Assembly (NCBI RefSeq): GCF_022406875.1
Contig: NZ_CP023018.1
Location: 35,575 to 99,574, forward strand
DNA: 64,000 bases
DNA from: Ectothiorhodosinus mongolicus
GTDB lineage: Bacteria; Pseudomonadota; Gammaproteobacteria; Ectothiorhodospirales; Ectothiorhodospiraceae
Direction: 5' to 3'
Notes under the pieces: generated by a model
Seen by the model: the letters and a program-made list of their open reading frames with translations, nothing else
Databases searched by the model: none
Told to the model about the DNA's origin: nothing
Program-made: the position numbers and the translations under genes
Shown here: piece by piece, positions 1-64,000 of the stretch
Layout of the letters: every line of letters starts with the position of its first letter
Position numbering within the stretch: position 1 is the stretch's first letter

Positions 1-1974
1 ACCACCAGCGTGGACACGGTCAGCGCACTGGCGGCGACCGGTTCGATCTTCGTGACCGAAGCCAACGGCGTGACGGTGGATTCTGTGGCAGTAACGGTGC
101 GTGACTTCAACGCTAATGCCAGCACCACGGAAGTGGCCGACGCCCTGCAATCCGATCTGACTACCGGTGACGATGGTGACATCGTGCTGGTGGCCACCCT
201 GGGCGACATCGTGCTCAATGACGGTACCGCGACGAACGCGGGGCAAGCGGTAAGTGCGGACGGCAGCGGCTCTGTCCGTCTTGAGGCTACGGCGGGCAGT
301 CTGACGGCTAATGCCGGTGCGGACATACTCAGCGGCTCTGGTGATATCACGCTGCGCGCAGGTGAGGGGATAAGTCTGGGTGCCAACGTAGATGTAGTCA
401 CAGCCAGCTTAGGTACTATTAGCATCAATGCGGTTGGGGGCGCTTTGACGATGGCTGGCAACAGCAACGTGACCGCCAGCGGCAGCAGCGCGCGTTTGGC
501 GGCAGATGGCAATCTGACGGTGGGCAATGTGCAGGCCACCAACGTCAGTCTGGTGTCTGGGAACGGTGCGATCATCAACGCTGCAGGCAGCGAGATGAAC
601 GTGACCGCCACGAACCTGCGCCTGCAGGCCGAGGGCGCGATCGGCGCCAGCGACAGTCACCTCACCACCAGCGTGGACACGGTCAGCGCACTGGCGGCGA
701 CCGGTTCGATCTTCGTGACCGAAGCCAACGGCGTGACGGTGGATTCTGTGGCAGTAACGGTGCGTGACTTCAACGCTAATGCCAGCACCACGGAAGTGGC
801 CGACGCCCTGCAATCCGATCTGACTACCGGTGACGATGGTGACATCGTGCTGGTGGCCACCCTGGGCGACATCGTGCTCAATGACGGTACCGCGACGAAC
901 GCGGGGCAAGCGGTAAGTGCGGACGGCAGCGGCTCTGTCCGTCTTGAGGCTACGGCGGGCAGTCTGACGGCTAATGCCGGTGCGGACATACTCAGCGGCT
1001 CTGGTGATATCACGCTGCGCGCAGGTGAGGGGATAAGTCTGGGTGCCAACGTAGATGTAGTCACAGCCAGCTTAGGTACTATTAGCATCAATGCGGTTGG
1101 GGGCGCTTTGACGATGGCTGGCAACAGCAACGTGACCGCCAGCGGCAGCAGCGCGCGTTTGGCGGCAGATGGCGATCTCACGGTGGGTAATGTCACGGCT
1201 TCTAACGTCAGCTTGGTTTCTGGCGGAGCCATTATTAATGCCGCTGACAGCATCAAGAACGTCACCGCCACGAACCTTCGGCTGCAGGCACAAGATTCCA
1301 TCGGTGTTGCAGGCCGTCATCTGACCACCAATGCGGACACGATCAGCGCTCTGGCTTCTACCGGTTCGATCTTTGTGACCGAAACCAACGGCGTGACGGT
1401 GGATTCTGTGGCAGTAACGGTGCGTGACTTCGACGCTAATGCCAGCACCACGGAAGTGGCCGACGCCCTGCAATCCGATCTGACTACCGGTGACGATGGT
1501 GACATCGTGCTGGTGGCCACCCTGGGAGATATTACCCTGAAGGATGGGCACGACGATGACGGTATTGCTGTCAGTGCCAACGGTACCGGCAACGTGCTCA
1601 TCCGTGCCATGGACGGTTCCATCGAGTCCAACGCGGATATCCTGTCAGACACAGGTCACCTCACGCTAAGGGCCGAAAACAACATTAACCTTAATGAAGA
1701 AGTTGATGTGGTGACGGGTGCACCCGGCACGATAAGCTTCAATGCAGTTACGGGCGCTTTGACGATGGCTGGCAACAGCAGCGTGACCGCCAGCGGCAGC
1801 AGCGCGCGTTTGGCGGCAGATGGCGATCTCACGGTGGGCAATGTTACCGCTGACGATGTGAGCCTGGTATCTGGTGCGTCGATCATCAACGCTGCGGGCA
1901 GCACGATGAACGTGACCGCCACGAACCTGCGCCTGCAGGCCGAGGGCGCGATCGGCGCCAGCGACCGTCACCTC
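1..1974 (+). repeat. Three tandem ~660-bp coding repeats in the exoprotein
   Basis: Units start at 1, 664 and 1324 (periods 663 and 660 bp), and a fourth, diverged unit starts at 1975. By direct reading, bases 1-510 and 664-1173 are identical. Unit 3 is a mosaic: its beginning (to about 1525) and the GALTMAGNS segment match units 1 and 2, while its middle is different. The end of unit 1 (about 595-663) matches the end of unit 3 better than the end of unit 2. Such patchy identity indicates recent duplication or gene conversion between units. More units may lie upstream of the window. Confidence 0.9.
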
Positions 1975-3939
1975 ACCACCAGCGTGGACACGATCAGCGC
2001 ACTGGCGGCGACCAGTTCGCTCTTCATTACAGAGACCAATGGGCTGATCGTAGGAGATGTGGCGGTAACCGTCTCCGAGATGGGAGATTCGGGGCAAGTT
2101 TCAACGGTCGATGATTCAGTATTAAGTGGCCTTAAGGCTGAAACTGCCGAAAAGATGATATTCGTGACCTTGGATGGAGGGGATTTAACACAGGCGAATG
2201 GTTCGCCAATCTTAGTTGGCCGGTTGCGTTTAGATGTTGATGGCGGCATCGAGCTCAATGATGCTGATAACTCCATTGAAGAAATGGCGGCAACAACGAC
2301 AAATTCAGGCATCAGCTTTCGAAATCAAGGTGCACTTAAAATAACAACCTTAGACGGCATTTCGGGATTTGATTCGAACTCAAATGATATTCGGGTTTGG
2401 GCAGGCGGTGATTTGCGACTTGCCGAAGATATCAATGCCGGTACAGCAAATGTTTATATCGTGTCTGACGGAGGAGGTGTTGAATCTCTTCACAGCGGGC
2501 CCTCGGGTGACGGTCCTTTCGCCAAGATTCAGGCTAATCGGCTGGGAGCGAAAGCTCGAGACGCAATTTTATTACTGGGTGACAATGAGATTGATGTGTT
2601 TGCCGGCTCAGTGACTGTGTCTGGCGATGGCCTTGAATTTGTCAGCAGCGGATCGTTGACTGTTGGTGACTTAGGCACACTAACCGTGGCTGGCATCGAT
2701 ATTGGTCCCTTGGCGGGTATTACCACCAATGGTGGTGATATTGATCTGGTACTGGAGGCCGCTGGTTCTGATCCCGGCATGCTTTCCTTGATGAATGCGA
2801 TCAGTACTGGATCGCGCAGCACGGGTAATGTATTGCTCTTTGCTGATGGCGATATCTTGATGAGCGCCAATGGGGCGGGGGTGACTGCTAAGAGACTCAC
2901 TATCGATGAGGCCTCTGGTGGTGATGTGCGCCTAGCTCATCCGCAGAACCCCGTGAGCTTAAATGCCGCTCGTTTGTTTAGTGAAGGCGCCAATGATGTC
3001 GCTGAGTTTGTGGCTCTTGATGTAGGTGGTGTGGTTCAGTTTGCCAACCGCGGGGACTTGTCACTGCCTGTCGGCGTCGTTGGCAACAATATTTGGATTC
3101 GCGCTGAGGGTGACCTGACTGTGGGCGGCGGCGTAGTGGCCGGTCCAGGTAACTCACCGCAGAATGTGGTTTTGGCGGCGGGTGGGGCGTTCCGCAATAC
3201 TTTAGGGGCAAGTGCTATCTCGGCCTCTTCGGGTTGGGTGATTTACGACAACAATCCACTGAATGATCTGTCGCGATTGGGCGGGTTGATTCCTCAGTAT
3301 CGCTTCTTCTCAACCACCTATGATGATTTGCCCATTCCTCTGATGCCCATTGGTGGCAATGTTTATGTCTCGACCATGCCGCTGCAAATCCCGGAGACCT
3401 TCTTCCGCGGCCTGCATGGCTCGGATGCGGCCTTGGGTACCGGGGCTGTGGCGCGCAACTCGGCACCTGAGGGGGCGAGTACGGCATTGATGAGCCAAGG
3501 CGCCGATCGCGGCGCTATCATTCCGGGAGGCAATTACTCTATGCCTCTACAGCCTTGGACCGGGGTGTTTGGTGGTCGCCTCGGCAGTATGCCGCGTCCG
3601 ATAGGCGGTGCCTGGGTGGTGGGATCTGCTGCGGATAATACCGATGGTTTGGCGGCGCCTTTGTCGCTGCAGCTGCGGCCTAATGTGCCATTCCAGGCCT
3701 CGTTGGAGAATATTTTGGGTGGGGCCGAGCTGTGGTCCGCCAACCTCTCTGATGGTCAGGCTTTGCCTAGCTGGCTACAGATTGCCGATGTTGATGGCAT
3801 GCGAATCTTAACGGGTCGGCCGCCAGCAGATTTTAGTGGGTCATTATCTCTGGGACTGTTGGTGCGCGACGTAGGTGATGGCTTCCTAAAACTCATCAAT
3901 ATTGAGATTGATGCCAATCTGGGAATAGCTCAGAATTAA
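1..3939 (+). CDS. 3' part of a giant repetitive exoprotein/adhesin (filamentous-haemagglutinin-like)
   Basis: The reading frame is open from the first base, so the gene starts upstream of the window; about 1312 residues are visible. The first ~660 residues are three tandem units of 221, 220 and 217 residues rich in Gly, Ala, Thr, Asn and Asp, made of short beta-helix-like strands (for example GDIVLVATLGDI and GSGDITLRAGEG). A non-repetitive region of the same style follows. Near residues 1075-1110 is a segment resembling the 'W-x-I/V-Y-x-x-P ... L-x-x-x-x-x-Q-Y' end of FHA-type exoproteins. The last ~100 residues (PSWLQIADVDG, then LTGRPPADFSG) resemble a cadherin-like/dystroglycan (CADG) fold. 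Cysteine is absent from the visible part, as is common in exported repeat proteins. It heads a co-directional gene set with SecA-like, M50 and HlyD-type proteins, so it is probably their substrate. The N-terminal signal lies outside the window. Confidence 0.75.
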   Translation, partial: TTSVDTVSALAATGSIFVTEANGVTVDSVAVTVRDFNANASTTEVADALQSDLTTGDDGDIVLVATLGDIVLNDGTATNAGQAVSADGSGSVRLEATAGSLTANAGADILSGSGDITLRAGEGISLGANVDVVTASLGTISINAVGGALTMAGNSNVTASGSSARLAADGNLTVGNVQATNVSLVSGNGAIINAAGSEMNVTATNLRLQAEGAIGASDSHLTTSVDTVSALAATGSIFVTEANGVTVDSVAVTVRDFNANASTTEVADALQSDLTTGDDGDIVLVATLGDIVLNDGTATNAGQAVSADGSGSVRLEATAGSLTANAGADILSGSGDITLRAGEGISLGANVDVVTASLGTISINAVGGALTMAGNSNVTASGSSARLAADGDLTVGNVTASNVSLVSGGAIINAADSIKNVTATNLRLQAQDSIGVAGRHLTTNADTISALASTGSIFVTETNGVTVDSVAVTVRDFDANASTTEVADALQSDLTTGDDGDIVLVATLGDITLKDGHDDDGIAVSANGTGNVLIRAMDGSIESNADILSDTGHLTLRAENNINLNEEVDVVTGAPGTISFNAVTGALTMAGNSSVTASGSSARLAADGDLTVGNVTADDVSLVSGASIINAAGSTMNVTATNLRLQAEGAIGASDRHLTTSVDTISALAATSSLFITETNGLIVGDVAVTVSEMGDSGQVSTVDDSVLSGLKAETAEKMIFVTLDGGDLTQANGSPILVGRLRLDVDGGIELNDADNSIEEMAATTTNSGISFRNQGALKITTLDGISGFDSNSNDIRVWAGGDLRLAEDINAGTANVYIVSDGGGVESLHSGPSGDGPFAKIQANRLGAKARDAILLLGDNEIDVFAGSVTVSGDGLEFVSSGSLTVGDLGTLTVAGIDIGPLAGITTNGGDIDLVLEAAGSDPGMLSLMNAISTGSRSTGNVLLFADGDILMSANGAGVTAKRLTIDEASGGDVRLAHPQNPVSLNAARLFSEGANDVAEFVALDVGGVVQFANRGDLSLPVGVVGNNIWIRAEGDLTVGGGVVAGPGNSPQNVVLAAGGAFRNTLGASAISASSGWVIYDNNPLNDLSRLGGLIPQYRFFSTTYDDLPIPLMPIGGNVYVSTMPLQIPETFFRGLHGSDAALGTGAVARNSAPEGASTALMSQGADRGAIIPGGNYSMPLQPWTGVFGGRLGSMPRPIGGAWVVGSAADNTDGLAAPLSLQLRPNVPFQASLENILGGAELWSANLSDGQALPSWLQIADVDGMRILTGRPPADFSGSLSLGLLVRDVGDGFLKLINIEIDANLGIAQN

Positions 3940-3985
3940 CCTGAAATATTGCAGTTAAATAACTGATCTGAGGATGTGAAACCGA

Positions 3986-4303
3986 ATGACTGAAAAAAGC
4001 AGTGTGAAAGTAAAACCCGAAGTGGCGACCGCTGAGACGCTGGGCAATCAGCCCAAGATCCATTGGGATGAGAGTGATATGCAGTCGGTGTATGCCAATG
4101 TCTGTAATGTCATGGGAACCCGCGAGGAAATCTCCTTGGTGTTTGGCTCCAATCAAACGCTACAGCCCAAGCCCGGTGGTGAGGTGACCATTAAGGTCTC
4201 GAATCGGGTGATGCTGACCCCGCATGCCGCCAAACGCTTTGCTTTGTTGCTGAAGATGGGTTTGGATCAATACGAACAGAAGTTTGGTGAAATCAAGTTA
4301 TAA
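3986..4303 (+). CDS. DUF3467-family protein
   Basis: A 105-residue soluble protein matching the DUF3467 pattern: 'HWDESDMQSVYANVCNVMGTREE' is followed by a beta-rich part (VTIKVSNRVMLTPHAAKRF) and a terminal helix ending DQYEQKFGEIKL. Members of this family are small proteins of unknown function and have no signal peptide. The start ATG at 3986 follows a GAGG-containing sequence at about 3971. It lies 46 bp after the exoprotein gene and 18 bp before the GAF-HlyD gene, so it is probably co-transcribed with them. A chaperone or regulatory role in the export locus is only a guess from position. Confidence 0.75.
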   Translation: MTEKSSVKVKPEVATAETLGNQPKIHWDESDMQSVYANVCNVMGTREEISLVFGSNQTLQPKPGGEVTIKVSNRVMLTPHAAKRFALLLKMGLDQYEQKFGEIKL

Positions 4304-4321
4304 ACCTTTGATGCCATCTCC

Positions 4322-6139
4322 ATGAGCAGCACCGTTCAGCCCCTGAAGGCCTCGCGCCAGCAGGCCTGGTTGCGGCTGCTGCAGGAGGAGTCTGAGGCAG
4401 TCTTTTATGCTGCCTGGCTGAGCCTGCTCGCCGACAATATGGACGGCGTGGCGGAGATGGCTTTGGTGCTGGGGCCGGCCAATCAAGGCCCTTTTGCGCC
4501 AGTGGCCAGTTGGCCCCACAAAAGCCCCTGTAGCGAGGCCCTGCAGCAAAGCTGTGAACAGGTCTTGGAAATGCGTCGGCCGATTACCCGGTCGGTGGAG
4601 GGACGAGCGTTTATGGCCATTCCCGTGCAGCGCGGCTATGACATGCTGGGCGTTTTAGGGATTGGCTTTGAGCAGTCCCAGATCGCCGAATCCGCGCGCA
4701 CCTGGGCGTATTTGGGTTTAGGTTGGTTATTGGCGCACCCCTCGACACAGCCGCGCCAAGAAGGCGGTGGTGAGCTTAATGAGCGGCTGTTACTCCTATT
4801 AGACCTGATGCTCTCGGGGCATGCCGAGGAAAAACCCCGTGAGGCGTTTCAGGCGGTGTTGTCTGAGGCGGCCATTAAGCTGGGGTGTGACCGCATCTCT
4901 TTGGGCACGCTTAAAGGCAAAAGAGTGCGCCTGCAGGCCATGTCCTCAGCCGCAGACTTTGCCAAGAAAATCGATTTAACCCTGGCGCTAGAGGCGGCCA
5001 TGAACGAGGCCACCGATCAAGGCAGCCGTCTCATGGTGCCCGCAGATGCAGAGACTTTGGCCACGGTGCGGGCGCATGAAGCGCTGCTGCGCGATCATGG
5101 CAATGAAGCGGCGTTGACTGTGCCGTTTTTTATTGAATCGGGCCATTGTGGGGCACTGTGTTTTGAGTGGGTTGAGGCCCCCAGTACCGATACGGTGGGC
5201 TTGGCCGAGGGCTTGGCGGCGGTGGTCGGGCGGGTATTGTTAGAGCGCGAGCTGGCTGATTTATCGACTTGGGGGATGCTGCGGCGGTCGGGTTCGCGGG
5301 CTTTACATCGCTTGTTTGGGCCGCGTTACTTGGGGCGCAAGCTCTTGCTCTCGGGTTTTTTGTTGTTGGCGTTGTTTTTTACCTTTGCGCATGGTCAGTT
5401 TCGTGTCTCTGCCGAGGCGGGCCTTGAAGGCACCGTGCATCGCACGATCTCTGCGCCGTTTGATGGCTTTGTGGCCGAGTCATTTTATCGCGCCGGGCAG
5501 GTGGTTGATGAGGGCACAGTGCTAGCGAGCTTGGATGATCGGGATTTGCGCTTGGAGTATCTGCGCTGGTCGAGTCAACGGGCGCAGTTTGAACGCGAGA
5601 TGCGCTCCGCTCAGGGAAGGCGCGATTCTGCGGGTGCACAGGTGGCCGAGGCACAGATGCGCCAAGCGGAGGCGCAGATGGACATGGCACGTATCCTGCT
5701 CGAGCGCACCGCCATCGTCGCGCCATTTGCGGCGGTGATTACCGCGGGAGATTTATCGCAAGATCTGGGCCGGCCGGTGCAGCGCGGTGCCTCTTTGTTT
5801 GAGTTGGCGCCCGTGGCCGATTATCGCGTCGTGGTCGAGGTTGATGAGGGCGATATCGCTGAAGTGCTCGAGGGTCAGCGAGGGAGTCTGGTCCTCAAGG
5901 CGTTTCCCGAACAGAAGTTCACCTTTGATGTGAGCTTGGTGACCCCGGTCTCAGAGCCGGGTGATGGCAAGAACCGTTTTCGTGTCGAGGGCCGGCTGTA
6001 TGAACACAGTGAGGCCATGCGACCGGGGATGCGCGGCGTGGCTAAGATCGATGTGCGCCGTGAGCGATTGATCTGGATTTGGACCCGGGATATGCGTCAC
6101 TGGCTGCGCCTGCAGCGTTGGCGCTGGTTGGGTTTTTAA
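4322..6139 (+). CDS. GAF-domain/membrane-anchored HlyD-type adaptor
   Basis: A 605-residue fusion. Residues ~10-145 and ~155-310 look like two tandem GAF-type sensor domains predicted to be cytoplasmic. One membrane helix follows at about 341-358 (LLLSGFLLLALFFTFAHG). Then comes a periplasmic membrane-fusion (HlyD/RND adaptor) half: a lipoyl-like part (ISAPFDGFVAESFYRAGQVVDEG), a coiled-coil hairpin (~415-465, REMRSAQGRRDSAGAQVAEAQ), the second lipoyl half (IVAPFAAVITAGD) and a beta-barrel part (VVVEVDEGDIAEV). HlyD-type adaptors link inner-membrane exporters to the outer membrane; cytosolic GAF domains on one are unusual and suggest that export responds to a small ligand. The gene ends 2 bp before the start of the next gene, so the two are probably translated together. 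Confidence 0.75.
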   Translation: MSSTVQPLKASRQQAWLRLLQEESEAVFYAAWLSLLADNMDGVAEMALVLGPANQGPFAPVASWPHKSPCSEALQQSCEQVLEMRRPITRSVEGRAFMAIPVQRGYDMLGVLGIGFEQSQIAESARTWAYLGLGWLLAHPSTQPRQEGGGELNERLLLLLDLMLSGHAEEKPREAFQAVLSEAAIKLGCDRISLGTLKGKRVRLQAMSSAADFAKKIDLTLALEAAMNEATDQGSRLMVPADAETLATVRAHEALLRDHGNEAALTVPFFIESGHCGALCFEWVEAPSTDTVGLAEGLAAVVGRVLLERELADLSTWGMLRRSGSRALHRLFGPRYLGRKLLLSGFLLLALFFTFAHGQFRVSAEAGLEGTVHRTISAPFDGFVAESFYRAGQVVDEGTVLASLDDRDLRLEYLRWSSQRAQFEREMRSAQGRRDSAGAQVAEAQMRQAEAQMDMARILLERTAIVAPFAAVITAGDLSQDLGRPVQRGASLFELAPVADYRVVVEVDEGDIAEVLEGQRGSLVLKAFPEQKFTFDVSLVTPVSEPGDGKNRFRVEGRLYEHSEAMRPGMRGVAKIDVRRERLIWIWTRDMRHWLRLQRWRWLGF

Positions 6140-6141
6140 GC

Positions 6142-8295
6142 ATGTCGGATCTATTCTCCACTTCCTGGTATCGAGTGGCCGATGCGGTGCCGCGTCTGCG
6201 TACCCAGGCGCGCGTCTTTCGCCACGTGTATCGCGGTGAGGTCTGGCACTTAGTCCAGGATCTCGGCAGCGGTAAGTTCCTGAGGCTAAACCCAGCCGCC
6301 TACCATGTGGTGGCTCTAATTGATGGGGTACGACCCCTTGAGGAGATTTGGCAGCATGCATGCGAGGCTTTGGGCGAGGAGGCGCCCAGCCAAGATGATG
6401 TAATCCACCTGTTAGGGCAGCTGCATCAGGCCAATGTGCTGGTCTCGAATCGCTTGCCGGATATCGAAGAGCTAGAGGAGCGGCGCGAGCGCAACTGGAA
6501 GCAGCGCCTCAAGCAATACATCGCTAACCCCATGGCCTTGCGCTTCCCGCTGATCGATCCAGATCGGTTTTTGACGCGGCTGATGCCCTTATTCCCGCGC
6601 TGGGCCTTGCCCTGGATGCTCTTGGTTTGGCTGGCCTTGGTGGGCATGGGGCTGTTCCTGACGCTGCGTCATTGGGGGGATATTACCGCCGACATCACGC
6701 GCCTTATCTTCACGCCCGAATATGTGTTGATGCTGCTGATTGTTTTTCCGCTGCTCAAAGCCATCCACGAGATCGGTCATGGCATCGCCATCAAGCTTTT
6801 TGGAGGGCAATGTCATGAGATGGGCATGATGCTGTTGGTGCTCATGCCGATTCCCTATGTCGATGCCAGTCATGCCACGGCATTTTTGAATAAGTATCAG
6901 CGCATCTTGGTGGGCGGAGCCGGGATGATGATTGAGTTGGCGATTGCCTCGGTGGCGCTGTGGCTGTGGACCATGGCGGAGCCGGGATTGATGCGCGTCT
7001 TTTTGCATGAGGTGGTTTTGGTGGCGGGGGTGAGTACGCTGTTGTTCAACATCAACCCGCTTTTGCGCCTCGATGGGTATTACATGCTCTCGGATTGGTT
7101 GGAGATTCCGAATCTGGGGCAAAAATCCAACCGCTATTTTGGGCATGTGCTGAAAAAGTATGTCCTTAGGGCGAAAAAGCACCTGAATCCCCCGGAAACC
7201 GAACATGGCGAGGCGCCATGGCTGTTTTCTTATTCGGTGCTGTCTTTTTTATATCGGATGTTTATTGTCACGGTGATCGTCTTGTTCGTGGCGCAGCAGC
7301 TTTTTTTCATTGGCATGTTGCTGGCCGCTTGGGCGATCTACATGATGCTGGTGTTGCCGCTGGGTAAAAGCCTTAAAGCCGCTTGGTTTGATCCGGCTTT
7401 GGCTGAAAAGCGGGGCCGCTTGGTCTCGGCCAGCACCGGCTTTGTGTTGGTCATGGCTTATTTGATATTGCTTGTGCCGCTGCCAGCAGCCACCGCTGTG
7501 GAGGGGGTGACTTGGATGTCGGAGCGCTCACAACTGCGCGCCCCAGCCAGTTGTTTTGGGTTACAAGTGCTGGCCAATCCGGGACCTGTGATGCGCGGTC
7601 AGCCTTTGGTGGTCTGTGAAGATGAATTATTGGATATGGCTTTAGCCGAGCTACAGGCCAAGCGCGATGAGCATTTGGCGGATCTGGCGCGGGCGGATCG
7701 CCAAGATCGCGTGCTGGCGATGAACATCCGTGAAGAGCTGGCATACACCGAGGCATCGATTGCTGATTTGCAGCGCCGTTTGGCCAATCTCGAGGTGCTT
7801 AGCCCGCATGCCGGTCGCTTTGTTTTGGCTTCGCGTCGGGACTTTGTGGGCCGGTTTTGGCAACGCGGCGACATCATGGGGTATGTAGTGGATCCTGAGC
7901 GCTTTACCTTGATGGTGGTGGTCCCGCAGCGCGATGCCAACCGCGTGCGCGAAGATCTGCGCAAGGTGTCCTTACAAGCGGCCGATACACCGGGTCGTCT
8001 GCACTCAGCTCGGCTGGTGCGTGAAGTGCCAGCCGCTACCGATGAGCTGCCTAGTATGGCTTTGTCTCTGCAAGGCGGCGGGCGCATTGGTGTCAATCCC
8101 CAGCCCGACAGTGAAGGCATGCCGCGGGCACTCCAGCAACTGTTTGTGCTGGAATTAACCCTGGATGACCCCGAACCCATATCGGCGTTTTTGGGTCAGC
8201 GCGTGCATGTTCGTTTTGCGCATAGCCCCGAGCCCTTGGGGCGGCAGATCTATCGGGTGGTGCGCGATGTGTTTGCCGAGCGGTTCTTGATCTGA
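6142..8295 (+). CDS. PqqD-like / M50 site-2-protease-like / HlyD-type fusion membrane protein
   Basis: The ATG at 6142 was chosen (717 residues); an upstream in-frame start would overlap the previous gene. Residues ~10-95 are PqqD-like (FRHVYRGEVWHLVQDLGSGKFLRLNPAAYHVVALIDG). Several membrane helices follow, with the M50 metalloprotease motif HEIGH at 209-213 and the second zinc-site motif LDGYY (Asp311). Both are intact, so peptidase activity is possible. After the last helix (~residues 430-450) the periplasmic part has a lipoyl-like and coiled-coil HlyD module (ALAELQAKRDEHLADLARADRQ; LSPHAGRFVLASRRDFVG). Known PqqD-M50 proteins act in peptide maturation or export. Here the likely role is an inner-membrane core of the export system. 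The stop overlaps the next start (TGATG). Confidence 0.75.
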   Translation: MSDLFSTSWYRVADAVPRLRTQARVFRHVYRGEVWHLVQDLGSGKFLRLNPAAYHVVALIDGVRPLEEIWQHACEALGEEAPSQDDVIHLLGQLHQANVLVSNRLPDIEELEERRERNWKQRLKQYIANPMALRFPLIDPDRFLTRLMPLFPRWALPWMLLVWLALVGMGLFLTLRHWGDITADITRLIFTPEYVLMLLIVFPLLKAIHEIGHGIAIKLFGGQCHEMGMMLLVLMPIPYVDASHATAFLNKYQRILVGGAGMMIELAIASVALWLWTMAEPGLMRVFLHEVVLVAGVSTLLFNINPLLRLDGYYMLSDWLEIPNLGQKSNRYFGHVLKKYVLRAKKHLNPPETEHGEAPWLFSYSVLSFLYRMFIVTVIVLFVAQQLFFIGMLLAAWAIYMMLVLPLGKSLKAAWFDPALAEKRGRLVSASTGFVLVMAYLILLVPLPAATAVEGVTWMSERSQLRAPASCFGLQVLANPGPVMRGQPLVVCEDELLDMALAELQAKRDEHLADLARADRQDRVLAMNIREELAYTEASIADLQRRLANLEVLSPHAGRFVLASRRDFVGRFWQRGDIMGYVVDPERFTLMVVVPQRDANRVREDLRKVSLQAADTPGRLHSARLVREVPAATDELPSMALSLQGGGRIGVNPQPDSEGMPRALQQLFVLELTLDDPEPISAFLGQRVHVRFAHSPEPLGRQIYRVVRDVFAERFLI
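6325..6337. repeat. Solitary GGGGTACGACCCC palindrome inside the M50 gene
   Basis: The 13-mer is identical to the core of the paired elements at 56716, 57996 and 61429, but stands alone. It is read in frame as D-G-V-R-P in the PqqD-like domain, where related proteins also have a 'DG-x-R-x-L' turn, so it may be chance or a codon-level coincidence. Confidence 0.4.
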
Positions 8296-10280
8296 TGTTT
8301 GCTTTACTGGCTCGCGGCACGCGTTATCCCCAACGTATGGAGTGGGAGGAGCGGCGCTTTTTGGATCGCGTTTGGGACCGCAGCGCCAGTTTCTTGCGCC
8401 GCTGGTCAGTAGGCGCTTCATGGCGACAGCGACGTTTTGCGGCAGCGGTGCTCGATGCTGAACAAGAACTCAAGGGTCTAGAGGCCAATGCCCTAGCCGA
8501 AGACCTGCAGTCTTTGCGTTACGCCTTGCGCCGTGATGGACCTTTAGATAGCTTGCTGGCGCGGGCGTTTGCGCATGTGCGTCTTAAGTCGGTCGAGATT
8601 TTGGGGCTAGCGCATTATCCAGTGCAGCTGCGTGGCGGCTATCTCTTGACGCAAGGCTTATTGGTGGAGATGGACACGGGTGAGGGCAAAACCTTGACCG
8701 CGACCCTACCGGCGGCGGTGATGGCGTTATCGGGTTACCAAGTGCAAGTCGTGACCGTGAATAATTACTTGGCTGAGCGCGATTGTGAGCAGATGAGCCC
8801 CTTATTTGCGGGGCTGGGTCTGAGCTGTTCGGTGGTGCGCGAGGACAGCGAGCCGCCCGAGCGCCAAGCCGCTTATGCCTGTGACATCACCTACTGCACC
8901 GGCAAGACCCTCACCTTTGATTACCTCAAGGACCGCATCGCCATGCAAGCTAGGGTACGACCCCTGCACATGTTTATGGATAGTTTCACGGGACGTTGGC
9001 AGCGCAATGTGTTGTTGCCGGGGCTGCAATATGTGGTGGTGGATGAGGCGGATAGCGTGTTGATTGATGAGGCACGCACGCCTTTGATTATCTCCGCGGT
9101 GGGCGATAGTGAGAGCGAGGAGGCGTTTTATCGGCAGGCCATGGAGTTGGCGCGCCAGCTCGAGCCCGAGGCGCATTTTTTGCGCGACCCGGACGTGCGC
9201 AGCTTTGATTTGACACGCGGTGGGCGGGCTTATCTTGAGGCAGCAGCCACGGACATGAGCGGTTTGTGGCGCAACACCTATCGGCGCGAGGAAGCGGTGC
9301 TGCAAGCCTTGTCGGCCTTGTATTTATTCAACCGCGATCAGCATTACATTGTCGCGGATGAAAAAATTGTCATCGTCGATGAACACACGGGACGTAGCAT
9401 GCCGGATCGTTCTTGGGAGCGCGGCATGCACCAACTCATCGAGATTAAAGAGGACGTGCCGCTGTCACCGCCGCGTCTGACTTTGGCGAAGATCAGTTTC
9501 CAGTTATTTTTCCAACGCTATCTGCGCCTGGCGGGGATGTCAGGCACGGTGCGTGAGGTGGGGCGTGAGATGCGCGGTGTCTACAAAGTCTCGGTGGTGC
9601 GCGTACCGCCGCATCGCCCCAGTCAGCGTCGATGCCTAGGCCGTTTTGTCTGTGCGGATGCGGAACAGAAGTGGGAGAGGGTGGTGCAACGCATCCAAAC
9701 GCTATTGACCCAGCAGCGCCCGGTGTTGGTCGGCACTCAGTCGATTGCTAATGCCGACCGCTTATCGGCGTATTTACATGAGGCAGGCGTAGTACATCAG
9801 GTATTGCATGCCCGCCAAGATGAGGCTGAAGCCGAGGCCAATATTGTGGCGCGCGCCGGGCAGGAGGGGCAGGTGACCATCGCCACCAATATGGCGGGCC
9901 GGGGTACGGACATTAAATTATCCGCCGAGGTCGCCACTGCCGGGGGGCTGCATGTCATACTGACCGAGCGGCATGAGAATCGGCGTATCGACCGACAGCT
10001 AATCGGCCGTTGTGGGCGTCAAGGCGAGCCGGGTTCTTGGGAGGAGATCAGTTCGCTGGATGATGAGCTGGTAAAACATTTTTGGGCGCCGGTGCGCGAT
10101 GTCTTGCGCACGGGTTTGCGTCAGTGGCCTGAACGGGCGGTCGTGCAATGGTCAGCCCGGGTGTATTACCGTTTGGCGCAAATCCGCGTGGAGCGCCAAC
10201 ATCGACGCATCCGAGCACGGCTGTTGCGCGCTGAGTTTAAGCTGCGTCGGTCTTTGTCATTTTCCGGACGAATGGAGTAA
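8295..10280 (+). CDS. SecA-like preprotein translocase ATPase (short accessory paralogue)
   Basis: 661 residues against about 900 for the housekeeping SecA. Clear SecA signatures are present: Walker A GEGKT at 129-133 within EMDTGEGKTLTATLPA, the DEAD-type motif DEADSVLIDEARTPLIIS from residue 250, the preprotein-binding-domain exit IVDEHTGRSMP, the linker MSGTVREV, and the second motor domain with TNMAGRGTDIKL and GRCGRQGEPGS. The protein ends soon after a short scaffold-type helix and lacks the C-terminal CxCxSGx8CH/C zinc tail that binds SecB. Codons overlap the preceding gene by one base. No secY/E/G genes are nearby, so it either uses the general SecYEG channel or the neighbouring M50/HlyD proteins. 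In this context it is best read as the motor for the giant exoprotein. Confidence 0.85.
   Translation: MFALLARGTRYPQRMEWEERRFLDRVWDRSASFLRRWSVGASWRQRRFAAAVLDAEQELKGLEANALAEDLQSLRYALRRDGPLDSLLARAFAHVRLKSVEILGLAHYPVQLRGGYLLTQGLLVEMDTGEGKTLTATLPAAVMALSGYQVQVVTVNNYLAERDCEQMSPLFAGLGLSCSVVREDSEPPERQAAYACDITYCTGKTLTFDYLKDRIAMQARVRPLHMFMDSFTGRWQRNVLLPGLQYVVVDEADSVLIDEARTPLIISAVGDSESEEAFYRQAMELARQLEPEAHFLRDPDVRSFDLTRGGRAYLEAAATDMSGLWRNTYRREEAVLQALSALYLFNRDQHYIVADEKIVIVDEHTGRSMPDRSWERGMHQLIEIKEDVPLSPPRLTLAKISFQLFFQRYLRLAGMSGTVREVGREMRGVYKVSVVRVPPHRPSQRRCLGRFVCADAEQKWERVVQRIQTLLTQQRPVLVGTQSIANADRLSAYLHEAGVVHQVLHARQDEAEAEANIVARAGQEGQVTIATNMAGRGTDIKLSAEVATAGGLHVILTERHENRRIDRQLIGRCGRQGEPGSWEEISSLDDELVKHFWAPVRDVLRTGLRQWPERAVVQWSARVYYRLAQIRVERQHRRIRARLLRAEFKLRRSLSFSGRME
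8953..8964. repeat. Solitary GGGTACGACCCC half-element inside the secA-like gene
   Basis: Twelve of thirteen bases of the TACGA-type core, read in frame as R-V-R-P. It has no inverted partner nearby. It could be a decayed element or a coincidence. Confidence 0.3.
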
Positions 10281-10284
10281 GCAA

Positions 10285-10998
10285 ATGCGTTGGTGGTTTT
10301 CTGCCTTGGGTATGGTGCTGTGGTTGCCTATCGGTGCCCAGGCCGCGGCTTTGAGCTGTCTATTGGAGCCTTCGGTGGATGTGCATGTGGGTGTGGCCTC
10401 GGAGGGATTCTTAACCGATGTACGCGTAGATCGCTCGGATGTCGTGACCCGAGGCCAGGTTCTGGCGCGGCTTAATGATGGTGTCGAGCGCGCTTCGGTG
10501 GACTATCAGCGTACCCGTGAGAGTTTTGCCCAGCGCCGGGTGAGCCGCACCGAGGATTTTCGCGAGCGGCGCTTGATGTCCGAGCAGGAATTGGATGAGA
10601 TTGCCACCGAGCTACAATTGGCTAGAGCTGAACTGCGCGAGCGTCGGGAACGTCTGGCTTTGCGCGAGATCCGCAGTCCCATCGACGGCGTAGTCGTTGA
10701 ACGCTTAAAAAACACCGGCGATTTGATCAATAACGATCAAGTATTTCGCCTTATGCGCCTGGATCCTTTGTTTATCGAGGTGGTGATGCCACTGGAGAGT
10801 TATGGGCAGTTTGCTCTCGGACAAAAACACTCCATCACCGTGCATCACCTCGAAGAAATCCATGAAGTCGAACTCATCAATGTGGACCGGGTGATCGATC
10901 CTGGTAGTAACACGTTCCGCTTGCGTTTGAAATTAGACAACCCCGAACAGCGCATTCCATCGGGGCTGCGTTGTGAGTTTCATTTAAATGCATTTTAA
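10285..10998 (+). CDS. Periplasmic HlyD/RND-type adaptor protein
   Basis: 237 residues from the ATG at 10285, 4 bp after the secA-like gene; a longer in-frame start would lie inside that gene. There is a clear signal peptide (MRWWFSALGMVLWLPIGAQA). The lipoyl-like halves (GFLTDVRVDRSDVVTRGQVLARL and IRSPIDGVVVERLKNTGDLI) flank a coiled-coil hairpin (~75-130). A beta-barrel part (LFIEVVMPLESYGQFALGQ) and the start of a membrane-proximal domain follow. It is short for the family. It probably joins the two membrane-bound HlyD-type modules upstream to form a periplasmic conduit. No TolC-type outer-membrane gene is visible in the window. Confidence 0.8.
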   Translation: MRWWFSALGMVLWLPIGAQAAALSCLLEPSVDVHVGVASEGFLTDVRVDRSDVVTRGQVLARLNDGVERASVDYQRTRESFAQRRVSRTEDFRERRLMSEQELDEIATELQLARAELRERRERLALREIRSPIDGVVVERLKNTGDLINNDQVFRLMRLDPLFIEVVMPLESYGQFALGQKHSITVHHLEEIHEVELINVDRVIDPGSNTFRLRLKLDNPEQRIPSGLRCEFHLNAF

Positions 10999-11021
10999 GC
11001 GATATAGCTAAGGAGTTATTT

Positions 11022-11741
11022 ATGTCGATGTTATTGTTTTATGAGCGCCCCGTTGCCCTCAATCGTGAAACCCACAAGGGTCATAAAGTCAAAGGGCCTA
11101 GCGACTACAAGTTCGCCGCCAAAACCAATTCGGTAGTGCTAGCCGGGATGGAATTTTTTGAAGCCTTAAAGAATTACCCTATCGTCTTTACCAGCAGCGA
11201 GGATGCGGTGGTGCCGGTGGCTGTGTTAGGTATCCGCGACCAGGAAAACCTGTTCGTTGATAGCGAGGGTAAGTGGGCCGATGCCTATTTGCCGGCATTC
11301 GTGCGCCGCTACCCCTTTGTTTTGGCCAACCGCCCGGAAGATGCCGATCAACTGATGATTTGTGTGGAGGAATCGGCTTTGAACAAAAAGCAGGGTGAGG
11401 CGCTGTTTACTAAGGAAGGCGAGGAGAGTGATTACTTAAAGCGTGCCACTGAGTTCATGCAGCAGTATCACATCCACTTTCAGAAAACCCGCGAGTTTGG
11501 TCAGCGCTTAAAAGATCTGGGACTGCTGCAGCCCATGAGCGCGCGCATCACGCTAGCCGGTAGCAGCGATGAGATGGTCCTGGGTCAGTTCGAGGTGGTG
11601 GATGAACAAGCTCTGCGCAAGCTCTCGCCAGAGGATATCCACAGCTTGTTTGATTCGGGTTTTCTCGGCTGGATTTATGCGCACCTAATTTCTTTGAGCA
11701 ACTTCCAGCAGTTGACCCAGCGGGTGCAAGCCGCGGCCTAA
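11022..11741 (+). CDS. SapC-family protein
   Basis: 239 residues matching the SapC family: the N-terminal segment 'VALNRETHKGHKVKGPSDYKFAAKTNSVVLAGMEFFEALKNYPIVF' shortened here to its key parts KGxK, FA..NSV.L...EF..A...YPIVF, then LFVDSEGKWADAYLPAFVRRYPF. The family is named after a gene in the Campylobacter fetus S-layer export locus; its molecular role is unknown. No signal peptide is seen. It has a strong ribosome site (AAGGAG at about 11010) 22 bp after the adaptor gene, and a hairpin follows it. Being last in the run of export genes supports a role with the surface protein, either in export or in modification. Confidence 0.8.
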   Translation: MSMLLFYERPVALNRETHKGHKVKGPSDYKFAAKTNSVVLAGMEFFEALKNYPIVFTSSEDAVVPVAVLGIRDQENLFVDSEGKWADAYLPAFVRRYPFVLANRPEDADQLMICVEESALNKKQGEALFTKEGEESDYLKRATEFMQQYHIHFQKTREFGQRLKDLGLLQPMSARITLAGSSDEMVLGQFEVVDEQALRKLSPEDIHSLFDSGFLGWIYAHLISLSNFQQLTQRVQAAA

Positions 11742-11770
11742 GGGCCGAGGTCTGGCTTGAGGGTGATAGG

Positions 11771-11825
11771 AAGCCTGTGGAAGGGGGATCGACGGTTTTC
11801 GGCCGACCCCCCCCTTCTGTGGCTT
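11771..11825. terminator. Hairpin terminator between convergent genes
   Basis: A long imperfect stem: AAGCC..AAGGGGG on the left pairs with CCCCCCCTT..GGCTT on the right, with an inner TCG/CGA stem around a TTTT loop. It lies between the end of the sapC-like gene and the converging ialB-like gene, so it could end transcription from both sides. There is no long T-tract. Confidence 0.55.
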
Positions 11826-12351
11826 AGCGCAATCCGTTACTGGCGGCGGTGAAACCGCGCAGCGATTTCTCGATCACTAAAACCTCGGACTGGCCAAAGC
11901 CGCGAAAGCCAATGCGCAGTTCGTTACCGGCGCGCATGCGGTTAAACCAAGTGTCATCCAAAGGGAATAACACCAAACATCCATCGGGCAGACAGGTTTG
12001 GTAGGGCAGCTGGATTTCCTCGCCCTCGTCTATGGTTATGGCAATACCGGAGCGCAGGTCAATCCCTAAAGGCATAACGATTTGCAGCAGGCGTTGGCCG
12101 TTGGGCGTGATACCGATGTTGGTTTGTACCAAGCGCTGTTCTCGACCGTTGTCCCGTTGGGAAAGGGTTTGCACCATTTCACAGCGCTGTCCATCGGGCG
12201 TTTCGGCGCACAGCAAAATCCAGTCGCCATGCTCGGTGGTGGTGACATTGTTCGGTAGGTCGCCGAGTTGCTGCTGAGCCCAGGCGGGCGCGGTTATGAT
12301 CAGTAAAGCAGCGGCAGCGACAAGACCGGCAAAGCGCGAGATAACTGACAT
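11824..12351 (-). CDS. Invasion-associated locus B (IalB) family periplasmic protein
   Basis: 175 residues with a signal peptide (MSVISRFAGLVAAAALLIITAPAWA). The body matches the IalB pattern: HGDWILLCAETPDGQRCEMVQTL, then MPLGIDLRSGIAITIDEGE, then the CLPDGCLVLFPLD pair of cysteines, and a final IGFRGFGQSEVLV strand. Four cysteines after the signal peptide suggest disulfides in the periplasm. The family is widespread in proteobacteria; it was first described in Bartonella invasion but its general function is unclear. It is transcribed alone, convergent with the export locus. Confidence 0.8.
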   Translation of the reverse strand: MSVISRFAGLVAAAALLIITAPAWAQQQLGDLPNNVTTTEHGDWILLCAETPDGQRCEMVQTLSQRDNGREQRLVQTNIGITPNGQRLLQIVMPLGIDLRSGIAITIDEGEEIQLPYQTCLPDGCLVLFPLDDTWFNRMRAGNELRIGFRGFGQSEVLVIEKSLRGFTAASNGLR

Positions 12352-12415
12352 GCGTATGACTCCGTTGAAAGATGGGTTATTTTATCGCGTATGGCGGCGA
12401 GAGTGTGAGTACTGA

Positions 12416-13009
12416 ATGAGCGAGCTTGAGGTGAAAACCATTTATGGCCAGGCGATAGGCGCTTGGCTTTCGTCACTGGCTCAGCTGCGCATCACAGTGT
12501 TTCGCGAATTCCCTTACCTGTACGAAGGTAACTTGGCTTACGAAGCCCAGTATTTGCAGATCTATGTGGATAGTCCGCGCAGCATCGCCGTACTGTTATT
12601 AGACGGTGACACCTTGGTCGGTGCTTCCACAGGTTTACCTTTGGCCGATGAGACGCCCGAGTTCACCAGCCCCTTCCACGCCGCGGGTCTGGCCGCCAAA
12701 GATTATTTTTACTGTGCCGAGACGATTATTTTGCCGGCTTACCGGGGTCATGGCCTTTATCGCGGCTGCTTTGAGGCCCGCGAGGCGCGTGCCAAGGAGT
12801 TGGGTCTGAAATACAGTTGTTTGGCTTCGGTGCTGCGTCCCGAAAACCACCCGCGGCGGCCAGCGGATTATCAGGCTTTGGATCCGATTTGGCAGCGCTA
12901 TGGCTATACTGCGCGCCCGGATCTACAGATGTCACTGGCCTGGCAGGATCTGGATGAAGCGGCCGAGTCTCCCAAAGCCCTGCAGTTTTATATCAAGCCT
13001 TTAACCTGA
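12416..13009 (+). CDS. GNAT-family N-acetyltransferase
   Basis: 197 residues with the acetyl-CoA fold: strand AVLLLDGDTLVGASTGLPL, then AETIILPAYRGHGLYRGCFEAREARAKELG, in which AYRGHGLYRG is the Q/RxxGxG/A-type pyrophosphate loop. The substrate cannot be told from sequence. It is transcribed away from ialB and its 3' end overlaps cobF by 17 bp. Confidence 0.75.
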   Translation: MSELEVKTIYGQAIGAWLSSLAQLRITVFREFPYLYEGNLAYEAQYLQIYVDSPRSIAVLLLDGDTLVGASTGLPLADETPEFTSPFHAAGLAAKDYFYCAETIILPAYRGHGLYRGCFEAREARAKELGLKYSCLASVLRPENHPRRPADYQALDPIWQRYGYTARPDLQMSLAWQDLDEAAESPKALQFYIKPLT

Positions 13010-13757
13010 GTGGGCGACGCAGCAAATAGGTATCCATAATCCAGCCATGGCGGGCGCGAGCTTGCTGGCGCGTGGTGATAATCTCATCGGCCACCTGCAT
13101 CACTGGGCCCTGGATCAAGAGCTGATCGGGCGTGCCCAAATAGGCGCCCCAAAAAATCTCCATCTCTGGCTGCATCACGTGGGTGAAGCTGCATTCTCCA
13201 TCTAGCATCACCACCACGGCATCCAAATCGGCAGGAAAACCTGCTTTTAAGGCTCGGCCTGTGGTGATGTGGATGGGCTCACCGATGCGATTCAGCGGCT
13301 CGGCAAATGCGGCAGCTAGGGCTTGGATGCTGCTGATGCCGGGGATGACTTGGGTTTGGATCGCGCACTGGCCGCGCGCCTCGATCTGGCGCATCAGCCG
13401 CATCGCGCTGTCATAAATACTGGGCTCGCCCCAAACCAACAGGGCGCCCACGCCGCTCTCCGATAGCGAGGTCATTAGGGCCTCTTCTAAACGCTCGGCG
13501 CGCTGTTCATGCCAATGTTGCACATCTTGGTGGTAATTCGGGCTTTGGGCGCGCGGTGGATCATTTAGGACCATCGCTTGCGCATCAGGGCGGGCATGCC
13601 GCTGAAAAAGCGCTTGGCGGGCGGCGATTAAATCGTGAGTTTCTTCGCGTTTGTCGAGAAAAAAGAACACATCGACGGCTTGCATGGCTTCTATGGCCTG
13701 CAAGGTGAGATGCTGGGGATCACCGGCACCGATGCCGATTAAAAAGATTTGGCGCAT
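12993..13757 (-). CDS. cobF: Precorrin-6A synthase (deacetylating), CobF
   Basis: The ATG at 13757 gives 254 residues starting MRQIFLIGIGAGDPQHLTLQAIEAM, the glycine-rich start of SAM-dependent tetrapyrrole methylases. Further signatures are LVWGEPSIYDS and VIPGISSIQALAAAFAEPLNRIGEP, plus the CobF-typical ending QARARHGWIMDTYLLRR. CobF methylates C-1 and releases acetate in the aerobic cobalamin pathway. No other methyltransferase genes of the pathway are adjacent; the only other cobalamin-type gene is at 22997, beyond recCBD. Confidence 0.85.
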   Translation of the reverse strand: MRQIFLIGIGAGDPQHLTLQAIEAMQAVDVFFFLDKREETHDLIAARQALFQRHARPDAQAMVLNDPPRAQSPNYHQDVQHWHEQRAERLEEALMTSLSESGVGALLVWGEPSIYDSAMRLMRQIEARGQCAIQTQVIPGISSIQALAAAFAEPLNRIGEPIHITTGRALKAGFPADLDAVVVMLDGECSFTHVMQPEMEIFWGAYLGTPDQLLIQGPVMQVADEIITTRQQARARHGWIMDTYLLRRPLRLKA

Positions 13758-13867
13758 GTGGCTTATTATGCCTGTGGGCGAGTCCATGCCAAAAGCCCAA
13801 TGATAAACGACATGGTTTGTCGCTTGGCTGTGAATAATGTTGGGAACATCGACAACGGGGTTTTTAG

Positions 13868-16800
13868 ATGGGGTCAGTGGAGATTAAATCGGGGATGTTG
13901 CTGGTGCACAGCAACCAATCCGAGCGCCTGCGTGATCTGATGATCGATTTGATACGCGCCCAGCCCTTGGCGCCTTTGGAAACCGAAACCGTGCTCTGTC
14001 AAAGCAATGGCATCGCCCAGTGGCTGAAAATTGCTTTGGCGCGACGCGATGACGGCAGCGATCGGGCAGGTCTTGGGATTGCTGCGGGGCTTGAGGTGTT
14101 GCTGCCCTCACGGTTTATCTGGCAGGTGTATCGAAGCGTGCTGGGTGGCGAGGCCGTGCCAGAAGAATCGCCCATGGATAAGCCGGTGCTGCTGTGGCGC
14201 CTGATGCAGCTGTTATCACAATGGGCAGATCAGCCGGCCTTTGCGCCGCTAGCGGCCTATCTCCAAGAAGATCTTGATCAGCGTAAGCGCTTTCAGCTGG
14301 CGCAGCAGCTAGCCGATTTATTCGATCAATATCAGGTGTATCGGGCTGATTGGTTGACCGCTTGGGAGCAGGGTGAGGATGTGCTCTTGGATCAACACGG
14401 CGCTCGCCAAGCTCTGGGCCCTGAGGATCAATGGCAGGCGCATGTGTGGCGGGCCTTGCAAGCTGAAAACGATTCATCGACGGGGCGCGCAGCGATTCAC
14501 GCACGGTTTATGGCGCACATGGCCAAGGCTGCTGACAGTGAGCGCCCGCCCAATCTGCCGCGGCGTATCTTGGTATTTGGCTTATCCAGTCTGCCGCTGC
14601 AGTCCTTAGAGGTGCTGAGCGCGCTCAGCCGTTGGTGTCAGGTGGTTGTAGGGATTCATAACCCCTGCCGCGCGTATTGGATCGATAGCTTGCCTGAGGC
14701 CGATCTCATCCGCCAAGAAGGTGGTCGCGCCCTAAGTGCCGCTGATGGCGAAAATCTCTATCGACAAACTCAGCCTTTGCTGGCCAGCTGGGGCCGCCAA
14801 GGGCGCGACTACATTCGCTTGTTGATGGACAAAGAATCTGCTGCCGACCGGGCTCAGGCCGAGTCTTTGATGGCGGGGTTTGGGCATAAGCTGGAATTGT
14901 GGGATGAGCCTGAGAAGGCGTCGCTATTGGGACAGATCCAAGCGGATATTTTGGAGTTGCGCCCGCCCGATGAAGCAAAAATGCATTGGCCGCCCTTGGA
15001 TGCGCACAAGGATCGCTCGATTGTCTTTCACAGCGCCCACAGCGCACTGCGCGAGGTCGAGGTGCTGCATGATCAGCTGCTCGCGGCGTTTAACGAGAAT
15101 TCGGATCTAAGCCCGCGGGATGTGATCGTGATGGTGCCAGATATCACTGCCTACGCACCGGCGATTCGCGCCGTGTTTGGGCTTTATGACAATAAAGATT
15201 CGCGCTATATACCCTTTAGCATCGCCGATCAGTCGCCCAGCCAGAGCCAGCCGATGATCGCGGCATTGGAGTGGCTACTCAGCCTGCCGCAAGCGCGCTT
15301 TAGTTTAAGTGAGGTGGCTGCCATCCTCGAGTTGCCTGCCGTTTGTCGGCGCTTTGGCCTTGCGCCCGAAGAGGCGCCGCGGCTTTTACATTGGGCCCAA
15401 GCCGCGCATGTGCATTGGGGCCTGCATGCCCTACAGCGAGAATCCTTGGGTGTGCCCATTGCCGGCGACGTTGCCGATATTCATACCTGGGTGTTTGGTT
15501 TGCGTCGCTTGTTATTGGGCTATGCGGTTGGCGATGCCCCGGAGGATTGGCAGGGCATTCAGGCTTTTCCGGATATTGGCGGTCTGGAGGCCAGCGTGCT
15601 GGGGCCTTTGGCGGAGCTGCTTGAGGCGCTTGATGGGCTTTGGCAGAGCCTGCGTCAGCCGCGTTGTGTCGATGCTTGGGCGGAGACTTTACAAGCCATG
15701 CTCTTGGATTTTTTTGCCCCCCTAGGCCAAGACGAAGAGCTCGCGGTATTGCAGCTGCAAAGCGCTATCGAGCGCTGGCAACAACAAGCTCAAGACGCTG
15801 AGTTCACCGAGTCATTGAATTTGGATATCGTGCGCGAACATTTACTGATGGCGCTTGAGCCTCAAGGTCTGAGTCAACGCTTTATGGGAGGGGCGGTGAG
15901 TTTTGCGACGTTGATGCCGATGCGCGCTATTCCTTTTCGCCGCATGTATTTACTGGGCATGAATGATGCCGATTATCCGCGCAGCCGCGTGCCCTTAGAT
16001 TTTGATCTGATGGCACGCGAATACCGCCCTGGAGATCGCTCGCGGCGTGAGGATGATCGTTATTTGTTTCTCGAGGCATTGTTGTCGGCGCGCGAGCATC
16101 TGCACATTTCTTGGGTGGGCCGAAGCATCACCGATAACACACCCAAGCCGCCCTCGGTGTTAGTGCGCCAGTTACAAGACCACATTAAGTCGGCGCGTCG
16201 CTTTGCCGCAGAAACCCATTTTGAGGACTTATGCGTCGAACATCCGCTGCAGGCATTTAGTCCCGCCTATGTGCAAAACCATCCTTACCTGCTTACCTAT
16301 GCAGCACAGTGGTATCCCGAAAATATGCCGACGCCAAAAGCCGATGTGCCACTGCCCGAGTGGCAGCGCGAGGGGCCTTTGGATCTGGCCGAGCTGCGCG
16401 AATTTGCGAAAGCGCCGGTGAAGACATTCTTCCTGCGCCGACTCAAAGCCCGCCTCGATCCGCAAGAGTTGGCGGTAGAGGATGATGAGCCATTTGCGAT
16501 TCGCTCCCTGCGTCGCTGGCAGCTGCAACAAGAGCTTTTTACTGCGCAGCAAAAGCGCATCGATGGCGATGCGGAAGTAGCTTTGGTCGACAAGGACATA
16601 TTGGCGCGCTTCGTTCGCAGTGGGGCTTTATCTCCAGGTGGTTTTTCAGCCTTACAAACCGAGGAGCTTTCGACCCAAAGCAGTGCTGTGCTCAGCGTGT
16701 ATCAGGAGTTGCTGCAACACTGTGGGCCGCTCAGCCCTGATCGTATCGTCATTTCCATTGACGATACGCCGGGCCTGCACGACGAACTTGGCGGCATTCA

Positions 16801-17317
16801 TATTGATGCTTTGGGACAACGCAGCCGAATCGTTCTGCATACCAGTCGGCTATTGAATGATAAACAAAAGCAGCTGCAATCCAGCGTCGTGCCCGACTGG
16901 ATGACGCACCTGGCGCTGCAGGCCGTGGGTGAGACCATGCCGAGTTACTTGCTGGGCGCTGAGGCAGTGCTTGTTAGCCTGCCTGTACTTGAGCGCAATG
17001 TGGCCCTGAGCCATCTCAAGGCCTGGCTCACAGCTTATCAACAGGGCATGACTCAGCCCTTACCTTTGGATGTGCCCACAGCACTGGGGTATTTGTATCA
17101 ACCACAGATCAAGGACGTCACCAAACAATATGAGGGAAGCGCGGGTATCTATGGCGCGGTGGGGCGCGTTGAGCGCGACGCCTATTTGGCCAGGGCCTAC
17201 CCCAATATCGAGGCCTTGTTGCATGGGCAACGAATCTTAGAGGGGAGCATGTTTACCCAGCTGGCAGAGCGTTTATTGCGGCCGCTGCTGGATCACGCCA
17301 CTTGGAGCGCCTCATGA
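13868..17317 (+). CDS. recC: Exodeoxyribonuclease V subunit gamma (RecC)
   Basis: 1149 residues from 13868; an ATG at 13895 (MLLVHSNQSERL) preceded by GGGG matches the E. coli RecC start better and may be the real one. Typical segments are LCQSNGIAQWLKIAL, GLEVLLPSRFIWQVYR, VMVPDITAYAPAIRAVFG, PMRAIPFRRMYLLGMNDADYPR and AREYRPGDRSRREDDRYLFLEALLSAR. RecC is the Chi-recognising scaffold of RecBCD, which processes DNA double-strand ends. It overlaps recB by 4 bp (ATGA). Confidence 0.93.
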   Translation: MGSVEIKSGMLLVHSNQSERLRDLMIDLIRAQPLAPLETETVLCQSNGIAQWLKIALARRDDGSDRAGLGIAAGLEVLLPSRFIWQVYRSVLGGEAVPEESPMDKPVLLWRLMQLLSQWADQPAFAPLAAYLQEDLDQRKRFQLAQQLADLFDQYQVYRADWLTAWEQGEDVLLDQHGARQALGPEDQWQAHVWRALQAENDSSTGRAAIHARFMAHMAKAADSERPPNLPRRILVFGLSSLPLQSLEVLSALSRWCQVVVGIHNPCRAYWIDSLPEADLIRQEGGRALSAADGENLYRQTQPLLASWGRQGRDYIRLLMDKESAADRAQAESLMAGFGHKLELWDEPEKASLLGQIQADILELRPPDEAKMHWPPLDAHKDRSIVFHSAHSALREVEVLHDQLLAAFNENSDLSPRDVIVMVPDITAYAPAIRAVFGLYDNKDSRYIPFSIADQSPSQSQPMIAALEWLLSLPQARFSLSEVAAILELPAVCRRFGLAPEEAPRLLHWAQAAHVHWGLHALQRESLGVPIAGDVADIHTWVFGLRRLLLGYAVGDAPEDWQGIQAFPDIGGLEASVLGPLAELLEALDGLWQSLRQPRCVDAWAETLQAMLLDFFAPLGQDEELAVLQLQSAIERWQQQAQDAEFTESLNLDIVREHLLMALEPQGLSQRFMGGAVSFATLMPMRAIPFRRMYLLGMNDADYPRSRVPLDFDLMAREYRPGDRSRREDDRYLFLEALLSAREHLHISWVGRSITDNTPKPPSVLVRQLQDHIKSARRFAAETHFEDLCVEHPLQAFSPAYVQNHPYLLTYAAQWYPENMPTPKADVPLPEWQREGPLDLAELREFAKAPVKTFFLRRLKARLDPQELAVEDDEPFAIRSLRRWQLQQELFTAQQKRIDGDAEVALVDKDILARFVRSGALSPGGFSALQTEELSTQSSAVLSVYQELLQHCGPLSPDRIVISIDDTPGLHDELGGIHIDALGQRSRIVLHTSRLLNDKQKQLQSSVVPDWMTHLALQAVGETMPSYLLGAEAVLVSLPVLERNVALSHLKAWLTAYQQGMTQPLPLDVPTALGYLYQPQIKDVTKQYEGSAGIYGAVGRVERDAYLARAYPNIEALLHGQRILEGSMFTQLAERLLRPLLDHATWSAS

Positions 17318-20300
17318 GTCAGTCCGCCGAACAAGCCCGGCCACTCGAGGCCTTGAGTCTGCCGATGCGTGGCAATGTGTTGATTGAAGCCAGTGCCGGC
17401 ACTGGTAAGACTTTCACCATCGCCAGCCTTTATGTGCGCTTAATCCTTGGTCATGGCGAATTGCCTCAGGCTGGGCGCACCTATCTGCCCGAAGAGATCC
17501 TCGTGGTGACGTTTACCGAGGCCGCCACCGAGGAGTTGCGCGATCGCATCCGGGCGCGCTTGGTTGAAGCGGCGCAGTGTTTTGCTGCAGGCGCTCATGA
17601 TAGCGATGGGTTTGATCAAAGCCTGCTGGATATCCGCGCCGAATATGCCGCCGATCTATGGCCGGCCTGTGCGCAGCGCCTGCAGTGGGCGGCCGACAGT
17701 ATGGACTTGGCGGCGATATCCACCATCCACTCTTGGTGCTACCGCATGCTGCGGCAGCATGCTTTCGGTAGTAACAGCCTGTTTCAACAAACCCTAGAAG
17801 AAGACACCAGCCTATTAATGCGCTCTTTGGTGCGCGATTACTGGCGTATCCATGGTTTTGCCTTGGATCAGACCTTGGCACAGGAGTGGGTCAGCCATTG
17901 GAAAGACCCGGATGCCTTAGAAAAAGCCCTCAAGGGCCTTCTCAAGCACGCCGATTTACTGGATGAGGAAGAACAAGAGCCCAGCGCCATGCTGCAAAGC
18001 GTTCGTGCCCAGCGACTGGCGGTCCTAGCTGCGATTAAAGCGCCATGGCAGCAGTGGGCCTTGGACCTGCATCGGGCTATCGATGATGCAGCCCAGCGGG
18101 GGCTGACCAACGGGGCTCGACTGCGCAGCGGCTCTTATCCCGTGTGGATGGCCGAGCTCAAGGCTTGGGCCCATGACCCCGAACAAATCCTCCCCAATAT
18201 CAAAGCCGACAGCAGTTTTTGGCGAACGCTGACGCTCGATGGCATCGGCACGGCCTGGAAGAAAAATGCAACCCAAGAGCACCCCTTGCTCACCCATCCC
18301 GCCCTTCAAGGCGTGGTGCACCTCCAAGAAGCATTAGATGAGATCGAGCGCGAACAGCAGCAGCTCAATCAGCGCCTGCTGCAGCACGCCGCGCGCTGGG
18401 TCCTGACGCGCTTCGAGGAGGTCAAAAGACAGCGCGGCCTTTTAGGATTTGATGACTTCCTCAAGCGCCTGCGCCAAGCCTTGTATGAAAAACGGGGTCA
18501 GACCCTAGCGCAACGCATCCGTCAGCAGTTTCCGATTGCCTTGGTGGATGAGTTCCAAGATACCGATCCGCAGCAATACGCCATTTTTGCGGCGATCTAT
18601 GGCGATTCTAATAGCCCCAGCGGGATGGGTGAGGACGGCCAAAGCAGCATGCTTGAGACGGCACTGTTGCTCATCGGCGATCCCAAACAGGCTATTTATG
18701 GGTTTCGCGGCGCCGATATCCATACCTATCTGCAGGCGCGACGCGATTGTGCCGGTCAGATCTATACCTTGGATCGTAACTACCGCTCCAGCGAGGAAAT
18801 GGTTAAGACCGTCAATGATTTGTTTACCCATGCCGATGAACAGCAAACTCTAGGCGCGTTTTTATTTGGCGGTCGTGGTACCAGTCCCATTCCTTTTCAG
18901 CGGGTCGAAGCCCAGGGGCAGGCGCGGCAGTGGATGGTCAAGGGTGCTGCCAGCCCCGCTCTGTCGTTTTGGGCCTTACCCCCCAAGGAGGGCAAAACCT
19001 CAGGCTGGAGCAAGGAGGCCTATCAAGATCAGATCGCAGATGTCTGCGCCACGCACATCGTCGAGCTACTAAATCTGGGGCAACAAGGCCAAGCGGGCTT
19101 TTTGGGGGAGGCCTTCGCACCGGTGATGCCCGGGGATATCGCCGTCTTGGTCAATAATCGGGATGAGGCCCATGCTATGCGCCGGGCCCTGCGTCGCCGC
19201 GGGGTGCGCAGTGTGTATCTATCTGATCGCGAATCCGTCTATGCCACACAAGCGGCGCGCGATATGCAATTGTGGCTGACGGCCTGCGCTGATCCGTTTA
19301 ATGTGTCGGCCGTTTCTTCGGCCTTGGCCACCAGCACCCTGAAGCTCAGCTGGTCCGAGCTTGATGCCGTGCATCAAGAGGCACAGGTCGGCGAACAACG
19401 CCTGTTGCAATTTCAGGGCTATCAGATGCTCTGGCAGCGCCAAGGCGTGCTGCCCTTGCTGCGACATTTTATTCAGGACTTTGCGTTGCCCGCGCGCCTC
19501 TTGGCAGAAAAAGATGGCGGCGGCGAGCGCTTGCTGACCGATGTTTTGCATCTGGCGGAATTGCTACAAGAAGCCAGTGCGTTGCTCGAGGGTGAGTGGG
19601 CTCTACTGCGCCACTTGGCGGAGGAAATCGCTGCGGCACAAGAGCCGGGGCGCAGCGGTGCCTGGCAAATGCGGCTAGAGAGCGATGAACACCTGCTCAA
19701 GGTCGTCACCGTGCATAAATCCAAAGGCCTGCAGTATCCGCTGGTGTTTTTGCCATTTGCCGCCGGAGTTCGTAAGGTCAACGAAAAACGCCCCCCCTGG
19801 AGCTATCACGACCATAACGGTCAAACCCAGCTCAGCTTTTCTTGGAATGAAGAATTGGCGCAACGGGTGGAGCGCGAGCGCTTGGCCGAAGACCTGCGCA
19901 AACTGTATGTGGCTTTGACGCGCGCGGAATTCGCCACTTGGGTGGGCATGGCGCCGCTCAAGGAGACGGCCACGAGTGCGCTGAACTACCTTTTGGGCTG
20001 TAGCGCCGATGCGTCGCTGCAAGGCGAGCGCGTGCAGACCTTGTGCACCGAGTCGACATCGATGAGTCTGTTGCCAGTGACGGTGGATGAGCAAAGCTTT
20101 AGCTATCAACAGCAAACTCAAACTCTTGGCGAGCCGCGCCTGTCTCGGCCTGTGTTACGCCAGGATTGGCGTATCACCAGTTATTCGGCGCTGAGTGTGC
20201 ACGCGCCAAAAACAGCGGTGGATGAGGATTCGCCGCGGGCTGACCGGCTCTGGGAGGAGCTCACCGAGAACATCCCTGATACGCCACAACAAAAGCCGGC

Positions 20301-21051
20301 TCCGGGCAGTATCCACGCGTTTCACCGCGGCGCCATGGCCGGCAATATGCTGCATGAATTACTGGAATGGATGGCGCATGAGGGGTTTGCGTCGCTGGCC
20401 CGCGAGCCTGAGCGTTTGCGCGATACTGTGGCACGGCGCTGTCAACGTCGCGGCTGGAGCCAGTGGATTGATCCGCTGCAGGATTGGTTGATGCGTTTGC
20501 TGCGGGCGCCTTGGCCGCTACACGGGCTGACCGGGTGTGGGCCTTGTTTGGCCGAGCTGGGGCAAACCCTGCCAGAGCTGGAGTTTTGGGTAGGCACGAC
20601 ACGAGTGGATGTCGACGCATTGGACCGCTTGGTCCGCGAACATACGCTCAACGGCCTGGCCAGGCCACGACTCAAGCCCCAAGCGCTCAATGGCCGGCTC
20701 AAAGGCTTCATCGACTTGGTGTTCGAGCATCAAGGGCGGTATTACATCGCCGACTATAAGTCTAATTATCTGGGCCCTGATCATCGTAGTTATGATCATG
20801 AGAGTATGGGCAGGGCGATGGCGAAATCTCGCTATGACCTGCAGTTCGTGCTCTATCTTCTGGCTTTGCATCGCCTGCTGAAGCAGCGCTTACCCGATTA
20901 TGACTATGCCAAGCATATGGGCGGCGCGGTCTATGTATTTTTGCGCGGCGCGGGAGAGCCGGGCTATGGCATTTATAGCGAGTGTCCACCGCAGATCTTG
21001 ATCGATACCTTGGATCGTTGGTTTGACGGTCAAGCGGGGGAGGGCGCATGA
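17314..21051 (+). CDS. recB: Exodeoxyribonuclease V subunit beta (RecB)
   Basis: 1245 residues from the ATG overlapping the recC stop. Walker A is ASAGTGKTFTIASLY (Lys32). UvrD-type motifs follow: VVTFTEAATEELRDRIR, LVDEFQDTDPQQYAIF, LIGDPKQAIYGFRGAD, and VVTVHKSKGLQYPLVFLPF. The C-terminal nuclease domain holds GFIDLVFEHQGRYYIADYKSN (Asp1147-Lys1149) and YDLQFVLYLLALHR. Helicase and nuclease centres both look intact, so this is an active 3'-5' motor and nuclease of RecBCD. Confidence 0.95.
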   Translation: MSQSAEQARPLEALSLPMRGNVLIEASAGTGKTFTIASLYVRLILGHGELPQAGRTYLPEEILVVTFTEAATEELRDRIRARLVEAAQCFAAGAHDSDGFDQSLLDIRAEYAADLWPACAQRLQWAADSMDLAAISTIHSWCYRMLRQHAFGSNSLFQQTLEEDTSLLMRSLVRDYWRIHGFALDQTLAQEWVSHWKDPDALEKALKGLLKHADLLDEEEQEPSAMLQSVRAQRLAVLAAIKAPWQQWALDLHRAIDDAAQRGLTNGARLRSGSYPVWMAELKAWAHDPEQILPNIKADSSFWRTLTLDGIGTAWKKNATQEHPLLTHPALQGVVHLQEALDEIEREQQQLNQRLLQHAARWVLTRFEEVKRQRGLLGFDDFLKRLRQALYEKRGQTLAQRIRQQFPIALVDEFQDTDPQQYAIFAAIYGDSNSPSGMGEDGQSSMLETALLLIGDPKQAIYGFRGADIHTYLQARRDCAGQIYTLDRNYRSSEEMVKTVNDLFTHADEQQTLGAFLFGGRGTSPIPFQRVEAQGQARQWMVKGAASPALSFWALPPKEGKTSGWSKEAYQDQIADVCATHIVELLNLGQQGQAGFLGEAFAPVMPGDIAVLVNNRDEAHAMRRALRRRGVRSVYLSDRESVYATQAARDMQLWLTACADPFNVSAVSSALATSTLKLSWSELDAVHQEAQVGEQRLLQFQGYQMLWQRQGVLPLLRHFIQDFALPARLLAEKDGGGERLLTDVLHLAELLQEASALLEGEWALLRHLAEEIAAAQEPGRSGAWQMRLESDEHLLKVVTVHKSKGLQYPLVFLPFAAGVRKVNEKRPPWSYHDHNGQTQLSFSWNEELAQRVERERLAEDLRKLYVALTRAEFATWVGMAPLKETATSALNYLLGCSADASLQGERVQTLCTESTSMSLLPVTVDEQSFSYQQQTQTLGEPRLSRPVLRQDWRITSYSALSVHAPKTAVDEDSPRADRLWEELTENIPDTPQQKPAPGSIHAFHRGAMAGNMLHELLEWMAHEGFASLAREPERLRDTVARRCQRRGWSQWIDPLQDWLMRLLRAPWPLHGLTGCGPCLAELGQTLPELEFWVGTTRVDVDALDRLVREHTLNGLARPRLKPQALNGRLKGFIDLVFEHQGRYYIADYKSNYLGPDHRSYDHESMGRAMAKSRYDLQFVLYLLALHRLLKQRLPDYDYAKHMGGAVYVFLRGAGEPGYGIYSECPPQILIDTLDRWFDGQAGEGA

Positions 21052-23000
21052 ACACGTCACAAAATACCTTGATCGCCCCGGCACAAGCGTTGCAGAACTC
21101 AGATCGGATGCTGAAGCTGTTAATTCAGTGGCGAGAGGCCGGGTGGCTGCGCGCCATTGATGTGGCTTTAGCGCGCTTACTGGCTGATACACTAGAAGAT
21201 GCCCCGTCACTGGCGCTATTGGCTGCCGCTTTGTGCAGTCATCAAGTTGGGCGAGGCCATGTGTGCTTAGATCTGGCGGCATTGATGGATGACCCGTCTG
21301 CGGTTTTGGGGATGCCTAACGATAACCATCACGACGATGAGGGTGTTTGCCGCCCCGAAGCCTTGGTGCAGGCGCTGACTCTCGGCCAGTGGCAACAGGC
21401 GTTGCAATATCCTCCATTATTGTCTTTAGGCGCACCCTTGATCTGTCGCGTTCAACGCGTCTATTTACGCCGTTATGATCATGCCGAGGCGTTGTTGGCC
21501 GAGCATTTATTGAAACGCTTGGCGCCCTTAGAAGGCGTTGATGCCGCGCTTTTGACAGACACTGCAGCGCGCTTATTCAGTGCTCAAGACGAGGATCTAG
21601 GTAAAGCCGACCAAATGCGCGCCTGTGTCACCGCTGCCCAGTCGCGTTTTTGTTTGATTACCGGTGGACCAGGTACTGGCAAAACCAGTACCGTGCTCAA
21701 GCTCCTAGCGCTGCTTTTAAGCGTTCATGCCCAGCAACACCCTGAGGACAGCCTACCGCGCATCCGCTTATGTGCCCCCTCAGGCAAGGCCGCAGCCCGA
21801 CTTACAGACTCTTTGGCACAGCGGCTGGATGAGCTAGACCTCGGGCAAATCCAAGACCCCGAGCGCATTAAAGCCGCTATCCCTCTGCAAGTGGACACAT
21901 TGCATCGGCTTTTGGGGCGCCGCTTAGGTAAACGTCAACCGCACTACAACGCTGAACGACAGTTGCCCGTTGAGATCCTGATAGTGGATGAAGCCTCAAT
22001 GGTGGATTTAGAGATGATGGCGGATTTATTGCAGGCGCTGCCTGCGCAGGCGCGCTTAGTCCTGTTGGGGGATAAAGACCAGCTGGCTTCAGTGGAGGCC
22101 GGTGCCGTGTTAGCCGAGCTTTATGAGAGCCAGCGGCCGACTCTGTGCGAGCGCGTAGTCACTCTGCGTCATAGCTATCGTTTTACTGCAGACAGCGGCA
22201 TCAGCCTTCTGGCCAATGCTGTGAATCAGGGTGATGCGCCGGCGGTAGAGGAGATTTTCCAACAGGATCGAGAAGATCTGGATCGGCAACGCCTGGATAC
22301 CCTGCATGATCAATATTTTTCCCAACAGCTGTGCAGCATCGTTCCATCTGGCGGATATGGCGCCTATTTACTGCAACTCAAAAAGCAAAGGCCTGCCCCG
22401 AACAGTGCAGATTCAGAGTACCAGCGCTGGGCGAAAGAGGTCTTACAGACCCACCAACAGTTCCAAATATTAGCAGCTGTGCGTCAGGGAACACGCGGGG
22501 TCGAGGGTCTGAATCGACACATCGCCGAGCTGCTTTATGTGGCCAGTTTTATTGACGCCAAAGAGGGCTGGTATGAAGGTCGCCCTATCTTGGTGACTCG
22601 AAACGATCATGTGTTGGGCGTGATGAATGGTGATATCGGCGTTGTCTTAATGGTCCCTGAGAAGGACACAGATGAACTCAGACTGCGCGTGGCCTTTTTG
22701 CGCCCTGAGCTTGAGGGTGGGGTTTTGTGGGTTTCCCCAGCGCGGCTGCAGTCAGTGGAAAGCGTTTATGCTCTGACAGTGCACAAGGCACAGGGCTCAG
22801 AATTCGCGCATACCATGCTGGTTTTACCAGAGCACCCCTCACCGGTATTGACCCGTGAGCTGGTGTACACCGGTATTACTCGCGCCAGTCAACGCTTGAG
22901 TTTGGTAGAGCCGGGCAGTAGTGAGGTCCTGCAAAGCGCATTAAAGCGACGCGTGGCGCGTGCCAGCGGTCTGGCTCATCGCTTGGATCAGCAGCCATGA
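21048..23000 (+). CDS. recD: Exodeoxyribonuclease V subunit alpha (RecD)
   Basis: 650 residues, starting in an ATGA overlap with recB. The N-terminal part is the RecD-specific domain. Walker A is ITGGPGTGKTSTV (Lys212), and later motifs are ILIVDEASMVDLEMMADLL, LVLLGDKDQLASVEAGAVLAEL, VYALTVHKAQGSEFAHTMLVLP and ELVYTGITRASQRL. It is the 5'-3' helicase of RecBCD. The stop codon lies at the edge of a dispersed palindrome (23000-23041), and the cobE-like start overlaps it. Confidence 0.95.
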   Translation: MNTSQNTLIAPAQALQNSDRMLKLLIQWREAGWLRAIDVALARLLADTLEDAPSLALLAAALCSHQVGRGHVCLDLAALMDDPSAVLGMPNDNHHDDEGVCRPEALVQALTLGQWQQALQYPPLLSLGAPLICRVQRVYLRRYDHAEALLAEHLLKRLAPLEGVDAALLTDTAARLFSAQDEDLGKADQMRACVTAAQSRFCLITGGPGTGKTSTVLKLLALLLSVHAQQHPEDSLPRIRLCAPSGKAAARLTDSLAQRLDELDLGQIQDPERIKAAIPLQVDTLHRLLGRRLGKRQPHYNAERQLPVEILIVDEASMVDLEMMADLLQALPAQARLVLLGDKDQLASVEAGAVLAELYESQRPTLCERVVTLRHSYRFTADSGISLLANAVNQGDAPAVEEIFQQDREDLDRQRLDTLHDQYFSQQLCSIVPSGGYGAYLLQLKKQRPAPNSADSEYQRWAKEVLQTHQQFQILAAVRQGTRGVEGLNRHIAELLYVASFIDAKEGWYEGRPILVTRNDHVLGVMNGDIGVVLMVPEKDTDELRLRVAFLRPELEGGVLWVSPARLQSVESVYALTVHKAQGSEFAHTMLVLPEHPSPVLTRELVYTGITRASQRLSLVEPGSSEVLQSALKRRVARASGLAHRLDQQP

Positions 23001-23452
23001 TGGGGTCAGACCCCATTAGCCCAAATGGGTCTGACCCCATTCGTCCGCTTGCCCTGGGTTTGGGCTTTCAAGCTGGAGCGAGTGTCGCGGAGTTGCGCGC
23101 TGGGCTAGCGCAATTTCAGGGCCAACTGGGCATAGCGCCGGGCGCTGCTGTGGTGCTGGCGGTGGTTGATAAACGCCTGAACTCAGAGGGTCTGCGGGCC
23201 TTGGTGGCGCAATCGCAAGTGACCTTGGTGCCGTTTAGTGCCGCGGCTTTGTCCCAAGTGAGCGTTCCGCATCCGGCCACACGGGTGGCACAAAAACTGG
23301 GCACACCCTCCGTGGCCGAGGCTGCCGCGCTTTTGGCGGCGGGCTATCCCAATGCTGAGCTGCTCGTGCCCAAAACCCGAATTCAGGGGGCGTTGGGCGC
23401 TTGGATGACTTTTGCCGCGGCGCAGCCTCTTATGCCTCGAGCGGCCTGCTAG
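22997..23452 (+). CDS. CobE/CbiG C-terminal-domain protein (cobalamin biosynthesis)
   Basis: 151 residues matching the CobE/CbiG-C fold: LALGLGFQAGASVAELRAGLAQF, then VVDKRLNSEGLRALVAQSQVTLVPFSAAALSQV, then HPATRVAQKLGTPSVAEAAALLAAGYPNAELLVPKTR. The domain is found alone as CobE in aerobic cobalamin makers. The first ~15 residues (MMGSDPISPNGSDPIRP) are encoded by a dispersed palindrome pair and lack family similarity, so the native start was probably replaced by the insertion, and translation now couples to the recD stop (ATGA). It overlaps the convergent selO by 4 bp. Confidence 0.75.
   Translation: MMGSDPISPNGSDPIRPLALGLGFQAGASVAELRAGLAQFQGQLGIAPGAAVVLAVVDKRLNSEGLRALVAQSQVTLVPFSAAALSQVSVPHPATRVAQKLGTPSVAEAAALLAAGYPNAELLVPKTRIQGALGAWMTFAAAQPLMPRAAC
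23000..23041. repeat. REPIN-like palindrome pair at the recD/cobE junction
   Basis: GGGGTCAGACCCC (23002-23014) and GGGTCTGACCCC (23027-23038) in inverted orientation, each flanked by AT-rich ATT/AAT. The pair forms a possible hairpin and encodes GSDPI twice in the cobE-like frame. Confidence 0.85.
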
Positions 23453-24951
23453 GTACCACAAAAGGTGTTGAGCACACGTTCTTCAGGCTTGGGTGGTTGC
23501 ATGTAAGAAGCGTGTTCAGCGGTTTCGGTAAAGGGCTGAGTGATGACCGCCAAGAGTTGCTCAAAGACCGCAAAATCGGCTTCATAAATTGCCGCATTTA
23601 ACGCTTTTTCGACCTGATGATTACGCGGAATCACCGCAGGATTGATCGCACACAAACGTCGGCTGAGCTCGTCAGGGTCTTGAGTCTCACGTGATAGGCG
23701 CGTTTCCCAAAGCGACAACCAATTATCGATGGCCGCTGGGTGTTCACACAAAGCCCGCAACTCTGGGCGCTTGTCCGGCGATACGGGCAAATGACTCAAT
23801 AGCCGGAAGAACAGGGTGTAATCCACACTTTCACGCGCCATGATCTCCAGTAGTTCCCGGAGTAGGGTTAAATCATTGGCCTCTTCGGTACGCATCCCCA
23901 ACTTAGCGATCATGCGCTCCAACCAAAGCTGTTCGATTTGTTGCGAGAAGGCCTGCAACAACGCTACAGCTCGCTCCACCGCCTCATCCGACTCCATGCC
24001 CCCCAAAGGCAGCACGCATTCGGCAAAGCGGGCTAGATTCCACTGCGCCATCTCCGGCTGATTGGCAAAGGCATAGCGCCCGCGCTGATCGATGGCGCTG
24101 AAGACCGTGTTGGGATGGTAGTGATCCATAAAGGCGCAGGGACCGTAATCGATGGTTTGTCCGCTAATCGCCATATTGTCCGTATTCATTACCCCATGGA
24201 TGAATCCAAGACTCATCCAATGCGCCACCAAACGTGCTTGGCGTTCAATCGCCCAGGACAGCAGGGCCCAGTAGGGCTCTGGTGCCTCAGCCAAATCTGG
24301 AGCGTGACGCGCAATCACATGATCGGCCAGCAGCTTTAATGAGTCCTGATCACCGCCCATCGCAAAGTATTGAAAGGTGCCGACGCGGATATGGCTGTGG
24401 GCAACGCGCGTTAATACCGCCCCGGGCAAGCGTTCCTCGCGGTAGACCACCTCACCCGTACCGACAGCAGCCAAAGCGCGGCTGGTCGGCACGCCCAGCG
24501 CATGCATGGCTTCACTCACCAAGTACTCGCGCAACACCGGGCCCAAGGCGGCGCGGCCATCACCGGCGCGCGAGAAGGGGGTGGGCCCCGAGCCTTTCAG
24601 GTGAATATCATAGCGCTGTCCCTCGGCATCCATCGTCTCACCCAAGAGCACCGCACGGCCATCCCCCAAACGCGGCACGAAATGCCCAAACTGATGACCG
24701 GCATAGGCCATCGCCAAAGGTTCTGAGCCGGGTAGCAAGACGTTGCCGCCCAACACCTGTGCCCACTGTTCAGTGGTTAAGGCCTCGGCATCAATGCCCA
24801 GTTCTTCGCATAAACCGCGGTTTAATCGATGCAATACTGGCTGACTTACCGGTGTCGGCGGGGTGCGGGTATAAAAGGCCTCCGGCAAGCGAGCATAGCT
24901 GTTATCAAAGCGGATAACATTGGCAGTATTAGGCAGTTTCGGGAAGCTCAT
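23449..24951 (-). CDS. selO: Protein adenylyltransferase SelO (pseudokinase-fold AMPylase)
   Basis: 500 residues from the ATG at 24951 (MSFPKLPNTANVIRFDNSYARLPEAFY), chosen over longer in-frame starts because the family begins here. Signatures are AYAGHQFGHFVPRLGDGRAVLLGE, DIHLKGSGPTPFSRAGDGRAALGPVLREYLVSEAMHALGVPTSRALA, and FIHGVMNTDNMAISGQTIDYGPCAFMD. SelO transfers AMP to Ser, Thr or Tyr of target proteins and is linked to redox homeostasis. The chain ends FCGT, keeping the conserved C-terminal cysteine (residue 498) that is selenocysteine in some eukaryotes. Confidence 0.92.
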   Translation of the reverse strand: MSFPKLPNTANVIRFDNSYARLPEAFYTRTPPTPVSQPVLHRLNRGLCEELGIDAEALTTEQWAQVLGGNVLLPGSEPLAMAYAGHQFGHFVPRLGDGRAVLLGETMDAEGQRYDIHLKGSGPTPFSRAGDGRAALGPVLREYLVSEAMHALGVPTSRALAAVGTGEVVYREERLPGAVLTRVAHSHIRVGTFQYFAMGGDQDSLKLLADHVIARHAPDLAEAPEPYWALLSWAIERQARLVAHWMSLGFIHGVMNTDNMAISGQTIDYGPCAFMDHYHPNTVFSAIDQRGRYAFANQPEMAQWNLARFAECVLPLGGMESDEAVERAVALLQAFSQQIEQLWLERMIAKLGMRTEEANDLTLLRELLEIMARESVDYTLFFRLLSHLPVSPDKRPELRALCEHPAAIDNWLSLWETRLSRETQDPDELSRRLCAINPAVIPRNHQVEKALNAAIYEADFAVFEQLLAVITQPFTETAEHASYMQPPKPEERVLNTFCGT

Positions 24952-25042
24952 TGGGACCTGGGGGCTATTCCTGAGTATTTTACTAAGGTTAACATTAGTG
25001 TGTATCTGTTTCGCAAGCCCCATTTTGGAGAGTTGTCGTTCT

Positions 25043-25504
25043 ATGTTAAGTCCCTGCATTAAAGTCTGTCAGATCGACGCCCATGCCGAGGTATGTATCG
25101 GCTGTGGCCGCACGGAAGCAGAGATTGGCGCCTGGTCGATGTACAGTGATGCAGAGCGACTGGAGATCATGGAGCGCGTCATCGAGGAGGGCTTTAGTGA
25201 CCCAGACTTCCTGGCGCAGAAGGAGGGCGCCACGCAGAGCGAATCCCCCCAAGCCAGTGCCAATGGCAGGCAAGCACCGCCGCCGCCTCAAGCTGTCTAT
25301 GTCCCGGTTGATGCTCGTGAGATTGAGGTGCGTGAGGCCTGCCGTAAATATCCCGCCAGTGTGCTGATTGATGGGATTCCCTACGGCGAATCCGTGTTGG
25401 CCATGGTGTATACCTTGCAGCGTATCGTCGAAGAAGATCTCGATGGACATACTGCTAAGTCGCTAGCACGCCAAGCCCTAACGGGGTCAAAAAATGGGGT
25501 CTGA
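25043..25504 (+). CDS. DUF1289-family protein with C-terminal extension
   Basis: 153 residues from the ATG at 25043, preceded by GGAGAG. The first ~55 residues are a DUF1289 domain with its cysteine pattern: SPCIKVCQIDAHAEVCIGCGRTEAEIGAWSMYSD, a probable small metal-binding knuckle. After a Pro/Ala-rich linker (~residues 70-88) comes a second folded part (REACRKYPASVLIDGIPYGESVLAMVYTLQRIVEEDL) that I do not recognise. The last residues (GSKNGV) and the stop codon are supplied by the dispersed palindrome at 25496. It is divergent from selO with 91 bp between starts. Confidence 0.7.
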   Translation: MLSPCIKVCQIDAHAEVCIGCGRTEAEIGAWSMYSDAERLEIMERVIEEGFSDPDFLAQKEGATQSESPQASANGRQAPPPPQAVYVPVDAREIEVREACRKYPASVLIDGIPYGESVLAMVYTLQRIVEEDLDGHTAKSLARQALTGSKNGV

Positions 25505-25541
25505 CCCCATTTGAAGTTGCTTTCTGTTGGGGTCTGACCCC
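25483..25541. repeat. REPIN-like element, two direct GGGGTCTGACCCC cores
   Basis: Cores at 25496-25508 and 25529-25541 have the same orientation, unlike the usual inverted pairs, and a partial copy (GGGGTCA) lies at 25483. The first core contains the stop codon of the DUF1289 gene. It lies just upstream of thrS. Confidence 0.8.
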
Positions 25542-25618
25542 GTTTGTGTTAGAGTTGCGAGGCTTAATTCATTTAACGCGCACGACCCTTTGTAGCGGCC
25601 GGCGCAGGAGAGCTGTTA

Positions 25619-27550
25619 ATGCCCACCATAACCCTTCCCGATGCCAGCCAGCGGCATTTTGACGCCCCTTTGTCGATCGCAGCCATCGCCGCAGACATTG
25701 GCGCAGGACTAGCGAAGGCTGCCATTGGCGGCAGAGTTGATGGTCGCTTGGTCGATACCTCTTATGTGGTCGGTGAGGATGCAGAGATCGCTATCGTCAC
25801 CGATCGTGATGAAGACGGCGTTGCCATGATTCGGCATTCCACCGCGCATTTGATGGCGCAAGCCGTCAAACAGCTGTATCCCGGGGCACAGGTCACCATC
25901 GGACCGGTGATCGACAATGGCTTTTACTACGATTTTGCCTATGAGCGGGCCTTTGATCCGGAAGATCTGGAGAAGATCGAGGCGCGCATGCGGGAATTGG
26001 CCAAAGCCGACTATCCCCTAGAGCGTTCGGTGATGCCGCGTGCTGAGGCCATTGCCTACTTCCAAAATCTGGGTGAGGACTACAAAGCCGAAATCATCGC
26101 CGATATACCCGAGGATCAGGAACTGTCTTTATACACGCAAGGTGATTTCACCGATTTATGTCGGGGGCCGCATGTCCCGAGCACCGGTCGCCTCAAAGCG
26201 TTTAAGCTGACCAAAGTTGCCGGGGCGTATTGGCGCGGTGATTCGAATAACGAGATGCTACAGCGCATCTATGGCACCGCCTGGCCTAACAAGCAGCAGC
26301 TGGAAGAGTATCTGCACCGTTTAGCGGAAGCCGAGCGCCGTGATCATCGCCGCATCGGTCAGGAACTGAATTTATTCTCCGTGCAAGAAGATGCCGGTGG
26401 CGGCCTGGTGTTTTGGCATCCCAATGGTGCGCGTATTCGCCGCGCTATTGAATCGTATTGGTTTGAGATGCACGAGAAAGCGGGTTATGAGTTTTTGGTG
26501 ACGCCGCACATCGCCAATTTGGATTTATGGAAAACCTCAGGCCATGCCGACTTTTACGCCGAGTCCATGTATGAGCCCATGCAGGATGACCATCAGTCCT
26601 TTCAGCTCAAACCTATGAATTGCCCGTTCCACGTGCTGATCTACAAGGATCGGTTGCGCTCTTATCGCGATCTACCGCTGCGTTGGGCCGAAATGGGGAC
26701 GGTCTATCGCCGCGAGATGTCCGGCGCTTTGCATGGCTTAATGCGGGTGCGTGGCTTTACCCAAGATGATGCCCATATCTTCTGTCGCGAGGACCAAATT
26801 GAGGATGAGATTCTGCGCATTCTTGATCTCACACTGGATGTGTTAAAAGCATTTGATTTCAAAGAGTTCGATATCAATCTTTCTACACGGCCTGAAAAAG
26901 CCGTGGGCTCCGATGCGATTTGGGAGCAGTCGACCGCTGCGTTGCGAGCGGCTTTGGCACGTAAGGGCCTGGACTATGAGGTCGATGAGGGCGGCGGTGC
27001 TTTTTACGGCCCCAAGATTGATATTAAGATTCGTGATGCGATTGGTCGGCAGTGGCAGTGCTCCACGGTGCAGCTGGATTTCAATCTGCCTGAGCGCTTT
27101 GATATGGAATATGTGGGTGATGACAACAGCCGGCGCCGGCCTATCATGATCCATCGCGCTTTGCTGGGCTCGGTAGAACGATTCTTCGGTGTGTTGATCG
27201 AGCATTACGCGGGTTACTTCCCGCTTTGGCTGGCGCCTACCCAAGCAATGGTGCTGACCATTACCGATCGACAGGACGATTACGCTCAAGAAATTGAAAA
27301 AAGCCTGAAAAATCGCGGTTTTCGTGTGGCAAGCGACTTGAGAAACGAGAAGATCGGCTTTAAAATCCGCGAGCATACTTTGCAGCGCGTACCGTATCTA
27401 TTGGTGGTCGGTGATCGAGAGATGGAATCCGGGGCCGTGGCGGTGCGTACGCGAGAAGGCAAGGACTTGGGTAGCATGCCGTTAGAGGCGCTGGCTGAGG
27501 TGCTTGCGAAAGAGGTCGCGTCACGCGGTCAAACTATTTTGGAGGATTGA
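25619..27550 (+). CDS. thrS: Threonyl-tRNA synthetase
   Basis: 643 residues, full length. The N-terminal TGS domain ([20 protein letters not shown]) is followed by the editing domain with [16 protein letters not shown], then the class II catalytic core with [32 protein letters not shown] (zinc ligand Cys335) and [12 protein letters not shown], and the anticodon-binding domain ([31 protein letters not shown]). It charges tRNA-Thr. A good AGGAGAG site precedes the ATG. It is the first gene of the translation cluster, and infC starts 4 bp after its stop. Confidence 0.97.
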
Positions 27551-27556
27551 AGTATC
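27541..27556 (+). promoter_or_regulatory. Strong Shine-Dalgarno site and ATC start codon of infC
   Basis: GGAGG at 27541-27545 lies inside the end of thrS, 8 bases before ATC at 27554. The infC frame directly upstream is closed by the thrS stop (27548-27550), and no ATG, GTG or TTG exists between it and the conserved N-terminal coding region, so ATC must be the start. Confidence 0.75.
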
Positions 27557-28072
27557 AGCGCTGGAAAAGAAACCCGCCTTAATGAGCAGATCCTGGTTCC
27601 CAAGGTTCGCTTAATCGGTGCCGATGGCGAAAACCTCGGTGTAGTCAGCACTCCGGACGCTTTGAAAGTGGCTGAGGAGGCGGAACTGGATTTGGTGGAA
27701 ATCGTGCCAACCGCGGAGCCGCCGGTTTGTCGGGTGATGGACTTTGGTAAGTTCCGCTTTGAGCAGAGTAAGAAATCTCAAGCGGCGCGCAAAAATCAGA
27801 AACAAGTGCAGGTTAAAGAGGTTAAGTTTCGACCGGGTACGGACATTGGCGATTACAACGTCAAACTTCGCAATCTGCAGAAATTTTTGGAAAACGGTGA
27901 CAAATGCAAGGTCACGATTCGTTTTCGCGGTCGTGAAATGGCTCACCAAGAGCTGGGAATGCAACTCTTGGATCGTATCGAGGCCGACTTAGAAGAATTG
28001 GCGGCTGTTGAACAAAGGCCCAAGTTGGAAGGGCGGCAAATGGTGATGGTGCTAGGAGCCAAGAAAAAATAA
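27554..28072 (+). CDS. infC: Translation initiation factor IF-3
   Basis: 172 residues if translated from ATC at 27554 ([29 protein letters not shown]). An ATG-started version beginning further in would lose half of the N-terminal domain. Family signatures are [56 protein letters not shown] and [19 protein letters not shown]-3 binds the 30S subunit and rejects non-standard start codons; it represses its own gene through a rare start codon (ATT in E. coli), and ATC would serve the same purpose. It is followed by rpmI and rplT. Confidence 0.93.
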
Positions 28073-28137
28073 GCAGTTTATTTCGGACGTGCGGGTAAAC
28101 GGTACACCTTCATGTCTTTCATAATAGGAGTCCAAAG

Positions 28138-28335
28138 ATGCCGAAGCTGAAGACCAATCGAGGCGCTGCTAAGCGCTTCACCAAGACCGGCTCGGGAGCG
28201 TTTAAGCGCAACCAGTCGCATCGTCGTCATATCCTGACGAAGAAGAGCACCAAGCGTAAGCGCCATTTGCGCGGCGCCAGCCACGTCCATGATTCGGACG
28301 TCGCAGCCGTACGCCAGATGCTGCCCAATAGCTAA
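28138..28335 (+). CDS. rpmI: 50S ribosomal protein L35
   Basis: 65 residues, basic, with the family start [46 protein letters not shown]. It has a clear site (ATAGGAG) and sits 65 bp after infC. The infC-rpmI-rplT order is the usual one; in E. coli L20 represses rpmI and rplT from a leader structure, and the same may hold here. Confidence 0.96.
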
Positions 28336-28358
28336 GCCATTCTCAGGAGATTACGACC

Positions 28359-28712
28359 ATGCCAAGAGTTAAAAGAGGCGTCACCGCGCACGCCCGTCAC
28401 AAGAAGGTGCTGAAAAAAGCCAAAGGCTATTACGGCGCCCGTAAAAATGTTTATCGCGTTGCCACTCAGGCCGTCACTAAGGCTGGCCAGTACGCATACC
28501 GCGACCGTCGTCAGCGCAAGCGCCAGTTCCGCGCCCTGTGGATTGCCCGTATCAATGCTGCGGCGCGTCAATTTGAGCTGTCCTACAGTCGCCTCATCGA
28601 CGGTTTGAATAAAGCCGGCGTGGAGATTGATCGCAAAGTGCTGGCTGATCTGGCGGTACATGATATCGCTGCCTTCGGCCGCATTGCGGAAAAGGCAAAA
28701 GCCGCGCTCTGA
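28359..28712 (+). CDS. rplT: 50S ribosomal protein L20
   Basis: 117 residues: [70 protein letters not shown], matching L20 throughout. It is an early assembly protein of the large subunit. It follows rpmI by 23 bp with AGGAG before the start and is followed by a terminator-like hairpin before pheS. Confidence 0.97.
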
Positions 28713-28738
28713 GGTCTGCCGACAGGTAGATTATGGTG

Positions 28739-29822
<1,084 letters not shown>

Positions 29823-29846
29823 TTTCGGCGCAAAGGAAATCATCGC

Positions 29847-32246
29847 ATGAAAATCAGTATGGCCTGGCTGAATGAGTGGGTGGATCACGGTTTAGATGCT
29901 GTCACTCTGGGGCATAAACTGACCATGGCGGGTTTGGAGCTGGATGCCATTGAACCCGTTGCCGGTGGCTTTAGCGGCATCGTTGTGGGAGAAGTTTTAT
30001 CGGTTCAAGCCCATCCCAATGCCGATAAATTGCGCATTTGTTTGGTCAATGACGGAACCGCCGAGCCTAAGGCTGTGGTTTGTGGTGCGCCCAATGTGCA
30101 TGAGGGGATGCGCGCACCTTTTGCTCCGGTGGGCTCGGTGTTGCCCAATGACTTTAAAATTAAACCCATTAAACTGCGCGGTGCGCCTTCTAATGGCATG
30201 TTGTGCTCCGCTCGTGAGTTGGGTCTGTCTGAAGATCATATCGGTCTGATGGCCCTGCCAGCCGATGCGCCGGTGGGCAAGGACTTGCGCGCCTATTTAT
30301 CGCTCGATGATCAGGTATTAGAAATCGACCTGACGCCTAATCGTGCCGATTGTTTGTCGATAGCGGGTATCGCAAGAGAAGTGGCGACTCTGACGGGTAA
30401 AGATCTGCATCCGGTATCCTGTGAGCCGGTGACTGCCGCCAGTGACGCAACTTTTCCCGTAAGCCTGGAAGCAGCGTCTGCCTGTCCCGTGTATGTGGGT
30501 CGGGTGATCAAGGGTGTCAATGGCCAAACGGCTACCCCGCTTTGGATGCAGGAGCGTCTGCGGCGCGCAGGCATTCGTAGCCTGGGGCCTTTGGTGGATG
30601 TCACCAATTATGTGATGCTGGAGCTGGGGCAACCGATGCATGCTTTTGATCTGGCGCGGCTTTCTGGTCAAATCCACGTGCGTCAGGCCAAAGCCGGGGA
30701 AAAACTCACCCTGTTGGACGAATCCGAGGCCGAACTCAGCCCTGAGGATTTGGTGATTGCCGATGATCAACAGGTGCTGGCATTGGCGGGTGTCATGGGC
30801 GGACAGATCAGCGGCGTTGATACCCAAACCCAAGACATTTTCTTGGAGTCCGCGCATTTTTCTCCCATGGCCATTGCCGGTCGCGCCCGCGTCCATGGCC
30901 TGCATACGGAATCCTCGCATCGCTTCGAGCGTGGTGTTGATCTCGAGCTGCCCATGCGCGCTCTAGAGCGTGCTACAGCTTTATTCTTAGAGATTGTTGG
31001 CGGTGTACCGGGCCCAACTCAGTGTCATCAACTCGATGACGTGCCCGGCGCCGGCAACACGATTCATTTCCGGCCAGCGCAGGTGAAGCGCCTGCTGGGC
31101 ATCGACCTCAGCGCAGAGCGCATGCAAGACATCCTGCAGCGCCTCGGCTGCCAAATAAAAATGGGGGCAGACCCCAAATTGGGGTCTGACCCCATTTGGC
31201 AGGTCGCTGTCCCCAGCTATCGCTTTGATCTGGCCATTGAGGTGGATCTTATTGAGGAGCTGGGTCGGGTAGAGGGCTATGAGCAACTGCCCTCGATCAT
31301 GCCGCAACAGTCTGTACAGATGCCACGGCCTGAAGAGCAGCGCTTGAGTCTCAGCCGACTGAGACATGCCTTAGCGGATAGGGGTTATCTCGAAGCCATT
31401 TGTTTTAGCTTTGTAGATGCCGAACTGCAGAATCAACTTGAGCCTGGCGCCAATGCCTTAGCGCTGGCCAATCCCATCTCCGCTGACTTGGGGGTGATGC
31501 GCCTGAGTCTTTGGCCGGGTCTGATTCAGGCAGCGCGACACAACCTCAACCGCCAACAAGAGCGCATCCGTTTATTTGAAACTGGCCTTAGTTTTGTGCC
31601 ACAAGGTGATGAATTAAAACAGGAGATGCGCATTGCTGGTTTGATTTACGGACCGCTTTATCCGCTGCATTGGGACTCGGCCCCGCGAGCTGCTGACTTC
31701 TTCGATATCAAGGGCGATGTGGAAACCCTATTGGCATTATCGGGCCTAGATGAGCGTGCGGAGTGGCGGGCTTCTGAGCATCCAGCTTTGCATCCGGCTC
31801 AAAGTGCGGCCATTTTTCTTAATGGGGCATGCGTCGGCCATTGCGGCAGCTTAAATCCGCTACTGGAGCGTGAGCTAGATCTGCCCTCAGGCGTGTTATT
31901 GTTTGAGTTGGACTTAGAAGCCATTCGGCTAGGAAGCTTGCCGGCTTATTCAGTGTTAAGTCGTTTTCCTGCGATCCGGCGCGACTTAGCACTATTAGTA
32001 GATGCTGAAGTGCCGGTGGCGAAAATGTTGGAATGTATACACAAAAATGAGCATACCCTTTTAAAGCAGGTGCATATTTTTGACCTTTACACTGGGAAAG
32101 GCGTACCCGATGGTCGAAAAAGTGTCGCTTTGGGCTTGATTTTACAGGACTTATCATCCACCCTTACGGACGAAGAAGTGGACGCCATGATCCATACGAT
32201 TGTGTCAAATTTGCAACAAGACTTGGGTGTGACCCTTAGGGTTTAA
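29847..32246 (+). CDS. pheT: Phenylalanyl-tRNA synthetase beta subunit, with a palindrome read in frame
   Basis: 799 residues with the expected domains: tRNA-binding/EMAP-like ([29 protein letters not shown]), B3/4 editing domain ([39 protein letters not shown]), B5 domain ([30 protein letters not shown]), catalytic-like core and the C-terminal ferredoxin-fold anticodon domain ([20 protein letters not shown]). Residues 439-450 ([12 protein letters not shown]), in a B5 hairpin loop, are encoded by a dispersed palindrome pair; E. coli PheT is about seven residues shorter at this loop. The frame is kept, so the enzyme is presumably functional. Confidence 0.96.
31163..31193. repeat. REPIN-like palindrome pair inside pheT
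   Basis: GGGGGCAGACCCC (31163-31175, one mismatch to the core) and GGGGTCTGACCCC (31181-31193) in inverted orientation with a 5-base spacer. It is translated as part of PheT without a frameshift. Confidence 0.85.
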
Positions 32247-32250
32247 TGTT

Positions 32251-32550
32251 ATGGCATTGACCAAGGCCGAAATGGCTGAACACCTCTATGAGGAGTTGGG
32301 CCTGAACAAGCGCGAAGCCAAAGAGCTCGTTGAGCTATTCTTTGAAGAAGTGCGCACCGCCCTCGAGGATGGTGAGTGGGTCAAACTCTCGGGCTTTGGC
32401 AATTTCACGCTGCGTGACAAAAACCAGCGGCCCGGCCGCAATCCCAAAACCGGCGAAGAAATCCCCATCACGGCTCGCCGTGTGGTGACCTTCCGACCTG
32501 GGCAAAAGCTCAAGGCAAGAGTGGAAACCTATGCTGGAAATGGCAAATAA
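32251..32550 (+). CDS. ihfA: Integration host factor alpha subunit
   Basis: 99 residues: [70 protein letters not shown] is shortened here to its key parts; the DNA-intercalating [10 protein letters not shown] arm identifies IHF/HU and the context (directly after pheT) identifies the alpha subunit. It bends DNA as a heterodimer with IhfB. Four bases separate it from the pheT stop, and its end overlaps the merR-like gene. Confidence 0.95.
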
Positions 32551-32887
32551 CAGTGAACTCCCGGTCATTCCGGGAAAGCGCTACTTCACCATTGGCGAGG
32601 TCAGCGAGCTGTGCGCGGTCAAGCCGCATGTCTTGCGTTACTGGGAGCAGGAATTTCCGACACTGAAGCCCGTTAAGCGACGGGGCAACCGTCGCTATTA
32701 TCAGCGCCATGACGTCTTATTAATCCGCCAAATCCGCAGTCTGCTCTATGAGCAGGGTTACACCATCGGTGGCGCCCGCCAGAAGCTTTCCGGCGATGAG
32801 GCCAAAGAAGACGTCACCCAAAGCCTGCAAATCATCCGGCAAATGCGCCTCGAGCTGGAAGAAATCCTCCACACCCTCAAGCGCTAA
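32531..32887 (+). CDS. MerR-family transcriptional regulator
   Basis: 118 residues from 32531 ([28 protein letters not shown]). The N-terminal MerR winged helix is clear ([51 protein letters not shown]), followed by a short C-terminal helix ([19 protein letters not shown]) without a cysteine-rich effector domain. The same small MerR protein follows ihfA in pseudomonads; its target is not known to me. It overlaps ihfA by 20 bp, so it is translated with it. Confidence 0.88.
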
Positions 32888-32895
32888 AACAAAGA

Positions 32896-32926
32896 CCTCG
32901 AAGCGGAAGTATGCGTCCGCTTGAGG
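32896..32926 (+). terminator. Hairpin after the merR-like gene
   Basis: CCTCGAAGCGGA pairs with TCCGCTTGAGG (one bulged base) around an 8-base loop, 9 bp after the stop codon. No T-tract follows, so it may stabilise the mRNA end or act with the tRNA region rather than be a simple terminator. Confidence 0.45.
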
Positions 32927-32952
32927 CTGGAGTGATGTTGGCTGGGAGGTTG

Positions 32953-33031
<79 letters not shown>

Positions 33032-33079
33032 AAAGCTCGGCATTATAGGCAATGAGGCTGGCTAAGGGAAGGGCGCTGC

Positions 33080-34510
33080 TCACCGCGCCAAGCGCGCCAG
33101 ATGGCTTTGATAGCGGCGCATGACCCATAGGTGGGCAATGGCTTGGGTCCAAATATAAACATACCAGGGCAACCGAGGCGCAAAATCGTGGATAGCGGCC
33201 ATGGTATAGCGGCCCTCAAGCACGCAATGAAATTCAAAGCGAGGCAATCCCGAACCTTTGCCAGCCAAGAGCCCCCCTTTGACTCGGTAAATCTGCCGCT
33301 CGGCTGTGCTGAGCTGAGTATCCAAACACAGTTTTAGCAGCGTGAGTTGTGGAAAGCGAAGACCAATCTCCACGCAATGATCGCTGTCCCATTGGGTTTT
33401 AACCAGTCCGCCGCAACAACTGCCCAACCAATCCCAGTAATTACGCGCCACCCAAGCAGAATCCATGCCCGGCGGCAAAATGATCCGTTGAATAGAGCGC
33501 ACAAGGCTCGCCTGACGCAGGCCTGATTTTAATTGCGGCTCAAACGCTTGGCGCGGCCCGGGTTTGACGCGTCGCGTTGTGCCATCCAGCGCTTCTTCCA
33601 ATGCGGCATCAAACCCCAACAGGCCCTCTGCAATTCGATCTTGCAACGCATTGGGCTGTAAATCCGCGTCAGCAGGAAGGCTGCCAATCACTTGGCCGGC
33701 CAGCGCGATGGGTGCGCCGGTTATCCAGCGAATACTCCAAGCCATAAAACGCTCGGGCAGCCATGGAACCCGCACAAACCGGCGTTTCAGGCCCAAACGC
33801 GTCGCGGTAATCCTGAGTAACTGCTCAAAACTCAGTTTATCGGGCCCCGTCAGATCATAGCTGCCGCGCCAGTGCTGAGGCTGTTGCAGCACCACACGTA
33901 AAGCGCGAATGAGATCGCGTAAAGCAATGGGATAGGTGACAGAACGCGCGCTGGGCGGCAGGTACAAATACCCTAAACGGCGCACCAGCTCGACCATCAG
34001 GCGTGTAGCGGTGCCACCCGGTCCAACCACGAGCCCGGCACGCAAAACCGTCAGCGGTGTGCCTTGAGATTGCAGCGCCAACTCCACCTCTCGATGACTC
34101 CACAATAAGGAAGAAATACGAAAGCTGCGGGGCATCAGGCTACTGAGGTAGACGATCTGGCCTAGCCCACTGGCCTTGGCCGCGCGCGCAAAATTATCAG
34201 CCAGCACCAGATCCATATCCCGCGGCTCTGCCTGGGTGAGGCGCGAAGAGGGGCGCAAGGAGTGCACCAAATAGACGGCCGTATCAAAGCCGCTTAAGGC
34301 CTGAGTGAGCGCTTCTAGATCATAGAGATCACAATGCTGCCACTGCACCTTATCGCCCAAAGGCGCCGCTGCCGCCAAAGCCGGCGAACGCGTTAGCGCG
34401 ACCACATCGAACTCATCGCCCAATGCTTGCGCTAAGGCTTGACCTATAAACCCGCTGGCGCCGACCAAGACCACGCGCCGACCCGAATACTGTGAGACCC
34501 CTTCAGACAT
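33080..34510 (-). CDS. SDR-fold NAD(P)-binding protein with DUF2867-type C-terminus
   Basis: 476 residues. The N-terminal Rossmann fold has VVLVGASGFIGQALAQAL and LVHSLRPSSRLTQAEPRDMDLVLADNFARAAKASGLGQIVYLSSL, typical of atypical SDR proteins of the YbjT/NAD(P)H-binding type that lack the usual YxxxK pair. From about residue 325 a second domain (SIQRIILPPGMDSAWVARNYWDWLG, then TAERQIYRVKGGLLAGKGSGLPRFEF, ending in a helix WYVYIWTQAIAHLWV) matches DUF2867. The substrate is unknown; it may bind a hydrophobic ligand or quinone. It is transcribed alone. Confidence 0.78.
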   Translation of the reverse strand: MSEGVSQYSGRRVVLVGASGFIGQALAQALGDEFDVVALTRSPALAAAAPLGDKVQWQHCDLYDLEALTQALSGFDTAVYLVHSLRPSSRLTQAEPRDMDLVLADNFARAAKASGLGQIVYLSSLMPRSFRISSLLWSHREVELALQSQGTPLTVLRAGLVVGPGGTATRLMVELVRRLGYLYLPPSARSVTYPIALRDLIRALRVVLQQPQHWRGSYDLTGPDKLSFEQLLRITATRLGLKRRFVRVPWLPERFMAWSIRWITGAPIALAGQVIGSLPADADLQPNALQDRIAEGLLGFDAALEEALDGTTRRVKPGPRQAFEPQLKSGLRQASLVRSIQRIILPPGMDSAWVARNYWDWLGSCCGGLVKTQWDSDHCVEIGLRFPQLTLLKLCLDTQLSTAERQIYRVKGGLLAGKGSGLPRFEFHCVLEGRYTMAAIHDFAPRLPWYVYIWTQAIAHLWVMRRYQSHLARLAR

Positions 34511-34570
34511 GCGGCACAGTGTAATCCATCATGCGAGCCTCAGTGGCGATTGCATCTAAAGCCATTTACC

Positions 34571-36954
<2,384 letters not shown>

Positions 36955-36979
36955 TCATTGTACCTGAAGAGCGTCGATC

Positions 36980-39655
<2,676 letters not shown>

Positions 39656-39729
39656 GGTGAGTCTCCTGGCGGTCTGGCCTACCCAGTGGCAGGCAAAGAC
39701 TTAGTTGTTTTTAGCTTGCGCGCTGTCAG

Positions 39730-39758
39730 TGGTCGCCATCGGCGCCTTAGGCTAGAAT
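39730..39758 (+). promoter_or_regulatory. Possible sigma-70 promoter of acnB
   Basis: TAGAAT at 39753-39758 with TGGTCG at 39730-39735, 17 bases apart, about 97 bases before the acnB start in the 200-bp acnA-acnB divergent gap. The -35 match is weak. Confidence 0.35.
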
Positions 39759-39855
39759 GCTGCTCTGCAAAAACCAATGGTGTCAAAAAGCCACACCCAC
39801 AGCAGTCATATTCCACACAACCGGAATCGCCGGTTACTTCGGAGGGGGATCCGCC

Positions 39856-42432
39856 ATGCTAGAAGCCTATCGCCAACACGTTGCTGAACGCGCCCAAGAA
39901 GGGATTGTACCTAAGCCTCTAGATGCCGACATGACGGCTCAGCTGGTGGATCTGCTGAAAAACCCGCCCGCCGGCGAGGAAGAGTTTTTATTGGATTTAA
40001 TCACCCACCGCGTGCCCCCGGGTGTGGATGAAGCCGCCTACGTGAAAGCTGGTTTTCTCTCGGCCATTGCGAAAGGCGAGGCCAGCTCGCCGCTGATTGA
40101 TGCCCGCCACGCCATCCGGTTGTTGGGCACCATGCAAGGCGGCTATAACATCGCCACTTTGGTCGAACTGTTGGATGACGCCCAGCTGGCTGAAGCGGCT
40201 GCCGAAGAGCTCAAACACACATTGCTGATGTTTGACGCCTTTCATGACGTGCAAGAGCGCGCGGAGAGTGGCAATGCTCACGCGAAAAACCTGGTTCAGT
40301 CCTGGGCCGATGCCGAATGGTTCCTCAATAAGCCGGAAGTCCCTGAAAAACTGACGGTCACCATTTTCAAGGTGCCGGGTGAGACCAATACCGATGATTT
40401 GTCGCCGGCGCCTGATGCTTGGAGCCGCCCCGACATTCCGCTGCATGCCAAAGCCATGTACAAGATGCCCCGGGAAGGCATCACCAATGCGCAAGAGCAG
40501 ATCGAAGCGCTGAAACAAAAAGGTCACCCCGTCGCCCTCGTGGGCGATGTCATGGGCACCGGATCTTCGCGCAAATCCGCCACCAACTCGGTGCTGTGGT
40601 ACATCGGTGATGATCTCCCCTATGTCCCGAATAAGCGCTTTGGCGGGGTGTGTTTGGGCGGCAAAATCGCGCCGATTTTCTTTAACACCATGGAAGATGC
40701 GGGAGCTCTGCCCATTGAGTTGGATGTCGATGGCTTGAACATGGGCGATGTGGTGGATATTTACCCACATGCCGGCAAGGTTTGCCGTCATGACACGGAC
40801 GAAGTCATTACCACCTTCGAACTGCGCACACCGGTGATTCTGGATGAAGTGCGTGCTGGGGGTCGTATCCCGCTGATTATTGGCCGCGGCCTGACCGATC
40901 GTGCGCGTGAGGCACTGAGCCTTGAGCCCTCCACCGTGTTTAAGCGCCCACAAGCCCCGGCCGACAGCGGCAAAGGCTTCACGCTGGCGCAGAAAATGGT
41001 GGGCAAAGCTTGCGGTGTTGCTGGCGTTCGCCCGGGTACTTATTGTGAGCCGCGCATGACCACCGTGGGATCTCAGGACACCACCGGCCCCATGACCCGT
41101 GATGAGCTCAAAGACCTGGCCTGTTTGGGCTTCCAAGCCGACTTGGTGATGCAGTCATTCTGTCATACGGCGGCATACCCCAAACCGGTGGATGTGAGTA
41201 CCCACCATACGCTGCCGGATTTCATCATGAACCGCGGCGGTGTCTCGCTGCGCCCGGGTGATGGCGTGATCCATTCCTGGTTGAATCGCATGCTGCTGCC
41301 CGACACCGTCGGTACCGGCGGCGACTCGCATACGCGTTTCCCCACGGGGATTTCCTTCCCGGCGGGATCTGGCTTGGTGGCTTTTGCCGCGGCCACGGGC
41401 GTCATGCCTTTGGACATGCCCGAATCGGTGTTGGTGCACTTTAAAGGTCAAATGCAGCCGGGCATTACTCTGCGCGATTTGGTGCATGCCATCCCCTATA
41501 CCGCGATTCAGCAGGGCCTTCTTACCGTTGAGAAAAAAGGTAAGAAAAACATATTTTCAGGACGTGTTCTTGAGATTGAAGGTTTAGAAGATTTAACGGT
41601 GGAACAAGCCTTTGAACTCTCCGATGCCTCAGCTGAGCGCTCGGCTGGCGGTTGTACCATCACCTTATCGGAAGAACGGGTGGCGGAGTATTTGCGCTCT
41701 AATATCACCATGCTGCGCTGGATGATTGCCAGTGGCTATGGCGATGCCCGTTCCCTAGAGCGCCGTGCCAAAGCCATGGAAGACTGGCTGGCCAATCCTA
41801 GCCTGATGCGTGCGGATGCGGATGCCGAATATTCGGCGGTCATTGAGATCAATCTGAATGAGATCAAAGAGCCGATTTTGTGTGCCCCGAATGATCCCGA
41901 TGATGCGCGTTTGTTATCCGATGTCACCGGCGATTCCATCGATGAAGTGTTTATCGGCTCATGCATGACCAACATTGGTCATTTCCGCGCTGCCGGTAAA
42001 CTGTTGGAAAAATTTGGCGGCACCTTGCCAACCCGGCTTTGGGTGGCCCCGCCAACCCGCATGGATCAGCAGCAACTCACTGAAGAGGGCTACTACAGCA
42101 TCTTTGGGAAGGCGGGCGCGCGAACGGAGATGCCCGGCTGCTCGCTGTGCATGGGCAATCAGGCGCGCGTTGCCGCGAAATCCACGGTGGTCTCGACCTC
42201 CACCCGAAACTTCCCCAATCGCCTCGGCGATGCCGCCAATGTGTATCTGGCTTCGGCGGAATTGGCCGCAGTGGCGGCAGTGCTGGGTCGCCTGCCAACG
42301 GTGGAGGAGTATCTGGGCTATGCGGCCGATCTCAACACCATGGCCGGTGAGGTCTATCGCTACCTGAACTTTGATCAGATCGCCGAATACCAAGATGCGG
42401 CGAAAACCGTGATCCCGGTGGTAGCGGCTTAA
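39856..42432 (+). CDS. acnB: Aconitate hydratase B / 2-methylisocitrate dehydratase
   Basis: 858 residues from ATG at 39856, which has GGAGG nine bases upstream; in-frame codons further upstream do not match the family. Signatures are [83 protein letters not shown] and the iron-sulfur cysteines at 703 ([10 protein letters not shown]), 762 and 765 (CSLCMGNQ). AcnB is the main TCA-cycle aconitase during growth and can bind its own mRNA when it loses its cluster. Its end overlaps convergent hflD by 4 bp. Confidence 0.97.
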
Positions 42433-43058
42433 GCGTTGATCTGATGCAACAGGGCACGGCCCTCACGGACGAGGGCTTTGCGGCCGAATATGAGGCGCCA
42501 GCGAGCGCCTCCAGCTTGCTGCCATAATGTCGCGGCACGAATGGCGGTCAGCAGTAGCGTGCGGATGGTGGCGGCCAGTTTTGGGTCCTTAAGATAGGTG
42601 TTATCACCTTGCACCATAATGCGCGGTCCGAGGGTGCTGATACTCTCGCGGTAGGTGCTACCCAAGCGCTCGATAATATTCTCATGCAGCAGTCCAAAGC
42701 TCTCACTTTGGGCTTGAGCGACTTCAATACCACGGCGCAGGGCTTCAATGGCCTCGGGATTGCGCATCAACAAGCGCTGCAAATTCAACACACTCAGCAC
42801 ATAAGTGGCGGTTTCACGTTCAAGGCTTGCGTCCTTGGAGGAAAACTGTTCAACCATAATGCGCAGGCCCGGCTCGAGCGCGGCAACACCGCCGTAGACT
42901 TCCTCAATAGAGTCAGCGCTGAACTGAAATAGGCTGGTGACTAGCGGTGTCATCACCGCTTCATCGTATTCGCCTTTCCAAGCGATGCTGCGCACCAAGC
43001 TCACCGCTTGGCACAATGCGGATATGGCTAAAGCACGGTTGGTGTCATTGGCTTGCAT
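42429..43058 (-). CDS. hflD: High-frequency lysogenization protein HflD
   Basis: 209 residues, mostly helical, matching Hfl[66 protein letters not shown] and [29 protein letters not shown]. In E. coli HflD is a peripheral membrane protein that affects phage lambda CII. It is encoded directly after mnmA, as in most gammaproteobacteria. Confidence 0.93.
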
Positions 43059-43109
43059 GGGGAGTGTGTCAGCCGATTGGCAATAAATGAGGGCTTACTA
43101 TAACCGAGA

Positions 43110-44219
43110 TCAGCTGCGTTCCTGAATGACCCCACCGCCCAAACAGATTTCGCCTTGGTAAAGCACCACGGATTGGCCTGGCGCGATCGCACGTTGCGGC
43201 GCGGTAAACTCGATGCGGTATTGTTGCGGACGGTTCTCAAGAGCGCGTAAACGGCAGGCCTGAGGTTTCTGACGATAGCGGATCATCGCCTCATAAGCTT
43301 GTCCGTCAGCCAGGTCCTCAGCGGGAGGGGCGCCGGATACCCAATGCATGTCTTGAGCGATTAGAGCGCTGCCCAACAGAGCAGGGTGATCATGGCCTTG
43401 AGCGACGATCAAGCGATTCTTGGCTAAATCCTTATCCACCACATACCAAGGCGCTTCATCTTGGCCCGCCACGCCGCCAATTCCCAGGCCCTGGCGCTGA
43501 CCCGGGGTGTAGAGCATCAGGCCTTGATGCTCACCCAAGATATCGCCATCGATACTGATGATCTCGCCGGGCTGGGCGGGCAGATAACGCTTTAAGAAAT
43601 CCGCAAAACGCCGCTCGCCGATAAAACAAATGCCCGTGCTGTCTTTTTTGGCGTGGTTAGGAAAGCCCGCAGCCGCGGCGATGGCGCGCACTTCGGGCTT
43701 TGCTAAATCGCCCAGCGGGAAGTGGCTGACACATAACTGCTCTTGCCCGAGGGTATAAAGAAAATAGGATTGATCTTTGTTACGATCCCGGCCCCGCAGC
43801 AGCTGAAACCGGCCATGATCCTCAGCCACACGAGCATAGTGTCCTGTGGCAATGCCCGCGGCACCTAGCTTTCTGGCGTAATCCAAAAAGGCGCGGAATT
43901 TGATTTCGCGATTACATAGAATATCGGGATTGGGTGTGCGACCAGCGCGATATTCCTGAAGAAAATGCGCAAACACTCGATCCCAGTACTCGCTCGCGAA
44001 ATTCACCTTATGCAGGGTGATCTCCAGCATCCGGCAAATGGCTTTGGCATCTTCTAAGTCCTCAGCCGCCGCACAATAGCCTGGCTCATCGTCATCCTCC
44101 CAGTTCTTCATGAACAGGCCTTCGACGCGGTAACCGGCTTCCAACAGGCGCAGCGCCGCCACAGCGGAATCCACACCGCCGGACAGGCCGACGATAATGC
44201 GCTCAGCGTTGGCGTTCAT
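43110..44219 (-). CDS. mnmA: tRNA 2-thiouridylase MnmA
   Basis: 369 residues. PP-loop ATPase motif [18 protein letters not shown], the catalytic cysteines in [12 protein letters not shown] and [10 protein letters not shown], and the RNA-binding C-terminal barrel. It adds sulfur to U34 of tRNAs for Lys, Glu and Gln using sulfur relayed from IscS. Six bases separate it from the Nudix gene upstream, and hflD follows, which is the typical order. Confidence 0.96.
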
Positions 44220-44225
44220 AGGGCC

Positions 44226-44690
44226 CTAAAGATCAATGAGTAGATCCAAAGGATAACGCTGTCCTTTGAGATAATCCTCGATACAGGTCAAGACCAGGGG
44301 ACTGCGTAATTGCGTTGGATCAGCCCGCAGTTCCTCAACACCCACCCAGCGCCATCCGATAATGTCGTCATCGATGGTTCTGCCTGGCAATGGCTCAGAT
44401 ACCTGGCCACACACTGCCAGGCGCAAAAAGGTGAGGTTTTTCTCAGCCCAAGCCCAGCGGTAGAGGCCGGTAATGGCCACCGGTTGCAGATCGCGGCCAG
44501 TCTCTTCTAGGGTCTCGCGCACCACCGCCTGCAACAGGCTTTCGCCTTCCTCAAGATGCCCAGCCGGTTGGTTAAGCACCTTTCGCCCAGCTTCAAGCTC
44601 CTCAACCAAGAGGAATTTTTGCTGCTGCTCAATGACAGCGGCTACCGTCACTCTGGGGGTCCATACACTGTGCAAAAGTCTCTCCCGCAT
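44226..44690 (-). CDS. nudJ: Nudix hydrolase, NudJ-like
   Basis: 154 residues with the complete Nudix box [22 protein letters not shown] and the strand [23 protein letters not shown] before it. In E. coli NudJ removes phosphate from thiamine pyrophosphate precursors and nucleoside tri/diphosphates. Position next to mnmA supports the NudJ assignment, which otherwise rests on general similarity. Confidence 0.85.
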
Positions 44691-44742
44691 GGCTTCACGA
44701 AAAGGCTGGGGCGGTGCACACTACCGTAAACCACAGACTGTG

Positions 44743-44748
44743 TATAAT
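44743..44748 (+). promoter_or_regulatory. Possible -10 element of icd
   Basis: A perfect TATAAT 49 bases before the icd start, in the gap divergent from nudJ. No good -35 is seen at 16-18 bases upstream, so it may depend on an activator. Confidence 0.35.
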
Positions 44749-44796
44749 CCAAACAGGTTTGTGACATGCCAATTCACGTCAGGCAAAGGAAACGCT

Positions 44797-46056
44797 ATGG
44801 GCTTCGAACATATCAAAATCCCGGAACAAGGGACCCGCATCACAGCCAACGCTGACTTCTCCTTAAACGTCCCCGATAACCCCATTATCCCCTACATCGA
44901 AGGGGACGGCATCGGCGTCGATATTAGTCCGGTGATGATTAAGGTGGTGGATGCCGCGGTGGAAAAAGCTTACGGCGGGAAAAAACGTATCGCGTGGATG
45001 GAGGTTTACGCCGGCGAGAAAGCCACGCATGTCTACGGCGGCGATCATTGGTTGCCGACTGAAACCATGGAGGCGATTCGTGACTATGTGGTCTCGATTA
45101 AAGGTCCCCTGACCACGCCGGTGGGGGGTGGCATTCGCTCCCTCAATGTGGCGCTGCGTCAGGAACTGGATTTGTATGTCTGCCAGCGCCCCATTCGTTA
45201 TTTCACGGGCGTGCCCAGCCCGCTGAAAACTCCCGAGCGCACCGATATGGTGATCTTCCGGGAAAACTCGGAAGACATTTATGCTGGGATCGAGTGGGCT
45301 GCCGAGTCGCCCGAAGCCAAGCAGGTGATTGATTTTCTCTTGAACACGATGGGTGTGACCAAGATTCGCTTCCCAGAGAGCAGCGGCATCGGCGTTAAAC
45401 CGGTATCCCGAGATGGCACCCAGCGCTTGGTGCGCAAGGCCATTCAGTACGCGATCGACAACGACCGCGACTCGGTCACTTTGGTACACAAAGGCAACAT
45501 CATGAAGTTCACCGAAGGCGCCTTTAAAAACTGGGGCTACGAACTGGCCATAGAAGAGTTTGGTGCCACGGAGCTGGATGGCGGGCCTTGGTGCACGCTG
45601 AAAAACCCCAAGACCGGTCGCGACATGATCATCAAAGACGTGATTGCTGATAATTTCTTACAACAAATCCTGCTGCGTCCACAGGACTACAGCGTCATTG
45701 CCACGCTCAATCTCAATGGCGATTACATCTCTGATGCTCTGGCGGCTCAGGTGGGCGGTATCGGTATTGCCCCAGGCGCCAATCTTTCGGATACCGTGGC
45801 CATGTTCGAAGCCACGCACGGCACGGCCCCCAAATATGCGGGTCTGGATCGGGTGAACCCGGGCTCGATTATTCTGTCTGCTGAAATGATGTTGCGTCAC
45901 ATGGGCTGGACTGAAGCGGCAGACCTAATCATAACCGGGCTTAGCGGTGCGATTAGCTCAGGTCGGGTTACCTATGATTTTGCCCGCGCGGTTGAAGGCA
46001 CCACAGAGCTGAGCTGTTCAGATTTTGGTGACAATATTATTGACCACATGGCTTGA
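44797..46056 (+). CDS. icd: Isocitrate dehydrogenase (NADP-dependent)
   Basis: 419 residues from ATG at 44797 with AAAGGAA upstream. Landmarks are [85 protein letters not shown] and [24 protein letters not shown]. Ser115 in GIRSLN corresponds to the serine phosphorylated by AceK in E. coli, so that control may exist here. It makes 2-oxoglutarate and NADPH. In E. coli icd is also near mnmA. Confidence 0.97.
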
Positions 46057-46094
46057 GGTGTTGAATTGCGCACAAAAGGCCGCACAATGGAACT

Positions 46095-46427
46095 ATGAGT
46101 AAGGGAGACGATCACAAACCAGATCAAGATCAGGGCCAAGGCTTGGCATTGGACGAAGCCCGTCCTGAACTCAAGCCGCCACCGCGATTTAAAGTGTTGT
46201 TATTGAACGACGACTACACGCCCATGGAGTTTGTGGTCGAAGTATTGGAAGTGTTTTTCGCCATGGACCGGGAAAAAGCGACCCGGGTTATGTTGCATGT
46301 GCATACCCGAGGTAAGGGCGTTTGCGGGATCTACAGCCGCGATATCGCCGAAACCAAGGTGGCACAGGTCAATGACTACTCACGAGAGCACCAGCACCCC
46401 CTGCTGTGTGCGATGGAAGAGGCCTAG
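46095..46427 (+). CDS. clpS: ATP-dependent Clp protease adaptor ClpS
   Basis: 110 residues. After a charged, flexible N-terminus the core reads [77 protein letters not shown], shortened in meaning to the [10 protein letters not shown] and HxxGKGVCG motifs. It binds N-degron substrates and delivers them to ClpA. It ends 8 bp before clpA. Confidence 0.96.
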
Positions 46428-46435
46428 AGCAAACT

Positions 46436-48697
46436 ATGCTAAACAAAGAACTCGAGTTTTCCCTGAACATGGCTTTCAAAGCCGCACGTGAAAAACGCCA
46501 TGAGTTCATGACCGTTGAGCACCTGCTGCTGGCCCTCACTGATAATCCCACTGCAGTGAATGTGTTTCGTGCCTGCGGCATTAAGGTCGAAGCCCTGCGC
46601 GATGAACTCGTGGAGTTCATCGAAACCAATACTCCCAAGCTGCCTTTGCGCGACCCGCGCGATACTCAGCCCACTTTAGGGTTTCAGCGAGTTTTGCAGC
46701 GCGCCGTGTTTCATGTGCAATCCTCCGGCCGCAAAGAAGTCTCCGGCGCCAATGTGCTGGTCGCCATCTTCGGTGAGCAGGAATCGCACGCGGTGTTTTT
46801 ATTGGGCCAGCATGATTTGGCGCGACTGGATGTGGTGAATTATATCTCCCACGGCATCTCGAAAAGTGGCGATGCAATGGATGAAGAGGCTGCTGCCAGC
46901 GGGCCCGAGGTGCAAGAAGGCGAGGAGGGTAAGGCCAAGAATGCCCTCGAAACCTACGCCACTAACCTCAATGAAATGGCGCTTCAGGGTCGTATTGACC
47001 CACTGATCGGTCGTGCTGAAGAATTAGAGCGCACCGTGCAAATCCTGTGTCGCCGTCGTAAGAATAATCCACTGTTTGTCGGCGAAGCGGGCGTCGGCAA
47101 GACGGCTATCGCTGAAGGACTGGCCAAGAAAATTGTCGATGGCGAAGTGCCGGAGGTATTGGCTGAGAGCACCATTTATTCGCTGGATCTGGGTGGTTTG
47201 GTGGCCGGAACCAAGTATCGCGGCGATTTCGAAAAGCGCTTAAAAGGCGTTTTGGCGCAGCTGAAAAAGGAGCCGGGTGCAGTGCTGTTCATCGATGAGA
47301 TTCATACGATCATCGGTGCAGGCTCGGCCTCTGGCGGAGTCATGGATGCCTCTAATTTGATTAAGCCGATGCTGGCTACGGGTGAGTTAAAGTGCATCGG
47401 ATCAACCACTTATCAGGAATATCGAGGTATTTTCGAGAAAGACCGCGCGCTAGCCCGACGCTTCCAAAAAATTGATGTGAACGAGCCTAGCGTGGAGGAA
47501 ACCATCGAAATTCTTAAGGGGCTGAAAAGCCGCTTTGAAGAACACCATGACGTGCGCTACACCGTTAAGGCTCTGCGCTGCGCTGCTGAACTGGCGAGTC
47601 GCTACATCACCGATCGGCATCTGCCCGATAAAGCTATCGACGTGATTGATGAGGCGGGGGCCAACCGGCGTTTGCAGCCCGCCAGTGGCCGCAAGAAAAC
47701 CATCTCGGTGCATGATATCGAGTCGATCGTGGCGCGCATTGCCCGCATACCGCCTAAAAGCGTGTCCGCCTCGGATATGGATGTGCTGAAAAACCTCGAG
47801 CGCAATCTGAAAATGGTGGTGTTCGGGCAAGATGAAGCCATCGAGACTCTGTCTGCTGCCATCAAAATGGCACGCTCGGGCTTGGGTGATGGCGATAAGC
47901 CCATTGGCTCATTCTTGTTTGCTGGCCCCACGGGCGTGGGTAAGACTGAGGTAACCCGTCAATTGGCCAATGTGTTGGGCATTGAGCTGGTGCGTTTTGA
48001 TATGTCCGAATACATAGAGCGCCACACGGTATCTCGCTTGATTGGCGCACCTCCGGGTTATGTGGGCTATGACGAGGGCGGGCTACTGACTGATGCGGTT
48101 CTCAAACACCCGCATGCTGTGTTGCTGCTCGATGAAGTCGAAAAAGCGCATCCCGATGTCTTTAACCTGCTGCTGCAGGTCATGGATCATGGCACTTTGA
48201 CCGACACCAACGGGCGTAAGGTCGACTTCCGTAATGTCATCCTAGTGATGACCAGCAACATTGGCGCTGAGCTGTCGAGCCGCAGCACTATGGGCTTTAC
48301 CCAACAGGATCACTCCACCGATGCCATGGAGGCCCTAAAACGCGCCTTCAGTCCGGAGTTTCGCAATCGTTTGGACAGCATCATCCAGTTCAAGGCGCTG
48401 GACCCGGCCACCATCGTCAATGTGGTGGACAAGTTTCTCACGCAACTGCAAGCACAGCTGGATGAGAAGAAAGTGCTCTTGGTCGTGGAGGATGAGGCTC
48501 GGGCCTGGCTGGCCGAGCATGGCTATGATCCGAAAATGGGCGCGCGTCCCATGGCCCGCGTGATTCAGGAGCACATCAAAAAGCCGCTGGCCGAGGAAGT
48601 GCTGTTTGGGCGGCTATCTGAGGGCGGTGAGGTGCATGTCATTGTCGACAATGACAAACTGGCCCTGAATTATGAAACGGAAGCCGTGCCTTCTTAA
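46436..48697 (+). CDS. clpA: ATP-dependent Clp protease ATP-binding subunit ClpA
   Basis: 753 residues from ATG at 46436 ([34 protein letters not shown]), the family start. Double-Clp N-domain, then AAA1 with [13 protein letters not shown] and [14 protein letters not shown], and AAA2 with [13 protein letters not shown] and [14 protein letters not shown]. The ClpP-docking loop that is IGL in E. coli reads MGF here ([15 protein letters not shown]). It unfolds substrates for ClpP. Confidence 0.97.
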
Positions 48698-48710
48698 GGG
48701 CACGGTTTTT
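48684..48710 (+). terminator. Intrinsic terminator of clpA
   Basis: CCGTGCC pairs with GGCACGG around TTCTTAAG, followed by TTTTT. The loop contains the clpA stop codon, and the T-tract overlaps the end of convergent infA. Confidence 0.85.
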
Positions 48711-48927
48711 ACTTGTTTCGGTAAACGATCCGGCCTTTGGTCAAATCATAAGGCGTCATTTGCACCATGACCCGGTCACCGCGAAGGATGCGGATATAAT
48801 GCTTGCGCATGCGGCCGGAGATGTGGGCGGTAACAACGTGACCATTGTCCAACTCAACGCGAAACACGGTGTTAGGCAGGTTCTCGAGAACCGTGCCTTC
48901 CATTTCTATATGATCTTCTTTGGGCAT
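48709..48927 (-). CDS. infA: Translation initiation factor IF-1
   Basis: 72 residues: [67 protein letters not shown] shows the complete OB-fold S1-type protein (key parts [28 protein letters not shown]). It binds the 30S A site. Convergent with clpA, a neighbourhood conserved in gammaproteobacteria. Confidence 0.97.
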
Positions 48928-49065
48928 AGGCCCCTGGGGGTTGTGGAACGAAGCGCCTCATTATCAACACTGGCGCACATAAAACAAGCCCTAGGCGTGT
49001 TTGCACCTTTTCCGTCGATGCGCCTAAACTACGCGTTTTTCCCGTAGAGAGAGTAAGGAAACCCC

Positions 49066-50004
49066 ATGCAGATTGCCTATGTATTTCCGGGTCAGGGCTC
49101 GCAGTCATTGGGCATGCTGGGCGCATTGGCACAGCGTTTCCCCGAGGTTGAACAGACTTTTGCCCAGGCCAGTGAGGTCTTGGAACTTGATCTCTGGAAA
49201 CTGGCTTGCGAGGGTCCCGTCGAGGCGATCAACCGCACCGAAAATACTCAACCTTTGATGCTGGCTGCGGGCGTCGCGGTAGCGCGCGTCTGGGCGGCGC
49301 AAGGCGGGGCACCGGCGGCCATGATGGCCGGCCACAGTTTGGGTGAATATTCTGCTTTGGTGTGCGCGGGCAGTTTGGATTATGCACAAGCGGTGCGCAT
49401 GGTGGCTGAGCGCGCTCGGCTGATGCAAAACGCCGTCCCTGAGGGTGAGGGAGCGATGGCGGCCATTATTGGTCTGGATGATGATGCGGTTCAGGCCGCC
49501 TGCAAAAGCGTGGCAGATGCGGGCGTGGTCGAAGCCGTGAATTTCAATGCGCCAGGCCAAGTAGTCATCGCTGGTGAAAAAGTCGCGGTGGAGGCGGCCA
49601 TGCAAGCCGCCAAGGCAGCGGGTGCCAAGCGCGCTTTGCCGCTACCAGTCAGCGTTCCCTCGCACTGCCGCCTGATGAACAACGCCAGCCAGCAGCTGCA
49701 TCAAAAACTCGAAGGCATCTCCGTGCAAACCCCAAAGGTTCCGGTACTGCATAATGTGGATGTTGCCAGCCACGAAGAGCCGGTTATTATTCGCTCGGCT
49801 TTGGCGGCGCAAGTGAAACAACCGGTGCGCTGGGTGGAAACCATTCAAGCCATGTCGGCTCAGGGAATAACCCGCATTATCGAAATGGGTCCCGGCAAAG
49901 TGCTTACTGGCCTCAATAAACGCATTGATTCGTCGCTAGAACTGCATTGCGTTTCGGATCCCGAAAGTCTTGAGGCGGCCATGCAACTGGGTCGCGCCGC
50001 CTGA
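49066..50004 (+). CDS. fabD: Malonyl-CoA:ACP transacylase
   Basis: 312 residues: AYVFPGQGSQSLGMLGAL, the active-site GHSLGEYSAL (Ser91), and VPSHCRLM with the catalytic histidine region. It loads malonyl onto ACP. A good AAGGAA site lies upstream. It starts the fab cluster; plsX, rpmF and fabH, which often come before fabD, are absent here, because infA lies upstream on the other strand. Confidence 0.97.
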   Translation: MQIAYVFPGQGSQSLGMLGALAQRFPEVEQTFAQASEVLELDLWKLACEGPVEAINRTENTQPLMLAAGVAVARVWAAQGGAPAAMMAGHSLGEYSALVCAGSLDYAQAVRMVAERARLMQNAVPEGEGAMAAIIGLDDDAVQAACKSVADAGVVEAVNFNAPGQVVIAGEKVAVEAAMQAAKAAGAKRALPLPVSVPSHCRLMNNASQQLHQKLEGISVQTPKVPVLHNVDVASHEEPVIIRSALAAQVKQPVRWVETIQAMSAQGITRIIEMGPGKVLTGLNKRIDSSLELHCVSDPESLEAAMQLGRAA

Positions 50005-50027
50005 ATCAATAAAGGAATTTTCCGGAC

Positions 50028-50771
50028 ATGTTACTCACAGATGAAATCGCCTTGGTCACTGGCGCTAGCCGTGGCATCGGTAAAGCCATCGCCCTGCAAC
50101 TAGCACAGCAGGGCGCCACCGTGATCGGCACTGCCACCAAAGAAGAAGGTGCTCAGGCCATTACCCATTGGATGCAGGCTGAAGGCGTGAAGGGCGAAGG
50201 CATGGCCTTGAATGTCAATGACGCCGATGCCATCACCCAAATCATCGATCAGATCAATGAGCGTCATGGCAGCGTCACCATTTTGGTGAACAATGCCGGC
50301 ATCACGCGCGATAACCTGATGATGCGAATGAAAGACGAAGAGTGGGATGACATCATCCAAACCAATCTGACTGCGGTTTTTCGCGTTACTCGGGCCGTTT
50401 TGCGCGGCATGATGAAAGCGCGTAAAGGCCGCATTATCCATGTCGGCTCGGTGGTGGGATCAGCCGGCAATGCCGGCCAGACGAATTATGCCGCAGCTAA
50501 AGCTGGGCTGCTGGGATTGGCCAAATCCCTGGCGCGTGAAGTAGGTTCTCGAGGCATTACCGTGAACACGGTTGCCCCTGGATTTATTGATACGGATATG
50601 ACCCGAAACCTACCGGAAGCCCATCGTGAAGCACTTTTGGGACAGATTCCGTTGGCACGATTGGGCCAACCAGAAGAGATCGCAGCGACTGTGGCATTTC
50701 TGGCTTCGCCTGCTGCGGCTTACATTACCGGCGAGACCCTGCATGTCAACGGCGGGATGTTTATGCCATAA
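50028..50771 (+). CDS. fabG: 3-oxoacyl-ACP reductase
   Basis: 247 residues, classical [37 protein letters not shown], catalytic Ser141, Tyr154 and Lys158 ([11 protein letters not shown]), and the family end [18 protein letters not shown]-dependent ketoreduction step of fatty-acid synthesis. It lies 23 bp after fabD with AAAGGAA upstream. Confidence 0.97.
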
Positions 50772-50785
50772 GCAATACGGTAAAG

Positions 50786-50814
50786 TGGATCCACTGGATC
50801 GATTTCACTACAAT
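50786..50814 (+). promoter_or_regulatory. Possible promoter of acpP
   Basis: TACAAT (50809-50814) with TGGATC (50786-50791) 17 bases upstream, in the 92-bp fabG-acpP gap. acpP usually has its own strong promoter because ACP is abundant; the -35 match is weak. Confidence 0.35.
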
Positions 50815-50863
50815 AGCGGCGTTTTCATGCTGCATTTTTTATCCACAAGGGGATTGGCAAACA

Positions 50864-51106
50864 ATGAGTAATATCGAAGAACGTGTCCGCAAGATTGTTG
50901 TGGAACAGTTGGGCGTTAAGGAAGAAGATGTCACCAACAGCGCATCTTTCGTCGACGATCTGGGCGCAGACTCGCTGGACACGGTCGAACTGGTGATGGC
51001 ACTGGAAGAGGAGTTTGAAACCGAAATTCCTGATGAAGAAGCCGAAAAGATCACCACGGTGCAGCAAGCCATCGACTACATCAATGAGCATCTGCCCAGC
51101 GCCTAA
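50864..51106 (+). CDS. acpP: Acyl carrier protein
   Basis: 80 residues, acidic: [22 protein letters not shown], then [35 protein letters not shown]. Ser37 in DSL carries the phosphopantetheine. It is separated from fabF by a gap containing a long hairpin, which may set the high ACP to FabF ratio. Confidence 0.98.
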
Positions 51107-51126
51107 GCTTGGGTGGGGTGATTGAT

Positions 51127-51180
51127 GCAACCAATGCGGCCCGGCCCATGTACAAAGGGACGGGTTCGCATTTTGGTTGC
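51127..51180 (+). terminator. Long hairpin between acpP and fabF
   Basis: GCAACCAATGCGGCCCGGCCC on the left pairs imperfectly with the right arm GGGACGGGTTCGCATTTTGGTTGC read in reverse complement, around ATGTACAAA (arms abbreviated by position: 51127-51147 and 51157-51180). There is no T-tract, so partial termination or mRNA stabilisation is more likely than full termination. Confidence 0.6.
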
Positions 51181-51209
51181 TAAAGAAGACCAAGTAAGAG
51201 GGTTAGCAT

Positions 51210-52448
51210 TTGTCTAAACGGCGCGTCGTCATCACCGGTCTGGGCATTGTCTCTCCGGTGGGATCCACCATCGAAACCGCATGGGCGAACATCACTGCGG
51301 GTAAAAGCGGTATCTCGGCCATCGATGTATTCGATGCCTCTGAGATGCCCGTACGCATCTCCGGAGCGGTGCGTGATTTCAATGCCGATGATTACATCAC
51401 CCCCAAAGAGCAGCGCAAGATGGATACCTTCATCCATTACGGTGTGGCGGCCGGCGTTCAGGCCTTACGTGATTCCGGCCTCGAAGTCACCGAAGCTAAT
51501 GCTGAGCGTATCGGTGTGTCTATCGGCTCAGGCATTGGTGGCCTGCCTTATATCGAAAAAAGTTACGACGCCTACCTCAAAGGCGGCGCTCGCAAGATTT
51601 CCCCGTTTTTTGTGCCCAGCTCCATCATTAACATGGTGTCGGGCAATCTCTCGATCATGCATGGCCTCAAAGGCCCAAATATCTCCCTAGTTTCTGCCTG
51701 TGCTACCGGCACCCATAGCATTGGTGATGCTGCGCGCATGATCATGTATGGCGATGTCGATGCCATGGTGACCGGCGGTGCCGAAATGGCGACCACGCCA
51801 TTGGGTATCGGCGGTTTTGCCGCAGCTCGTGCGCTCTCGACCCGCAACGACGCTCCAGAACAGGCCAGTCGTCCCTGGGACCGCGATCGCGATGGCTTTG
51901 TGCTGGGTGACGGCGCTGGCGTGGTAGTGCTGGAAGAATACGAACACGCCAAGGCCCGCGGCGCGCGGATTTACTGCGAACTGGCGGGTATTGGTTGGAA
52001 CTCTGATGCTTTTCACATGACGCAGCCCTCTGAAGGGGGTGAAGGTGCAGCGGCCTGCATGCAGATGGCGCTGAAAAGCGCAGGGCTGAATGCCGACCAA
52101 ATCGACTATGTGAATGCTCACGGCACATCGACCCCGGCGGGTGATAAAGCCGAAACTATGGGTGTTAAGCGCGCCTTGGGCGATCATGCTAAGAAAATAG
52201 CGGTGAGTTCGACCAAATCCATGACCGGGCATCTTTTGGGTGCGGCCGGCGGCGTGGAGGCGGTGTTCAGTATCTTGGCCTTGCACCATGGCGTGATCCC
52301 CCCGACCATCAATTTGGACAACCCAGATCCGGAATGTGATCTGGACTATGTGCCGCATACAGCGCGGCAACAGGCAGTCAATGTCGCTGTGTCTAATTCT
52401 TTTGGTTTTGGCGGCACCAACGGCACGCTGATCTTCCGTAAGCTCTAA
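51210..52448 (+). CDS. fabF: 3-oxoacyl-ACP synthase II
   Basis: 412 residues beginning with TTG at 51210 ([21 protein letters not shown]), seven bases after AGAGGG; this matches the family start and no ATG is nearby. Active-site Cys164 ([13 protein letters not shown]) and the two histidines in [11 protein letters not shown] and [11 protein letters not shown] are present. It elongates acyl-ACP and helps adjust membrane unsaturation. Confidence 0.97.
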
Positions 52449-52464
52449 GGCCCGCAGCCATCCC

Positions 52465-53285
52465 ATGACGCCTTCGCATGGGCCTAATGACCTGACTCTG
52501 ATTCCCGGTGATGATCGCGGGATTAACTACGGCGATGGTGTCTTTGAGACCCTACGCGTGGCTGACGGAGCAGTCCTGCACTGGCCTTTGCATCGCCGGC
52601 GCTTACAGTGGGGCCTAGAGCGGCTTAAAATAGCCCTGACTGATTGGTCGACTTTGGAATCAGACCTGGCCCAAGCCGCCGGCGAGCACGAAGCAGCAGT
52701 ATTAAAGCTGATTGTCACACGAGGCAGTGGCCCGCGCGGCTATCGCCCTCCCCAAATGACACACCCACGCTGGTTTCTACAGGTGGGGCCCATGCCCGAT
52801 TATGACCCCGCCTGGGCCGAGCAGGGCGTTTTGCTGCGTTTATGCGAGACGCGCCTGGCACATCAGCCCTTATTGGCCGGCATTAAGCACTTAAACCGGT
52901 TGGAACAAGTACTGGCCAGGTCAGAATGGCAAGATGAGTTTCAAGAGGGCCTGATGTTGGATCAGGAAGGGCGGGTGATTTGTGGCACCATGAGCAATAT
53001 ATTTATGGTGCTGGGAAATCAATTGCTTACGCCCCAACTGGATCACTGTGGTATCGCTGGGATTACCCGTCAACGGTTAATGGCGGCGGCTGGCTTGTTG
53101 GGCTTTGCCTGCGAGGAGAGACCCCTATCCTTGGCGGATTTAGCAGACGCTGAGGGCTTATTCCTGACCAATACGGTTTTTGGGCTGTGGCCCGTGCGGC
53201 AATTTCAGGACCAGCAATTTGTTATCAGTGATGGGGTGCGGCGCCTGCAGCGTCTGTTGCAGCGTAAGCCGGCGAAGAGGCGCTG

Positions 53286-53286
<1 letters not shown>
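52465..53286 (+). CDS. pabC: Aminodeoxychorismate lyase
   Basis: 273 residues of the class IV PLP aminotransferase fold: GINYGDGVFETLRV, HRRRLQWGLERL, the PLP lysine in GIKHLNRLEQVLA, and EGLMLDQEGRVICGTMSNIFMV. It forms p-aminobenzoate for folate. Located between fabF and mltG as in E. coli; its stop overlaps the mltG start (TGATG). Confidence 0.94.
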
Positions 53287-55948
<2,662 letters not shown>

Positions 55949-55949
<1 letters not shown>

Positions 55950-56743
55950 TGTTTATCGATTCCCACTGTCATTTAGATAGAGTTGATCTTGAGGCCTTTG
56001 GCGGGGAAGTGCAGGGTGTCTTGAATGCGGCCAACGAGGCTGGTGTCGAGCACATGCTATGCATTTCAATTGACATGAATAATTACCCACAAGTGCTTGC
56101 TTTAGCTGAGAAATACGCCCAGGTTAATTGCACAGTGGGCATGCATCCCAACGCCCGCGAGGGGCATGAGCCCAGCATCGCCGAATTGGTGGAAATGGCG
56201 GCTCATCCGCGCGTGGTTGGCATCGGTGAGACAGGTTTGGATTATCACTACAACGAGGGTGATCTGACTTGGCAGCATGAGCGCTTTGAGCGCCACCTTG
56301 AGGCGGCCCGTCAGGCCCGGTTGCCGGTGGTGATCCACAGCCGCGCAGCGCCACGTGAGACCATTGAGGTACTTCGCCAAGCCCATGCTGAGGACTTTGG
56401 CGGCGTATTGCACTGCTTCTCGGAGGACTGGAACATGGCCAAGGCCGGCCTTGATCTCGGCTTTTACGTCTCTTTTTCCGGCATCCTCACCTTCAAGAGC
56501 GCTCAAGAACTCCGTGAAGTGGCTCGCAAAGTTCCCGCCGACCGCCTCCTGATCGAGACCGATTCGCCTTATTTGGCACCCGTACCTCATCGCGGCAAGC
56601 CCAACCATCCCGCCTGGGTGCGCCACGTCGCCGAGTGCCTCGCTGAAGTCCGCGGCGAGCCCCTCGAAGCCATCGCCGAGCACACCACCACTAACTACCA
56701 CCGCCTCTTCAAGAAGGGGTACGACCCCACTAACGGGGTCTGA
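55949..56743 (+). CDS. TatD-family metal-dependent hydrolase
   Basis: 264 residues from ATG at 55949: FIDSHCHLDRVDLEAFGGEV (metal ligands HxH), GMHPNAREGHE, GIGETGLDYHYNEGDLTWQHERFERHLEAARQARLPVVIHSRAA, HCFSEDW and IETDSPYLAPVPHRGKPNHPAWVRHVAE. Family members are 3'-5' exonucleases or DNases; this position after holB is that of the YcfH/TatD-like subgroup. The last eight residues (GYDPTNGV) and the stop come from a dispersed palindrome. Confidence 0.93.
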
Positions 56744-56766
56744 CCCCATTAGTGGGGTCGTACCCC
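56716..56766. repeat. Triple palindrome cluster shared by two convergent gene ends
   Basis: GGGGTACGACCCC (56716-56728) and its inverted copy GGGGTCGTACCCC (56754-56766) flank a GGGGTCTGACCCC core (56735-56747). Together they can fold into a large hairpin. The element encodes the C-terminus of the tatD-like gene on one strand and of the aminotransferase gene on the other, and could also act as a two-way terminator. Confidence 0.9.
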
Positions 56767-57875
56767 ATTGTTGCTAATTCTACCGCGCGCTCTAAATGCG
56801 CGGCAGGCGTGTAGAAATGGGGTGAAAAGCGAATGGCGCCGCCACGCAAAGCGCATAGAACTCCCTGATCCATCAGCGACCGATACAAAGCGGGCAGGTC
56901 TATATCGGCATGGTTAAAGCTGACGATGCCCGCCCGGCGCAGCGGATCTCGCGGAGACACCACCTCGAACGAAGTCTGGTCCAACAGGTCGATGAGATAT
57001 TCCACATTACGTTTTAAAGCGTCACCGACAAAGCCCATGCCCAGCTCCTCCAAGAGCGAAACACTGGCCTCTAGTGCATGGATACCCAGCAAATTACTGC
57101 TGCCACACTCGAAGCGACGCGCATCGGCGGCCACCGCCCAATCGCTGCGGTCGTAGTCACCTGCGGCTTCTAACATATGCCAGCCAAATTGGTTAAGCTT
57201 CAGGGCATCGCGCAACTCAGCCCGGCAATAAAACACCGCCAAACCCTCCGGGCCCAGCAACCACTTATGGCCATCGGCTGCCAGGAAGTCGATGTGACAG
57301 GCCTGAACATCCAAGGGCAGGGCGCCCAATTGTTGGATGGCATCGACACAAAACAATACGCCCCGACTTCTACAGGCTTCGCCCAAGCGCGGCAAATCCA
57401 AACGCAGACCCCGCGCATACTGCACCGCGCTGACACTCAGCAGGCGCGTTCGAGGATTTATAGCGGCTAATAAAGCGGCCTCAGGATCATCCGCGGAAAT
57501 ATCCACCTGCCGCACTTCCACCCCAAAGCGATACTGCAAGGACTCCCAGACCACGCGGTTAGACGGAAACTCATGCGTGGGCAAAACGATATTGTCACCT
57601 TCGGCCCAGTTCAGGCCGTAAGCCACCACCGACAAACCCTCAGAGGTGCTCTTGAGTAATGCGACATCCTCAGCGGCGGGAGCATTCATCAGCCGCGCCA
57701 GTCGTTCACGCAGGCGCTGCTCCGTCGCCAGCCACCGCGGATAATGGGAAGAACCCACCCGCATATTCTCATCAGCAAAGGCTTTGACCGCAGCGCAGGT
57801 ACGCTTCGGCCAGGGTGCTACCGCCGCATGATTCAGGTGAATCAGCCCAGCCTCTTGAGGGAATTCATCAAACAT
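56730..57875 (-). CDS. Class-V PLP aminotransferase (cysteine-desulfurase-like)
   Basis: 381 residues from ATG at 57875, with GGAG upstream. Fold-type I features are IHLNHAAVAPWPKRTCAAVKAF, LLKSTSEGLSVVAYGLNW, LLSVSAVQYARGLRLDLPRLGEACRSRGVLFCVDAIQQLGALPLDV and the PLP lysine in DFLAADGHKWLLGPEGLAVFYC. No conserved catalytic cysteine loop of the IscS or SufS type is obvious, so it may be a selenocysteine-lyase-like, kynureninase-like or isopenicillin-epimerase-like enzyme. Its last residues (GYDPTNGVRPR) are encoded by the palindrome cluster. Confidence 0.82.
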   Translation of the reverse strand: MFDEFPQEAGLIHLNHAAVAPWPKRTCAAVKAFADENMRVGSSHYPRWLATEQRLRERLARLMNAPAAEDVALLKSTSEGLSVVAYGLNWAEGDNIVLPTHEFPSNRVVWESLQYRFGVEVRQVDISADDPEAALLAAINPRTRLLSVSAVQYARGLRLDLPRLGEACRSRGVLFCVDAIQQLGALPLDVQACHIDFLAADGHKWLLGPEGLAVFYCRAELRDALKLNQFGWHMLEAAGDYDRSDWAVAADARRFECGSSNLLGIHALEASVSLLEELGMGFVGDALKRNVEYLIDLLDQTSFEVVSPRDPLRRAGIVSFNHADIDLPALYRSLMDQGVLCALRGGAIRFSPHFYTPAAHLERAVELATMGYDPTNGVRPR

Positions 57876-57995
57876 ATCGAGCGGACTCCTATGGGTCGGC
57901 AATTTGCACCCACATATCGGTATTTGTTAGGGTGCCCCAGCTTTATCGCACTATTTTAGGGCAACTGTGAAGGGGGCGACCCTTTCCGCTGGAAT

Positions 57996-58025
57996 GGGGT
58001 ACGACCCCATTTGGGGTCGTACCCC
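57996..58025. repeat. REPIN-like palindrome pair upstream of the KamA-like gene
   Basis: GGGGTACGACCCC (57996-58008) and GGGGTCGTACCCC (58013-58025), a perfect inverted pair with a 4-base spacer, flanked by AAT and ATT. It lies in the 187-bp gap between divergent genes. Confidence 0.9.
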
Positions 58026-58062
58026 ATTGGTTATGTTCTTGCCCGCACAACAGGAGAAAGAG

Positions 58063-59427
58063 ATGAATTCAGTGGTGACACTGCATCGCAGAGATGCTTT
58101 GCGCTCATTTAATGCGCGCCCATTTCGCGTGTTTACCGATCGGCAGATGTCGCAGATATCACAACTGGCCAAACTACCAGAAGAGCAGCAACGCGCCATG
58201 CGCATCGTCGCCAGTGTGTTGCCTTTTCGTGTCAATGAATATGTGATCAACGAGCTCATTGACTGGCGTGCGGTGCCCCATGATCCGATCTTCCAGCTGG
58301 TGTTCCCGCAACAGGGCATGCTCAGCGAGAAGCACTTCGCGCGCATGGCCAAGCTGCATGATAGCGGTGCTGATGCCGCCCAAACCCGCATCCTAGCGGA
58401 CCAAATTCGTGCTGAGCTCAATCCCCATCCGGCCGGACAAATGGAGATGAATATCCCACAGCTGGACGGGCAGAACATCGATGGTCTGCAGCATAAATAC
58501 CGAGAGACGGTGTTGTTCTTCCCCAGCCAAGGTCAGACCTGCCACAGCTACTGCAGCTTTTGCTTCCGCTGGGCACAGTTTGTCGGTGATCGCGATCTGC
58601 GCATGGCCAGCAACCAGGCCGATACGCTTCAAGAGTACCTGTTGGCGCATCCTGAGGTTACCGATCTTTTGATGACCGGCGGCGACCCGATGGTCATGAA
58701 AACCCGCCACCTGTCGGCCTATTTGGACCCCTTAACCCGACCCGAATTCGAACATGTGCAAACCGTACGCCTGGGCACCAAATCCCTGACGTTCTGGCCG
58801 CATCGCTTTGTCACCGACGAGGATGCTGATGATTTGTTGGGTTTGCTGGCACGCTTGGTAAATGCGGGCAAGCATGTCTCGATCATGGCGCATTACAACC
58901 ATGCACGCGAGATGAGCACCCCCATCGCCAGAGAAGCGATTCGCCGCCTGCGCGACACCGGCGTGCAAATCCGCAGCCAAGGGCCTTTGCTGGCGCACAT
59001 CAATGACTCGGCCGAGACTTGGGCGGATATGTGGCGAGAGCAGGTCAAACTCGGCATCGTGCCTTACTATCTCTTTGTGGAACGCGACACCGGAGCGCGC
59101 TGCTATTTCGAAGTGCCGCTGGTGGGTGCCTGGGAGATTTATCGTCAGGCTATGCAGCAGGTTTCAGGAGTAGGGCGCACGGCACGCGGCCCCTCCATGA
59201 GCGCTGGGCCGGGCAAGGTCGAAATTCAAGGAGTCACGGAAATCCAGGGCGAGAAAGTGTTTGTCCTGCGTTTCATCCAAGCGAGAAATCCAGACTGGGT
59301 ACAGCAACCCTTTTTCGCCCAGTACGATCCCAAGGCTACTTGGCTGGATCAACTCAAACCGGCTTTCGGCGCCGACAAGTTCTTCTTCAGCGATGAGTAC
59401 GCCGCCATGACCCCAGACGCTCTTTAA
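58063..59427 (+). CDS. KamA-family radical SAM protein (lysine 2,3-aminomutase-like)
   Basis: 454 residues from ATG at 58063 with AGGAG upstream; an in-frame extension runs through the palindrome and is not family sequence. The radical SAM cluster motif is CHSYCSFC (Cys160, 164, 167) in FPSQGQTCHSYCSFCFRWAQFVGD. LLMTGGDPMVMKTRHLSAYLDPL and the possible PLP lysine in PSMSAGPGKVEI follow. It differs from the short EpmB enzyme of elongation-factor modification, and no epmA or efp lies nearby. A lysine or other amino acid aminomutase role is plausible; the substrate is open. Confidence 0.82.
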   Translation: MNSVVTLHRRDALRSFNARPFRVFTDRQMSQISQLAKLPEEQQRAMRIVASVLPFRVNEYVINELIDWRAVPHDPIFQLVFPQQGMLSEKHFARMAKLHDSGADAAQTRILADQIRAELNPHPAGQMEMNIPQLDGQNIDGLQHKYRETVLFFPSQGQTCHSYCSFCFRWAQFVGDRDLRMASNQADTLQEYLLAHPEVTDLLMTGGDPMVMKTRHLSAYLDPLTRPEFEHVQTVRLGTKSLTFWPHRFVTDEDADDLLGLLARLVNAGKHVSIMAHYNHAREMSTPIAREAIRRLRDTGVQIRSQGPLLAHINDSAETWADMWREQVKLGIVPYYLFVERDTGARCYFEVPLVGAWEIYRQAMQQVSGVGRTARGPSMSAGPGKVEIQGVTEIQGEKVFVLRFIQARNPDWVQQPFFAQYDPKATWLDQLKPAFGADKFFFSDEYAAMTPDAL

Positions 59428-59483
59428 TCCTATTTTTAAAGCATCTAGTTGGATCAATGTCACCGGGCGCATATCATCAGCCA

Positions 59484-60836
59484 ATGGGCAAAAATGATAG
59501 TTTGACCGCGCGGGACCTAGCGGTGGTATGGCATCCCTGTACGCAAATGAAGGATCACGAACATCTGCCGATGATTCCGATCCGGCGCGGGCAGGGCGTT
59601 TGGCTGGAAGATTTTGACGGCAATCGCTATATCGATGCGGTGAGCTCGTGGTGGGTCAATCTGTTTGGCCACGCCAACCCCCACATCAATGCGGCGATCA
59701 GCACGCAGGCGGCACAGCTAGAGCATGTGATTCTGGCCGGCTTTACTCATGAGCCGGTGATACGTCTTTCCGAACGTCTTGTAGAACGTGCGCCAAGTCC
59801 ACTATCTCGTTGTTTTTACGCGGATAGCGGCTCTGCTGCGGTCGAAGTCGCATTGAAGATGAGCTTTCATTACTGGCTCAATCAGGCCAGGCCGGCGAAA
59901 ACCCGTTTTATCTGTTTAAGCAATAGCTATCACGGCGAGACCATGGGCGCTTTGTCTGTGGGCGATGTGGCTTTATATAAAGAAACCTATAAACCGTTGC
60001 TGCTCGATGTCATCACTGTGCCGGGGCCAGACGCTTTCTATGCCGAACCCGGTGAAACCCCCAAAGACGTCGCTAAGCGCCAATTTAGTCACATGCAACA
60101 GGCTCTTGAACAGCATGGGGAAGAGGTGTGCGCGGTGATCGTCGAACCCTTGGTGCAATGCGCTGGGGGCATGCGCATGTATGACCCCGAGTATTTGCGC
60201 CTTTTAAGGCAGGCCTGTGATCAATACGGCGTGCACCTCATTGCCGATGAGATCGCTGTAGGATTTGGCCGCACTGGAACGTTTTTCGCTTGTGAGCAAG
60301 CGGATGTTACTCCCGACTTTCTGTGCCTCTCAAAAGGCCTTACGGGCGGCTATCTACCGTTATCTGTAGTGCTTACGCATGACCAGGTATACGAGGCCTT
60401 TTACACCGAATATGAACGCCTGCAGGCGTTTCTGCATTCTCACTCTTACACCGGCAATGCCTTGGCCTGTAGCGCTGCGTTGGCGACATTGGACCTTTTT
60501 GAGGCTTCCCCTGTACTCGAGCGTAATCGCATGCTGGCAGATGTCATGAGTGAGGCATTGGCGCCGCTGAAAGATCACCCCCATGTGGGTGATGTGCGCC
60601 AAACTGGGATGATCGCCGCCGTAGAAATGGTCAAGGACAAACTCGCTAAAACGCCATATCCCTGGCAAGAGCGCCGCGGCCTGAAGATTTATCAGCACGC
60701 ATTGGCCAACCAAGCCCTGTTGCGACCGTTGGGTCATGTTTCCTATTTGATGCCGCCGTATGTCATCGAGCCTGAACAAATCCAGCATTTGGCACGCGTG
60801 ATGGCCGAAGGCATTGATTTGGCGACGCGTGATTGA
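59484..60836 (+). CDS. bioA: Adenosylmethionine-8-amino-7-oxononanoate aminotransferase
   Basis: 450 residues from ATG at 59484. Landmarks are VWHPCTQMKDHEHLPMIPIRRGQGVWLEDFDGNRYIDAVSSWWVNLFGHANP, SYHGETMGALSVGD, LIADEIAVGFGRTGTFFACEQA, and the PLP lysine K284 in LCLSKGLTGGYLPLS. It makes 7,8-diaminopelargonate in biotin synthesis. Other bio genes are not in the window. It follows the KamA-like gene by 56 bp. Confidence 0.94.
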   Translation: MGKNDSLTARDLAVVWHPCTQMKDHEHLPMIPIRRGQGVWLEDFDGNRYIDAVSSWWVNLFGHANPHINAAISTQAAQLEHVILAGFTHEPVIRLSERLVERAPSPLSRCFYADSGSAAVEVALKMSFHYWLNQARPAKTRFICLSNSYHGETMGALSVGDVALYKETYKPLLLDVITVPGPDAFYAEPGETPKDVAKRQFSHMQQALEQHGEEVCAVIVEPLVQCAGGMRMYDPEYLRLLRQACDQYGVHLIADEIAVGFGRTGTFFACEQADVTPDFLCLSKGLTGGYLPLSVVLTHDQVYEAFYTEYERLQAFLHSHSYTGNALACSAALATLDLFEASPVLERNRMLADVMSEALAPLKDHPHVGDVRQTGMIAAVEMVKDKLAKTPYPWQERRGLKIYQHALANQALLRPLGHVSYLMPPYVIEPEQIQHLARVMAEGIDLATRD

Positions 60837-60880
60837 CTTGAGGAGCTCGGGCTACCCGGGCATCAGAAACAGCGGCTTGC

Positions 60881-61312
60881 CTAGCGAATCATTTCCGCCT
60901 GGCCGGGGCGGGCGCGGGTTGTGCGCTGTTTAGGCCCTTTGCGCGCGGCGATACGCACCAACACATCTTTGTCTTCTAAAAGGCGCTGGCGCTGTAGATC
61001 GGTAATCAAGGGATTGCGGGCGATGAAATAGCGCAAATTCGGGTCCTGATCGCAGACACAAGCTTCCACTTGTTCAGAAGTTAGATCAGAGCGTTTGGCG
61101 CAATTGAGACGCACGGTCTGATTGGGGTCGGCCAGGAGAATGGCGACTTCCTCGGCGCGAAGGTCAACGCGACGTGAAAAATAAGTTTTTACCTGTGCGT
61201 GCTGATCGTTCACCAGAAAAGGACGCCATTGCGAATCCAAATCCGCTGAGAGGGCCAGTTCCATGCGCTGATCAAACGATAGGGCTTGATAGCGTTTCTG
61301 GTATTCAGACAT
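60881..61312 (-). CDS. Leucine-rich-repeat-variant (LRV)-like protein
   Basis: 143 residues from ATG at 61312 (MSEYQKRYQALSFDQRMELALSADLD). The body has repeats of about 24 residues ending in short helices: FLVNDQHAQVKTYFSRRVDLRAEEVAILLADPNQTVRLNCAKRSDLTSEQVEACVCDQDPNLRYFIARNPLITDLQRQRLLEDKDVLVRIAARKG is the repeat region, with the LRV hallmark D-P-N/D-x-x-V/L-R. Its C-terminus is very basic. Probably a binding scaffold; the function is unknown. Confidence 0.65.
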   Translation of the reverse strand: MSEYQKRYQALSFDQRMELALSADLDSQWRPFLVNDQHAQVKTYFSRRVDLRAEEVAILLADPNQTVRLNCAKRSDLTSEQVEACVCDQDPNLRYFIARNPLITDLQRQRLLEDKDVLVRIAARKGPKQRTTRARPGQAEMIR

Positions 61313-61403
61313 AAGCACAAATAACACGGTGACAAAGCTCAGAGGCCGCATTCTGGGGGATTGGGGCCGGAAGCGCTACTCCCGAAGGCCCCTCTAAATT
61401 GCG

Positions 61404-61419
61404 CATAATATATATTATG
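61404..61419. promoter_or_regulatory. Perfect 16-bp AT palindrome CATAATATATATTATG
   Basis: It lies in the gap between the LRV gene and maeB, with a TATAAT-like hexamer on each strand. It may be a bidirectional -10 region or an operator. No factor is assigned. Confidence 0.4.
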
Positions 61420-61428
61420 TTAAATAAT

Positions 61429-61474
61429 GGGGTACGACCCCATTTTTCGCATCTTGAAACCGGGGTCGTACCCC
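61429..61474. repeat. REPIN-like palindrome pair upstream of maeB
   Basis: GGGGTACGACCCC (61429-61441) and GGGGTCGTACCCC (61462-61474), inverted, with a 20-base spacer. It lies between the AT palindrome and the maeB start, so it would be in the leader if that palindrome is the promoter. Confidence 0.88.
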
Positions 61475-61533
61475 TTTTGTGCAGAAAGCGCGGATAATGG
61501 GTGCAGACTCATAACAACAAGTTGTGCGCAGGC

Positions 61534-63843
61534 ATGGACAAGACCAGCATCAATACCGCCGCTCTGGACTATCACAGCGAACCACGCCCCGGAAAAATTT
61601 CGGTGGTCGCCACCAAAGGGTTAACCAATCAGCGAGATCTCGCTCTCGCCTATTCGCCAGGAGTCGCGGCCGCCTCAAGGGCCATTGCGGCTGATCCCTC
61701 GCAAGCCAGCAGGCTGACTACTCGCGCTAATTTGGTCGGCGTCGTCACCAATGGAACGGCGGTGCTAGGACTGGGGGATGTCGGCCCCCTCGCTGCCAAG
61801 CCAGTGATGGAAGGCAAGGCGGTTTTATTTAAAAAGTTCGCCAATATCGATGTCTTTGATATCGAGCTCAACGAGAAAAATCCCGACCGGTTGGTCGATA
61901 TCATTGCGGCGATGGAGCCCACCTTTGGGGGTATCAACCTCGAGGATATCAAGGCACCGGAATGCTTTTATATCGAGTCGCGGCTACGCGAACGCATGAA
62001 CATCCCGGTTTTCCATGACGATCAACATGGTACGGCGATTGTGGTGGCAGCGGCCGTACTTAATGCTTTATTCCTGACCGGCAAAGACTTGGGCCATATC
62101 AAATTAGTGACCTCTGGTGCCGGTGCCGCTGCCCTCGCCTGTTTAAACCTATTGGTTCAACTCGGTTTAAAACGCGAGAACATCTGGGTGACCGATATTC
62201 ATGGCGTGCTCTACAAAGGGCGACCTGAGGACATGGATTCCATTAAGCAGGTTTACGCACAAGATACGGTCGCTCGCACGCTTGGCGAAGTGATCGAGGG
62301 TGCCGATATTTTTCTCGGCTTATCGGCAGGTAACGTGCTCAAGCCAGATATGGTGGCGAAAATGGGTAAGCGGCCGCTCATTATGGCGCTGGCCAACCCC
62401 GATCCAGAGATCCTGCCAGAGGAGGTTGAGGCTGTACGTACCGACGCCATTATGGCCACAGGGCGCTCGGATTACCCCAATCAGGTGAATAATGTGCTGT
62501 GCTTTCCGTTTATTTTCCGCGGCGCCTTGGATGTTGGTGCGCGTAGCATTACTGATGAAATGAAGGTTGCTGCAGTCAAGGCTTTGGCCGAGCTCGCCCG
62601 CGCAGAACCGTCGGAATTAGTGGCTAAAGCCTATGGAGAAGATGTCCCAGGTTTTGGTGCCAACTACCTGATTCCAAAGCCTTTCGATCCGAGATTGATC
62701 GTGAAAATTGCGCCGGTTGTGGCCGAGGCCGCGATGGCCTCCGGCGTCGCCACTGCGCCGCTTGAAGATATCGCTAACTATCGCGATCAGCTCAATAGTT
62801 TTGTGTATCAGACGGGTTTTGTGATGAAACCCGTGTTCGCGGCCGCCAAGGCTTCGCCGCGCCGGGTGGTTTATCCGGAGGGTGAAGATGAGCGGGTCTT
62901 GCGGGCCATCCAGACCGTCATTGAAGAAGGTATCGCCTACCCAATCATCATCGGCCGCCCCGATGTCATCGAGGCACGCATCAAGCGCATTGGGCTACAA
63001 ATTCGGCCGGGTGAGGATTTCGAGATCGTCAATCAGGACTCAGATCCGCGCTATCGCGAAGTCTGGAACGAATACCACGATCTCATGGGCCGTCGCGGTA
63101 TCACGCCCGAGGTCGCGAAATACCGCCTGCGCAGTAATACCACGCTGATCGGCGCCATGCTTTTAAGACGCAACGAGGCTGACGCGATGATCTGCGGCAT
63201 GATCGGGCAGCACGCTTATCACCTCAAGCATATTAATGACGCTATCGGCTTGGCCACGGGCGTGCGCCATTACGCCACCATGAATGTGTTGATGCTACCG
63301 CAGCGCACCTTGTTTCTCACCGACACCTATGTCAATGAGAACCCCGATGCGCGCACCATTGCCGAGATCACCCTGATGGCAGCCGAGGAAGTGCGTAATT
63401 TTGGTTTAACACCCAAGGTCGCCCTGCTCTCGCATTCCAATTTTGGCAGCGTCGATTCGGAAAGCGCCCGCAAAATGAGTCAGGCCTGCTCTATCCTCGA
63501 ACGTCTGGATCCCGAACTTGAGGTGGATGGTGAGATGCATGCGGACACCGCACTCAAACAGGAAATCCGCGACCGCTTGCTACCCGGTTCTCGGCTCAAA
63601 GGCGAGGCTAATCTGCTGGTTATGCCCAATATCGATGCTGCCAATATCGCCTTGAATCTGCTCAAGGCTACCAGTGGCGAAGGCGTGGGAGTGGGCCCGA
63701 TCTTGCTGGGGGCTGCGCGACCCGTGCACATCATGACCGAGGCATCCTCGGTGCGCCGCGTCGTCAATATGACCGCGCTGGCGGTGGTCGATGCCAATCA
63801 GTATTTGCAGCACCAAAGCCGCTTCGCCATCCCGCAAGGCTAA
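61534..63843 (+). CDS. maeB: NADP-dependent malic enzyme with phosphotransacetylase-like domain
   Basis: 769 residues from ATG at 61534 ([45 protein letters not shown]); a GTG at 61501 is an alternative. Malic domain with [39 protein letters not shown] and [23 protein letters not shown]-binding [17 protein letters not shown]. From about residue 430 a phosphotransacetylase-like domain ([43 protein letters not shown]). It converts malate to pyruvate, making NADPH; the second domain is regulatory in E. coli MaeB. Confidence 0.96.
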
Positions 63844-63895
63844 TTAATGGGGACAGACCCCTTTTTGGCAAAAAGGGGTCTGTCCCCATTAATTA
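63841..63895. repeat. Perfect 55-nt inverted repeat after maeB (GGGGACAGACCCC type)
   Basis: Two perfect 26-base arms around a GGC loop. Cores are GGGGACAGACCCC (63849-63861) and GGGGTCTGTCCCC (63875-63887). The maeB stop codon lies in the left arm. CCCC followed by TTTTT and a strong stem suggest it can also terminate transcription. Confidence 0.92.
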
Positions 63896-63900
63896 ATTTA

Positions 63901-63920
63901 TACTGTATATATGTACAGTA
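63901..63920 (+). promoter_or_regulatory. LexA (SOS) box
   Basis: TACTGTATATATGTACAGTA differs at one position from the E. coli-type LexA consensus TACTGTATATATATACAGTA. It directly precedes, or overlaps, the start of a gene that leaves the window. Confidence 0.85.
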
Positions 63921-64000
63921 TACGATCTTCGGCGAACTCGTTATGGCTGGCCTGGCATCACCCTCAGGCATTACCTGAGGGCCTAGCCGAACAGGCTTTG
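63911..64000 (+). CDS. Start of an unidentified, probably SOS-regulated gene (truncated by window end)
   Basis: The only reading frame open to the window end on this strand gives 30 residues from ATG at 63911, beginning MYSIRSSANSLWLAWHHPQA. The segment LWLAWHHPQALPEGL faintly resembles the N-terminus of ImuB-type Y-family polymerases (LWLALHxPxLPLEAL pattern), which are SOS genes, but too little is visible to be sure. The ATG lies inside the LexA box, which is unusual and may mean a leaderless mRNA or a start further on. Confidence 0.4.
   Translation, partial: MYSIRSSANSLWLAWHHPQALPEGLAEQAL

Follow-up and report, generated by a model that had tools for sequence, protein, structure and literature searches.

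How did a pair of short palindromes come to be translated inside pheT, the gene for the phenylalanine--tRNA ligase beta subunit of E. mongolicus, to what class of repeat does the pair belong, and is its presence in an essential enzyme exceptional? Throughout, the window is the whole stretch of DNA that was analysed, 64,000 nt in length.

The palindrome pair in pheT

The pheT ORF is uninterrupted, scores 830 bits against TIGR00472 (pheT_bact) in a profile search and is the only pheT match in the E. mongolicus genome. The features of the locus, in window coordinates, are as follows.

29847-32246, plus strand: pheT, phenylalanine--tRNA ligase beta subunit, intact, 799 aa; TIGR00472 over its full length and five Pfam domains
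31062-31280, plus strand: B5 domain (PF03484, by Pfam), PheT residues 406-478
31161-31196, plus strand: 12 element-derived codons, residues 439-450 (12-residue peptide), replacing about 5 ancestral loop codons, net +7
31163-31175, no strand assigned: palindrome unit 1, GGGGGCAGACCCC, 13 nt, one base different from GGGGTCAGACCCC
31176-31180, no strand assigned: linker AAATT between the units, which are spaced at 18 nt here against a genome mode of 17 nt
31181-31193, no strand assigned: palindrome unit 2, GGGGTCTGACCCC, perfect family match, inverted partner of unit 1

The pair named in a preliminary description of the locus is thus present as two units that match a multicopy family, and its statement that the frame is kept in an essential enzyme is borne out by an intact ORF in which the element is translated. 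In a 35-nt segment of pheT, ATGGGG..CCCCAT, 32 of 35 positions agree with the reverse complement of the segment, and the site is bordered by CTGCCAA and TTGGCAG, one on each side. Derivation of the one-base deviation of unit 1 from a host GGGGCAG tract, present in some congeners, was set aside, a point mutation being simpler. Insertion into pre-existing palindromes was also rejected; flank complementarity averages 4.31, compared with 4.26 in shuffled pairings (116 clusters).

In all 109 relatives compared the loop is shorter than in E. mongolicus, by exactly 7 residues in 86 of them, including the nine congeners (55-59% identity over the query region). Between LGC and W the nine congeners have 8 residues, against 15 in E. 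mongolicus. The element peptide occurs in none of the 109, so its residues are not, as the preliminary description had considered, common to all relatives in other codons. The length step of +21 nt is a multiple of three, as anticipated, and the seven or so residues said to be added relative to E. coli PheT correspond to a net gain of 7 (against 3pco). Of the loop codons, the three that precede the element seem to be inherited (QIK, where the congeners have QV-S/N/T), and therefore 12 codons were gained and about 5 lost; the earlier claim of an insertion is right in the net gain of 7 but not in being clean, host codons having gone out as element codons came in. The empty site sought in the earlier alignment proposal is visible at genus level only and was found in no close strain, and the length of the B5 loop differs slightly among relatives.

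Residues 439-450 fall within the B5 domain, where the preliminary description had placed them in a loop. The predicted structure of the PheT region has a pLDDT of 85, and the top Foldseek matches of the predicted PheT structure are PheRS beta chains. Strands at model positions 41-45 and 55-61 (residues 436-440 and 450-456) border the loop, and in the model the element peptide forms the end of a surface beta-hairpin of the B5 domain, between the two strands.

The 13-nt palindrome family and its association with RAYT

Within 2 mismatches of GGGGTCNGACCCC the window contains 22 sites against 2.5 expected, a number reached by 0 of 100 shuffles. The 1,995,095-bp genome yields as a whole 61 exact copies of GGGGTCNGACCCC and 143 of GGGGTACGACCCC, with 0 for the reversed-pattern controls. 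Closer reading covered the stretches around listed repeat sites plus 20 sample stretches. The stretches around the listed sites hold 213 units in 123 clusters, 55 single and 50 double. Unit spacing has its mode at 17 nt (28 of 90 neighbour pairs), and most of the pairs at 17 nt are inverted. The upstream flank is rich in A and the downstream one reads ATTT, for a consensus AAAAT..ATTT that contains no GTAG (or CGTC) tag. Doublets of pheT-type units also occur in intergenic DNA of E. mongolicus, and unrelated genes carry further copies, oriented either way and read in several frames.

Distribution among genomes is narrow. Across about 28.7 Mb of the nine congeners there is no copy of GGGGTACGACCCC and a single place with GGGGTCWGACCCC, the remaining pattern matches being TA-variants, and TGGGGTCAGACCCCA is found in 4 of 369 genomes of the class, E. 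mongolicus counted. A literature text search for exact GGGGTCAGACCCC gave no match, and Rfam returned only tRNA for window positions 25000-38000. Within the chromosome, 85 of 107 separate sites lie in the half away from dnaA (P 6e-10), which is located at 1.018 Mb; the GC skew in sampled stretches is weak and compatible with an origin near dnaA.

In a genome of the same family (G029, L261), 13 copies of the 13-mer GGGGTCWGACCCC surround a RAYT gene, with seven of the copies immediately adjoining one end of the gene or the other. The encoded protein of 247 aa scores 83.7 bits against NCBIfam REP_Tyr_transpos, for which the cut-off is 80. The sole RAYT-like gene of E. mongolicus, whose product is 41% identical to this RAYT, scores 67.5 bits and remains under the cut-off of 80; it was rejected as mobiliser, its flanks carrying a different repeat, GACAGATTTATTT. 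This gene lies among GACAGATTTATTT repeats at L126 (genome positions 737241-740582) and over 734-742 kb, and GACAGATTTATTT, with 54 exact copies, is a family in its own right, at times joined to 13-nt palindromes.

The family thus shows a high-copy short palindrome and inverted doublets with preferred spacing, as REPs and REPINs do; association with RAYT is found in G029 and not in E. mongolicus itself, and a GTAG or CGTC end tag is lacking. Because 13-mer arrays directly flank RAYT in the same-family genome, the pheT element is best filed, despite the absent GTAG, as REP/REPIN-like and RAYT-linked by family. The REP-type element of the preliminary description is in keeping with this, being a lineage-specific multicopy palindrome with a RAYT link in the same family. 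Copy number, lineage restriction and the RAYT linkage in the same-family genome suggest that the palindromes may be mobile.

Copies in other genes and the origin of the pheT doublet

Comparison of ORFs across clusters with congener DNA, using concatenated protein queries, identified at least 26 conserved genes of E. mongolicus with an in-frame copy. By Pfam family, the finer gene names being our reading of the family, these include aconitase (two genes), homoserine dehydrogenase, TilS, an RsmJ-type methyltransferase, an Mpl-type ligase, a PBP1-type transglycosylase, DusB, TruA, a ThiL-type AIRS protein, a protein of cobyrinate synthase type, 4-alpha-glucanotransferase, cytidylate kinase, a LapB-type TPR protein and a PabB-type chorismate-binding enzyme. 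In-frame intragenic REPs, dimers too, have been published for conserved genes including those of tRNA synthetases, with a placement in flexible linkers or loops proposed (PMC3733652), and the Rickettsia palindromic elements are an older case of in-frame palindromic repeats in conserved genes (PMC2229807). The pheT case is therefore not exceptional, and the rarity earlier ascribed to it is not supported. It does provide a clear example, resolved to the codon, of a REP-type repeat translated within an essential enzyme; with the same repeat in at least 26 conserved proteins of one genome a statistical study of peptide tolerance becomes possible. One aconitase gene (36983-39700, minus strand) has two copies, at window positions 37080-37092 and 39142-39154, one exact (GGQTP, congeners of equal length) and one a base off at RVVPPGTGI.

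With two congeners as reference, a change in protein length (+15 to -19) accompanies every one of the 11 multi-unit intragenic copies, whereas single-unit copies are of net zero length in 11 of 15 cases and differ by one residue in 3 more; control windows change in 15%. The contrast of doublets and singles gives a Fisher P of 0.0002, on a grouping made after seeing the data, with gaps placed by BLAST and one of the singles falling within a linker that varies. For several of the singles, the congener sequence at that site already codes for an identical or closely similar peptide and departs from the 13-mer by 1-5 bases, e.g. in DusB (AGYDP), TruA (VGYDP), 2-hydroxyacid dehydrogenase (GYDP), homoserine dehydrogenase (AGS(E/D)P) and a metallohydrolase (WGQ(A/T)P). 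When the codons of sampled ORFs are shuffled, the expectation for the coding DNA of the whole genome is about 1 perfect site, and chance would account for about one of the 26 genes; chance origin of the intragenic singles was rejected against these shuffles and the near-absence in congeners. Coding DNA has no surplus of sites with 2-4 mismatches, and an uptake-type gradient was rejected on this ground.

Most probably, a RAYT-type REP doublet entered pheT after the split from the congeners. A REPIN-like doublet of two inverted 13-nt units would have landed in the codons for the variable tip of the B5 beta-hairpin, some five host codons being lost, for a net gain of 7 residues with the reading frame preserved. 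It would persist because the hairpin tip tolerates a change in length, and a benefit to PheT would be unnecessary. We infer that a RAYT was the mover and that the doublet is neutral, and likewise the sequence in which gain and loss took place. This reading is favoured by pairs that are mostly inverted and most often 17 nt apart, as in REPINs (PMC3116915), by the length change in every multi-unit copy compared with control windows, and by family membership (61 + 143), near-absence from congeners, the 13-mers around the G029 RAYT, the shorter loops of all relatives and the modelled hairpin position. Against it stand the missing GTAG tag, the deleted host codons, which a clean RAYT insertion should not produce, and the GACAGATTTATTT flanks and sub-threshold score of the organism's own RAYT-like gene.

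It is unlikely that the 13-mer was instead written in place by a host process, whether because a motif for DNA binding or uptake is selected or through short templated conversion, the pheT pair being one such site and not transposed. The length-neutral singles, the near-same peptides already encoded by congeners, the single perfect coding site or so expected from codon shuffles and the concentration of sites opposite dnaA would all agree with it. However, pheT changed by 7 residues and every multi-unit copy changes length, the units resemble REPs in forming inverted pairs and arrays flanked by conserved A/T, and the surplus of 2-4-mismatch coding sites that stepwise selection might leave is absent.

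For the singles themselves, the sequence comparisons look more like writing in place than insertion. Possibly, though this is doubtful, singles convert near-matching codons (e.g. G-Y-D-P) to the exact 13-mer without insertion, while doublets act as insertions. Singlets were regarded as doublet remnants in earlier work (PMC3116915); in such a remnant the length change would be expected to remain. The difference between doublets (always) and singles (mostly not) in altering length offers a direct handle on the origin of REP singlets. Writing in place, if true, would be a second spreading route for a REP-like family, or else would point to selection of the 13-mer as a site of chromosomal binding or of uptake, with its copies concentrated opposite the origin.

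Returning to the doublet in pheT, a functional regulatory element (an mRNA hairpin or attenuator) in place of tolerated debris is very improbable. RNA of the region does fold to -40 kcal/mol (z -4.9), but any inverted pair would fold so, the hairpin is in mid-ORF, and the spread of other copies over unrelated genes, both orientations and several frames speaks against such a role. An old, ordinary expansion of the PheT loop with coincidental palindromes, for which the slight variation of B5 loop length among relatives could be cited, is scarcely credible, given that the codons differ from a multicopy repeat by no more than one base, that the peptide is found in none of the 109 relatives and that intergenic DNA contains doublets of these units too.

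Known repeat systems and accompanying repeats

The intragenic GTAG/CGTC REPs (PMC3733652) are alike in being short palindromes, single or in inverted dimers, in frame and present in tRNA synthetases. They differ in their tag, which the E. mongolicus units, with a 13-nt core of GGGGTCNGACCCC / GGGGTACGACCCC, do not have; moreover, host codons give way to copies in E. mongolicus, where most singles keep length. With REPIN/RAYT systems (PMC3116915) the family shares frequent inverted doublets and a preferred spacing, and its 13-mer flanks RAYT in a same-family genome, but a cognate RAYT was not found in the E. mongolicus genome, where singles are perfect intragenic cores and not decayed extragenic remnants. 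Rickettsia palindromic elements (PMC2229807) are likewise palindromic repeats that form part of the reading frame of conserved genes, which tolerate them. Compared by size only, they are about 105-146 bp, against arrays of 13-nt units in E. mongolicus and a doublet of about 35 nt in pheT.

DNA uptake sequences frequently form inverted pairs and bring little length change. As a short motif with many coding sites the E. mongolicus palindrome resembles those of Neisseria (DUS) and Haemophilus (USS; PMC2397512, PMC2346458). It differs from them in having about 200 copies, in being palindromic and in being concentrated opposite dnaA.

Other repeats accompany the family. TGTGGATAA, the reverse complement of TTATCCACA, a DnaA-box-like 9-mer, comes immediately after the palindrome at genome positions 1757655, 1814763, 1815282, 1816570, 1818830, 1819457, 1838090 and 1917425, and the composite has mirror order at 1858890; these composites are grouped at 1.76-1.92 Mb, distant from dnaA. 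A third module, GGGGACAGACCCC, at window positions 63849-63887 and at L133, always has A runs before and T runs after it and looks terminator-stem-like. Window positions 1-2025 hold long repeats in direct orientation, about 650-663 nt in length; across 300 nt, two of the copies are 100% identical.
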